A DNA stretch of 64,000 nucleotides from Parietaria judaica. Its lineage: Eukaryota > Streptophyta > Magnoliopsida > Rosales > Urticaceae. Under the pieces are notes generated by a model. That model ran no database searches. It had not been told where the DNA came from and was given only the letters and a program-made list of their open reading frames with translations. The translations under genes were made by a program, and so were the position numbers. Shown here piece by piece: positions 1 through 64,000 of the stretch; the first letter of the stretch is position 1; every line of letters starts with the position of its first letter. The DNA lies in assembly GCA_954871525.1 (NCBI GenBank), contig OX940864.1:19214001-19278000 (forward strand), written 5' to 3'.

Positions 1-800
1 TGATGACGTCCCATCGGCGGACCTTTGTCGAGGACATCCTGCCAAGGAGACTTTGTCGGAGAGCCTTTGATAGTTTCGGTGGGTAGGCGTCTATGAGCCG
101 TCAACCAAGGCCATACCGAGCCGTGCTTTTTTGTGGCGTCGCTAGTCTTACCGTCGTGTCGGCAGTGTCTAGGAGCCTTGGTGGCATTGTGCCTTGGCAT
201 CGCGCCGTCAATTGTGGGCATCGCGCCTCTTTTGTTGGCATTGCGCCTCGATCGTTTAGGCATTGCGCATCGGCATTGCGCCTTTGATTGCGGGCGTCGC
301 TGGGCTTTCCGGGGCCTCCGGTTAGTTTCCAGGATCCCTTGTGGCATTGCGCCTGTGATCGATGGCATTGCGCCCTATTGGGCATTGCGCCTCGATCGTT
401 TGGGCATTGCGCCTCTTTTATTGGCATTGCGCCTCGGCATTGCGCCGTTGATTGCGGGCATCGCGCCTCTTTTGTTGGCATTGCGCCTGTGATCGATGGC
501 ATTGCGCCCTATTGGGCATTGCGCCTCGATCGGTTGGGCATTGCGCCTCTTTTATTGGCATGGCGCCTCGGCATTGCGCCGTTGATTGCGGGCGTCGCTG
601 GGCTTTCCGGGGTCTCCGGTTAGTTTCCAGGATCCCTTGTGGCATTGCACCTGTGATCGATGGCATTGCGCCCTATTGGGCATTGCGCCTCGATCGTTTG
701 GGCATTGCGCCTCGGCATCGCGCCTGTGATCGATGGCATTGCGCCTCGATCGTTTCGGCATTGCGCCTCCTTGTTTTTGGTTCTTATGGTGGCCGCCAAG
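1..800. repeat. GC-rich minisatellite, GGCATTGCGCC-type
   Basis: The stretch is built from short units containing GGCATTGCGCC, joined by variants with CTCGATCGTT, TTTTATTG or TGTGATCGATGG. A higher-order unit of about 298 bp is visible: the segment GGTTAGTTTCCAGGATCC occurs near 320 and again near 618 with the same flanks. Frames on both strands stay open over several hundred bases only because the unit avoids stops; the minus-strand readings repeat AQCPNDRGAMP-like peptides in several frames, so they are probably not a protein. The position, inside the minus-strand element whose LTR lies at 1866-2979, suggests an internal satellite-like array of that Tat-type retrotransposon. That assignment is inferred. 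Confidence 0.8.
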
Positions 801-1256
801 GATAGGCTTAGGGCCCCGTCGAGCGTCCAATAATCTATTAAATCGAAACTCGAGAAATAATTTTCAAGAAATATTATTAACCATGATAAAATTAAGCAGA
901 AAGGAAGATATGACCCGAGGAGCGATGAGCGACGGGGAGGCGTCGACGAGGCGACCCTCTTCGGCGGACAATCTTCCGAGGTTATAACTCTCTCCTTGAG
1001 CGTCCGATATGGGCAAATGACTATGAGCGTCGGGGAGTCGAGCGTCGTTCGTCGTCCGTCGTTCATCGTCCGTCGAGCGTCGGGCGTCGGGTGTCGTGCG
1101 TCGTGCGTCGACGAAGCCATTATCCTCGGCGACCAATCTTCCGACGTCCATAACTTTTGCCTCGAGCGTCCGATTTGGGCAAATGACCTATCATATCGAA
1201 GCTCAAGACATAAGCTTCAAGAAAAGACAAGAAAAATGCATCTTAATAAATCGTAG
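801..1256. other. Internal spacer of the Tat-like element, GTCG-rich repeats
   Basis: No convincing gene. The stretch contains two diverged copies of a segment around GAGCGTCCGAT-TGGGCAAATGA (near 1000 and 1160) and short CGTCGAGCGTC/CGTCGTTC tandem repeats between 1025 and 1110. It lies between the minisatellite and the lysine-rich reading frame of the same retroelement. Confidence 0.5.
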
Positions 1257-1268
1257 GTGGAGAAGAGG

Positions 1269-1799
1269 TTAGTGTTCGGCGTTGTTGCCGTCGATCTTCG
1301 TGCTTCTGGCCTTGTTGGCAGTCATCTTGCTTTTGGTCTCGTCTGCCTTCCTCTTGCTTTTGGCCTCGTCGACCGTCTTCTTGCTTTTGGCCTCGTCGGC
1401 CGTCTTCGTGGTTCTGGTCTCGTCGACCACTTTCTTTCCTCTGGTCTTGGCGGCCTTCCTCTTGCTTTTGGCCTCGTCGGCCGTCTTCTTGCTTTTGGCC
1501 TCGTCGGCCGTCTTCGTGCTTCTGGTCTCGTCGACCACTTTCTTTCCTCCGGTCTTGGTGGCCATCTTTTTTTTTTTTTTTTCGTCGACCATCTTCTTTC
1601 CTCCGATCTCTTCGACCGACTTCGAGCTTCTGGTTTTGTCAACCATCTTCTTGCTCAATTGCGGCGCTCTCACCACAGCTTTCTCCAGTTGCTTCTGGGG
1701 TCCTTCCACAGTATCTCCGTTCGTCCCTTGAATGTTCTGTGGCTTTTCCGCGGGCGTTGGTGCGGAACTCTCAGTAGTGACCCCTGCATCGCTTGTCAT
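1269..1799 (-). CDS. Lysine-rich gag-region reading frame of a Tat-like retrotransposon
   Basis: An open frame of about 176 codons starts at an ATG 46 bp downstream of the primer-binding site, where the first ORF of a Ty3/gypsy element is expected. The N-terminal third is mixed (MTSDAGVTTES...). The rest is a degenerate tandem repeat of a block like KTADEAKSK / KKVVDETRS, very basic and probably disordered. No zinc knuckle, protease, reverse transcriptase or integrase motif is present before the stop, so this is either an N-terminal extension of gag or a truncated gag. A run of about 16 T near 1570 encodes a lysine tract and is prone to slippage. The protein is not one I recognise; the assignment rests on position. 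Confidence 0.5.
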   Translation of the reverse strand: MTSDAGVTTESSAPTPAEKPQNIQGTNGDTVEGPQKQLEKAVVRAPQLSKKMVDKTRSSKSVEEIGGKKMVDEKKKKKMATKTGGKKVVDETRSTKTADEAKSKKTADEAKSKRKAAKTRGKKVVDETRTTKTADEAKSKKTVDEAKSKRKADETKSKMTANKARSTKIDGNNAEH

Positions 1800-1844
1800 C
1801 TTCTTCCTTCGAGTTCTCAGCTCTGAATCAAGAAAAAACACAGA

Positions 1845-1862
1845 GCCCCACGGTGGGCGCCA
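1845..1862 (-). other. Primer-binding site of a Tat-type Ty3/gypsy element
   Basis: Read on the minus strand this is TGGCGCCCACCGTGGGGC, three bases inside the end of the LTR at 1866. The form TGGCGCC-ACCGTGG is, from memory, the tRNA-derived primer site of plant Tat/Ogre-type elements. It fixes the minus orientation: the interior of the element lies to the left and continues out of the window. Confidence 0.8.
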
Positions 1863-2276
1863 AACTGTTGAGGGCAAAAATCACCAACAAACAGTCACGA
1901 GGAAGCATCCTCGAGTTTAAGGAGAAGGGTTCGGGTTTAATCCCTTTGTTAGCTGAGAACGATAAGGATGATGATAAACGTCTATGGAGTCTCTTTATTG
2001 ACTAACTATGGGGATTACAGATTTATGAACACATTTTTTTGTTATCTCGGATATGATGCCGCACCCCGCCGTATACGGTGAGGTTGCCTACGTACCCGGT
2101 ATCCCGGGATCAGGTCATCACGTAGTTCAAAGTGGATAATTTTTCTCTTCTTCTCTCTTCTTTCTCTCTGGTTTCTCTTGGCCGAATCTTGGCCCCATGT
2201 GCAGCTTCCTTCTATCTCCCCCTGGGGAAGGGTTCTATCATAGTTTTTCGACCCCCTTTAATGAGACTTCTTCTTC

Positions 2277-2285
2277 CTTATATAG
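2277..2285 (-). promoter_or_regulatory. TATA box of the Tat-like LTR
   Basis: The minus-strand sequence CTATATAAG is a good plant TATA box inside the LTR. Transcription would start about 30 bp further left and run through the primer-binding site, consistent with the LTR orientation. Confidence 0.55.
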
Positions 2286-2540
2286 AGGCTAAGCTCGTCT
2301 CTTTTTACATTTAGTTTCCCGCCCTTTTCCTCGTCTAGTCCCATCAACACTCCTAGGCTAGGCTAACATGCAGAGTACGGCCTTCCCCATGCTCTGTGTT
2401 GCTCTCGAGTGTTTGTCCTCAGAGGCAGGTGGCGTGTGTCAGGACTTCATTAAATGCATGTCACATCGTAGGCTGCTTTCTGCCACCTCGGTCTTAGCGC
2501 CCTCAGTCTTCTCTAAGCCTATGGCTCAGGGCGCCGTCGC

Positions 2541-2930
2541 TTATCGGGGTTGGTGACTCGGGGATCGACGACTCGGGCGTCGTCGATCCGGAGGCGTCGC
2601 CGACTCGGGGCATCTTCGGGGTCGACGACTCGGGGATCGACGACTCGGGCGTCGTCGATCCAGAGGCGTCGTCGACTCGGGGCATCGTCGGGGTCGACGA
2701 CTCGGGTCTCGTCGACCCGGGGGTGTCGTCGACTCGGGGGCATCGTCGACTAGGGATTCGACGACTCGGAGCATCGTCGTCTTGGGAATCGACGGCTCAG
2801 GCGCCGTCGACTCGGGGGTCGACGACTCGGGTGCCGTCGATTCGGGGGTCGATGACTCGGGGGTCGATGACTCAGGCGTCGTCGACCAAATGTCATCGAC
2901 TCGGGGGTCGATGGCTTGAGGACATTGTCT
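2541..2930. repeat. CGTCGACGACTCGGGG tandem repeats in LTR U3
   Basis: A run of variants of GTCGACGACTCGGG with a larger unit of roughly 70 bp at 2560-2700, degenerating toward 2930. Open frames on both strands here are repeat artefacts rich in Arg, Ser and Pro. The very high CpG content contrasts with the AT-rich surroundings. Confidence 0.75.
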
Positions 2931-2984
2931 TCGTGACTTCCCCGAGTTAAGAGAGATCCGACCGGATCTGACCTTAACAATCAT

Positions 2985-3480
2985 GTGAGGTACGGGTGGA
3001 ACCGAAGCGGATCCGGGATTTTTGGACTATCCGAATTTATTATCCGAAAAAACACTATCCGAATCCAAATCCGAAAAAACGGGATACTTACTTTTTAAAA
3101 TCCGGATTTATTATTCGAATCCGGAGTTTTACCCGGATCCGATTAAGAAAATTAAATGCGTACATATTCTCAAGTCTAAATTGTCATAAAACCGTACAAA
3201 TCTAATACTAATCTAATTTTTTTTGCATGCAAATGGATAATGAAAAATAAAAAATGTACATCCCATTGTCTCAAAATTAAAATGCAAAAATAAACATTTC
3301 TCGCCATCTTTTCTTCAAAAATAAAAAATAAAAAAATTGAAGAGAAAAATAATGGTTTAAAAACCGGATACCGGATATTCGGTTTTTAAAATAATAAAAC
3401 CCGGTATCCGAATCATATCCGGAATCCGGATACGGATTCGAATTTTAAAATCGGATACATTTATGGAAATGAATTTTATC
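2985..3480. repeat. Unclassified CCGGAT/ATCCGG-rich element upstream of the helicase gene
   Basis: Begins near TACGGGTGGAACCG and consists of alternating ATCCG, CCGGATA and CGGATTT words on both strands, ending near CCGGTTTCCGGGTTG. The word composition resembles the non-autonomous hAT-type elements at 28.4 and 35.9 kb, but I cannot find matching terminal inverted repeats or a TSD, so its class is open. It lies within the presumptive promoter of the next gene. Confidence 0.35.
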
Positions 3481-3746
3481 CGGTTTCCGGGTTGTGACAG
3501 AAAATAAAAACAACAAGAACATCAAATACGACGACAAAATAAAAAGTAATCAATGTAAAACGACATAAAGCAGTTCCGTAAGGTTGTCGTTGATGACAAC
3601 CAGGGTTTAAGCGAGGCTTAGCCCCTCTCTCTCTCGACCACCCTCTTCGGCGATTCGATTCGAGCTTCGTGGTTTCTAGGGTTTCCAAGCTTGAATAGCT
3701 CTTACAAAGCATCAGGTGCTGACAAATTCTGTATTCTACGTCTACC

Positions 3747-6700
3747 ATGGATAAAGGCACTTCATTTCTCTTCGCCGGAATCAGCTTCAACCGCAAGAAA
3801 TTCTCCTCCGACTTCGCCAGATTCCAGGTTTCGCTTCTCCTTTTGAGCTGTATTCTCGTCAACAATGGTGAAAGAGTGCCATTTTTTTAGTTTAAGGTGC
3901 TTTCTGTTTGGTTCTCGAGAAAGTACTGTGAAAGTTTTGAATGTTGTTCAGGAGAAGAAAGAGAATGAAAAATCTATTGAGGAATCGGTAATTGTCGAAA
4001 ACGAAACCGTAGAAGAAGAGGAAAACGAGGTCGAAAACAAGAAGAGAGTTAGCGCGAAGAAGAGAAAGCGAAAAGCTGCGAGCTCCGGTAAGTTATTTAT
4101 GTTGGCATTTTTTGTTGAAAAGTCAGTTGGTGGTATAAGAATTTACTCATTTGATTTACGGTTTCGGTATCCGTGGATGAACAGAGGATGTGGAGGGAAT
4201 TAGCGTCTTTAAGAGTTCGAAGTCCGGTGAACCCGAGCCTGAAGAAGAAGAGGATGAGCAACCAAAGGATCTAAGTACCTTGGAGAAGAAGAAACTCAAT
4301 CGGCAGCACGAGGTTTTGTCTAGTTCGTTTCCGTCATTCGCTGTGATGCTTTTGATTCGTGCTTAAACGTAATGGCGATTGGCTTTCTTTGCGAGGCTAG
4401 AGAGATTTGATCTTCCGGAAGGCACACGGCATTCATGTTTCAGGAAGCAACATCCCTTCGCCGCTTCAACATTTTGCGGAATTGAGCTCAAGGTATTTTC
4501 TTTTTCCTCAAGAGTTCATAATGTTTCATTTTTCTTTTTCTGCGCGTAATTTTTGTTGTCAGCGTCACATACAGAATTTCCGTTGATTCTCTCGGTATAT
4601 TAAGCTTTGTTAACGTCACGTTTCGTGCTTTGTGGTTTTTTCGTTTGGTGTCCATAACCATAACTCTCTTTTGAAGTTCCCTAGAATCATATATGCTGAT
4701 ATATTTTTTTCGATTACCCATATAAACACCTTATTGTTTATGAATGGAGAAGCTAACTCGGTACTTTTTTACAGATTCGGATGCAATGCAAAATTATTAC
4801 GCAATTTAGAAGAAATTGGATTTGAAGAACCAACTGCGATCCAGAGGCAGGCGATGCCGCTTCTCTTATCTGTATGGTGTTACATCCTTCTTCCAAGATT
4901 TCGTTCTTGTTTACTTTGTACATTTTCTTGTTCAATGGCTAAAATTTTGCTTCTTAGTAGTCAATATTAAAATTCAGGTGCTAGAATTTTCTTTGCTCAC
5001 AGAAAAATTACAATCTTTCAGATATTTATAATTTATAACTTGTATCTTTCTTAGGGAAGGGAATGCTTTGCATGTGCTCCTACCGGGTCCGGAAAAACAT
5101 TGGCTTTTGTCTGTCCCATCCTTATGAAACTTAAGGTATTTTGTTTTCTAAAATTATAAAGTAGTATACAAATGTTGATTTCATAAGTGACACCAAAGTG
5201 CTTTTCCATAATCAGCGTCCTTCGAAAGATGCCATCAGAGCCGTTATTCTTTGCCCTTCTCGTGAATTAGCCACTCAAACATTGAGGGAGTGTAAAAAAT
5301 TTGCCGAGGGAAGTAAATTCCGCATAAAGTTAATGTCTAAACAGCTCATCAGAAGTGGTGACTTGTCAAAGTTCACTTGCGATATACTGATATCTACTCC
5401 GCTTCGGTTAAAGTTTGCCATCCGGAAAAAGAAACTCAAGCTAAGCAAGTAAGTCATTATACTTCTATCGCTCTTCTGAAACTTGATAGGCATTTTAGCA
5501 GTATAACGATAACCGTGTTAACCTTTCAAATAATAATAACACGCTCAATACTGTAAAGGCAAATAACATGTAATCCTAAGGCCAAAAGTAAGAATAAAAA
5601 GTCATAAAACCGGAAATGGCAAACCAGATTCCGGTATGGAAGAAAACGGTACTGAAACTCATAAACCTGGATTTTTCTGATTTTTCTGCTTTTCCGTTTC
5701 CATTTCCAGATTCACTATGTCAATTTTAAGCACAAGTTTAGAAGGCAACACTTCATTTGTAATTTACTTATTTTTTTGAACTCGTTTTATGCAGGGTCGA
5801 GTATCTTGTATTAGATGAATCCGATAAGCTGTTTGAACTCGGATTAGTTAAGCAGATCGATGCAATAGTCAAAGCATGCTCTAATCCTTCAATAGTACGC
5901 GCGTTATTCAGTGCCACTTTGCCCGATAGTGTTGAACAGCTTGCACGAACTATAATGCACGATGCCGTACGCATTGTTATTGGTAGAAAGTAAGCTTCAT
6001 CGCTATTTATTACATCATTAATGACATCATTTTCGTGTATTCATTTGATTAATTGTCGCACAACAAATCGTTTTTGAACAGGAATGCAGCCTCCGAAAAT
6101 GTAAAGCAGAAGCTGGTATTTGCGGGAAGTGAAGAAGGAAAGCTTATCGCACTTCGTCAAAGCTTTGCAGAGGTATGCTTCTACTGTATGTTTTCCAAAA
6201 TATTTCATTTTCATGACTTTATATTTATTTTATTTAGTATTTAGTTTACAGGACTCTGGGTTGAAATTGTGGATTAACATGCTTCTTTTTTTGAACTGCT
6301 TATTGTAGAAAGTGTAAATAAGGAATCTTGTGATAATTTCCGAGGCACAGATTATGCCTTTCGCTTTAATTAGGTATTAGATTTCCGTGAATTGGGTGGG
6401 GTAGCAGCTTTTGATACGTATCGGTTCTTTGATAAGACTTATCGAAGAGGTGTGTACCATTGGGCGGGAAAATTTGTGGAATGGGCCCTAGGCTTGGGTA
6501 TTTTTCAAGTTATGTTATGTTATTTTTATTTTTTTTATTTTTTTGCAATTCAGATTCAGTTTTAAGTTGCAATTAGGAAAGGAAAAAAAAAAACTGTCAA
6601 GAAACCGATTGTAAGTAGTTAATGACCTACCTATAATGGGTCTTCGTCTTTCTCACTAATAGAGATTATCTTTCGACCGATTATCCTAATCTCTCTCAAA

Positions 6701-8050
6701 GCAAGGAGCGATTAGGGTTTGTGGAAGAATATCTAATTTGCTTATGTTCAGAACTGATTTAGTTCATCTTTCATGTAAGAATAATAGGCATTTGGCTTTT
6801 TGAATGTATCGGAAAATTATCCCGATTTCCCACGCTTATGTGTTGCTGTTTTATTCGTTTTCCTTGTTAGTAGAGGCTGAATCCGCCGGTCTTGATTTTC
6901 GTCCAAAGCAAGGAGCGAGCTAAGGAACTCTATTCCGAGCTGTTAGCCGACAACATCAGAGTCGACGTTATCCATTCTGATTTATCTCAATCAGAAGTAA
7001 CTCTCTTCCTCGGTTCTACCTATTCCTTCTTTGATGAAAAAAAAAAGACCCTGCGGCGTTTTTTCAAGTTATACGCAAGCGGGCAGTTCATTGTAGAATA
7101 ATCATCAGATATTCCCGTTGAACTTCTCATGCTCACTAGTTTCTCCCGTTGATACTTTTTTTTTTTGTTAGTAGTAGTAGTAGTTTCCCTTATGAACTTG
7201 TAATTTTTTTAGCAATTTCCTCCAACCGTCAAACAATTGATGGTTTCCGAAAAAATTTAAGCCACGTTCAATGCACAATGTTCAGGGAGAAAACGTGTGC
7301 TTTGAAATTTGACACAAAATCGTCGAATACAAATTTTAACAGTTTGGGGGATAGTTTTTATAGTTGATAAGTTCAGGTGAGAATGCGACAACGTGACAAG
7401 TTTCAGATACATAGCTGCAAATTGCTCGTAATTGTATTACTATTCTTACATATATGTTCTGTTTTTAAATAACTTTAATGGCTACAGAGAGACGATGCTG
7501 TTGATAACTTCCGAGCAGGCAAAACATGGGTTTTAATCGCCACCGACGTGATTGCTCGGGGTATGGATTTCAAAGGGATCAACTGCGTGATCAATTACGA
7601 TTTTCCAGACTCGACTTCTGCGTATATTCATAGGATAGGTACGTTTCTTTATCTCAAACTGCTTCTAGCGATTTACGTAATGCTATATTGACCTGTAATA
7701 GGTACTACAAGCCCTAATACTAGACTAAGTAAGTCCATAAAATTAATTAATTATGAAAGAAAAACTAAATAAAATCAAGAAATTAACGTTTAATTCACAG
7801 TTGAAGCTTTTTGAGTTTCTGTATAGGTCGATCCGGTAGAGCGGGGAGGAGTGGGGAAGCTATTACATTGTATACGGAGGATGATATCCCGTTCTTGAGA
7901 AACATAGCCAAGGCGATGAAAAGCTCGGGCTCGGAATTCCCACCTTGGGCTTTGGCCTTAAACCAGAAGAAGTGGAGGAAGCATCGGCCACGGAGAGAAT
8001 CCATCTCCACCACCCCGAACAAAGAAGGGAAACACCCTCGCCGAAAATAG
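3747..8050 (+). CDS. RH57: DEAD-box ATP-dependent RNA helicase 57 (Rok1/DDX52 family)
   Basis: Twelve exons in consistent phase: 3747-3827, 3952-4087, 4185-4312, 4401-4492, 4775-4871, 5055-5135, 5216-5448, 5795-5989, 6082-6172, 6874-6996, 7488-7638 and 7827-8050. They give about 543 residues, close to what I recall for Arabidopsis RH57 (~541). The start [11 protein letters not shown] fits the family. Visible helicase motifs in order: Q-motif region (PTAIQRQA), motif I APTGSGKT, motif II DESD (normal for this subfamily in place of DEAD), motif III SAT, motif V around [11 protein letters not shown], and motif [14 protein letters not shown] Glu/Lys-rich segment lies at about residues 28-110 and a basic tail closes the protein. 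Yeast Rok1 acts in nucleolar 18S rRNA maturation; the same role here is inferred. All splice sites are GT-AG. No disruption was seen. Confidence 0.93.
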
Positions 8051-8300
8051 CCAGTGTATCATCTATTGTTTCCTTGTTTTGTTTTATTTTTGTTTCATCT
8101 TTCGTGTCTGTAGGCGACGAATTACACAACTTGTATATGACTCCTAATATCCGGGGAGTTAACATTACATTTGCCAAAGAATGACGAAAAACACCCTTGC
8201 CGGATCCAACTAGTGTACCCTCTTTGGCCTTTCGTTTTGTTTCTTCTTCTGGGTATAGGCTACAAATTATGCAACTTATATTCGACTAGTTATAGTCGAT
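8030..8300 (+). repeat. Diverged tandem duplication of the RH57 3' end
   Basis: The block AAACACCCT-GCCG...AGTGTA...GT-TAGGC-ACAAATTA-GCAACTT that spans the RH57 stop codon (from 8030) recurs about 158 bp downstream (from 8188) with many substitutions. The second copy lacks the stop and lies wholly in the 3' untranslated or downstream region. It is an old local duplication with no coding role apparent. Confidence 0.55.
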
Positions 8301-8329
8301 GAGTATTTGTACGGAGGCAGGTTTCGATT

Positions 8330-8866
8330 GTGTTGGTTAAGTTTAGTTTTCAACGTACGAATTTCTTAATTTAATAATAGAGTAAGTTCTTTCCTTTCAA
8401 TGCCAAGTGATCATTGAAATTAGAGGAGAAATTACTTGAAGTAACATTATTGTATGTTTATATAATACACCTGATAACATAACAATATGTTTATATAATA
8501 TAAGAATGAATGTATGAATGAGCACAGAGGAGCTGCTTATGTGAGAGTGCGGTTTTTCCGGGAAAAGATGAAAGAAAAAATAGTATATGCTTGTTACTAG
8601 AAACTAAAAAAGTTGAAAAAATATTTTCCAGTGGCTTTAACCGTAGAAGACTCGTTCGGATTCGGCTAGAAAAAAAGAAAAGAAAAAAGAATTCCAGTCA
8701 TAAGCCAAGAAATCTGGCCGGAGCGGATCGAGATTTTCATCCCTCATTTGCAGCCATAGTTCTTCGAGCGTTTCGAATATTTTCTCCCTCTCGGAATGCA
8801 ACACATCTTCGGCCAAATACATGTGGGTCAAACCCTTCACATGGATCCAGCTTTGGCCCGGAGCTA
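8330..8866. repeat. Direct duplicate of the PPR gene tail and downstream DNA (copy 1)
   Basis: This segment matches 9730-10385 in the same orientation: both carry TTGGTTAAG...TTTTCAA, AATAATAGAGTAAGTTCTTTC, ATCATTGAAATTAGA-GAGAAATTA and the coding end of the PPR gene. Copy 2 is joined to the intact gene, so copy 1 is the derived fragment. The match stops abruptly near 8866, where a dispersed repeat begins. Confidence 0.8.
8700..8866 (-). pseudogene. Truncated PPR gene 3' fragment (E-motif region only)
   Basis: The minus-strand reading PGQSWIHVKGLTHMYLAED and ERE-IFE-LEELWLQM repeats the C-terminal E-motif region of the intact PPR gene at 10,235-12,505 with a number of substitutions. No PPR repeats remain: the frame enters unrelated sequence upstream of Pro-Gly-Gln-Ser. 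The fragment is a remnant of a tandem duplication and almost certainly makes no functional protein. Confidence 0.85.
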
Positions 8867-8875
8867 AAAATATTA

Positions 8876-9215
8876 TATGCAATGACAAATTCAATAGACA
8901 ATTATAGCGTATGAATTTGAAAAATCACCACCAAAATTAAGTGAATGTTCTAATGAACAATCGAGTTAATTACATGAGACCAATCGACCACTATACAAAC
9001 TAGTCTGCATATAATAATTTGTGTAAGTTTTCATTGATAGTTAATCAAACTGAAAAAAGTTGCATTTAAGTAGTTGATTAGCAAACTTTTCACACAAAGT
9101 CCCACATTGATAATTCATTATTAATTTCTAATTACCGAAAAGAATAAAGTATTTTTTTGAGACAACCCTTATTAGATACCGTATGTCTTTTAAACACATG
9201 TCTTCTTCGCTTGAT
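8876..9215. repeat. Dispersed repeat, copy A (copy B at 42.4 kb)
   Basis: Shares many blocks in the same order with 42,406-42,780: AAATTAAGTGAATGTT-TAATGAA, TTAATTACATGA-ACCAATCGA, CACTA-ACAA-CTA-TCTGC, CCCACATTGAT-A-T and TAGATACCGTATGT. It interrupts the duplicated PPR tail on one side and abuts an LTR-like segment on the other. No coding capacity or termini were recognised. Confidence 0.7.
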
Positions 9216-9232
9216 ACCTAGTTGTTACGAGC

Positions 9233-9496
9233 CAAGATTAAGAACGCACACGCACGAGCACAATGAACACACGAACACTTTTGAACACTAAGAATCTTTT
9301 TTGCCAACCTTCACAAAACCTAATCTCTCCTCTTGTGATTTGGTTTTTTGCTACTTTTCTTATTGACTTTAAGCTCTCTTATATAGAGAACGAGATTACA
9401 ATTTAATTGACCGGACCGGTCCGACTCCACTAATCCTCAAAACGACAAATACATTCCTAAACGACTTTAACTATCTAACCAACACTAATCCTAACA
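9233..9496 (-). mobile_element. Short LTR (solo or remnant), minus orientation
   Basis: Bounded by TGTTA and TAACA. On the minus strand it carries a TATA box (CTCTATATAAGAGAG) roughly 100 bp in, and the sequence after its end reads ACTAGGTATCAAGC, which resembles a degenerate initiator-Met primer-binding site (TGGTATCAGAGC). Length is 264 bp, typical of small copia LTRs. I found no matching 5-bp TSD and no second LTR. Confidence 0.5.
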
Positions 9497-9729
9497 ATCG
9501 GGCTGCATCATTACAAAGTCTGTTGCAATTTTACCCTATGATAAAAATCTCACGCTGATTTTTGTAATATTAATTTTAATCTGCAATAAGAATAAAATAG
9601 TTGTGACGATTATATAAAATGACTCAGAGCCTAGAGACTTCTTGTATTAACACCCAACATACACCGAACATACTCTGAACATACTTTCGACTTGATTGAA
9701 CCAAAATAGATGTTTAAGCGTTAAGAATT
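9497..9729. other. Intergenic, nothing recognised
   Basis: AT-rich sequence between the LTR remnant and the second copy of the PPR-tail duplication. A near-repeat of ACATACACCGAACATACTC-GAACATACT is visible at 9655-9690. Confidence 0.5.
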
Positions 9730-10234
9730 TTGTTGGTTAAGAGTCATTTTCAAGTAATGAATATCTTAATTTGATAATAGAGTAAGTTCTTTCTTTGCAA
9801 AGTCTAATGAATCATTGAAATTAGATGAGAAATTAATTGAAGTCTTAGTATGTATAAATTATAATAAACATGATAAAATAGCATTATATTTATATCTTTT
9901 TAAAAAAGAAATGTAAAAAAAGTCAGAACCATCCCAAATTATTAGAATGAATGATTGAATGAGCATGGAACGGCTTCGTTGGCGAGAGTGCGTTTTTTCC
10001 ATTCTATTTCGTTACGTCTGAATCTTATATTTTTCAGGAAAAGATAATAGAAAAAAATAGTACAGATGTGTTTGTTATTGGAAACTAAATTTGTTTTTTA
10101 ATGAATATTTTCTGTTGGCCTAAACTTTAGAACGACTAGCTCGGTTTCTGCCGGAATGCAAAAAAAAATCCGGTGTCATAAGCCGCAAAATTTCTCGGGT
10201 GAGCCACTATGGCATGTTCGACGAATGTTAAATC

Positions 10235-12505
10235 CTACAGCTCGAGTGGATCGTGATCTTCATCCGACATTTGCAGCCACAATTCTTCGAGCATTTCGTA
10301 TATTTTCTCCCGCTCGGAATGCAACGTATCTTCGGCGGAAAACGTGTGGGTCAAACCCTTGACTTGGATCCAGCTTTGACCAGGAGTTTTCCTAACTCCA
10401 TTTTCTCTCATTAATCCTCTGATTCTCGCAACTTCTTCCCATTTCCCAGAAGAAGCGTGAATGCTGCAGAGCAAAACGTGAGCGGCCGAGTTCGACGGAT
10501 CGAGTTCGATGATTTTCTCGGCCGCCATTTTGCCGATCTCAAGATTCCCTAAGGTTTTGCAGGCGGCCAACAGAGTCTTCCAAACGACAATGTCGGGCTC
10601 AAAGTCAACCACCATTTGCTCGATAAAGTCAACTGCCTCGTTTAATCGTCCTGCTCGAGCGAGCAAGTCAACCATACAAGAGCAGTGCTCTTTGTTCGGG
10701 ACGATCCCGTGTTCAGATTCCATTGTTTTAAAGACTCTCTTCCCTTCTTCCACCAATCCGACATGGCTGCAAGCAGTTAGAACCCCGACAAATGTGACTT
10801 CGTTAGGGTTTACACTGAAATCTTTCATCGTTCTAAAGAGTTTGAGAGCTTCTTTTCCGTCTCCAAACTGAGCATAACCTACAATAAGACTACTCCATGA
10901 AAAGACGTCGGGATTTTCCATGAGAGCGAAGAGCTTCCGAGCGGTTTCAAGCGCTCCACACTTCGTGTACATGTCGATCAATCCGTTACTTATGGAAATA
11001 TTTAGAACGAGTCCGGTTTTCACAGAGAAAGAATGAACTTGATCACCTAATTCTTGAGACGCGATACCCGAGCAAACTGAGATTACGTTGCTTAACGTGA
11101 CATGATTCGGTCTCATCGAAGATGAAGAGATCATAAGCTTGAACAATCTCAAGACTTCTTCAGCCTCATTACGATGCATACACGCCGTTAACATCGCGTT
11201 CCAAGACACCAAATTAGCTTCGCTCGCCATATTTTCAAACACTTTGAAGCAATCACGCAGAGACGAACACTTTGAGTACATCGATAACAAAGCGTTAGAA
11301 ACAGTCACGATCGAATCAAAAGCCGTCTTGGTTATATACGATTGTATTTGCCTGCCTTGTGAAACCGATGAAGGGTTCGAACAAGCAGAAAGTAAGGACA
11401 GAACCGTCACATCGTTGGGTTTGAGTCCTGTCTTTCTCATCCGCGTAAAGAACGAAATAGCTTCATTGGAATTTCCGGTATTTGCAAACCCGTTAATAAT
11501 CGCGTTCCAAGACACTAAATCCGGCCTATGTATACGATCGAACACTATTTTTGCAGACTCCAAGATTCCACACTTTGCATACATGTCACACAGAGAGCAA
11601 CCAGCAAACATATTTCTCCCTAAACCGAACTTTATACATGCACCGTGCATTTGCCTTCCGAATTCCGGCTCGAGAAGACCGCCACAAGCGCTAAAACCAC
11701 TGCCGAATACAAACTCGTTCGGTCGAAATTCACCCTGACGCAACATCTCCTTGAAGCGCTGCAAAGCTTCTGATTCATAACCTAATTGGGCAAACCCCGA
11801 AATAATCGAACCCCATGATATCAAATCCTTAATCTCGATACCCGAAAACACACAAAATGCGTCGACGATTCGGTCGAACTTCGAGTACATCGCAATGAGC
11901 GCGTTTTGCGCGGTGGGATGATCGCCGAATTCCGATTCAAAGACATGAGCGTGAAGCTGCCTCCCGAGGAACGAACACCCGATTCTCGAGCAAGCTTTGA
12001 TCACGCTCCCGAACGTGAAGTGATCCGGCAAAATCCCCGAGTTTCGCATCCCGAGATACAAATCAACAGCTTCGTAATCGAAGCCGTTCTGCGCGCATCC
12101 GGCAATGGCCGAAGTCCACGAGACGACATTTCTGTCGGGCATTTCGTCGAACACGTCCAATATGTCTCTCACCGACCCACATTTCCCGTACATGTTGAGC
12201 AAATAATTGTTGACGACAACACCCTTGTGAGAATTATACATAGATATATGGTTGTGAACTTTCTTACCGCATTCGAGAGATCTCAGAGACGAGCAAGCTG
12301 ATAGCAACCGCGTGTAAGTGCTCTGTTCCAGTCTGAACTCTGTGGTTCCTGCGACGAACTCGAAAGCTTGGAGAGCCAAACTGTGCCGTTTCTGGTCGCA
12401 CAGGGACTTGATGTAGTCGTTGCTCGATTGTTCTCGGTGAAGAAAAGGTGTGTTCTTGAAGGAATCGAAGCTCGGAATCAGATGGGATTTGAGTCTCTTG
12501 ATCAT
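10235..12505 (-). CDS. PLS-class pentatricopeptide repeat protein with E motif, At3g53360-like
   Basis: A single uninterrupted frame of 756 residues. The order of PPR motifs is PLS-type, with repeated cores such as NYLLNMYGKCGS, DVFDEMPDRNVVSWTSAI, NALLSMYSKCSS and NGLIDMYTKCGALETARKLF. The C-terminal part (AHVLLCSIHASSGKWEEVARI, then PGQSWIQVKGLTH) is the E-motif region; there is no DYW domain. From recalled sequence it aligns along its whole length with Arabidopsis At3g53360 (PCMP-E family). E-subgroup PPR proteins usually specify C-to-U editing sites in mitochondria or chloroplasts; the actual RNA target cannot be read here. Start MIKRLKSH is the first in-frame Met, and the N terminus is basic and Ser/Phe-containing, compatible with organelle targeting. 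Its 3' end is duplicated at 8.7 kb. Confidence 0.93.
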   Translation of the reverse strand: MIKRLKSHLIPSFDSFKNTPFLHREQSSNDYIKSLCDQKRHSLALQAFEFVAGTTEFRLEQSTYTRLLSACSSLRSLECGKKVHNHISMYNSHKGVVVNNYLLNMYGKCGSVRDILDVFDEMPDRNVVSWTSAIAGCAQNGFDYEAVDLYLGMRNSGILPDHFTFGSVIKACSRIGCSFLGRQLHAHVFESEFGDHPTAQNALIAMYSKFDRIVDAFCVFSGIEIKDLISWGSIISGFAQLGYESEALQRFKEMLRQGEFRPNEFVFGSGFSACGGLLEPEFGRQMHGACIKFGLGRNMFAGCSLCDMYAKCGILESAKIVFDRIHRPDLVSWNAIINGFANTGNSNEAISFFTRMRKTGLKPNDVTVLSLLSACSNPSSVSQGRQIQSYITKTAFDSIVTVSNALLSMYSKCSSLRDCFKVFENMASEANLVSWNAMLTACMHRNEAEEVLRLFKLMISSSSMRPNHVTLSNVISVCSGIASQELGDQVHSFSVKTGLVLNISISNGLIDMYTKCGALETARKLFALMENPDVFSWSSLIVGYAQFGDGKEALKLFRTMKDFSVNPNEVTFVGVLTACSHVGLVEEGKRVFKTMESEHGIVPNKEHCSCMVDLLARAGRLNEAVDFIEQMVVDFEPDIVVWKTLLAACKTLGNLEIGKMAAEKIIELDPSNSAAHVLLCSIHASSGKWEEVARIRGLMRENGVRKTPGQSWIQVKGLTHTFSAEDTLHSEREKIYEMLEELWLQMSDEDHDPLEL

Positions 12506-13855
12506 GGCTTCCGTTGAAGGTTGAAGAAACCAACTCGAAGAAGATTGGGAACTGTGTGAGTCAGTCTTCTTCGCAAAGTTGAGGAAGAAGGCGTTGACTA
12601 AAACGACATGTAGTTTTGTGTTGCTTGTGTTGGAAGTAAGTCTTTCTGTGGATTTTTGCTAGAAGAAACGTGTTAAACAAGGTTTTGTGTCGTTTTTTTT
12701 TACAAAACAGTGTGTCGTTCGTGTTTTACAGAAGAAATGAAATAATTTTTTTTTTTTTGTGTGTGTGTGTGTCGTTCTCTCTCGAAAAGATATAAGACGA
12801 CCTCTTTTGTTGTTTTTTACTACTAAAATTTAGATGATACTTATGTCGTTTTCACTAAAGAATTGTTTAGTTCCTTGCAAGACGATCTTATGTGTCGTTT
12901 AAGCAAGAAGAAAAAAAAAATCTTATGTGTCGCTTTTAAGAAAAAAAAAAGCGGATGGTATTTATTTCGTTTTTTAAAACTAAAGAATTGTGTTGTTTCT
13001 TGCTAGAAGAAACGTAAGACGATCGTTTTTGTCGTTTTTCAATAGTAAAGTGTGTCATTTGTTTAAGCAAGAAGAAGTGCAAGAAAATCTTTGTAATGTT
13101 TTTCACAATCCAATTTGAGTCTTTAAGAACTCGAACATTCTTCTTAAATATGATAAAGGACACTAAAGACCTACAAACATAAAAAAGACATGTCTTTGAA
13201 AATTTTGTCTCTTTATTATTTATTTATGCTTGAATTAATTTCGCTCTGATTATTATACAATGATGAAAGGGAGAATTTTTTAGTAAAGTATTAGCAAATG
13301 AAGTATTGTGCAAATAACTATTCGTGTAAAAACGACAAGAAAGGTGATCATATCTACTATCAATTGGCTTTCTTCATAAGTTATGAACAAATCCTAATCA
13401 TTAAGGAAGGTACAAAATTTCAAAATTAATCACACATTTTTTATATCCACTATTTTGGTGGGGTAAAGTTGGACTGCCTCTTGAGAAGCAAAAATAATAT
13501 TATATGATATTAATTTGAGATGATAATTAGTGTATTGTGTCAATATTTTTTACTTTTAAATTCTTAAATTTTTTTATTTATGAATTTATATAAATCAAGA
13601 CTACTTCATTTATCAATCATATTTGAAAATGGTCACGGAATCACCCCAACTAATAAGTGTGTTAATCATGTATATCTATTGAACCTATTAACTCATCACT
13701 TTATTGTTAAAAATAATTATTTATATTAATTCGTTCAATTCATTCAATAATACAATCAAATATGACATAAACTTTGAAACCTAATAAGTAATATCATATT
13801 TCCATTGAATAACTTTATTACAAAAAATATAGTTGACTCTTAATTAATTTTAAAA
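12506..13855. other. PPR gene upstream region with diverged short repeats
   Basis: From about 12,600 to 13,080 the sequence repeats degenerate words such as GTGTCGTTT, AGAAGAAACGT, AAGACGATC and AAGCAAGAAGAA, including T- and A-runs, like a decayed minisatellite lying 5' of the PPR gene. From 13,100 on it is AT-rich with no gene or element that I can define. Confidence 0.45.
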
Positions 13856-14161
13856 GGAAAATTTCATAAAACATCCCTCAAAACACCATAAATTATTTTA
13901 TTACACCTCAAAACATCATAATTGGAAATACATCCTTTTTAAATTTTATGTACCAAAATACCCTTTCAAAATATACATATTGTATCCTGAAAAATGGACA
14001 TATTGCCTCCTGAAAAATGGACAAGTCGCGTCCGAAAAAATGGACACAACTAAGGGTATTTTGGTACATAAAATTTAAAAAGGTTGATTTTATAATTATG
14101 AAAACTTGAGGTGTAATAAAAAAATTTGTGGTGTTTTGAAAGTCATTTTATGAAGTTTCCC
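13856..14161. mobile_element. 306-bp MITE with long terminal inverted repeats
   Basis: The ends GGAAAATTTCATAAAA and (reverse complement) GGGAAACTTCATAAAA start inverted repeats of about 110 bp, which share CACCTCAA and TTTATGTACCAAAATACCCT. The flanks are identical 8-mers TTTTAAAA (13,848-13,855 and 14,162-14,169). The centre holds three copies of a GAAAAATGGACA-type unit (13,990-14,045). No coding capacity. The long inverted repeats suggest a Mutator-type MITE, although an 8-bp TSD would also fit hAT. Confidence 0.85.
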
Positions 14162-14199
14162 TTTTAAAACAATTAATATCATACACAAAATGTGCATTT

Positions 14200-14367
14200 T
14201 ATTCGGAAATCACGTCTTTTAGTCTTATCGTGTTTATGTCGTGTTAATTTATTATGTAATCATGTTGTGTTCGTATTGATTGAGCCGATATGCATTTAAG
14301 GTTTACCCCGCCCATTTACGTTGTGTCGTAACTATTTTGCGTTTGAGCTCTATTGCTACCCCTACAA
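14200..14367. mobile_element. Decayed hAT-type end
   Basis: Contains TCTTATCGTGTTTATGTCGTGTTAATTT and ends TTGCTACCCCTAC, resembling the end of the relic at 57.95-58.36 kb (TGCCACCCCTAC). The other end is not recognisable, so this is a fragment. Confidence 0.4.
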
Positions 14368-15328
14368 CTGTTAGTTGTGGATCAATATTTAATCATAAAT
14401 GAAAAACACACGTTTGGTTAACAATTTATTATTATTATTATTATTATTTACAAACAAGATTACCATTTTCCTAAACCAAATTCTTTGTATAATCACAATT
14501 TCATTAATTATTTTCTTATTTGCACCAAGCATATTCCACTCACTAATTAACAATCAAATTATTTTAGAGTATAATTTAGTTGATAGGTTTCAATCCCAAC
14601 AAACAATTTGGTATGCCAGCATTAGAATTCACCCAAATTAAGCTTTCACTATCAAACCCTTACAATTTCCCTTTGACTTCAAGCCACAACTAGCTGAAAC
14701 AAATACAAATATATATATATATATATATATATAAATATTAAAGGTAATTGCAGCTTAAGTACCCAAAAATTATTAAAACTAGCCAAAATATTTTAATGCT
14801 TTCTATTGCGCTAAATAAATACTCAAATTAACAGAATTTTACATCTTCCTTTAGTTTCATCAAATGAGCTTCGTTAACGTTAAGTCATATATGCATATAC
14901 ACTTTTTTTTTTCCTTCATTTTTTCCATGGTTTGAGAAACTAGCAGTGATATATTTCAAAATGTAGCAAAAACACAATATATATATATATATATCTATAT
15001 TTATTTGAGGCGTACACCTGTAAATGGCATAAAGTTAATTGAGACACGTGAATTAAGTTATTCAGTGACGAAAGTTTCACTACATTGGGTAATGGGTATC
15101 GATTAAGCTCAATTGAAAACTTGAAAAAAAAAACACCCGATTAATATCAACAATTTTTAGTACTTCTGCCGCAACTATTCTTTTATATATTACCAACCAT
15201 AGGCTTTTAAGCTTTGAACCCTTTTGTCATTTCAAGCATTTAAATATATATTTAGTAACATCGTATGATATTTTTTTTATAAAGTTTGAAGCTTTAGAGA
15301 TTTGATAGGTTCTAATTAGGTTTTGGCA
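14368..15328. other. IRX9 upstream region
   Basis: AT-rich, with two TA-dinucleotide runs (about 14,708-14,732 and 14,978-14,993) and an ATT triplet run at 14,426-14,447. A small open frame at 14,399-14,641 is low-complexity and not credible. No conserved promoter element could be assigned; the transcription start was not located. Confidence 0.4.
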
Positions 15329-18300
15329 ATGGAGAGAACAAAAAGAAGAGTTCATCTATGGCAGAAAGCCATTGTCCACTTCTCTCTCTGCTTCGTCATG
15401 GGCTTCTTCTCTGGTTTCTTCCCCACCGGAAAAACGAGCATGTATTATCACTCGCCAGAGCTCCCGTCGCCGCCGATCGAGGTCTTCCGGAGAGTCTCGA
15501 GTGAATCTTCGGCAAGTCATGAAGATGCCGAGGCTCCTATGAGCGCGGAACTCTCGGTGGATCAATCTCTGGCGACAGCGGGACAATCCGAGGGTGAAAA
15601 CGGAGCGTTTTCCCCGAGAGAGCTCGTGATTGCGGTAACCCCGGTGAGCGGAGCCGGAGACGTGGTGCTTCTCCGAAGATTGGCCGACACGATGAGCTTG
15701 GTTGCACCTCCGTTGTTGTGGATTGTCGTGGAGGCTCGGGACGAGACGGGCGAGGTGAGCGATGTTCTGAGGAAGACGGGGGTGATGTATCGGCATTTGG
15801 TGGTCGGAGATGATCGGAACTTCACAGACACCGAGGCCGAGCTCGATCACCAGAGGAACGTCGCTCTCCGCCACATCGAGCGGCACCGGCTTAGCGGGAT
15901 CGTGCACTTCGCGGCTCTCTCAAATGTGTACGATCTCGACTTCTTCGACGAGCTCAGGAAGATTGAGTATGATTTCGATCCCTTGCTTGTTAAGTCACTG
16001 TCGAATTAGTTAGTTGAGTATTTGAAGTAATTATATCACGCTTATATGAACTCATATTTTAAATCCCATATGATCGTCTGCAATAATATAAAATAAAATA
16101 AATGAAAAACGCTCACCTGCCAAAAACATTTTTAAAATGATTTTGAAATGTCTTTTTTTTTTTTTTTACTATAATAGTACTTAATGGGTGAAAAGGGTTT
16201 TATTAGTTTAGTTTTAGTTGCGTCGTTTCTTGGGCTGCAAGAAAATTGATTAGCAAGTTCTACATTTTAAAATTAACTTGGGCTGCAAGGAACTTACTGG
16301 CTTACAACAGCCTGGGATTGTAACTTGCAATGCAAGTCTCAAAGTTTTGGATAATAAATCTTAAACAAATTGCATATGTATATATGTGTGTGTGTGTAAG
16401 AAAACCAATTGATCATCTATACTTCCCTGTAACTATAAAATGTCATCATATTCACGCGAATATTCTTAATACATTCAAAGAATATAATGAGATACGTTAG
16501 TTATAATCAATGGGTTCTGTACTTCATGAGCTATCGTTAGTATATATAGTGAAATTTTTGGTCAGAAACATGGTTTTATCCCGTCTCGAAAGATGGAATC
16601 TTTGTCAAAAAGCGGGCCTGGGCCAAGAAGCCCGGCTTTCGGTTTTAGTATTATTTTGTATGATTAAATTATTATAATTTTAGCTTTTATAGTTTATTTT
16701 ATCTTTATTGCATTTATTTATTAAAATATGGACTACATATGTTATTTATTATGAGTCTATCTTTTCGATATTTTAGTCGGGTGCAGAGGGCTCGGAACAA
16801 ATTGGGTTGACACCTTGGTCCGTTCCATTCCAATTTCAACCTTAAAAAATGGATTTCTTTGAAATTTTGGGCTCAATTTGAGAAGTTAGGAAAAAGATCA
16901 AGACCGGTTCGAAAAAAGGGCCGAAACCTGAGTATCCGGCGTCGGTTTTACCTCTAATCGTGATATCGACATCTTCTGGTATAGGGCATTCGGGACATGG
17001 CCAATGGCAGTGGTGGGAGCAAATAGGGAGAAAGTGATGATTGAAGGGCCAGTGTGTGACTCTTCACAAGTTCTAGGGTGGCATTTGAGAAATATGAAAA
17101 ATGAGACTGAAACTGAAACTCAGACCAAACCTCCCATTCACATCTCAAGCTTCGGCTTCAACAGCTCTATCTTGTGGGACCCTGAAAGATGGGGTCGCAC
17201 TTCTTCTCTTCAAAGCACCTCTCAGGTAATATATAATAAATAAATAAATAATATTATTCGGACTAGAGAATTTTACTATATTATCGAATTTATTGATTTA
17301 TCAAGGTAAAATTTAATAATATTAGTTAGAGTCGAGACCTTATAAAAGTATTATTTTATCGAGGTTATTAGTTTAGCGAGGTTCTACTGATTAAGCAGAC
17401 GAATCATTCATTGAGTTAACAATTAGATCAATAAAATTAAAGAGTAAATATCACTTATATCGACCTTTAGTCTATCAATTTATATCGGATTGTCACGTAA
17501 TTATATTTACTTATTTGTTTTTCAAAACTTATCAATATGTATCATTTTGTCTTTTAAACTTTTTTTTTTGTCTCAATGTGTCTTTTTATATTTAAATGCT
17601 CAATCTTTAATAATGGAAAATAAAAAATAAAATTGTCATTTCAATAATAAGATGAAATAGTTTTGAGGCAAGCATTATAAATTTGCGCTCTTAAGTAATC
17701 TAAAAAATATAACTTTTAAAATATAAAGAAACGGCAAATATGATCTTGAATTTCGACAAAAGTAGTGAACATTTGCAAAAATAGAGCATTTTTCTAAATA
17801 AAATTTCTGGAGGTAAACCGGAATAGAAAGAAGAAGTTTAGAGAACAAACATTTGTGGATTAAATTCAAGTATATTAGAGGTATGTTGTTAAAACTTAAA
17901 ATTGCATTATCAATATGAAGAAAAATGAGAAGTTAAGTAGCATGACTTAACAGCTTATTAATTATGTCAAGAATATAATCATTGTTTTGAATTTTAATCA
18001 TGGGATTTCTCTTCTTATTCACCAAACAAGTATAAATGTATAATATTATGATTTGTATATGTGTGTATGTATATATGCTGTATAAAATTTGGACATTTTT
18101 TTGGTTAGCAAGTAAGGATCACTAAAGGTTTTTGGCCAGCTGTTACAAAATCATTGACAGACTTGCAAAACCATTCATTAGGTGACACCATTAAATAAAA
18201 TAAAAGTAGAGGAACTATGACTATATGTTTATTATTTAATCATAAATTTGATACACATTGTAACAAATATTTATTTTTAATTGTTTCAACAGAGCTCAAT

Positions 18301-18406
18301 CAAATTTGTGAAGCAAGTCGTTCTTGAAGATGATACTGAAGTCAAGGGAATTCCACCTGATGGTTGCTCAAGAATTTTGCTTTGGCATCTTGACTCTCCG
18401 TTTTAA
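15329..18406 (+). CDS. IRX9: GT43 glycosyltransferase, IRREGULAR XYLEM 9 orthologue
   Basis: Three exons: 15,329-15,966, 16,985-17,225 and 18,293-18,406, phases compatible, about 330 residues (Arabidopsis IRX9, as I recall, ~351). The ATG at 15,329 gives MERTKRRVHLWQKA, the family start. A single membrane anchor lies at about residues 14-32 (type II Golgi protein), then a variable stem, then the GT43 domain with LVIAVTPV, VAPPLLWIVVEA, LRKTGVMYRHL, LDHQRN-ALRHIE and, in exon 2, FGTWPMAVVGANREKV and PPIHISSFGFNSSILWDPERW. The expected DxD metal site is replaced by AALSN (GIVHFAALSNVYDLDFF), as in IRX9 of other plants, which is thought to act structurally with IRX14 and IRX10 in xylan backbone synthesis during secondary-wall formation. 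Both introns are about 1 kb and AT-rich. Confidence 0.94.
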
Positions 18407-20403
18407 ACTTAAAAGAAAAAAAAATTCAAGAAAAAAATATACCATTTGAGGAGACTACGAGATTTTTTTTTTCTTTTTTATTTGTATTTTTATTGATTTT
18501 TTGTTAAGTAGTAGATAGATGTTCGAAATCTTCCAAAACAAATCGGAATCCTAAAAGAGTCGGCATCCAAAAACCACAAAGTAAAAAAGTGATCAGGGAT
18601 TATCGAATTCTTCTTTTTGTAAAACTAGATTTGTAAAGGTTGTACTTTTTATATATTAAAAAAAAAAAACCACAGATTTATCCATAGTTGTATAAAGCAA
18701 TAAAATAACTTTGTGATGATATCTATTATACAATAGTCAAGTTCATGAGTTTATGTTTATGAGATATATGGCCTATATTATTTACATATTTAAACAAGTT
18801 TTGATCCTTAAATATGTAATTATTTTGTAATTTATTAATTGTCTATGAGTTTGAGTGAGGAAGAAATATGATCTAATCTATAATCTCAGCTTTTATATGT
18901 ATCAACTATCAAATAACAATCTACATCAGAACAACAGTAATTAGGGAGAATAATAATAAATAAATACCCTTTTTTCTTCAAATTTGCACGGTAATATCTA
19001 AGTCATGAAACGTTTTTTTATTATTTATTATTGATTCCGTCCCATGGTGTCTCCATTAATGTTGAGTTTTTTTTTTTTTTACATCTGTACAACTCAAGTA
19101 CTTACTACTCTTTTTTTCTTTCTTTCATGTTTTGATATTTATCATGCTAAATACTTCAATTTAAACATAAAACGTGTAAATGACTTACATTTAATGGAGA
19201 CATGAAAAAAAAAAAAAACCCATATTTCACAACCTTAGGTATTTAATCAGCACACAATTGAAATTTAAAAAAATGGATACTTTTGTGAAAATTATCCCTA
19301 ATAATAATGAGGGATATTTGCGGAAAAAAATACACCTATGCTACGACGAATAAGACATATTCCCAATCATTTTTTTGTGGCACGAATTCTCATGGTTTGG
19401 AAAAATTTTGGCGAACGTAATTAAGATTTTTCATTAACTCCTTTGCGTGAGTTTCATGTGGTAACATTTAATTTTCCCACGTTTTAGTTCTTTTTTACCA
19501 CGCCGCGGCATGACTGATCTATAGTGTTTAATTTTTGCAATGTATAACCCGTTTTGGTTATTATGCGAAAACATAGTGTTCAAAAAAATTATAGCTCAAA
19601 TGCGGTAAAATTAAAAAGCGAAAACATACACGGATCATATGTTGCTGCATGGACTTCACAGTAGGAAGCTAACAAGAAAAACTTACTTAAAGAAAAAATA
19701 TAAAATTAAGTTATTTCATATTTTTGTAGCATATAGATCTTTTGCCGCAAATTCTTAATAATAATGTCAAATTGACATGAATATATCATTCCCAAATCCC
19801 AATAACGAAACTTATCATCAAAGTTTATGCCTCACTATTGTATATAAATATATATATGCAGATACTTTATCATTTTATCAGATTTACAAAAGAAAACAAA
19901 TGTATTATTACATATATGTACATATACAAGTTCACACAAGAGAACAAATGAGTTATTACATTCCCAACCCGACAATAGTTGGCCACAATTGGGACAACAA
20001 AACCTCTCGTATAACTTCTTTCATTAGACGCGGAGAAAATATATTTTTTAAATAAGGTGAAATTGTTGATCAAACTTGCAATATATTATCGTATTATTAG
20101 ATATTTTCAATGTAATAATATGTGATATTATTGGTCAAATTTATATATAAAAAAGGAGCACGCATTTACATTCTATAGGGTTTGAACAAAGACGAAGCCA
20201 CATGCAACTCAGATGGGGCTAGAGCTGCACCTGGTTTTTATTGATAAAAAAAAAACTATAGTTGTGAGCGCGAGAAAATAGGAGATAGTGCCACAAATTT
20301 AATCATCATTAAAAAAAAACACTAATGTAAAAGTGGGAGAGTTACATACCGAGTCAAAAAGTATTTCCGATAATCTTCGAATAGTGGAGAAAATCTATAG
20401 TTA

Positions 20404-20406
<3 letters not shown>
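18407..20406. other. Intergenic, AT-rich
   Basis: Two kilobases between IRX9 and the first MULE. Homopolymer A/T runs, TATATA tracts and no open frame that resembles a protein. The downstream part of the IRX9 3' untranslated region is presumably in the first few hundred bases, but no clear polyadenylation signal could be singled out. Confidence 0.4.

Positions 20407-20447
<41 letters not shown>
20407..20447. repeat. (TA)n microsatellite at left edge of the 3.8-kb MULE
   Basis: About 40 bp of pure TA dinucleotide lies just outside the left terminal inverted repeat. Similar runs occur at the right edge (24,224-24,317) and beyond the next element (26,370-26,398). Confidence 0.9.
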
Positions 20448-20453
<6 letters not shown>

Positions 20454-20739
20454 GTGGAAACTTCAATTTGTGTGCCTGGTTGAACATGTATTTTCGGAAA
20501 AGTATCCCATTTTGTTAAATTACAAATATATGCCCCAAATCAGATTTTGCCTAACCTGAGTTAACTTAACCCAACCAAAAAAAAAAAGAAAAAAATAAAT
20601 CAATTTCGATTTTTGACAAAATAGTGTTCGAAGTACTCTCCCTCGCGAAGAACCACAACGGCCAGGAAAAGGTTCTCAACGGGTCCGACCTCCCCATTTC
20701 TCCCCCCGCCCTCAGCCACCATCTCGAAGAGTCCTTCCC

Positions 20740-20830
20740 CTCAGCCTCTCTCTCGCTCTCAGTCGCCCTCAGCCACCATCTCGAAGAGTCCTTCCCCTCA
20801 GCCTCTCTCTCGCTCTCAGTCGCCCTCAGT
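20740..20830 (+). repeat. 57-bp tandem duplication in the MULE leader
   Basis: CTCAGCCACCATCTCGAAGA plus following CTTCCCCTCAGCCTCTCTCTCGC is present twice in a row (from about 20,710 and 20,767). It lies in the transcribed leader ahead of the DUF1985 frame; part of the same sequence is present inverted at 24,025-24,050. Confidence 0.7.
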
Positions 20831-21205
20831 CGGGAGGAGGAAGAAGGCTTCGATTTAGGGTTCGAAGCTCCTCACGCTCTCTCCTCTGTGCGTTCACCCC
20901 CCGCTGACCTCCCTGCCTTCAACGACTCCGACCTCCGCGCTGCCATCTTCTCACTTTAAGGTTCAATCTTCACCGATTTTTCTTACTCGCTAGTTACTAG
21001 GTTTGAGGTTTTGGGAACTTCGATTAGGGCTTGAGGTTTGAGGTTGTCTTTGGCGCGGTTTTGCTTCAAACATATTATACAGGTTTAGGTTTTGGGATTA
21101 CAGGTTTAGGTTTTGGGCATTTTGGATGTTGGGTTTTGCGCACACAATATGTTTGATGATATTCCTTAATTAGGGCTTGATTAGAGATGAAATTTTATTG
21201 CAGGG

Positions 21206-22911
21206 ATGGCATACATTTTTCCGGAAAATTTATGGAGATTAGCCCAAGTGTGGTGCCCGTCTTCAAAAAGAACGGTGGAAATTGTCGACGCCTTGGTGGC
21301 AAATGATGCTATGAACCATGACGTTGAACGACGTTTCAGTTACTTGTTCCACACGTTTGACCCCCCGGCCCCTGGTGGTTTGATCCATCAAATCATGCTA
21401 CGCCGAGTTCCGGGCTATGGAGCCTCGGAAGAGCTATGGTTTAATTTTGGCGGCGTGATAAGAAAGTTCGGGCTCCGTGAGTTTTGTTCCGTAACCGGTC
21501 TTGCCTACGAAACGGAGTTTAGAGCCGAACCTAGGATACCTGTGAAAGGTGTGTCTAAGCTTGAAACTAGGACGTGGAACCAATTGTTTTCAGATTTTTT
21601 GACGGAAGACCTTTCCCCCTCTCTTAGATTCCTGCTCGGATTGTTTCTACTGATGGAGGGGGTGTTACTTGGCATGGATGGCCAAAGAACTTACCCGCCA
21701 ACATCGTATATTATTCGCCATCTAGAGGATTATTCGGCCAAACCTTGGGGTAACATAGGGTGGAACCAACTTTTGTCTTTTGTTCGAAACTTCGACTGGA
21801 GCAAGAAAGTAAAGAAAATGCAAAAATTGGGCAATACCGTATATCCGAATTACACTTTCCACGCATATCACCGTCCACTATTGCATTGGGCGCTTAGTAT
21901 ATTTTCGGATATCAACAATTTCAAGACGGCGAAATCATTCTTCAAGTCTCGCAATGTACGTTACTTTGTTCCCATTTTCTTGGTTGTTTATTTTGATTCG
22001 TTTTTAATTGCTAAATTTTTTCATAAATTATTTTGTTTGTAGATCCAAGTACTTGAGTTTACGGTCAAGGAAGTTGAGAAGTACAACTACGAAGAAGGAG
22101 ATAACCCACAGGAAGCAGACGGTCCGAAACAACCCGAGCACCACGAAGGTCCCGTTCCCAATTTGAAGGACCAGCTCGATGAACAAGCAAAGAAGATCGG
22201 TGAACAAGCCAAGAAGATCGATGAACAAGCAAAGAAACTCGTAGAAATGGTACAATTTGAACAATTTTTATATAGTTTTTAATCAGTTTTTAAACAGTTT
22301 TTATAAACAGACTTTACATTGTTACGTGCAGGAAAACATTCTACTAGAGGTTCGTGAGACTGTTCGATCGTTGATTTCTGGCCAAGTCAAGACTGAAAAA
22401 CCACAACAAACTTGCATCAATTTGGGCAGGCCGATTGGTGTGACTCGGAAGAGGGATTCCAGTGAATGTGAAGTTCCCGAAGAAGATCTGCCATCCCGGA
22501 AAAAGGCCACTCCACTTGCAAAGAGCCTGTAACCATTGTTTACGGCGATGGATGACGTATTGCCTACCCAAATACCGGGTTTTGACCTCGGTATCTGTTC
22601 CATTTTCCCGGCCAAGAGGGAGAGAAAGCCGAGCAAAATGTTGGAGGGTTACACAAACCCCGATACAGAGGAGCTAAAACAGCGCACAACGGTCGGTGTG
22701 GCAGTACCGAAAGTCGCGAAGGGGAAGGCAAAGGCGAAGAAGGATGGACGGGTTGAAATCGACAAAGCGGATCCGCGTTGGTGCAATTTTGACAAATGGA
22801 TGAAGGCTAGGCCGAACAAGAATAATAAGGAAGTGATGCTACTTACAAACATCCGAGTTGCCCGTAAATGGTTTCAAGAGTTGCTTTCACCTCTTTCGTG
22901 GCTAGATACAA
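21206..22911 (+). pseudogene. DUF1985-containing MULE protein, interrupted and lacking its Ulp1 protease part
   Basis: Exon 1 (21,206-21,955) encodes MAYIFPENLWRLAQVW and a DUF1985-like region (HDVERRFSYLFHTFDPP, MLRRVPG, WFNFGGVIRKFGLREFCSVTGL, LFLLMEGVLLG). Exon 2 (22,043-22,249) ends in a tandem coiled-coil unit DEQAKKI-GEQAKKI-DEQAKKL. Exon 3 starts at 22,332 and hits an in-frame TAA at 22,530, then stays open in the same frame through PGFDLGICSIFPAKRERKPSK and ARKWFQELLSPLSWLDTM to about 22,911, where homology breaks. In plant elements of this class a C48 (Ulp1-like) cysteine protease normally follows that point. The stop and the missing protease mark a broken gene, unless an undetected intron removes the stop. 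The host role of these proteins is not established. Confidence 0.8.
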
Positions 22912-23475
22912 TGGTACGATTTGACTTGCTTTCACTTGGGGTGCATGTTGCCGACTTTGAGACATCCAATCCCTCCATACTTGTAGGCAATTCGAGGTTA
23001 ACATCGTCCACATCTAAATCCACGGCATGGTTTTCTTCTTCTACCAAACTCTCAAGGCGGTCGGCGGATTGTGGAATCTTGATATTAGCACTCCCACGGG
23101 AACTACCAACAAGTGGACTCTCCAATTTTTTATCAACTTCACAAAACATCGTCGGCAAGATATCAATGCTTTTAGTACCGTGTTTCACATACAATATACC
23201 GTTGCTTAAGTGGACCGTCTTCATTATTGTGCACTTCGAACTCAATGTGACCGGTGGAGCTCCAACAATTTCGGATGCTAATTCAAACTTCAAATCGAAG
23301 ACCGTTGGATCAATCCAAAGTTCCTTGTTGTACAACAAATCGCAAAACTCTTCGTAAGTTATATTCTCGTTTGCGGGAAAACAATGCCCTTTACCCCCAC
23401 GGTACACCCAAGAGGACCCGTCTACAACCCACTCACCACCGTATTGCAAGTAAATATTCATTGCTACAAATAACA
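22912..23475 (-). pseudogene. N-terminal fragment of a MuDR-type transposase
   Basis: Read on the minus strand, the frame contains MNIYLQYGGEWVVDGSSWVY, then RGGKGHCFPANENITYEEF, LLYNKELWIDPTVFDLKFEL and an acidic stretch (DLDVDDVNLELP). This is the conserved amino-terminal region of plant MuDR transposases (start probably at the Met of MNIYLQ, just after a TTGTAG splice acceptor). Neither the DDE catalytic domain nor the SWIM zinc finger follows: the frame runs into the tail of the oppositely oriented DUF1985 gene near 22,911. It is therefore a remnant left by an internal deletion. Confidence 0.8.
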
Positions 23476-24222
23476 AATACAAGCATAATCAGATTCCGTG
23501 GGATTTTGTGTGAATTAACCCAAATTTTCTAATAGAGGCATATTCACAAACAGTTTGTGTGCATTCAAAGTAGACAATTTTGTAACAAAAAATTGCTACA
23601 AACATTGTTTCCTACCAACAATTCGACAGCATATTGCAAACCAGAACGATTATCCGGGAATAGGACGACGTTAAAAGATCGTTATTTTGTAAACCTAAAT
23701 CGGAAAAAAACACGAGATCACACCTTGGTTTCCGAAATTGCCAAAGGAGGCGAGTAGGAAGCTGGCCGTGGGTCGGAGGCGAGGCCGGAGCGCGGACCTG
23801 TGACGAACGAACAAGGGAGCTGGGTTTCACCTCCACTTTCCGAAGGCACAGACGGAGGTGAGGGCTTGACGCAGGAGGTTCACCTGGGTTTCCGGTGAGC
23901 AGAAACGAAGCCACAGACGGAGGCGATTTTGGCCTGAAACGAAGGCAGAGGGAAAAGGGGAGGGAGAAGGTGCTTCATCGCCAAGATTTTGCCCGAAATC
24001 TTTTTATTTTTTTCTTTTCTTCGAGATGGTGGCTGAGGGCGGGGGCGAAATGGGGAGGTCTTTCTTGTTTTTGAAATTGATTTATTTTTTTCTTTTTTTT
24101 GGTTGGGTTAAGTTAACTCAGGTTAGGGCAAAATCTGATTTGGGGCATATATTTGTAATTTAACAAAATAGGGTACTTTTCCGAAAATACATGTTCAACC
24201 GGGCACACAAATTGAAGTTTCG

Positions 24223-24223
<1 letters not shown>

Positions 24224-24317
<94 letters not shown>
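24224..24317. repeat. (TA)n microsatellite between two TIR elements
   Basis: About 94 bp of pure AT/TA dinucleotide directly separates the right end of the 3.8-kb MULE from the left end of the foldback element. Confidence 0.95.
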
Positions 24318-24321
<4 letters not shown>

Positions 24322-24614
24322 TAATGACGGCGAAAATACTCAAATTTTGGTCAAAGAACCCCTCGTGTATCCAAAGTCGAAAAGTGGTGGTAAAAGTACC
24401 CAAAGTACATTTTGGGGCGTTGGCCAGTTTTTTCCGTGCCGTCCATGCGGCCATTAGCCTCTTTCCACGTGGCACGCCACGTGGTCGTTGACTGCCACGT
24501 CATCAAAACTTTGGGTATTTATATCGTGATAAACCAAAGTTTGGGTATTTATGCCGTGATAAACCATTTTTTATATTTTTTTCGGTTGCCGACATCATCT
24601 AAATAAGGTTAAAA

Positions 24615-25185
24615 TCAAGATTCTAAATATCGATATCGTTTTGCACTCTCCAATTTATGGATATATCGCTTGCCGACGGTCATGCCGATGGATAAATCCG
24701 AAGAAAAAGATATATCGCTTGCCGAGAATATCGCATAATTTCGCGGATATATCGCATGCCGATCAAAATATCGACGGATATTTCTGAAAATATTTTTAGT
24801 ATCTCAATCATATTTTTATATAGTTTCTAAATTACCAATTTAATAAATATGACACATAGTTATAGCCTAAAAAACACTCATAAATCATAATATAACACAA
24901 ACATATAACATAAAAGTCATACCTCGTAACATAATATCGACATAACATAAAATAAGCTAGGCATTGTAATAAAGTCATAGAGTACAAACATATATATGAA
25001 GCACGATTTTAAATGCCGATATCGATGTCGTTTCGCACTCTCTATTTTACGGATATATCGACACTTGCCGACAGATAAATGTGAATAAATGGATATATCG
25101 ATTTTCTACGAATATCATATCGCACTTCTCATTTGCTGGGCATGTCGTGGATATATCGAGGACATATCTGGATATTTACAACCAT
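24615..25185. mobile_element. 571-bp nested insertion with 8-bp TSD
   Basis: Flanked by identical GGTTAAAA at 24,607-24,614 and 25,186-25,193; the opposite arm of the foldback element carries a single AACC-TTAA site at this point, showing the pre-insertion state. The insert contains two diverged inward copies of a GATATATCG-rich block (near 24,640-24,780 and 25,010-25,165). Its ends (CTAAATATCGATAT and, reversed, GTAAATATCCAGATAT) are weakly inverted. The 8-bp TSD suggests a hAT-type MITE. Confidence 0.75.
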
Positions 25186-25200
25186 GGTTAAAATATTATA

Positions 25201-25271
25201 GCTTTTGTAGGACTCGAACCCATCACGTTCCCCCTCATAAAAAGATAACATAACCACTAAACCACATTCAC
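25201..25271 (-). other. tRNA-like segment in left foldback arm
   Basis: The minus strand reads GTGGTTTAGTGGTTATG (A-box-like) and 35-40 bp later GGGTTCGAGTCC (a near-perfect Pol III B box). No cloverleaf could be completed, so it is a tRNA-derived relic and not a functional tRNA gene. The mirrored, more diverged copy is at 25,977-26,045 on the plus strand. Confidence 0.55.
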
Positions 25272-25976
25272 TTCACGTTATATCTTGACAAAAATAAGAA
25301 TATAAATAGAAACTTTTTGATAAGTGACATAGAAATAGAAACATATTTATTTTTCGCACCAGGTTCGGGTTAACTTATTTGGAACGGGGGTGAGTTGACT
25401 TTTTTGAACCGGGGTCGAGTTGACTTTTTATAGAATAGGGTCGGGTTGAATTTTTGGACAGTGGTCAAGTTGAATTTTTCGTACCGGATTCATGTTGACT
25501 TTGTCGGTACGGGTTCGTGTTGATTTTTTCATAACCGGGTGGAGTTAACTTTTTGAAACGAGGTCGAGTTGACTTTTTTTGGAACGGGGCCAGTTGGACT
25601 TTTTATTATTAAGTGGCAACCCGATCCTAAAAATTCAACTCATAAAAAAATTCGATTCGACCCCATATCAATAAAGTCAACTTGACCCGATTCCTAAAAG
25701 TCAACCCGAACCTGTACCAAAAAAGTCAACCTGAATCCGGTAAAAAAAAAAATTCAACCCGACCAAAGTTTGAAAAAGTCAACATGGATCTAAAAAAGTC
25801 AACCTGACCCCGTTCCAAAAAACTCAACTTGATCCTGGTCCGAAAAGGTCAAACTAACCCCGTTCCTAATAAGTCAACCCGAACCCGGTGCGAAAAAACA
25901 TATGTTTCTATTACTATGTCACTTATTAATAAGTTTCTATTTATATTCTTATTTTTGTCAAGATATAACGTGAGGT

Positions 25977-26045
25977 GAATGTGTTTTAGTGGTTATGTTG
26001 CTCTTATATGTGAGAGGAGTTGATGGGTTTGAGTCCTACCAAAGC
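25977..26045 (+). other. tRNA-like segment in right foldback arm
   Basis: GTGTTTTAGTGGTTATG followed by GGGTTTGAGTCC, the mirror image of 25,201-25,271; the B box here carries a C-to-T change (GGTTTGAGTCC). Confidence 0.5.
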
Positions 26046-26367
26046 CATAATGTTTTAACCTTTATTTAGATGATGTCAGCAACCCAAATTTTTTTATTTA
26101 TTTTTAAATAGTTTATCACGGCATAAATACCCAAACTTTGGTTTATCACGGCATAAATACCCAAACTTTGGATGACATGGCAGTCAACGACCACGTGCGT
26201 GCCATGTGGAAAGAGGCTAACGGCCACGTGGACTCACCGTTAGTGGATGGACGGGAAAAACTAGTCAACGCCCCAAAACGTACATTGGGTAATTTTGCCA
26301 CCACTTTTCGACTTTGGGTACACGAGGAGGTCTTTGACCAAAGTTTAAGTATTTTTGCCGTCATTAA

Positions 26368-26369
<2 letters not shown>

Positions 26370-26398
<29 letters not shown>
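26370..26398. repeat. (TA)n microsatellite at right edge of the foldback element
   Basis: Short TA dinucleotide run immediately outside the right terminus. Confidence 0.9.
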
Positions 26399-26402
<4 letters not shown>

Positions 26403-26648
26403 CTCGATAATTGTACGTTTTAATTTTAAAATTCAAACTCCATTTTTTCTGTATATTCGATCCGTGCAGTATAGAAGAAAAATTCTCCCAAACTGATTCA
26501 TTGTGTTATTATCATCGGATAATCATTTTATGCGTGAATATCCTATTTCGCTTCTCACAATATCCTAATTTTGCAATTATAAAACTGACTAATGTATTAG
26601 TTTTTAGGTTATAATATTGATTTGTTATGTTTTAGGTTTTACTGTTAA

Positions 26649-27545
26649 CTAGTGGACGGCACCGCGCTTCGCGCGGTGACGATACAATATTTTAGATAAT
26701 TTAGATGATTTTTTTTTCACAATTTTTTTTAGATTGTATTTTAATCCGAAGATCAACATTCACGCCGAATATAAAAAGCTCAAACTTTTTTGTTGATATT
26801 ATTCTCGGGCTTATTATTAAATATAAACATGGTAAAAATCTACATAAATAATAACAACAATTAAATATATAGAAAATACTACTAAAAGCTCTATTGATTA
26901 TGTGCAATGGCAAGAAAATATTTTTGTGAATTTGAATGTATTTTAATTAGAAGATTAGAAGACCAACATTCAGGTCAAATATACCTCGAAGTTTTTGCTG
27001 ATATTATTCTCCCTTGTATTATTGAATATAAACATAGTAAAAACCTACATTAATAATAACAACAATTAAATATGTAGAAAACCTAATAAAATCTATATTT
27101 TATATGCACGGTGGCGAGAAGATATGTTTTTGAATTTGAACGTATTTTAATAGAAGACCAATATCCACGCCGAATAAAAAAAAAGTCAATTTTTTTTTAT
27201 ATTATTCTCATTTTTATTGTTAAATATAAACATGGTGAAAACCTACATTAGTAATAACAACAATTAAATATATAGAAAATCCTAATAAAAACTCTATTGT
27301 TTATCCGCAATGGCGAGGAAATATGTTTGTGAACTTGAATGTATTTTATTCGGAAGACCATAATCGACGCCGATTATAAAAAGCTCGAATTTTCTGTTAA
27401 TATTATTCTCACTTTTATTATTGAATATAAACATGGTAAATCCCTGCATTAATAACAACAATTGAATATGTATATAGAGAATCCTAAAAAAAAAAAACCT
27501 TATTATTTATGCGGGGTGGCGAGAGAATATGTTAGTAAATTTGAA
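26649..27545 (-). mobile_element. Helitron-like 3' terminus followed by ~200-bp tandem repeats
   Basis: On the minus strand the sequence ends CCGCGCGAAGCGCGG-TGCCGTCCA-CTAG followed by T: a GC hairpin about ten bases from CTAG with a T after it, which is how Helitrons end. The body would lie to the right. From about 26,737 to 27,542 four diverged copies of a unit of about 200 bp follow, each with GTATTTTA-T--GAAGA, GATATTATTCTC, TAAACATGGTAAA and AATAACAACAATTAAATAT. The 5' TC end was not located and no Rep/helicase gene is present, so it is non-autonomous or partial. A similar terminus is seen at 42,853. Confidence 0.55.
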
Positions 27546-28400
27546 TGAAAAAATCTTGTCCATTTATTATTTAGATTGTAATTTGAATTAACTATTAGTT
27601 AATTCACTCTCCATTTTTGTAGATATGGTATATATACACATAATTGTTCTTTGTAAATTGCATGCACGCTCATGTGAAGGTCCTTACAAAGTACTTTTGA
27701 AATCCATATTAGTCTATTATTAGATGTTGAAATCTGTTTATGTAATTTTTTAACAATATCTTATTCCCTATGCCTTTTATAATCAATATTTTAGCAGTTA
27801 TAGGTTTTCAAATAAAAATTATTATATAGTTTTCACCAAAACAAAAAAAAGGCAATTTTTTTTTTTTTTTTTGCATTAACAGACAATTTGCTCAGTATTT
27901 TGGTTTTAATCCACTTCGCTTGGTTTTATTAACTTAAAAATGTAGGAAATTTAATTAGAGTGCAAAATTAATTAGTAACATGGTAATTAATAAGATACAT
28001 AAATCCTCACAAACAAAGAAAGCAGATATTTACTTGTAATACTCTACCAAGGATAGTCATAACATGCTTGTTAATTAGCTTTGTTACTTTTACCATTTGT
28101 TGTTTCCGATATCCACATTCACTATACTTAACTTATTTTTAAATTTATTAATAGAAAAAAATTATATTAGCATTTTCTTCTGTTCTAATCAAATCATTGA
28201 TTAACTCTTATGTGAATCATGGTCAATGGTTATGAAATACCTCTTATTATGTAGAATCTATTTAAGTCATCGAAATAAAGATTCATTTTGCATTAATAGA
28301 CTTGTTGTCACTTGTCATAATCGAGTTATCAATTAACAATTATTAGTAGCCTTGGTATCTAAATTTATTTAGTTTTATGAATTAAAATAAAAAATAAGAT
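27546..28400. other. AT-rich, nothing recognised
   Basis: No open frame, RNA gene or defined element seen between the tandem repeats and the hAT-type element. This may still be Helitron interior. Confidence 0.4.
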
Positions 28401-28408
28401 ATTTAGAC

Positions 28409-29805
28409 TAGGGCTGAAACCGGGTGTAAAACCCGGTTTTTTTTAAAACCCGGAAACCGAACCCGGATTTCCGGGTTTTCAATTTTAAAACCCGAAACCG
28501 GATTTTAAAATTGAAAACCCGGAAATCCGGGTTCGGGTTATTACCCGGTTTTGGTTTTAAAACCCGGATTTAAAACCCGAACCCGGATTTTAATCGGGTT
28601 CGGGTTTTAAATTCGGTTCCGGGTTTTAACCCGGATTTTAACCCGAATAATAATATTTAAAAAAAATTGAAATTACACATAAAAACTGGTTCAAATAACA
28701 CCAGGAACTCCAAATAAAACATAGCAACAAAACAAAGAAAAAAAAACATAGCAACACAGGAAGTCCAAAATCTGGTCTAACACAGCAGGACAAAATCTGG
28801 TCCAACACAGCAACACAAGACCAACAAAACATAGCAACAATAGGTCTAAACTAGTCCTAATAACATAGGAAAAAAAAACAAGTCTTCAAGTCTTCAAGCA
28901 TCCTCTATAAACACAATAACACAGAGAAAAATATTAGATCATAAACCCTAAATCATTCAATAACAATGAATCAGTAACCTTAAATCCTTCAGTAACCCAA
29001 AATCCTTCAATAACAATGAATCAGTAACCCTAAATCCTTCAGTAACCCAAACCCGGATCGATGACGTTGACCAGAGCATAATCGAGTAACCCTAAATCCT
29101 TCAGTAACCCTAAATCCTTCAATAACAATGAATCAGTAACCCAAACCCGAATCGATGACGCTGACCAGAGCAAAATCGAGTACCTGAAATCGTCGAGGAG
29201 GTGCTGACCAGAATCGATGACTCTGACCAGAGCAGAATCGAGAGACGTTGAGCAGAGCAGCGACAGCGTGAGGCACTGAGCGGAGGCGAGACGTCGAGAC
29301 GGCGCGACGGCGAGTGGAGGAGAGAGAGGGAGAAAGGGGCGAGAGTAAGAAACGGCGCAAGTGAGAGGAGAGAGAGGCCGAGAGGGAGTCGAATGAAAAA
29401 GAGGATTAAACCCTAATAATACAATACAATACAATATACATGTCGTTTTTCAACTGAATATAATTTTTTGTCGTTTTGAATGAGCTGCCTGCTGCCATAA
29501 TACAATTACAATACACTGTATTGAATACAAACTCTTAATTTGAAAAATTATAAATATAAATTAAATATTTAATTAAAAAACCGGGTTTTAGTAACCTACT
29601 AACCGGGTTCTGGGTTTTATAACTCAAAACCCAGAACCGGTTTATTCCGGTTGCGGGTTTTAAAAAATTCGGTTTTAGTTTTTTTAAATCAGAACCGGTT
29701 TATTCCGGTTGCGGGTTTTAAAAAATTCGGTTTTGGTTTTTTTAAATCGGTTTCGGTCCGGTTTCGGTTTAAAACCCGCATTTTCGGGTTTTATGCACAG
29801 CCCTA
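28409..29805. mobile_element. 1.4-kb non-autonomous hAT-type element
   Basis: Terminal inverted repeats TAGGGCTG and CAGCCCTA are flanked by a perfect 8-bp TSD ATTTAGAC (28,401-28,408 and 29,806-29,813), the hallmark of hAT elements. The subterminal regions (28,420-28,640 and 29,578-29,785) are dense arrays of AAACCCGG/CCGGGTTTT words in both orientations, probably transposase-binding repeats. The centre holds tandem CAGTAACCCTAAATCCTTCA units (28,950-29,150) and a GA-rich block. Short minus-strand frames at 29,039-29,434 resemble no known protein. No transposase domain. Confidence 0.9.
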
Positions 29806-29813
29806 ATTTAGAC

Positions 29814-31030
29814 ACAATATAAACAATAAAAATATATTGTAATTTGCAAATACATAATTGCAACTTTATTAAAGTACACACGCATAAAAACTCCCTTGCC
29901 TAATATAGATATTTCTAATGCTCTCAAGTTTTCTTATTTGACTTCTCTTTGCACATATGAATATTTCAAAAAGTTCAAGCACTACGATATTGTTTTGAGG
30001 CGCGTACTGTCAGACTTTTTTACATTTCCTGGACGTCACTACGAAATGCTCAATCAAATTCATTTTCTATAATAATTATTTACATAATATTTTTTTTAAA
30101 TGTCAGATTTGCATGTATATATGTATATATATAAAGGAACCCTTTTACTTGCCGAGAAAGAGGGATCATATATATGCTCACCAACTTTCGACTGAAAAAA
30201 TGCTACCGGAAAAAGAATCACAAATAATCACAGTGAAGAAACGATAGATAACTGAAAGATAAAGAAAACTAAACATGAAATGCTACTTGTAAATATACAA
30301 ATTATATATCATGTTCACGAATAACATGGGATATGTGAAGAATAAACGGTAGATGTCATATGTCATGGCAGCCATGGTTAAGTTAAAATACACAAGCTAC
30401 ATATAGTTATTTTCTTTTTCTCATTATTGTTCTTATGTTCTTAGTTGTTTGTTAATCATTTTATTATTTTCCTAAATTTCTTGAATTGATTTTTGTGCTC
30501 ATTAATTTCATAAAATAAGAGACTAACACAAATCATTTGCACATATAATAAGGGAAAACATATAAATAGTGTAATTAAGGACTGAAAAATAAAACTACAC
30601 ACTTTTAGACATTGCATGTGCAGATCCAAAATCACAAAGTTGTGACCAATAAAACAGCTCCAAAGTTATCTAAAAAACCCAATACTGATAGAAATGTCAA
30701 TATAAACTTAAATAATTTGAATATCTAACTAAGCTAATTTTGTTGTGAATAAAAAAGAAAGAAAAGAAATACGAATTAAAAAGAAAACAAAAAGTATATA
30801 AACTCACTTAAAAGTTACAACCTTAATAATAGATCCGCAATGAAACTATTTTGAAATTAATCTCCAGCCTTAATAACAAAGAAAGTAAAAACCAGAAAAC
30901 ATAAGAAGATATAATTTCAATTCCAAAATTGTACCTACGGTTTTAGAAAGAGAGAAAAAAAAAAAAAAAAACCAAAACCAGCCAAGTCCCAAATTATCTT
31001 TTCCAAAGGTATATTAAAAAAGGAAAAAAA
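29814..31030. other. AT-rich intergenic, nothing recognised
   Basis: No gene or element with definable ends was found. Poly-A/T and TATATA tracts are common. Confidence 0.4.
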
Positions 31031-31039
31031 ACTCAAGAA

Positions 31040-31430
31040 AATTGTGTGAGGAGAGATATGCAGATACCATTAAAGAAGATAGCCAACAACGACGAAATGC
31101 TTCATCCGAGCCTCCTCCCGCTGCATATGAGTCTCGACTCACGGGTGCACTGGTGGAAGAGCCATTACAGGCAAAAAACAAAAGCATCGCTTCTTCGTGT
31201 TGCTTCTTCACTCTAGCTTTCGTTTTTTCAATAGTGAATTCTGACTTTGCAGATTAGCAACGATCTGCATTGGGTTTGCAATGCAATGTGCACGGAATGA
31301 TACAGAGTAGATCCGGTGCCGTAAAAAGCAGCGGCGATGGCATCGAACAAACTGCCGTTGTCGAAGGGGAAGACGCTGTTGACAATGTGCGCTTGCCATT
31401 AGTAAAGCCAATTATACAATGAACATTAAA
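31040..31430. other. Possible degenerate gene fragment
   Basis: Base composition is clearly less AT-rich than the flanks. The plus strand reads MQIPLKKIANNDEMLHPSLL and SLDSRVHWWKSHYRQKTKAS in one frame (from about 31,057); the minus strand contains VFPFDNGSLFDAIAAAFYG in an open frame at about 31,310-31,390. Neither is a family that I recognise, and stops surround both. It may be a captured or decayed exon. Confidence 0.3.
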
Positions 31431-31439
31431 TTTAAAATA

Positions 31440-32694
31440 TACTTTGTTCATAAGCCAATATTCATATAGAAAGCTTCATATACGTTTTTTTACCTGTTTA
31501 AAATTTTTAGTGGAATAGGACCCCTCTTAAAATACAAACATAAAATATCATTAGACATATAAATTTTTTAATTTTGTAATATATATAAAAAAAAAAAAAG
31601 TTGTGGCCACGCAAAATGAAACCTATAATATAACAATTAACACATAGTCTAAATAAATATTAGAAAAGAGTTTGTGTGACAAATGGAATTGATGCAAACT
31701 TACCAACACGATAGTATTTTTTACAATATTCATTCTAGAGAATAAGGAAAGAGGATTATAAATATTTATTTTCATCACCCAAAGACTCTATTTATAAAGT
31801 ATTAAAAATAAGATGAAAAGACATAACTTTAATTTACACTTGACATAAATACAAATAAATGTTTACTCATAAATAAGAGAAATCAAAAGTCTTAACATTT
31901 ATCTTATAATATGAAAGATCAAAGGTCTTGCAATTGATAATTATGATACTCATTCAAAAAAATAACCTAAAGTATTCATAAAAAAAAAAAAAACCTTCGT
32001 ATGAAGTATTCCATGTTAAACAACGCAACATAATTCGTAGAATAAAAAGTCTTTTGATTTTGGATGAGGATGAAATGTTACTTAACAATAATGAATTAAT
32101 TTATACACATTAGAGACAATTCAAAACTCTTTTCTTGTAATCCATGTTAAACATCGTTGCATAATTTGTAAAATAAAAAGTCTTGATTTTGGATGAGGAT
32201 GAAATGCTACTTAATAATAATGATATGATCTACACAGATTAAGACAATTTAAAACTCTTTTTTCTTGATGATCAATCAATTATAATCACCTCTTAATAAG
32301 AATTACAAATTCTAGAAAAAATAGAATTCTTATGAAGCCATCACTTGTGAGTTATGAAAAAAATTAGAATTCTCAATATTTGAATTTTATAATACCATGT
32401 CACTTGTGAGTTTCTCATTTTATAATATATATATATATATATATATATTATTAAAAAAAATTGTAAATTTGAAAATTGTAGAAATTGAGGATTCTCAAAT
32501 CCTTGGCTTTTTAGGCTACTAAAACTTTAAAGACATCTTTAATATATATATAGATTTAAATTTAATTCAAAATTCTAGAAAAATAGCATTTGAAGATGCC
32601 ATTATAAAAAATTTGTTGAGAAAACTTGTCTCCATATATATATATATATATATATTTAATTGAGAATTGAGACATTAACTCACAAATTGTGATA
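31440..32694. other. AT-rich intergenic with a 133-bp tandem duplication
   Basis: At 32,008-32,140 and 32,141-32,270 a segment is duplicated in tandem (shared CCATGTTAAACA, AATAAAAAGTCTT, GATTTTGGATGAGGATGAAA, CAATT-AAAACTCTTTT). A TA run lies at 32,424-32,448 and another at 32,635-32,656. No gene was seen. Confidence 0.55.
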
Positions 32695-32703
32695 TAAATA
32701 ATA

Positions 32704-34099
32704 AGAAAAACCCATGAAATGCCCAAAAATCACATAAGGTTTAAGGGAATTGCCCACACTTTCAAACAATTCATTTATACCCATTTTAAAAATATTTTGG
32801 ACCATATTAGCCCTGATTTTAATTGTATTTTTATATTTTCGTTTATTTATTAATTATTAAATTTTTTAATTTTGATTTTATATTTTCCTAAAATTATGGT
32901 TGAATTCTTTCCCTATTTATCATATTTTCATTTAATTTGCTACTTTGACCAAAATTTCCCCTAATTTATCTCTTTATTCTCGTCTCCTCTCTCTCTCTCC
33001 TCCTTCTTCTTCGTCTGGTCACACTCCTCTACGTATACAAAGCAAGCCAAAGGCAGTTGGGCTGGTTTGCCTGGTGGAGAAAATGAGTTCGTTAGCCTCC
33101 TCGCTCGGCGCAGCCAAATGCAGCCTCGCCGCCGCCAAGCCACACCGAGCCCTCGCCGGAGCCACCACGAGCTTCAAGCCTCTCGCTGCTTCCCAAGCCA
33201 CTCCCGGGAATCTTCGCGCGGCGAGGTCGTTACGGAAACGAGAAGCGATTGGGCTGAACCTGTAGTTCGGGGTGATGGAAGCGTTTTTCAAGCCTTGGGC
33301 CATGGCTGCTGAGTGCGACTTCACCGTGGCTCCATCGGGGCTTGCTTTCTGCGATCTCTGTAAATTTATTTACAGTTTTTTTTAAATATATTTACAGTTT
33401 TAAGGAAATAAATTTGATTTGTAATTTAGTTTACAGGATTTTGGATTGGTAATGTTTATTAGATTGGTAATATTTTTTGTAAATAGTGCTACCAAAGTTT
33501 TTGTCAATGCTTTTACACGATTAATACAGTTTATATAGCTACAAGTTTTTGTAAATGTTTTTACAAGATTAATACAGGTTAAACAAGTTTTGGTAAATGC
33601 TTTTGTAAATGGTTTTATACAGGTTTAATACAGTTTTTTTTTTAACAATATTTACAGTTTTATAACTACAGCTTTATTAAAATTTCGTAAATTGATTTAC
33701 TGTAAATATAGAATCGTAAATATAGGTTGATTGGTAAATAAATTTACAGTTTGATATTGGTAAATATAGAATCGTAAAAGCATACTGATTAATATATAAA
33801 GTTTGATATTCATTAGCATACTGATTAATAGGGAGAAAAAAATTCAAAAATAATTAAGGAAAGATTAAGATTAATCAGTTATTCTATTTAGCTACATTTA
33901 AGGAAAAAAAATATTTTGATTTTATTAATTAATTCGAATTATTAATTAATTTTAAACATAATTTAAATGCTAAATATTAATTAATTTGAAGGGTATATTA
34001 GTCTATATTTTAATTAATGGGTTGTTTGGATTACCATAAATAGAAATGGGCATTTTTTCGAAACCTTGAGTCACAAATGGGCATTTGGCTAATTTACCC
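32704..34099. mobile_element. Pack-MULE-like element carrying an FKBP13 fragment
   Basis: Flanked by a perfect 9-bp TSD TAAATAATA (32,695-32,703 and 34,100-34,108), as expected for a Mutator-like element. The inverted ends are diverged but colinear over about 80 bp (AAATGCCCA...AAGGTTT...GCCCA...TTTAT on both). The AT-rich shell encloses a GC-rich insert (about 32,975-33,360) of plant gene origin. The middle (33,370-33,800) repeats TTTACAGTTT and GTAAAT-TTTTAC words. No transposase. Confidence 0.82.
33083..33360 (+). pseudogene. Captured 5' fragment of a chloroplast FKBP13-type immunophilin gene
   Basis: Begins MSSLASSLGAAKCSLAAAKP, a Ser/Ala/Lys-rich chloroplast transit peptide, continues through RSLRKREAIGLNL, an in-frame TAG at about 33,263, then in the same frame AAECDFTVAPSGLAFCD. 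The last block is diagnostic of the lumenal FKBP13 (Arabidopsis has SCEFSVSPSGLAFCD by recall). Everything after FCD, that is the whole peptidyl-prolyl isomerase domain, is missing: unrelated AT-rich MULE sequence follows. With the stop and the lost domain it cannot make an enzyme. It is a typical exon-1 capture by a Pack-MULE. Confidence 0.82.
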
Positions 34100-34611
34100 T
34101 AAATAATATATTGGTTTGTGCAAATGGTAATGCCATATATTCATTAGTTTCAATTATTAATATGATTAAGGTTGCAAGTATTAAAAAACACGCCACTTGA
34201 TTACCATTTTACTCGATACATTAAATAATATTTAAAGTATACACTAATCTCAATACATTAAATTGGTGATAAATAAATTATTTTAAAAAAATCTAAAAAT
34301 GTAGAAATTGATGATTGTCAAATCCTTGGCTTATTAGACAACTAATTTATTGTGAGTAGATTTTGCTTTTATATATATATAGATTTATTGGGTATTTATT
34401 TGTGTATTTTTTTTTTTTATAGAAATCATGAGCACCATTTGTGTTATTTGAAAATTGTTAATGAATTAACAATTCTTATCCTTAGCCTCAACACTTGAAA
34501 GTACTTGAATAATAATATTTTTCATTAATTCATCAACGTATGTTCGTATCATCAATCTCGGAGTTGAATTCTGAAAGAAAAGAAAAAAAAACTTCACCTA
34601 AAATAAAAATC

Positions 34612-34690
34612 TAGCTCAGCCACTGGGTTTGAACCCGATACTTCTTGGAGATCTATGAAGTGGAATTTACCACTAAACTAGGTAAGTTTG
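34612..34690 (-). other. tRNA-derived SINE-like head
   Basis: The minus strand has TAGTTTAGTGGTAAATTCC (A-box-like) and, about 40 bp later, CGGGTTCAAACCC (B box). A T-rich stretch follows. It resembles the 5' head of a plant SINE; no TSD was identified. True tRNA folding was not achieved. Confidence 0.45.
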
Positions 34691-34699
34691 GTTGCACAA

Positions 34700-35923
34700 G
34701 GATTATTTTCACCTAATTTACAAAAAAATCTTTTAGTTATTTAAACTCACTAATTCGAACTAAATTAAAATAAAGACAAAGATACAAAAGAGGAACCTAG
34801 CACGTGAATGAGAATAAATATGTACTACAAGCAGTTACTATACTTGAATGCGTAATAAATAAATGTCTAGGTCAGCATAAAAAAATAAACATTACTATAA
34901 ATTTACCATAAAAATCGATTTCGGTGAAAAAAGAAATAAGTATGTCAAGTGTCAATCAATAATTTTGTATGTGTTGTTTTTGTTGTATATGTTGTTTCTG
35001 CCAAAGAAAAATCATATAATACAAATTTTATAAATAAATATAATCATAAGTTTTATTCAAATTTGAAATCTTTTTTGTATAACGTGACATGTACATTCAT
35101 GTTGGGTGGCCAACAAACCAATTTTTCTATCCAAGTCAAATATATTTAAATAAATTAAAGTGTAATTGGCATTGTTGCCCCTAAACTTTACACGTTGTTA
35201 CAATTTATCTCTTAAAAAAAAAAAAAAAACAGAAATATTAACTTACGTGCATATATAATTCTTTTGAGGTTATTTCTATCAATTTTATTATTTTTCAAAT
35301 ATTGTCCGACTTTTTACTATTCTTCGTATAATCTAATATATTGATATTATTGCGTGGACCGTAGCTAATTAACAAAAGTACATTCGGATAAAAAGTAACG
35401 TGTAGCTCGACATTTAGAATATTTTTTCATTTTTTTTTTATGTGCGGAGAGCTAAGATGCTAACATTTTTTAATGTAGAGAGGGCGTATTTGCTAAAATA
35501 TGATTTTTCAGTTGGAAAATTGTACCAACATGCAAAATATATGGTGCATTATTGACTATTATTTACATGCTTGAAAGAGTCGGCAAGATTGCAATTATTC
35601 ATATTCTTTTCCCAATGTTATTATAATAATAGAGAGAATCATAACATTAACAATTATAAATGGATGTGAGTTTTAGACACGTTAGGAGCTAGGTTTGTTT
35701 GCCTTGGAATTTTGTTTGAAAATTTTCTTATTTAATTTATTTATAATGATTTCATATAATTACAACAATTTTGTACATATTAGCGAAAGTTTATCAAATA
35801 AATCAAACCCAGATAATTAGTTGAGATAAAAAGAATATCGGTCCAAATATAAAATGATTGTGAAAGAGGTGATTATATTTATGTCATTTCATTTCATTTC
35901 ACCACTCTTGTTATTTTAGTCCT
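34700..35923. other. AT-rich intergenic, nothing recognised
   Basis: No gene, RNA gene or element with definable ends was seen. The short open frame at 34,949-35,149 is low-complexity. Confidence 0.4.
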
Positions 35924-35931
35924 ACGAATTC

Positions 35932-36668
35932 TAGAGGTGAAACCGGTACCGATAACCGGTAAATTAGTTTTTTTGGGTCTCGGAATTGAAAATTCGAGAT
36001 ATTTTTTTTTTGGTATTGGTATCGGTTCTAAATTTTCTTGGTTTTTTATCAAACCGAGACCAAGACCGAAATCGAGAAAAAAGAAAAGAAAATCGAGAAA
36101 TAAACCGAGACATAAACCGGGAAAAATCTTGGGAAAAATCTAAAAATAATACAAAATACCATGTCCGAAATATAAAATACATGTCTAATACATAAAAACA
36201 TCCAACATAATAAAACCATGTCATATATTTTTCTTTAATTTTGATTACGCCTTGTCCTTTTTCTTGTCCATTTTACTACTACCACCGGTACGAGCGGAAT
36301 AAACAATTTAAAGAGATTTGCGTTTAAAGAAAGATAAAAGCAGCGTTATTATATATATATACACACAATGTTACAATTGACATAGACATATATATGATAA
36401 AAAATAGTTGTATACACTGTTGTCGGTATGACTTTAGTATGGCTTTAGATAATAAAAAATAGTTGTATACACCGGAACCGATACCGATACCAAAATTCGA
36501 GAAATATGCTTTAGTATCGGTTCTCGGTATCAGTATCGGAAACCGATAACCGATAAGTATCGGTTCTTGGTTTTAAACTAAATTTATCGGATTTTTTTGA
36601 AAACCGATCCGAGATCAATACCGAAACCGAGACAATACCGAGAAACGGTTACAAAATTTTTACCCCTA
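35932..36668. mobile_element. 737-bp non-autonomous hAT-type element
   Basis: Ends TAGAGGTGAAA and (reverse complement) TAGGGGTAAAAA, flanked by a perfect 8-bp TSD ACGAATTC (35,924-35,931 and 36,669-36,676). Subterminal regions are filled with ACCGATA/TATCGGT and ACCGAGAC words in both orientations. No coding capacity. Confidence 0.88.
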
Positions 36669-36828
36669 ACGAATTCTTCACCTTAGAAGAAAATAAATTA
36701 GAAAATGAAATATAGAGATACGACATTAAATACCTATAAATAAGTTATATACTGTTAACTAAAGATAAATGTTTAATGCATAAATCACAATAAATTCTAA
36801 ATAGATTCAAATTTATATAAATCAATTC

Positions 36829-37637
36829 ACGACGTGAAAATTTTGTACTCGGTTCCCGAATTTTTCCCGGTTCTGGTCCCGGTACCGGACCATTTTTGGC
36901 AAAAAATCAGTTTTTTCTTTTTACTATAACCTAAAAAGGGACGTCCCGGTTCCAGTTTGAAAAACCAAAACCAAAACCAATTCAAAATATGAAATTCCCG
37001 GTTTTCTTGTCCCGGTTCCGGTTTTATGCCATTTTTTTAGCATGTCATTTCTTATAAGTCGTTTACTATTAGGGTTTTAATCCATTTTTTTTTTCCAGCC
37101 CATTATTTTAACATGTCATTTATTTTTCAGCAATTACTCGGTATTTTATTTAACATGTCATTTCTTATATGTCGTTTTGTTATAAAAAATAATTTGTTTG
37201 TAATCGGTATTTACTATTTAACATTTTAGACTCGGTTTTTTGCACTGAGATTTGGATTTGGCATTGTGAAGTTCACGACGTGAACTCGGATCTTGCATTT
37301 GTTTATTTTGTATTTTGCTTTTGTACTCGGATTTGGTATTTTATATTTTGGATTTACTCGGATTTGGTAATTTGCATTTTGGATTTGGTTTTTTTCATGT
37401 TTCTATTTTGGATTTTGTCCCGGATTTGTCCCGGTTTTCGTCCTGAATTTTTTGGTCCTAAAAAAATCGGGATTTTAATCGGTGTCCTGGTCCCGGTCCC
37501 GGTCCCGGTTCTGATTTAAAACAAAAACAAGGACTTTTCAGAACCAGAACCAAAACCGGGACAGAAAACTGTGTCCTAATTTTTCCGGGACAGGGACAAA
37601 AAATAGTCAAATTCCCGATTCCCGGTTCAGGTTTCAG
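36829..37637. repeat. Third hAT-like repeat, left end not found
   Basis: Rich in CCCGGTTCC/GGTCCCGG words in both orientations; the right end, on the reverse strand, reads CAGGGCTGAAACC, close to the 28.4-kb element's TAGGGCTG end. The left part starts near TTCACGACGTGAA, a perfect palindrome that recurs at 37,271. No TSD found, so it is probably truncated or rearranged. Confidence 0.45.
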
Positions 37638-37639
37638 CC

Positions 37640-38675
37640 CTGGTATAAACATTCCTTGATTTAGAATCCAAGTAAAGCCACTATTAGTGCTTTGATTAAG
37701 CAGTGAGAAACCACAGTGAAATTGGCAAGAACGAGCAAGTAAAGTAAAAATGAAAAGAACAATTGCCATAAACACTTAAAATCGTGAAATTTGCGTTTTT
37801 CGCAAAGTAGTCGCTTGTCTTCATCAAAATCACAACACGACCAAGTGAAGTAAAATGAATAAAAAATAAAAATACATGGATAAGACCTAATGCGGCCTGA
37901 TAAAATTCAGATTCACAAATTCTGAATCTTAAAATCTACGGTCATTGATAAAAAAAAAAAAAAAAAAAATTAGAATCAATTTTTTGCTAAAAACCCGAAA
38001 CTAGTTTTCTTGATATATAAGAAAACTTTTTTTTTTTTTTTTTGAAATCGCAAAAACGGAACTGGATTCGTTCCGTTATTGTATTTGCCGGGTAAAATGG
38101 AGTCTGTGGTGACTGGTGATTCATCCCAGAGTTAGAGGAAGAAGAAGAGACTGTAAAAAAAATATCATAAGATAGTGGGACCCACTAAAGGAGTGGGGAC
38201 ACACCAAACCAAATTAGCTGGCTTTCTTCTTCTTCACCATTGAAACCTTCTTCGCCAAGATCTCATCTTTTCCCCCCTCTCTCTCTACAAACCAAAAAGG
38301 AAGGAGAGAGAGAGACTCTGTAACTCCATTATTGCTGCGAAATCTATTTGTTTGGTTTTGTCGAAAGCAAAAAAGCGACAAATTCCGTCAAGTTAGAAGA
38401 CCCTTCGAGCTTCCTTGAGATCTGCCACTTTCTCAAGCAAAGGTCTGTTCTCTCTCTCTCCTCTCTTCTTGGGATGTGTTCCAGCGAGAAGAACCTTACA
38501 AAGTCTGCACATTTCAGCAACAAATTCGCTGTCTTTCGAATCTGGGCTTCGAACTATCCAGATTTTGAAAGCTACTAGGGTTGAAAGTTGTTGACTTTCT
38601 CATAAATTGTTGGATTGCTAATTTTGTGAGTGATTCTTGTCAATGTATTTTGAGCACCTTTGTTGTAGCTATACA

Positions 38676-38706
<31 letters not shown>

Positions 38707-38924
38707 GAATATTGAATCCGTAATCTATATCACGAGAGAGTTCAGTGGAAGTTGTTGACTTTCTGAGAAATTGTTGGATTTGGGTCAATGTAAAGCTAAG
38801 ATTGGTAATTTTGTGTGTGATTTTTTGTAGCTGTATATTTGTCTGTATATATATATATATATATAATTTTCTGAAATTTGATTTGTTGATGAAGGAGCAG
38901 GTGAAGACAGGGAATGATAAGAAG
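37640..38924 (+). promoter_or_regulatory. IQD gene upstream and leader region
   Basis: Contains poly-A and poly-T tracts, a CT/GA-rich segment (38,275-38,320) typical of a plant 5' untranslated region, and likely leader introns ending before 38,883. TG and TA dinucleotide runs occur at 38,677-38,707 and 38,847-38,864. The exact transcription start and leader exons are uncertain. Confidence 0.4.
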
Positions 38925-41877
38925 ATGGGAGGGAAAGGAAATTGGTTTTCGAATGTGAAGAAAGCTCTCAGCCCCGACTCCAAGGAGAAGAGAGACGAGG
39001 TTTTTCGAAAACGAAAACAGAGATCAATTCTCACTTGATCCATTATTTTCTAATTCTGGTATATGACTGTAATTGTTCTAAATTGTGAAAATTGCAATGA
39101 TTCAGAGGCCGGGGAAGTCGAAGAAGAAATGGTTCGGGAAGCAGAAGCACCCGAATCCGTACGCTCTGTCAGAAGCCGCCACATCACCGCCTCGGCCTCT
39201 GGAGGCGGAGGCAAGAGTGGCTAACGTAGAGGTCGAGCAGCGCAGCTATGAGCCTCTGGTCGCAGTTGCCGCCGCTCCGCCCCCAGAGCCGCCAGCGGCT
39301 GCTGTGGCTCCGCCACCTGCCCCGGAGGTTAATGTCGTCCAAACCCGTAGAGTTTCTCGGTTTGTCGGTGAATCGGGGGAAGAACTGGCGGCCATCAAGA
39401 TTCAAACGGCGTTCCGAGGATACTTGGTAAGGACAATATTTGTTGTACTAAAGATTCCGGATTCAGGAGAAATTTGTTCGGGTTTATTGTTATTAATGGA
39501 AATTTCACGTGTTTGAATACTGCCCTAGCTAATCCCAAATAGGAAAGTATTCGAAAACGCGCTCCGTGGATACTATAGATTACTCTTCCATAAAATCCTT
39601 TGTGTTTGTTGATCTTCTGTTTATTGCGTAATTATGAGTTTTAACATATCTGGGATAGATAGAGAAAGAAATTAAGATTCCGGGTTTATGGAGAAATTTA
39701 TTCCGGATATATTGTCATTGATGGAAATTTCACGTGTTTGACTAGCTAGTCGTAAATAAGAAAGTAATTGAAAAGCGATATTAAGATTACGAGTTTAGTG
39801 AAAAAACAATGTAATTCGTTACATTGTAATAAATAGAAATTTCACTTGCTTTAACATTCACACAGGAAAAGGTTATTTTTGTAATTATTCAAAAAAAAAA
39901 AATCAGGCAAGAAGAGCATTACGAGCGTTGAGAGGGCTGGTGAGGCTGAAGCAACTGATGGAAGGATCGGTTGTGAAGCGGCAAGCAGCGAGTACTCTGA
40001 AGTGCATGCAGACTCTCGCCCGTGTGCAGTCTCAGATCCGTTCGAGAAGAGTCCGGATGTTGGAGGAGAATCAAGCTCTCCAGAGGCAGATCCTCCAGAA
40101 ACATGCTAAAGATCTCGACGGATTCCGGGTTTGTTAATCTATCTGTCTATCTATTATTGTTTCAGAAAGTCAAAATTTGGTGAAAAATCCGTGTTTCCGT
40201 TTTATGATTCGATCTGGTATTGTACCTTTTTTTTGAGAGGGTGCTATTTTTGGAATAAAGTCTTGAAAATGTGAAGAAAAAAAAATCTCTAGGGCAGTAG
40301 GGTTTGCTCCCTCTCTATTTCCGGCGCCGTCGGAACTGTTTCGGATTTCAGAATTGAAATTGCATTGGGTCTTTACTCTCTATCATGGTGATGAAAAATT
40401 TATATAAATATAGTTCTGTTGTACTCTTAGGATCCGATCGTACCATTCGAGAGACACTATATTCGCAAATAAAAATTTTTAAAACAGTAAAAAGATGGTG
40501 ATAAGGTTTCCTTGCATGAGTATCAGTATTGGAACTGTATTGGATTTTACAACTGTTTTTTAGACCAAAAAAAATGTTTATCAAGGTGGTGAAAAATCCA
40601 TATCCTTTATTGTCTGTTGCCGTTTTATGTTTCGATCCGGTATTGTACCTTTTCAAGAAGCTGCTATTTTTGGAAGTCTAGTCTTCGAGAAGCGAAAAAT
40701 AGCAAAAATAGCGGGTTGGTTCTCTTAGCGAATTATTTTGGAGATTCCAAATTGGGTTCAGATGAAACCGCCAAAGTGGTGAAAACCCCATATCTAATGT
40801 AGTTCCGTCGCCGTTTTATGATTCGAACGGGTATTATAATGTTTTGACGATGTTATTTTTTGAAACAAACTCTTCGAAACCGTGGTTTAACTTTCTCTGG
40901 GAAATGTAACAGCTTGGAGAGGAATGGGACGATAGCTTGCAATCCAAGGAACAACTCGAGGCGAGCCTGCTCAGCAAGTACGAGGCGTCTGTTAGGAGAG
41001 AGAGAGCGTTGGCTTATGCATTCTCTCACCAGGTATTTTCACCGAACTAAGCAATTTTAAGAAGATTAAGATACAGGAAACAGAAAAAAGATAAGAAATA
41101 AAAATTGAATAGCGGATAATAAACTCCGAATATCGATTCTGAAAAACTTCAGCTTTACAATAGGCACATAATAGTAATAAAGTTTGAAGTATTAGAATCT
41201 TATGTATGTAACTATATTTATAGCAAACCCTGAAGAATCCTTCGAAATCCACGAGCCCGATGTTCATGGACCCGCGAAACCCCACCTGGGGCTGGAGCTG
41301 GCTCGAGCGGTGGATGGCCGCCCGCCCGTGGGAGACTCGCCCTGCCGGCCCCGACTCCGACGCTGCCTCCGTCCGCAGCCGTTCCATCTCCGGCGGAGAG
41401 ATCAACAAGTCCTACGCCCGCTTCCTCCTCAACTCCGACACCGTCTCCTCTCCCACCGCCGCGGTCGCCGCTGCCCAGTCTCCGGCTACTCCGGCTCCCA
41501 AGCCGACTCCCCCGACGCCGACCAAACGGGTGAAGTCAGCGAGCCCAAGGGTGAGGGCTCTGGCAGAGGACGACGCAAGAAGCATGGCGAGCGCCCAGTC
41601 GGAGCGCCCAAGGCGGCACAGCATCGGCTCGGCAATCAGGGATGACGAGAGCCTCGCCAGCTCGCCGTCGCTGCCAAGCTACATGGTCGCGACCGAGTCG
41701 GCCCGGGCCAAGCTGAGGAACGGGTCGACGCCACCGGAGAAGGAGCCAGCGAAGAAGCGATTGTCATACCCGCCCTCTCCAGCCTCCAAGCCGCGGCGGC
41801 TCTCCGGTGGGCCCAAGGCGGACACGGCCTCGGTAACGTCCATGGCGACCGAGAGCAACAGCATCACCGTGGGATGA
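38925..41877 (+). CDS. IQ67-domain calmodulin-binding protein, IQD2/IQD3 type
   Basis: Five exons: 38,925-38,999, 39,106-39,426, 39,907-40,128, 40,913-41,032 and 41,224-41,877, all with GT-AG introns in phase 0, giving 463 residues (IQD2 of Arabidopsis is about 461 by recall). MGGKGNWFSNVKKALSPDSK is the family start; an in-frame ATG 36 bp upstream exists but is less typical. Pro/Ala-rich linker, then the IQ67 domain split by an intron in the normal place: AAIKIQTAFRGYL|ARRALRALRG and VKRQAASTLKCMQTLARVQ. Further on are RERALAYAFSHQ, NPTWGWSWLERWMAARPWE, and a Ser/Pro-rich basic C terminus with the DUF4005-like part (PSYMVATESARAKLRNGS). IQD proteins bind calmodulin and microtubules and act as scaffolds in cell-shape control; specific partners cannot be inferred. 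Confidence 0.94.
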
Positions 41878-42405
41878 GAAAGAGGGGATTTATTGGCAAT
41901 AAAGAGGCCTTTCAAATTTATGATAATTCTTTTGTGAATGATATGTGATTTGTGAGTTTGTGGTGGTTTAGGAGGGTAATTATGTCATATTTGTTTATTT
42001 GTGATATGGTTATTGCTTTTTCAACAACACTTGTTGTGATATGTCATAACTCTTGAACCATGTTTTTATTTTATGGTGATTTGTTTTTAATCTTATTGTG
42101 AGTTTCTTTGTGTTTTAGGAGGCTACTTATGTACATGTCATATTTCTTCATATCATTATGCAAGTCTATATTCAAGCTTCCACACTATTACACTGAAATA
42201 GAGACACCCATTTGAATTTAACATATTTTCACATTATTTTTTTTAATTTTCAAAATTATACCATATAGTATTATAACGTATTTGTAAACGGTGACGGAGT
42301 CGGGGCTAAAGTTTAATCGGGACACTCTGAAAGCAATACGCGAAAGGATTTTCCATTAGTTGGCAGTTTTTGAGCAAATTTGATTATTATTTTTTTTCAT
42401 TATCT
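41878..42405. other. IQD 3' region
   Basis: Downstream of the IQD stop codon the sequence is AT-rich, with TTTGTGA-TTG words and no open frame. It probably includes the 3' untranslated region up to about 42,150. Confidence 0.4.
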
Positions 42406-42780
42406 ATTTGCTTATAATATTCAATGACAAATTTATTAGACAATCGTAATATCTATAAATATAACTAACGAAAAAAATCACCTCCAAATTAAGTGAATGT
42501 TTTAATGAATTTAAGGTTAAACCATTAAGAATGAAAATAACAAATTGATCACTCTTGTTAATTACATGAAACCAATCGATCACTACACAAGCTAATCTGC
42601 GTAAAATTTGTGTGATATTTCATGAGTTTGTTAATTGATAAAACTAAATATATTACCAATGGATTGGACTTTTCACTCAAAATCCCACATTGATTAATTG
42701 ATTATTAATTTCTAACAATGACAATAATAAATATCTTGAGACAATTATTGCTAGATACCGTATGTTTCGAGTCTAGAGAC
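42406..42780. repeat. Dispersed repeat, copy B (copy A at 8.9 kb)
   Basis: Colinear with 8876-9215 over several blocks including AAATTAAGTGAATGTTTTAATG, TTAATTACATGAAACCAATCGA and GCTAGATACCGTATGT. It carries one extra segment of about 40 bp (near 42,510-42,550) relative to copy A. Class unknown. Confidence 0.7.
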
Positions 42781-42852
42781 ACATGTTTTCTCATCTAAAG
42801 ACCCGTGTAATTTAAGATATGATTAAAGCCTACATCAAATTTTTAATATTAA

Positions 42853-43055
42853 CTAGTGGACAACACCGCGGACAACACCGCGCGAAAGCGGAGGCAGGCG
42901 GCGACGGAGGTATTGGCTCGTTGGCTGGAGCGGAGGCAGGCGGCGACGGAGGTATCGGCTCGCTCGCCGTAGCAGAGGCAGGCGGCGACGGAGGTATCAG
43001 CTCGCTTGCCGGAGCGGAGGCAGCCGGCGACGGAAGTATCGGCGCGCGATAAATC
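42853..43055 (-). mobile_element. Helitron-like terminus with 42-bp GC-rich minisatellite
   Basis: The minus strand ends CGCGGTGTTGTCCACTAG followed by T, matching the terminus at 26,649 (CGCGGTGCCGTCCACTAG). A near-duplicate of the GACAACACCGCG motif precedes it. From 42,888 about 3.9 copies of a 42-bp unit (GCGGAGGCAGGCGGCGACGG...) follow. The unit is a multiple of three, so both strands stay open (AEAGGDGGIGSLAG repeats), but no start context or homologue supports a protein. Confidence 0.5.
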
Positions 43056-43310
43056 TTTAAGTAGAATATATTTTTTCAAATTTATTATTTAGAATGTGTG
43101 TTGTAGTCTGAAATATTTATATATACATAAGACTTTTGTTGTTTTAAGTACTAAATTAACTCTTTAACTTGATAGTTTTATTATAGGGCTTATTAGCAAA
43201 AGCCTCAATAAAATTCAAACTATTTAAAAAAGTACTCAAAGTTTCAATAATCCAAATTATACTCATTTTAAACTTTGTTTTCCCTAATTACCCTCAAATC
43301 ACTTTTCTCC

Positions 43311-43520
43311 CTCTTCTCCCTCTTCTCCTCCCTCGAGCTTTGCCCTAGCTTTCCTTCTCTCTCTCGCGATTCCTCGAGCTCTCTTCTCCCTCTTCTCCTC
43401 CCTCGAGCTTTGCCCTAGCTTTCCTTCTCTCTCTCGCGATTCCTCGAGCTCTCTTCTCCCTCTTCTCCTCCCTCGAGCTTTGCCCTAGCTTTCCTTCTCT
43501 CTCTCGCGATTCCTCGAGCT
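43311..43520 (+). repeat. Three perfect 70-bp tandem copies in the MULE leader
   Basis: A CT-rich 70-bp unit (contains CTCCCTCGAGCTTTGCCCTA and TCTCGCGATTCCTCGAGCT) occurs three times without differences that I can see. It lies just inside the left inverted repeat, in the presumed leader or promoter of the plus-strand gene. Perfect identity implies recent expansion or homogenisation. Confidence 0.9.
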
Positions 43521-44435
43521 CTGCGTTTCCTGTCTCGCGATTCCTCCTTCTGCCTTGTCTCCAAATCGCGAGCTTCTTCTTCCTCGACCTCTCCTCGAGC
43601 CCTAACTCTGCAAATCGCGACCTCCTTCACTAGAAACGGTTCGAGCCCTAACCCACGAGCTCTCCTCTCCTCTGATTCCGAGCTTCTCTCATCGTCCTTG
43701 AATCGCCAGTCGACGCTCCGACATTCTCATCTCCGTTGAATCTCAAAGGTAATAAACATCTTTCATTACATAATGTACAATATATTGTGATTGATATAAT
43801 ATCATCTCCTTTTTTGAGGTAGTAAATCTTTGAAATGAAAAGTACAATGTGGGTGATGCTGAACCGTTGTGAAGATCCTATTTATCCGTGTGATTTCTTG
43901 GAACAAGCTGACTTTCTCATTACTGGGTGAAAATGTCAGATTTTATTTTTTGAATATTGGGCTGGTTTCGTGTTTGGTCCGGTTTTCGTTTCTTAATTTT
44001 ATTTTGAAATACCATAATTTTTTGGTTCTGTCCGGTTCTCGTCTCATATATATAATCAAATCTCCATTTTTGAGCTCATTTCAAGCTGTATTTCTGTTAG
44101 GTTTGGAATTCATGTTCCCTTTTACATGAATGTAACTGGCATATTGCTATTAATCACATTATTTCAAATTCAATAACTGAACTCAAAGAAACAGAGGATT
44201 AATTGATTCATTGTATCTACATGAAGTTTATGTAGTTTACCTAAATGCTCTTAATCTTTCATATGATCAATTTTATCATTATGAACCAAATTATCTTGTG
44301 AACAATCTGTAAAAAGTTACTACAGTTTCAAAGCCAAATTTTATGTGAATACGCTCTATAGATTAAGGATTTTTGTTTGCAAATTGTGCCCTAACCTAAG
44401 ACTTGATCAATTATTGTGCAAAGTACAGTGTAAAG

Positions 44436-46341
44436 ATGGTAGAAATCAAGGCAACAAGTGCAGCGCTAGAAACCGGGGCAACAATTGCGGCTCAGCCGCA
44501 GGCAGCGGCCACATATTCATGCAAAATTGTGGAGCGCAAGCGCAAATCGGAAGGTAATTATATCCCTTTATAATTTGTTTCTTATTTGGTAAACTGTTCA
44601 CATTATTCAATGTATGTTTGTCAATATAATTCGGTTCATTATCTTACTTATTATGTTTCATTTAATTTCTTTTAGGTAGGAAATCAACATGTGGCGATTC
44701 CGAGAAGGCTTCCTCCTCTAAACCGATGTCTGAATCCAAAGATGCATCAAACGAGAAAGCTGAAATAAAAGTAAGACCAATTACATTGTATAACTCAGAT
44801 ATAATTATAAATGTTATTACAGTTACGTAAATAGAATTATATAAATGTAACTTAATGTTACATGATTGTAACTACAACTGCCTTTATGTAATTCTAGTTA
44901 CATAACTGTAACTACAATAACAGTACAGTAACAATATATTTACAGTTACAATCATGTAACTATAGTTACAGTTACAATTATGTAACTGAAGTTACAATTA
45001 TGTAACAGTTACAGCTACGTGTTCTGTCGGAATATTGTTCTGAGAGACAACTTCCTCAAAAACCTAGTTCTTCACCACAAGCTCCTCAACAAGACTCATC
45101 TTTAACGATCGATCAGCTACGCCAAGAAGTAGCAGAGCTTAAACAAGATAACAAAGAGATGAAGGCTGAGCAAGTTAGCTTGAAGAATGAAGTTGTTATC
45201 TTGAAAAACCAAGTGGAGATGCTAATGTCTCACATTGGTTTGAACAAGGTACTGATTGTAATGTAATTTACAACTTATTTATGTAATTGTAATTTAGCAT
45301 CACTTAAGTAATTGTAACCCCAGTTACAATACTGTAACCCCAGTTACAATACTGTAACCCCAGGTTACATTAGTGTAACCCCAGTTACATTACTGTAACC
45401 CCAGTTACATTACCGTAACTCTGGTCCAGTTACATTATTGTAACTCCGATAAAACTTATTGTAAATATGTTCATGTAACTACCACCATTTGTATTTTGTA
45501 GGCCGAGGGAGAAAAGGTTACCGAGCATGTAGCCAGGCAGCCAAAGAAGGATCCAATTAAGAGATCAAAGAGTGCTCGTACAAAGACTACGAGAGTGTCC
45601 TCTGAGCCTCTAACTACACCGGATTTGGCAGAGGTACTATTTGTAATCCATTTATCACTATATTCGTTATATAGCTCCACTTATGTAATTTAAACTTAAT
45701 GCAACTATGACTATGCACCAAGCCGGTAAGTTACTTAATTGTAACTCCAAATACAAATAAACAATTCAGTTATAGCTATTAAGTTATTACCATTTATATT
45801 TGTAGGATGGTGAGATTCCTCCCCTACCGAAAAAGAAGAAGATTGCCGAGAAGGCACCTGTTGAGGACACCACAGAAGACGCAAAGAAAGTTACATCTGC
45901 GTATCTGGATGACGAGACACTCCTTCAAATCGACAGTGATTCCAAATTCCTTGATGCTGTTATAACAAGGGCTACGAAGGTACTTGTCATCTTATATTGT
46001 AATCATATTTAGTTTAATCATATTTAGTTTAATATTTTCTTTGTAATTACATTTTTAGGTGGACAAAAATCTTGTTGACAAAGCCATTGAGCGTCCTAGT
46101 TTCAGCTTAGGCATTACCCAGATGCTTGAAAAGGTAACATTTGTGATCAATTTTAATTTCTGGTTGTAGTTTTTGTTACACAAGTGTAACTTGAATTACG
46201 TATATTTAATTCCATTTACTTTATGTCAATTAAGTAACTTACATACCTCTATATTTGTAGGAAGAAGCTGAGAAGGTTGAAACATCTATGAAGACATTTA
46301 AAAGAAAAGTTACAAGGGCTTCGAAGAAAGCAAATGTGTGA
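44436..46341 (+). CDS. MULE-encoded basic coiled-coil protein (seven exons)
   Basis: Exons 44,436-44,553, 44,676-44,770, 45,015-45,248, 45,502-45,633, 45,806-45,979, 46,059-46,133 and 46,261-46,341 join in consistent phase to about 302 residues without a stop. Start MVEIKATSAALETGA is the first plausible ATG; a further upstream exon is possible. Residues ~20-45 include ERKRKSEGRKS; exon 3 is a clear coiled coil (IDQLRQEVAELKQDNKEMKA, VVILKNQVEMLMSHI); exons 4, 5 and 7 are Lys-rich with a candidate nuclear signal PKKKKI; exon 6 has RPSFSLGITQ. That last motif recalls PGFDLGI in the DUF1985 gene at 22.6 kb and similar words in Ulp1/DUF1985-type MULE proteins. No enzyme domain is visible. Each intron holds GTAAC/GTTAC motifs. 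A DNA-binding or anti-silencing role is only a hypothesis. Confidence 0.75.
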
Positions 46342-46399
46342 TTTAGTTTTAGTCATTATCATTTTCGAACATATGGTCTGTGACCAATTTGTCTTATTT

Positions 46400-49300
46400 A
46401 TTTTTTCTTCCTTTTAAACTCTTATGACTATTACCTTTACTTATCGGATTACATGTGTTTAATCAGAATTAATGTTACATAGTTAATTAATGTTTACCTT
46501 TACTTTCAGTTACATAAATATAACTTATGTAACAACTAGAATTTAAATTGTGTAGTTACATAAGTTACACTTTTGTAACTTATGTAACTTCAGTTACGAA
46601 AATGTAACTTTGGTTACCATATTGTAACTTTGGTTACGATAATGTAACTTCGGTTACAAAAATTTAAAATAAATTAAATTAGTGTACCTTCAGTTACGAT
46701 AATGTAACTTTGGTTACCATAATTTAACTTTGGTTACGATAATGTAACTTTGGTTACAAAAATTTAATTCCAATTAAATTAGAGTAACTTCAGTTACGAT
46801 AATGTAACTGTGATTACCATAATGTAACTTTGGTTACGGAAATGTAACTTCGGTTACAAAAATTTAAAATAAATTAAATTAGTGTAACTTCAGTTACGAT
46901 AATGTAACTTTGTGTAACTTCAGTTACGATAATGTAACTTTGTTTACGATAATGTAAATTCGGTTACGAAAATTTAATTCCAATTAAATTAGTGTAACCA
47001 CATGTACATTAGTGTAACTATAATGATTGTGGTCATAGTATTACCTAATTGTGGTCATAGTATTACATAATTGTATGTCACTATTTTTTCACAATATTTC
47101 AATTTAAATTCTTTTTTGTAACTCAAATTATGTGAACTTATTGCTACGTACCTTTAGATGGAAACTGGATTAATATAATTATGTAACATAAGTGTAACCA
47201 TATATTACTAGAATTACGAAAGTGTAACACCTGTTACAAAAGCGTAACACCGGTTACAAAAATTATTTTAATACTTCCAAATTAAATCGAAAAGCACTAA
47301 ATTATTATATGAACAAATATATTGAAATTGTAACTCCGGTTACAAAAGTGTAACTACAGTTACAACAATGTAACTCCAGTTACAAACTGTAACCGGAGTT
47401 ACATAAATGTAACTTCAGTTACGATAATGTAACTTTGGTTACCATAATGTAACTTTGGTTACGATAATGTAACTTCGGTTACAAAAATTTAATTCCAATT
47501 AAATTAGTGTACCTTCAGTTACGGTAATGTAACTTTGGTTAACATAATGTAACTTCGGTTACAAAAATTTAATTCAAATTAAATTATTGTAACTTCAGTT
47601 ACGATACTGTAACTTTGGTTACCATATTGTAACTTTGGTTACGATAATGTAACTTCGGTTACAAAAATTTAAAATAAATTAAATTAGTGTACCTTCAGTT
47701 ACGCTAATGTAACTTTGGTTACCATAATGTAACTTTGGTTACGATAATGTAACTTCGGTTACAAAAATTTAAAATAAATTAAATTAGTGTAACTTCAGTT
47801 ACGATATTGTAACTTCAGTTACGATAATGTAACTTTGGTTACGATAATGTAAATTCGGTTACAAAAATTTAATTCCAATTAAATTAGTGTAACCACATGT
47901 ACATTAGTGTAACTATAATGATTGTGGTCATAGTATTACCTAATTGTGGTCATAGTATTACATAATTGTATGTCACTATTTTTTCACAATATTTCAATTT
48001 AAATTCTTTTTTGTAACTCAAATTATGTGAACTTATTGCTACGTACCTTTAGATGGAAACTGGATTAATATAATTATGTAACATAAGTGTAACCATATAT
48101 TACTAGAATTACGAAAGTGTAACACCTGTTACAAAAGCGTAACACCGGTTACAAAAATTATTTTAATACTTCCAAATTAAATCGAAAAGCACTAAATTAT
48201 TATATGAACAAATATATTGAAATTGTAACTCCGGTTACAAAAGTGTAACTACAGTTACAACAATATAACTCCAGTTACAAACTGTAACCGGAGTCAGTTA
48301 CGATAATGTAACTTTGGTTACCATAATGTAGCTTTGGTTAAAAATAGTGTAACTTCAGTTACGATAATGTAGCTTCAGTTACGATAATGTAACTTTGGTT
48401 ACCATGATGTAACTTTGGTTACGATAATGTAACTTTGGTTACCATAATGTAACTTTGGTTAGGATAATGTAACTTCGGTTACAAAAATTTAAATTAGTGT
48501 AACCACATGTACATTAGTGTAACTATAATGATTGTGGTCATAGTATTACCTAATTGTGGTCATAGTATTACATAATTGTATGTCACTATTTTTTCACAAT
48601 ATTTCAATTTAAATTTTTTTTTGTAACTCAAATTATGTGAACTTATTGCTACGTACCTTTAGATGGAAACTGGATTAATATAATTATGTAACATACGTGT
48701 AACCATATATTACTAGAATTACGAAAGTGTAATACCTGTTACAAAAGCGTAACACCGGTTACAAAAATTATTTTAATACTTCCAAATTAACTCGAAAAGC
48801 ACTAAATTATTATATGAACAAATATATTGAAATTGTAACTCCGGTTACAAAAGTGTAACTACAGTTACAACAATGTAACTACAGTTACCATAATGTAACT
48901 TTGGTTACGATAATGTAACTTCGGGTACAAAAATTTAATTCAAATTAAATTAATGTAACTTCAGTTACGATAATGTAACTTTGGTTACGATAATGTAACT
49001 TCGGTTACACTAATTTAATTCCAATTAAATTAGTGTAACTTCGGTTACGCTAATGTAACTTTGGTTAGGATAATGTAACTTAGGTTACAAAAAATTAAAA
49101 TAAATTAAATTAGTGTAACTTCAGTTACGATAATGTAACTTTGGTTACCATAATGTAACTTCGGTCACATAAAAATAATTCCAATTACAACAGAGTAACC
49201 ACATTTACATTAGTGAAATTCTAATTAGCATATATATCATAAATGTAAATATCTCATAAATGTAAAGTCAGTTACAATTATGTAACTTGTGTTATAGTGT
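46400..49300. repeat. GTAAC-N4-GTTAC palindrome array between the two MULE genes
   Basis: Nearly 3 kb composed of hairpin-capable words GTAACTTCAGTTAC, GTAACTTTGGTTAC and GTAACTTCGGTTAC separated by GATAAT or CATAAT (about 20 bp centre to centre) and by AAAAATTTAATTCCAATTAAATTA spacers. A longer unit containing GTGGTCATAGTATTACCTAA and GCTACGTACCTTTAGATGG recurs near 47,029, 47,922 and 48,532. Lower-density runs extend into the introns of both genes (44,815-45,010, 45,310-45,440, 50,910-51,410, 52,080-52,400). No open reading frame. Confidence 0.92.
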
Positions 49301-49348
49301 AAAGATATAATCACAGTAATGGCCTTCGAAAATGTTACAACGATTAAA

Positions 49349-52300
49349 TCATTTCGGAAACTTAAGGCAAGAGCGTTTGTTATGGCCTAATTTACCACAT
49401 GCTCCACAATGAAGTGACTTCTTGAATTCTTCACCGTTTGAAGGAATTCTTTTTTTTTTTCGGTCTTCCTGCTTGCCTCCTTACTTCGGGGGGTAAAGTG
49501 TCTGGAAAGAATGGGTCCTGAACACTTGAAGTGCTACATAAGCTATCCGAAAAAGCTTCGTAACCACTTGGATATATACCTCCTGCATAATAATACATAA
49601 AGTGTTAAATAAATCCTATGAAGAATATTTTAATCTAAATGTGCATTACCTCCTGCGTAAGTGGCTAAATAAGCCTCCCTAGTGTAAAATATTGACACAT
49701 AGGCTTTAGGATCACACCCAATCCTCCAAAATGAAGCCATAGCATGAGCACACGGAAAAGCGTCTATTTGCCAAACATTACACGTGCACGTCTCGCAGCT
49801 CAAGTTAACAACATACTGTGAGCCTTTATCAGTGACTTCATATTCGCTTTCATTTATAGAATCAACCTGCATATTGAAAAAATTACAAATATATTTTCAC
49901 ATTTAAAATGATTATACAGTCATTTGGCTAGGTGTAACTATAATTACATAACTGAAGATACTACTAGCTATTAGCGTAACAGGAGTTACGTAACCGTAAC
50001 TGAAGCTACGTAATCGTAACTAAAGTTACGCTAAAGTAACTGCAGGTATATATAATTAATGAATAAAAAAAGTAAAGAAAACACTTACGATTAATGTTCG
50101 TGCCAATTCTTCTTGGACATCCATCTTCAGCTCTGCTTGTGGGGTCAGCCTCATACGCATCAACGCTCCCTCTAGTCTATGTTTATTATACCAATTTTGA
50201 CAGAGCTTTCTGTAAGACTCGACCAATGAAATAATAGGTCGGTCTCTTGCTTCTCTCAAGACTGAATTAAGACATTCTGAGATGTTTGTTGTCATTATGC
50301 CGTAGCGTCTTTGAGTGCTATATAATTTTGCCCACTTTGTTGGATCGACGTCTTGCAAATACGGTTCAATTCGTGCATCGATCGTTGACAACTCCTTCAT
50401 ATAATGATCAAATTCTCTTTTCGTACATGCCAATGCGCACTTGGAGAAGAAAAAATCAATAGAAGAGTTCTTGAAATGGCTTAGAAGATTTCTGGATAAG
50501 TGCTGTTTACATACACCCTGAGTAGCTTCTGGATAAACCAACGTGATCGCTCTCGGAATTGAATCTTTGCGGTCAGATATGATGTATAAACCTTCGCGCT
50601 CTCCAATAGCAATCTTCAGTTGCTCAAAGAACCATAGCCAAGAATCATGATTCTCCGAATCCACTATTGAAAATGCGATAGGCAAGATGTGATTTTCGCC
50701 ATCTATCGCTGCTGCCATAAGGAGCGTACCTTTGTACTTGTTTTTCAGAAATGTTCCGTCGACAGATAGTATAGGCCTACAATGCTTCCATCCATTGATC
50801 GATTCCCCAAAACTAAGAAAGAAGTACTTGAATCGACCCTGGTTGTCAGAGCTAAACGCTGTATAGGTACCTGCACATTAAAATGTTAGTAAAAAATGTT
50901 AATAAGTTTTACACTGTAACTTCAGTTACTATTTGGTAATCGTAGTTACATAAAAGTAATTCTTTTTACATAATGGTAACTGCAGTTACCTTTATGTAAC
51001 TTATATTACAGCTAAGTAATACTGGTTACACATATTATATTTAATCATATTTGAAATCTTTGTAACCGAAGTTACATTATCGTAACTCAAGTTTCAAAAG
51101 TGTAATTACAGTTAAAATAGTGTAACTGCAGTTACACTATTGTAACTGTTACAATAGTGTAACTGCAGTTACATTAGTGTAACTTCAGTTACGATAATGT
51201 AACTCTGGTTACCATAATGTAACTTTGGTTACGATATTGTAACTTCGGTTGCAAAAATTTAATTCCAATTAAATTAGTGTAATTTCAGTTACGATAATGT
51301 AACTTTTGTTACCATAATGTAACTTTGGTTACGATAATGTAACTTACTTACTTAAGTTACACTATTATAACTGTAGTGTCAAGTTACACTTAGGTAATAA
51401 CTAGTAAAACAAAGTAAGTAATTTTACCAGGGTTTTTCGCTTTTAACGCTTCTGCATACTTAGGTAGCATTGCATACGAATCCTCCGCACTTCCTTGCAT
51501 GGATTCTAAAGTTAATTCCTTGGCCTTCCGTGCCGTATAATAGCTAATTTCTACTCCGTGTTCTTTTCGCATCTTCTTGATTATTTTCTTCGGAGCGATG
51601 GATTCAACTTCTTCTTCTTCACCAAATGCAGTTTTCAAGCATTCCTTTACAACGGAAGCGTTTGCATGCGGGTGCTTGGTACTGGTTACCGTCCTCACGC
51701 ATGAGTGTGTTTTATTGTATGATTTTATCCTCCATGTCGTTGAGCCATTGTAGTCCGTTGAACAATGCATTTTCCACGTACAACCGGCACTCGAACATTT
51801 GATTTCAAACCGACATGTATCAGAATTCGTAGTTGTAAATGAGAAGTTTCTTCTGATTGCAATCATGCACATAATGTTCTGAAGATGCCTCTTCGATTTG
51901 AACATGTTGCCCTTTTCCACGTCAAACAACTTTGGAAAATGCTCGACAGTTACGTCATCTATAAATACGTTGGATGAACTGCTATTTAGATCTTCACTGG
52001 TGAATTGCCCTGTAACAATAGTAATTTTAAAATTTATTATATAACTGCAATATTTGAAATAATGTAACTTCAGATACAAACGTGTAACTTCAGTTACTTA
52101 AGTGTAACTTTAGTTACACGTTGGTAACTGAAGTGTAACATAAGTGTAACCATATATTACTAGAATTACAAAAGTGTAACACCAGTTACACTTATGTAAC
52201 TTGAGTTACAAAAGTTACAACAGTGTAACACCAGTTACAAAGTGTAACACCGAAGTTACAAAGGTGTAACTTCAGTTACGATAATGTAACTTTGGTTACG

Positions 52301-52515
52301 ATAATGTAACTTCAGTTACACACGTGTAACCAAAGTTACATTTATGTGAAGTTACATAAACGTAACCTTGGTAACACGTTTGTAACTGTAGTTACAAGTA
52401 ACATTTATGTAACAAGTAGAATTTAAATTGTGTAGACAATAAGAGTTCTTAATATACCATGGTTGGCCAAATTTTTAGTGTGCGACGATCTTGATGATCC
52501 CTCGGAGGCCGACAT
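49349..52515 (-). CDS. mudrA-like MULE transposase, one homopolymer frameshift
   Basis: Exons on the minus strand: 52,515-52,458, 52,009-51,428, 50,870-50,089, 49,866-49,650 and 49,582-49,349. Start MSASEGSSRSS in the first is phase-compatible with the rest. Exon 2 has the MuDR DNA-binding region (CRFEIKCSSAGCTWKMHCS, THSC, KH-HANASVV). Exon 3 has the DDE domain: SVDGTFLKNKYKG, YIISDRKDSIPRAI and NISECLNSVLRE supply the candidate D, D and E. Exon 4 has the SWIM finger (CTCNVWQIDAFPCAH). Exon 5 reads EVRRQAGRPK, then an 11-A run shifts frame to a quick stop; with one A fewer the frame would run to a CCHC knuckle (CGACGKLGHNKRSC) and TGA at 49,349. Length would be about 623 residues. The transposase cuts and joins MULE ends in the nucleus. 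The shift may be real or a sequencing error. Confidence 0.85.
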
Positions 52516-53200
52516 TAATGAACCTACACAATATAAAGTGTAACACCGAAGTTACAAAGAGGTAACTTCAGTTACGATAATGAAACTTTGGTTACGCTAA
52601 TGTAACTGTAGTTACAAGTAACACTTATGTAACAACTAGAATTTAAACGGGTAAGATTGCATTACTTTGCCGGCTATGGAACTCTGATGCTGCACGATAG
52701 CCGTCCTGTACGTGTCAGTCCGCGCCTGATCCTGTATAGTGATGTTCAACCATGTTAGCAAACGATTATCAAACTGGTTTCCGACACTTGTATATCCGAT
52801 TCCGAGGGTAAACTATTATCAACCCCTACTGAAACAGGGACAGTTTGGCTAGTGGGAAACTGTAAACCGCCCCCGGATGTTACATTCTCATCGACATTAT
52901 CAACATGGGGAGAATTGTTAGTACTGTCCAACTGCTCTTGTTTACAGACTCTAAAACACAACAATTTAATTCGAAAACTCCTAATATCACTCAACCCAAA
53001 TTGGCGATTGAGAAACACTAAAGGACACATGATCAATGAATTGAGTTTTTACCTAGAGAAATCCTAAAAAAAGGGGTGAAGACAATCGATTAAAAAAAGA
53101 ACTCAGCGAAATTAAAACCGAACACAGAGATTCTACTTACGAGGGATGAGAAAATCAAATGAGAAAATCCAATCTCTGAACCAAATAGCATCGATCGAAA
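52516..53200 (-). other. Region upstream of mudrA, possible leader exons
   Basis: Two stretches look exon-like on the minus strand: about 52,675-52,735 (DQARTDTYRTAIVQHQSSIAG) and 52,790-52,950 (CKQEQLDSTNNSPHVDN, GLQFPTSQTVPVSVG). I could not join them in frame to the exon at 52,515, so they may be untranslated leader, a separate upstream frame, or decayed coding sequence. Confidence 0.35.
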
Positions 53201-53219
53201 CTTATAAATTTGACTGAAA

Positions 53220-53460
53220 ACAAAAACCAACCTGAAGGAATCGACTTCGATCGGAGAGAAGTGAGCTTCGAAGCCTTGGTGAAGAATAATCGAGCTGTTC
53301 GGTGAAGAAGAAGAATCGAGCTCACTGTTCAACGACGAAGAAGCAGGCTTCGAAGCCTTGGTGAAGAAGAATCGAGCTGTTCGGTGAAGAAGAAGAATCG
53401 AGCTCACTGTTCGACGACGAAGAAGCAGGCTTCGAAGGCTGTTCAACGATGAAGGATTCG
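53220..53460 (-). repeat. Tandem ~78-bp repeat in the right-end leader of the MULE
   Basis: The block TTCGAAGCCTTGGTGAAGAA followed by TCGAGCTGTTCGGTGAAG and AGAATCGAGCTCACTGTTC is present twice (from about 53,269 and 53,347), with a third partial copy. It mirrors in position the 70-bp triplication at the other end. Confidence 0.75.
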
Positions 53461-53587
53461 ATATATTAAGGGCATAATTGTCCAAATAACACCAAATGAG
53501 GGTTTATTTAATTATGGTAAACTTTTGAGGGTTTTTTAAAAAAGTTTCACCTAAATTGGGTATTTTGCTAAAAAGCCCTTTATTATA

Positions 53588-55004
53588 TTGGTTTAATATA
53601 TTTTTTTTAAAACTACATTATTTATAGTTTATACAATAATTTTTTTTTGCTTTTCCAAATTTTTGTTCATAAAACCTGACGTTGAATTAAATCCATTTAG
53701 ATGTTGATTCTCCTAAAATTATAAATATATTATCCGAATAATTTTAACGGAAATCTTATCTGTAACGAATGCTCAAGTTATGAGAGAAAATCTTATTCTA
53801 AAAACGGTTACTCGTGGCGAACATACATATGTTTATTAGTTTGGCAATGATCCGCATGACACATGTTTGTGCCTCATCATATCGAACATAAAATAATCGC
53901 ATACATAAATATAATAAAAGACACTAACACTAAAATGTAAAGTCAAAGAATGTAAAAATCAAAATAAGAATTGACTAATTTCGAAAAAGGATTTCAATAT
54001 AATAATAAGGATGACACTGCAATTGAGGATTTGCCAACAGAACAACATAATTCGGAATTTGCGATCATAAACGCATTAAACCTACATGTATGTATGTATG
54101 TATGTATGTATGTATGTATGTATGTATGTATGTATGTATGTATGTATGTATGTATGCATGCACACCAATAAAATACATTCTAGCTTGAAAAGTCTGAAAT
54201 ATGAAACCTTGATTACAGACTAATGAAATAAATATTAGCTTGACAATCCTTTTGTCAAATAGCAAAACCTACACATCAACTGAAATATGAAACAACTAAA
54301 TAATATAATTATCTTACAAATATTAATAGGAGACCGTCGGCAAGCAACGATGCCTATCCCTCCACTGCGCCGGATGCTGCTCACCTCAGTCGTTGGATCC
54401 GCCTGCTCTTGATCATTATTAGATTCTAACAAAAAACCATTATATATAAAAATCTGAAAATTTTATACCCTCAATTCTCTTGATTATAGTATAATATTGG
54501 ATTCTCTTGATTATAATGTGATCATCTACTTTGATAATCAATAAGCGTACCTTCAGCATATATATATATATATATATAGTGATCAAGAGAGATTGCTATG
54601 GAAAACTTGATGCGGGTTTTGCCTATATTGAACCAGATAACTATATAACTCTGATGTAAATAAATATATGAGTAAAATAGAGATAATTAACAACCGATTA
54701 TCATAGAAGATAAATAGTGTCTTTCCCTTGTCAGAACTTCTTGGATCTGTCAGCAATCAGATTTCAAAGAACTGCCGGAGGAAGCGATGCCTCGATCTTC
54801 ATTGATCAATCGGGCAAAATCCGCCGATGAGTAGTTGACTTTTGCACACCGATGAGTAGTGAATGCCGCACATCATGATCGACGTTGTCATGATCTCTAT
54901 CTCGACGACGACGATGATTTTTGGACCGTTTTCAACAAATTACTTAATGTATGACTCGATGTGTGGTCGATCGCTCATGGTATTGGCAGTTGAATTGCGT
55001 ATGT
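53588..55004. other. AT-rich intergenic
   Basis: No gene recognised. Besides the (ATGT)n tract at 54,085-54,160 there is a TA run near 54,560-54,578. Small open frames near 54,863-55,111 lack any family resemblance. Confidence 0.4.
54085..54160. repeat. (ATGT)n tetranucleotide microsatellite
   Basis: About 18-19 uninterrupted copies of TATG. Open frames through it (MYVCMYVC...) are artefacts. Confidence 0.95.
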
Positions 55005-55385
55005 TATATTTTTACAATATAGAAGGGAGAAAAATGACAAGGAAGAAGACGCTCTTTTCTCATTCAAGTGCGGCGAGCTATTACAACGTGTATATATATG
55101 GTAGACAATGAAATAAAACTAGTAAGCCCTAGCCACGGGAGAGTCACATGAGTTAAGGAAATAAATTCTAGCTAAGCTATTAAAGAAAGTAAATACAAAA
55201 TGTGAAAACTTATTTTATAGCTTGTAATACTCTCCCTCAAGATGGAGAGTATGTCAAGTACTCCCATCTTGCTTAAATGGATGTAGTGCTTTGGTGAAGA
55301 TATCGGCAAGTTGATTGTGAGAGGCGACGTGAAAAGTTTTAATTAATCTGGACTGAAGCTTTTCACGAACCAAGTGACAATCAAT

Positions 55386-56195
55386 CTAGATGTGTTTCGT
55401 CCGCTCGTGGTGAACGGAATTGGCAGCAATGTGTAATGCAGCTTGGTTATCACAATATAACAAGGCTGGTCCCGAGCAAATGATGTGAAGATCCTTCAAA
55501 ATAGCAGTGAGCCAAGTGATCTCACAAACTGTATTGGCCATGCAACTATATTCTGCCTCTGCGGAAGAACGAGAAACTGGTTGTTGTTTCTTCGACTTCC
55601 AAGAGATCAGCGAAGAGCCTAAGAAAATGCAAAAACTGGAGATGGAACGCCGAGAATCAGGACATTGAGCCCAATCAGAATCTGCAAAGGCCTTGAGCTG
55701 CAAAAGAGGACTTCGATGAGAAGAATAAACCTTGACCAGGAGTCCGTTTAATATATTGCAGAATCCGATATGCGGATTGAAGATGTGAAGTTCGTGGAGC
55801 AGCGAGGAATTGACTGAGACGATTCACACACTAACTTGAATCCGGGCGTGTAATAGTGAGGTAGAGCAGTTTGCTGATCAGCGTGCGGTAGCTAGTAGCA
55901 TCATCTAGTATGTCACCCTCACATTGTGTCAGTTTAAGGTTTGGTATCATTGGGATATTAGCAGGCTTGCAACCCAAGTAACCACTATCGAAAAGTATCT
56001 CCAATGCATATTTTTGTTGAGAAATGAAGATGCCAGCAGCTGAACGTGCAACTTCTAACCCGAGAAAATAACGAAGAGGACCAATATCTTTAAGCTTAAA
56101 GTGATTGTGAAGGAAGGCTTTTAAGCTATCAACTGCAGCAGAATCATTACTAGCAATGACTATGTCATCGACATAAACAAGTAAAATTAGAAGTG
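55386..56195 (-). pseudogene. Copia reverse transcriptase C-terminus and RNase H remnant
   Basis: From about 56,290 leftward, minus-strand frames give [35 protein letters not shown] (the YVDD active site), [20 protein letters not shown] and, at 55,703-55,386, [34 protein letters not shown] and [11 protein letters not shown] of copia RNase H, ending HERTKHI. Frames shift and stops occur between the blocks, so the gene is dead. The end lies next to the polypurine tract and 3' LTR. Confidence 0.85.
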
Positions 56196-56319
56196 AAGTG
56201 ACATGGTAAAGAGAGAATTGTCGCTAGCAGACTGAGAAAAGCCGACAGAGAGGAGGGTGGAAGAGAATTTTTGGAACCACTGTCGGGAAGCTTTGTAAGG
56301 TGGAGATAGATTTTTATAG

Positions 56320-56700
56320 CTAAGGTAAGAAGAGATGGGATAAAGAACGGAAGTGAGATTGCACGAAGGAATAGAGAAGAGAATAGGCAATATCTTTGGA
56401 TACCAAGTTTAAAATCCAAGACGTTACCATGCTATTGCAGCGGGACGAGGTTCCTGCAAGAGGGTCTTCAGAGCCGGGCGGCAAAACTGAACCGTCCACA
56501 AGGCCGAGCTTGTGCTTGGCGTTGAGGGCCATCGTCATTGAGCGACTCCAGGTGTTGTAGTTCGGGCCAGTGAGGATGTGAGAGACGAGGACCATCCCGG
56601 GATGGTCTCCATTGTGAAGAAAGAATGGGTTGCTCGGATTATCCATGGTGGAGAGAGTAGGAGTTTCGATGTGAGAAGAAGGGGAAGAGCTCTGGGCCAT
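56320..56700 (-). pseudogene. Copia gag N-terminal remnant
   Basis: Minus-strand frame beginning MAQSSSPSSHIETPTLSTMD and containing NPFFLHNGDHPGMVLVSHIL, NYNTWSRSMTMALNAKHKLG and FVDG-like LVDGSVLPP: the copia-type gag N-terminal domain. It stops being gag near 56,330, where sequence jumps to the reverse-transcriptase region. The zinc knuckle, protease and integrase parts are absent. Confidence 0.85.
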
Positions 56701-56902
56701 GATTAGCCAAAAGAAGATCAGAGAGCAAAGGATGCTATTGCTCTGATACCATTTTACAATATAGAAGGGAGAAAATGACAAGGAAGAAGAAGCTCTTTTA
56801 TCATTCAAGTGCAGCGAGCTATTACAAAGAAATAAAACTAGTAAGCCCTAGCCACGTGAGACTAGTCACAAAATGTGAAAACTTATTTTATAGCTTGTAA
56901 TA

Positions 56903-57399
56903 TATATATATATATATATATATATGATCAGTTTATTTACATTTATATTGATTTTAAATGCTTTGAACTTTTAAGTTTCCTATCCTTACTGGCGATTAAT
57001 TTAGTGACAAACTGAAAATTGAAGGCAATTTGTGGATATCAAACGTCATTGAGATTGATGATGCTTGCTTAGTGCTTATAAAAAGGATATTTAGAACGTC
57101 AAAAGTTAAAAAAAAAATGCATGTTTTATATTCATTGAATGCATGCTATAAAAACACTTAAAATTTTCTAATAAAACTAATCTGAGAAGCAATTGATGCA
57201 TGCAATTGCCTTTTGATATTCTTATAAATCATTATATATATTTATATATTTTAACGTGTTGATTTAGACTTGATTTTTTTTTTTTCTACTCAGTTTGAAA
57301 ATTGGTTTTCAAGAAAGTAAATTCATTAAAAAAGAAGAGTGAGAGACTTTCTTTTTCTTTTTCATATAGCTATACTTTAAAGATTCATCTTTAGCTTTC
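56903..57399. other. AT-rich, nothing recognised
   Basis: Starts with a (TA)n tract of about 24 bp. No gene or element boundary seen. Confidence 0.4.
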
Positions 57400-57949
57400 T
57401 CTACAACTTGTTTTCCTAGGAGTGATTTGAGGAAAGCATGGTTAGTCCAAGCTCTGCATCATTTTAGGGTGGTTGGCCACGCTGGGTAGGTGGGATCGAC
57501 ATGGGCTTCATTAAATGCACATCACGTCAGTTGTCATTCGGCGCCGCATGCCCCGCTACCGATGCTTCTCGTCGATGCTCGACATTTCTCTTCTTTCTGT
57601 GAGGCTCGAACCTTTCTCTCATCGAACTCATGCTCCGTCGTCGTCGCCACCTCCTCTCGTTGAACTTCGATCTCGCGACAATCGTCATCGTTGACTTCCC
57701 TCGTCGATCTTCGACCTTGCGGCCGTTGTCATCGTCGTCTTCCCTCATCGACCCTCGACCTCGCGACCGTCGTCATCGTCGTCTTCCCTCGTCGATCTTC
57801 GAACTTGCGACCCGTCGTCGTCTCTTGATTCTTCCCGTCGGTCCTTCTCGTCGTTCTTCGACATCCCTTGGAATCTGACGTCGCCTGCCCCTTTTCAAAT
57901 TAAATCCGTGCGTTGTTGAGGATGGATCCGACCAGATCCGACCTTAACA
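57400..57949 (-). mobile_element. Truncated LTR related to the Tat-like LTR at 1.9-3.0 kb
   Basis: The right edge GGATCCGACCAGATCCGACC then TTAACA matches the edge at 2949-2979, and CTTCATTAAATGCAC-TCACGTC matches 2444-2467. The GC-rich middle at 57,664-57,810 holds about 3.3 copies of a 44-bp unit (CTTCGACCTCGCGACCGTCG, TCATCGTCGTCTTCCCTCGTCGA), comparable in composition but not identical to the U3 repeats of the first LTR. The TATA/R/U5 part and interior are missing. Confidence 0.6.
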
Positions 57950-58365
57950 AATACGATGAGACCCAATTAGACACGATTAAAGTGCAAAAAAATTACATTT
58001 TAATATGTTTTTAAGTATTTTAATACTTATTATATATAACATTTATGTTTTTTTACTTATTTTTTACATCGTACAATTGATGAACATAAAAAAGTGTTAG
58101 TAAATTATAAAATCTTAGATAATATAACTAAATAAATTCGGTTAAATGAGTATAAATTGAATTAATTAACATTTTAAAATACATGAATATGTTGAATGAG
58201 TTAAACGGGTAGACACGATAAACACGATATTTAAATGGGGCGGGTCTGGGTCTCATCTTCTAGCACGATATTTAAATGGGACAGGTCTGGATCTACATAA
58301 AATAAGTAAAAACGATTAAGACTCAGCACTAACACAACACGAAACCCGAACTGCCACCCCTACTC
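57950..58365. mobile_element. Decayed hAT-type element, one end recognisable
   Basis: Two copies of AGCACGATATTTAAATGGG-like sequence (58,225 and 58,262) lie near an end AACCCGAACTGCCACCCCTAC, which in reverse reads TAGGGGTGGCAGTTCGGGTT, the common end of plant hAT elements. The left end is unclear (possibly near 57,953, ATACGATGAGACCC). No TSD found. Confidence 0.45.
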
Positions 58366-59823
58366 GGGATCAATCGCAAAGGTAGGAAATAAACATTATC
58401 TCGCTCATTTAATAAGGCGATTACGCGCCATTTATTGTCGTTTATTTAGTTTCCTATTTCGCACTTATTTGCTTTCCAGATTCTAGACAATTGTTGCCTT
58501 GTTCGTTTTGTTTCCTTTTATCGCTTTTGGACCTCTACTCATTACAGCCTGTTTAGCTTGTAATTCTTTTAGTTGTTATTGAAATAAAAAGTTGAGCTCT
58601 AGCTTGCCCAAGTCGAGTTTTATTTTCGCACAGATTCGTTCTTCGTGATCAGCACCCACAATTGGCCCCTACCTACCCTCATTTTTGTAAAATAAAATAA
58701 AATATATACATATATAATTCTATATAATAAAAAATATATGCATGTTTAGCATTATTTGGTTGATTAAGTTTAGTCACAGTTGTTATTGAAAGTGCTATTC
58801 CTTATGCACTTGTTATCGCTGAAATAGTTAGTGTTTTAAAGTTTAGTCATACTTTGTTTCTCTTTAAATATTAGCAGCATAAGTACAATTGCTTTTAACT
58901 CCATCATTATTGTATTCGATCTTTAAATAACTAATTTGAATATTTCTCTCCAACCTGGTTTTTTAATTTTGTTTGCATAGTGGAGAACAAATTGATTATC
59001 TCAAGTCACCACATTTTCTTTTAACTTTGTTTTTTATTCAAAGCTATAAATAAAACACCAGAACACGAGTGTTATCTGTGAAAATATTGTTTTCAATCTG
59101 TGAGTGCGTAAGTGTGGTCTTTATTTTTGCTCGCTCGTTTCTGCATACTTCCCACGTTTGTTTTTCTTCTGGTCTCTCTTTCTTCTTTGATATTCAAGTA
59201 TAAGTCTAAGATATGATATTATTTTGCATTATTTTCACATTATTCATTTCTGTAAAAAAAATTACTCGGCGCCCCAATTATGTATGTTGAAATGTTGGCT
59301 TCGTCGCTGCCTATATCAGTTGGTATATCAACGAACTATTTTCTCTTTGTAGTTAATTCGTGGGATTTAGCTACAAATCTTGTAACACAAATCATGGGAT
59401 TTAAGGCTACAAAATCATGAAAATAATTATATTACAATATGCTATGCTCGTGGGTTATTTATTATAGACATTTATTCCATTAAAACGCGACAATTTTTTG
59501 AGGAGAAATTAGTCTACAATTGTTTTAAGAAGAAATATTCACTCTCATTTTCTATATATGAGATATGTGAAGAATAGTTGATGATGATATTAAAAAAAAT
59601 GAGCTTTTTTGTTTGTGAAGTCGAGTTTTATCCCGCAAAGACGTGTTCTTCGTATTCTTCTCTACATCATATGCCTTCTTTGTGCATCCAATTCTTGAGG
59701 TTGATTTTTTTTTTATTAAAGAACCTGATTCTACCACCATCAAATGTTATTGCATTTGATTATAACAAATCAAATTTTAGATATATTATTTACTTTTACT
59801 TATGTTTTTTTTTTTTGAGTTTT
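58366..59823. other. Unassigned, possibly retroelement-derived
   Basis: A stretch around 58,370-58,665 (CGATTACGCGCCATTTATTG, GTTATTGAAATAAAAAGTTGAG) looks like LTR R/U5 sequence, but neither partner nor primer-binding site was found. The remainder is AT-rich without a gene. Confidence 0.3.
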
Positions 59824-60469
59824 TACTAGGTTTCCGCACTTCCCGAATGCGGAATATGAATATCCGGGAATCCTAGAAAACAATACAATCGAGATGACAA
59901 CAATAATCAAGATACATACCGGTTTGAGAATATATTCTCTACAGAACACTCCTTACAATTAACCACGAATGGATCTTCATGTTGTTCCCGCGATGATGAT
60001 GCGCCTAGCCTTTCCTCCACGTCGATCACGAGCTGCTCATATGTTCAGTCTCTACTTAGTCCACCACGTCGACAATCGAAACCCCGTTATGGCCGGAATC
60101 ACCCTCTTCGAATACTAGTTCCTCAAACTCTCTCTTTGCAAATAGTGCTGTGAATTGTAATCCGTGAATAGTGTTTTGGTGATGAATGAGAGATATCAAA
60201 TTCTAGGGCTTAGGATTTGCTTAAATAAGCGCACACACACACATTAAAGTGTATCTCTCTAATTAAGGTTAGTTTCCTATTTTACATGATCTCATCATAT
60301 AATAGAAAATGGGATAATATGTAATTAATAGGTTTTATTATCATATAAGTCAAACCTCATTAATTACATGATTCTTTAATCAATACATGAATAAACTCAT
60401 TTAACTCATGTGGGCTCGGTTCGGCCCAACCCTAAAACTTTGGGCACTTATGCCGCAAGGTTTCTAACA
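59824..60469 (-). mobile_element. 3' LTR of an older minus-strand copia element
   Basis: On the minus strand a purine tract AAGTGGGAGAT (plus 60,470-60,480) is followed by TGTTAGAAACCTTGC, the classic copia polypurine tract/3' LTR junction. The LTR runs about 646 bp to ...GCGGAAACCTAGTA, a decayed form of CTAACA. It contains an Inr/TATA-like TATTTAAG (near 60,222). Only 19 bp of interior remain before the next element interrupts. Confidence 0.65.
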
Positions 60470-60488
60470 ATCTCCCACTTGCACAAAG

Positions 60489-63229
60489 TGTTAGACATGT
60501 GTCCTTAAACAATTTGTCTTTTCCCTAATTGTAAAAGATTTTGACCAAAATCGTTGAATAAAAGATGTTACTTATTATATTAATCTTGTTATAGTTTCTG
60601 GTAGAGTAAAATAGAATGTTTGTTCCATAGTTCATAAAGGATGCAATTATGTTATTATTATCACAGCCGAGTCAATGTGAAGAAGAATTAATAATCATAA
60701 TAAATGAACAAGAAATGTTCGTGACTTGATTAACTGGGTGGGAGCTCATTAATCGGATAAAGTCATTAATGTGACTAAATGATGTAATCCTATTCTGGAT
60801 TAAGTGTGTGTGTCACACTCACTAGAAGTGCATTAAGTATGAAGCGGCTTCATACTGGACTGGACCTGACTTAAACTCCGAAAGTTGTCATATAAGACTG
60901 TCAATGACAGCGTGGAGTTGAGTCACTAGTAGATGATCAAATGGATATTCGATTTAAGTCCTGAGTGACCTCGATTCTCGACTGTTGACTTGATAGTTCT
61001 TTGATTTAAATGTTAAAGAAAACATTTACTGTCATTCTCAATGTTGCTATTTTGGGAACATGATAGTCAACATATAAGGGTAGCTTGGTCATAGAAACGG
61101 ACATCGCATAGCTCTCTTCAGAGTCAAGATGATTCCCTTGATTGTTAGTGGTGAGAAGTGAGAGGTACCCGTGCGCAACTTATGAATCGAAACCATAAGT
61201 GGGTTACTCACAATATTACTAACTGAGTTGAGGATGAAAATACAATGTGAGGCAAAACGGTAAAAATCGCCTGCTCGTGTGTGGATCATCAAGTGAAAGA
61301 TCAATAACCCGAATTTGATTGTATCAATGGACACCTTGCTATAAAGGGAATAATATATATTGTATTACTAGAGAGTGCAGCCTCGGGTTTATAGTGGAAT
61401 AACACCGAGGTTTGACGAACCACTAGCAGTTCGTTGGAGCTTCAGTTATACGGGTCCATGGTCCCCATGATAGCTCTGGAACAGATGATACGTACGTGAT
61501 TGATATGTTTATCATTTGTCATTATTCATAAAACTAAAGTTTGTGTCAGATTTTGGAAGTTTTATTTTTGACGTGGCAAAAGTACCAAAGTTTGGTACTG
61601 GAAATTTAACTGATAAAAGAAAGTTGAATTTGGAATTTTCATCAACTGGAAATATGTTGGAAATTAAATTCTAAGAGACTTTTCTTTTGTAACCGAGTCA
61701 TTTCGACGTACGGTTTGTGATTTAGAGAATTTCCAAGTTTGCGATCGTCTTCGTAAATATGTGAAATCTAATCACATGTCACGAATTTAAATGGTGGTGT
61801 TGCACCATGACATTTAATGTTTGATATTGAGATCATAGGTTAATGATATAATTTAATTATTTGGATTTAATTATTAATGTTCTTATTGATAATTAATTAA
61901 TAGTTAATAGATTTATATTATTTAAATAAAATATATATTTGGTATATATATGAATGTGTAGAAATAATGCGGCCCAAGTAAATGTGTGAGTTGAGCTTAC
62001 ACGAATTTGCTTGGATTTGGACTTTCCAAATATTCGGCATAAATACCTAAGTTTAGGTATTAGTTAAAAACCTTGAAACAATTTGATTCATTAGATCGGC
62101 CAAGTTTAATCTTAACCGTTGGAGCATGATAATTAATTTGGAAACCCTAGTTCAAAAATGACTTGGTGACCAAGCATGAATTTCAAAATTGGTTAATTAA
62201 TTATATCCATTGGATTAGTTTAAGATTTAATCTTAACCATTGGATTGGAAATTAATAAACGTGTATATATGGAAATGCAAAATTCGAATTAATATAAAGG
62301 GAGGTCAAATTCTATTACTTGGTAATCAAGTTTGGAGAGTTGACTTTGTCCTAGATCAATATGGTCCATTAGATTGGTTATGGAATTAACTCCAACCATT
62401 AGATCAAGCTTATTGATTTCGAAATTTCCATATGCATACATAGGGAACTCGAATTCTACTATATAAGGAAGTGAATGGATAATTGATTTATTCATGGTTT
62501 CCCTATTTGGTTTAATCCCTAATTAATTATAACCATTAGATCTTTGGCGATTCAATGCTGGCCATTGGTTTGGAGTAATTAATTATATTTGCCCATTATA
62601 GAATTCGAAATTCAAGGAGGGAAGGTTCCCTAATTGGCTTTTCCATGAGCTTATAAATACAAGGCTCATTCTACACATTTCACACACCTCTCCCCAGAGC
62701 AAGAATTCGATCTCTCTCTCTAGAGTCTGCGAATTTTTTAAGCTTTTGATCTCCTTTTCTTAGTTCGGCTTAGTGAGACGTTGTTATCCGAAAGCTTTAA
62801 ATGAACCTACAGTTAAAGTTTTGCGACGAAGTCCTGCCGGTGAAGCCCATGCTTCGGTACGAGGAGTCCAAAAGAATATCCCGGAAGATCACGGGAGTTT
62901 CTTTCAGCATCGGCGAAGCCCTGCCCAGTTCAGAACGCGCAGCCGAAATCGTCATCACCTATGGTACGGCCTTATGCATTGGGTCAATAAATGCAAACCT
63001 TTATTTACAGTTTATTTATTTCATATAGACTAGATTATTTATAATGAATTTATGAAATGTTAAATTAGTAATAATTTATCAGATCTTGATTTTGGTTATT
63101 ATCCGATAGTCGGACCGTTGTTCGGATAACAAGTTTTCCGCTTTAAATAATTTTTTTAAATGTTACCCGGACGGTTTGACGCCATAAATCGTGATAATAT
63201 TATCGGGAAACATAATGAACTTCCTAACA
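60489..63229 (+). mobile_element. 2.7-kb 5' LTR of a plus-strand copia element
   Basis: Begins TGTTAGACATG and ends TTCCTAACA, perfect 6-bp inverted ends TGTTAG/CTAACA, and is followed after two bases by the initiator-Met primer-binding site. The length fits large copia lineages. The flanking 5-mer CAAAG (60,484-60,488) is the predicted TSD, testable only beyond the window. It contains no intact gene; the small frames at 62,773-63,033 lie in the transcribed part of the LTR and resemble no known protein. Confidence 0.82.
62651..62660 (+). promoter_or_regulatory. TATA box of the plus-strand copia LTR
   Basis: TTATAAATAC at this position is followed about 30 bp downstream by CATTTCACACACC, a plausible start region. 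This puts the U3/R boundary near 62,685 and leaves about 545 bp of R-U5 before the primer-binding site. Confidence 0.6.
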
Positions 63230-63231
63230 AT

Positions 63232-63249
63232 TGGTATCAGAGCCATGGT
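63232..63249 (+). other. Primer-binding site (initiator-Met tRNA)
   Basis: TGGTATCAGAGCCATGGT is the canonical plant copia primer-binding site, two bases after the LTR end. It fixes the plus orientation and shows that the interior continues to the right of the window. Confidence 0.92.
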
Positions 63250-64000
63250 TCAAGGATAAATAATTACGTAATTTATTAAAGGTTGTAATTTAAACGAATT
63301 ATTTGATGAATAAAATTGATTTTACAATTGAAATTTATATTTCTAGATACTTTAAAGTTAATTTAATATTGAGTAAATACCCGACCCGAACGTTTCGGAT
63401 CGGGGAGTGGGCCGGGCTGCACTAGGCAGCCCAACGCGTAGGGCCACGAAGCGGGGCTGTTGAAACAGCCCCGGGCACTTCGCCTAGGCGTAGGCCACGG
63501 GAAGCCCGAGCCCAGGCCATTCGGCCAGCGCGCAAGGGCGCGTCGCCAAGGCCCAGCGCACGGGCTGCCCGTGCGCAGCAAGGCCCAGCCAAGGCAGGCT
63601 GCCCTGGCAGCACCGTGGGCCTTCGTGGCCCAGCCCCTGTGGATTCCATGGGCACGTGGGCCCGGGCCCGATTAGCCCACGTGCTTAATTTTATTAATAG
63701 GGTCGAATTTCTAAACCCGGTCCAAATATCCATGGATTAATTTATTTTATTTTTGAATTAATGTTTATGAATTAAATTAATTATGTTTGATTAATTAATT
63801 AATTAAAATAGGGATGTTATTTTGGATAAATAACATTGTCTTATTTTTTAAATTCATAATTTAAAATATGGATGACCATTCTTTAAAGAATGATATCATT
63901 GTCTTATTTTAATTTTCATAAATAATTATTAATGAGCTAATTATATGAATGATAATTCTTAGAGAATAAGTATCATTGACATGTAATTATAATTTCATCA
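63250..64000 (+). other. Untranslated leader of the copia element
   Basis: After the primer-binding site there is no gag start within the window. A GC-rich block (63,380-63,690) with GGCCCAGC/GCGCACGGGC words interrupts otherwise AT-rich sequence; the frames open across it on both strands have no recognisable domain. Near 63,830-63,990 a segment like ATTGTCTTATTTTAA--TTCATAA recurs. Confidence 0.5.

Follow-up and report, generated by a model that had tools for sequence, protein, structure and literature searches.

The noncoding DNA of a complete Mutator-like element (MULE) in the window (the whole 64-kb stretch of Parietaria judaica DNA that was analyzed) carries a dense lattice of GTAAC-N4-GTTAC palindromes, and the element combines this lattice with a transposase gene and a second gene encoding a coiled-coil protein. 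We suggest, tentatively and with a rough probability of 0.45, that the lattice is a VANC-like self-recognition array carried by the MULE, which would be bound by the element's own 302-residue protein and would serve in anti-silencing.

Structure of the element and its two genes

The boundaries and ends of the element are as follows.

43186..53578, strand not given: complete MULE, 10,393 bp, defined by its target site duplication (TSD) and inverted ends
43177..43185: left TSD, TTTATTATA, identical at 9/9 positions to 53579-53587
53579..53587: right TSD, TTTATTATA, identical at 9/9 positions to the left copy
43186..43268, plus strand: left degenerate terminal inverted repeat, 15/16 terminal bases, 71.8% over 85 columns
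53494..53578, minus strand: right degenerate terminal inverted repeat, pairs with the left end

The element is a MULE by its transposase domains and by its 9-bp TSD, which is within the 8-11 bp range. A perfect 9-bp TSD had been proposed in the preliminary description and was found at both sides, while the start of the element, previously given as 43196, was corrected to 43186, the left TSD occupying the nine bases before it. A comparison with Rfam gave no matches. The two genes are convergent, with an array of approximately 3 kb between them, beyond the 3' ends of both.

49349..52523, minus strand: mudrA-type transposase, exons 52523-52458, 52009-51428, 50870-50089, 49866-49653 and 49582-49349 (modelled)
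44436..46341, plus strand: second gene, exons 44436-44553, 44676-44770, 45015-45248, 45502-45633, 45806-45979, 46059-46133 and 46261-46341

That the element encodes a transposase, as described earlier, was confirmed by three Pfam domains above their curated cut-offs, PF10551 (MULE, E 9.8e-22), PF03108 (DBD_Tnp_Mut, E 9.7e-07) and PF04434 (SWIM, E 2.7e-07). The 5' exons of the model are uncertain, and no relative of the transposase was seen among viral contigs. In this copy the frame shifts within the last modelled exon, at a poly-A tract ahead of the zinc knuckle; the knuckle segment is therefore out of frame, and its match to zf-CCHC_4 lies below the cut-off (E 0.027). Since the transposase frame is broken, this copy may be non-autonomous, which we count against the preferred reading. 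The VANDAL group is characterized in the available part of one report (PMC6446971) by absent or degenerate inverted ends, a 9-bp duplication, and a transposase with SWIM and CCHC domains; the element described here has ends matching at 71.8%, a TSD of that length, a SWIM domain above the cut-off, and only the displaced, below-cut-off knuckle.

The spliced gene model for a 302-residue protein was reproduced, with seven exons, GT-AG introns and an open frame. The product is basic (pI 8.9) and has a coiled coil at about residues 101-148. No domain exceeded a Pfam cut-off, the sub-threshold matches all fell in or around the coil, and Pfam recognized no DNA-binding domain, the bZIP match corresponding to the zipper and not to the basic region. 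There was no Pfam match to DUF1985 (PF09331) or Ulp1 at E values up to 10, while a control open reading frame in the same run (21191-22042) matched PF09331 with an E value of 2.9e-08 and 34.2 bits, just under the cut-off of 35.1. A search of solved structures returned nothing below E 0.35.

The preliminary description had linked this protein to DUF1985/Ulp1-type MULE proteins through the word FSLGI. That link was not upheld: a BLASTP comparison with the DUF1985-like element that also lies in the window gave E = 0.35, which is not significant, and with no DUF1985 or Ulp1 match in Pfam the word was rejected as a sign of homology. The 302-residue protein and the DUF1985-like element, at 20.4-24.2 kb, do have the same order of coil, basic stretch and P-x-F-x-L-G-I. 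Kaonashi-type MULEs (DUF1985/Ulp1) resemble the present element in being plant MULEs with an extra gene, but differ in those two domains, neither of which is in the 302-residue protein, and the shared word is the non-significant one above. VANC proteins carry DUF1985 and the 302-residue protein does not, a difference that we count against the preferred reading; membership in the VANC family fails on this point, and the protein was not filed as a VANC. Unpublished VANC structures are mentioned in the available text of two reports (PMC12859917, PMC8756742).

Distribution of the palindromes

Exact GTAAC-N4-GTTAC palindromes occur 84 times in the window, while 100 shuffles gave a mean of 0.05 and a largest count of 1. 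All 84 are within the element and none overlaps a modelled exon, so that the possibility raised earlier, of palindromes being equally common elsewhere or in exons, is not borne out within the window. If the sites were independent, the placement of 84/84 in noncoding DNA, which makes up approximately 0.66 of the central part, would have a p value of about 1e-15; this is a guide only, because many of the sites are tandem copies and not independent. Single half-sites (GTAAC or GTTAC) follow the same pattern. The nine internal noncoding segments with two or more together contain 268 in 5,172 bp (about 52 per kb), compared with 6 in 2,787 bp of exons (about 2 per kb) and 59 in 53,609 bp of flanks (about 1 per kb). 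Twelve internal noncoding segments were examined; the three with no half-sites were introns 1 and 5 of the small (second) gene and the last transposase intron (122, 79 and 70 bp). Palindromes are in seven of the twelve, 54 in the intergenic region and 30 across six introns.

44771..45014: array in intron 2 of the small gene, 15 half-sites, 2 palindromes
45249..45501: array in intron 3 of the small gene, 14 half-sites, 4 palindromes, spacer CCCA
46342..49348: intergenic array between the convergent genes, 152 half-sites, 54 palindromes
49867..50088: transposase intron array, 8 half-sites, 2 palindromes
50871..51427: transposase intron array, 31 half-sites, 10 palindromes
52010..52457: transposase intron array, 33 half-sites, 10 palindromes
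52524..52665: 5' intron array (intron as modelled), 9 half-sites, 2 palindromes

The motif had been described as confined to noncoding DNA, which is true of the palindromes; six single half-sites do lie in exons, and the three empty segments show that not all of the noncoding DNA is occupied. Motifs reported upstream of mudrA are indeed near its 5' end, but are within 5' introns as modelled.

A lattice of this kind might instead be a binding array for some other protein, a host trihelix factor of GT-3 type, a MYB-type factor or the element's own transposase, which would drive the element's genes, the 302-residue protein then being a helper, like mudrB or VANB, with a different function. MYB-type sites are similar to GTTAC. 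According to the available part of one report (PMC4267404), 5'-GTTAC-3' is bound by GT-3 proteins, of which GT-3a and GT-3b dimerize. The transposase has a DNA-binding domain of its own (PF03108), which the coiled-coil protein, as judged by Pfam, appears to lack, and the available portion of PMC6446971 describes MULEs whose additional genes have unknown or other functions. Against such a binder, the arrays occupy introns and the region past the 3' ends of the two genes instead of promoters, and approximately 50 sites per kb are more than a host activator would need. The terminal regions are also poor in half-sites, with 2 in the left 1,249 bp and 1 in the rightmost 912 bp, and for this reason subterminal transposase sites were rejected. 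We regard another binder as rather unlikely overall, with a host GT-3 trihelix factor and the transposase being serious alternatives to the 302-residue protein.

When viral and prokaryotic collections, which are without plant genomes and may omit the window's own, were searched for a lattice of two palindromes, one viral and eight prokaryotic loci were found, each with only two palindromes and none with a comparable field. These loci are probably paired bacterial operators.

Lattice geometry, duplication and constraint

The half-sites mostly alternate in orientation and form a lattice of approximately 10 bp (9 + 11). Measured between starts, the distance is 9 bp for 30 of 43 convergent neighbor pairs in introns and 54 of 60 in the intergenic region, and 11 bp for 36/43 and 44/60 divergent pairs, respectively; many neighbors of the same orientation are at 20 bp. 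TA steps showed no periodicity at 10 bp above the shuffles of any segment, and a nucleosome-positioning signal was rejected on this basis.

Tandem repeats with periods of 20 bp and longer are present, and one block is present in three copies that differ at 4 of the first 376 columns. Because this block is triplicated, part of the 84 palindromes is the product of duplication. Pieces of array are also common to introns and the intergenic region, for example at 74.7% over 434 bp, and the arrays appear to share descent by copying between them. These observations are those expected if the lattice were a neutral minisatellite, in which a palindromic unit of 20 bp had multiplied through slippage and unequal exchange and been copied among the noncoding parts, with exons spared only since insertions there are harmful. 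In addition, half-site columns of the triplicated block are no steadier than the others, 6/80 having varied compared with 8/320, which we also count against the preferred reading; four of the six varying half-site columns are where the third copy leaves the alignment, and the block is too young for a test of constraint.

The intron arrays were more informative for constraint. We anchored on plus-strand GTAAC, with 64 anchors in introns, as pooling both strands is misleading for spacers. The partner half-site carries 0.71-0.81 bits per position, compared with 0.05 and 0.21 at the two central spacer bases, and the six-base spacer carries 0.16-0.48 bits. An exact partner was present at 30 of the 64 anchors, and the 30 intron palindromes have 16 different N4 spacers. 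Half-sites are thus better kept than spacers between introns. Drift in a minisatellite should blur both alike, but the intron arrays keep the half-sites and the 9/11 spacing while the central spacer is near random, and the same word is found in nine separate segments. A neutral minisatellite therefore seems unlikely to us.

The palindromes could also act as RNA, forming hairpins within introns or within read-through transcripts, and these could be a source of small RNAs or a binding site for a protein. Each of the five array stretches that were folded gave a much stronger fold than its dinucleotide shuffles (z from -4.5 to -15.3), but alternating inverted repeats alone explain strong folding. 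In a scan allowing one change per arm, 44 altered palindromes were found, 35 with one arm changed and 9 with both, and none of the nine was complementary. Chance alone would give approximately 0.6 of 9, so that the zero by itself is weak, and the 35 one-sided changes weigh more. The lack of complementary repair in damaged palindromes suggests that the DNA sequence, and not the shape of a hairpin, is kept or read, and an action as RNA is very improbable.

CpG observed/expected is uneven, with 1.25 for the intergenic array, 0.27 for intron 2 of the small gene and 0.31 for its intron 3. It gave no clear footprint of lost methylation, which is a further point against the preferred reading.

Comparison with known systems

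Sequence-specific anti-silencing by transposons has already been described for Arabidopsis VANDALs. VANC21 binds its motif in the noncoding parts of VANDAL21, leading to loss of DNA methylation, and VANC6 acts likewise on another motif, the targets growing as tandem repeats (PMC5735166). Noncoding regions of VANDALs are targets of RdDM, as stated in the available text of PMC10398659. VANDAL21 (Hiun) of Arabidopsis thaliana is, like the element described here, a MULE with its own second gene and tandem-repeat arrays, and has a dense short motif in introns, intergenic DNA and upstream of the transposase gene that is rare in exons (PMC5735166). VANDAL6 with VANC6, in the same species, likewise has its own motif and tandem repeats in noncoding regions (PMC5735166). 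The traits of a VANC target array seen here are one dense motif in noncoding DNA, palindromes absent from exons, and tandem duplication.

There are also differences. The VANC21 motif, YAGTATTAY, is non-palindromic and in one orientation (PMC5735166), whereas the motif described here is palindromic and its half-sites mostly alternate, so that the single-orientation trait is absent; this too counts against the preferred reading. VANDAL21 has three genes (VANA, VANB and VANC) and the present element two. YAGTATTAY occurs nine times in the window, seven of these inside the element, but six of the seven are from one doubled 22-bp unit triplicated with the block, and the motif was therefore rejected as a sign of kinship and is likely due to chance. 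The VANC6 motif, AGTTGTCC or AGTTGTAC, differs as well, with two matches in the window, both outside the element, where 3.1 were expected.

Spm sites are subterminal, in contrast to the internal arrays of this element. The maize proteins Spm TnpA and MuDR MURA resemble the present proposal in being transposon proteins linked to methylation loss on their own elements, and MURA acts at terminal inverted repeats (available portion of PMC10398659), whereas the arrays here are internal and the ends have few half-sites. Among the matches listed from the open-licence literature, we found no description of a GTAAC-N4-GTTAC array in a MULE, and GTTACA was absent.

The likeness to VANDAL/VANC systems drawn in the preliminary description was partly supported. 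It fits in the noncoding position of the motif, its crowding within short stretches, its growth through tandem duplication and the presence of a second gene. The better preservation of half-sites than of spacers and the non-complementary changes give further support that the preliminary description did not have; the FSLGI link fell.

Proposed mechanism and significance

If the array is a VANC-like self-recognition array, a protein recognizing GTTAC would bind as a dimer, which would account for the palindrome, and would line up along the DNA, which would account for a 20-bp repeat of about two helical turns. The likeliest binder of the TGTAACTnnAGTTACA arrays would be the element's own basic coiled-coil protein. 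By analogy with VANC21 and VANC6, binding may remove silent chromatin from the element or block it there, the transposase and the 302-residue protein would then be expressed from it, and the rest of the genome, having no dense arrays, would be spared. A stronger form of this reading, which we consider doubtful, is that the element has a second kind of transposon self-recognition without DUF1985, in which a coiled-coil dimer would read a palindromic lattice with approximately one half-site to each helical turn, cover the noncoding DNA, and relieve this element alone of silencing.

The lattice predicts both a dimer and the 9/11-bp geometry. If the preferred reading is true, the element would provide a compact pair of protein and DNA tag with which chromatin state could be steered, and would reveal either the extent to which VANC-type systems can change or that they have more than one origin.

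Neighboring elements and related motifs

Several features accompany the main MULE in the window:
20400-24200, second MULE-like element (inverted ends, DUF1985-like ORF)
24320-26300, foldback-like element (oppositely oriented 25-bp repeats)
39082-41877, host-gene fragments (IQ and DUF4005 domains), adjoining the MULE insertion
47026-47074, 47921-47969 and 48531-48579, doubled 22-bp unit, one per copy of the block present three times in the MULE's intergenic array
55386-56847, Copia-type retrotransposon remnants

The DUF1985-like ORF of the second element (21191-22042) gave an E value of 2.9e-08, its score falling slightly short of the cut-off. The word PGFDLGI and a stretch resembling a coil also occur in this element, which contains none of the window's 84 GTAAC-N4-GTTAC palindromes. 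In the foldback-like element, 25-bp repeats run in one orientation and similar ones then follow reversed, with inverted 30-bp doublets on both flanks of these sets.

An exact match to the motif of VANC21, the Arabidopsis VANDAL21 anti-silencing protein, TAGTATTAC, lies inside the doubled unit of every block copy and is probably a chance occurrence.

Rumen Clostridia contigs (loci L002, L003 and L005-L007) carry two GTAAC-N4-GTTAC palindromes spaced 20 bp, which probably form a paired operator.
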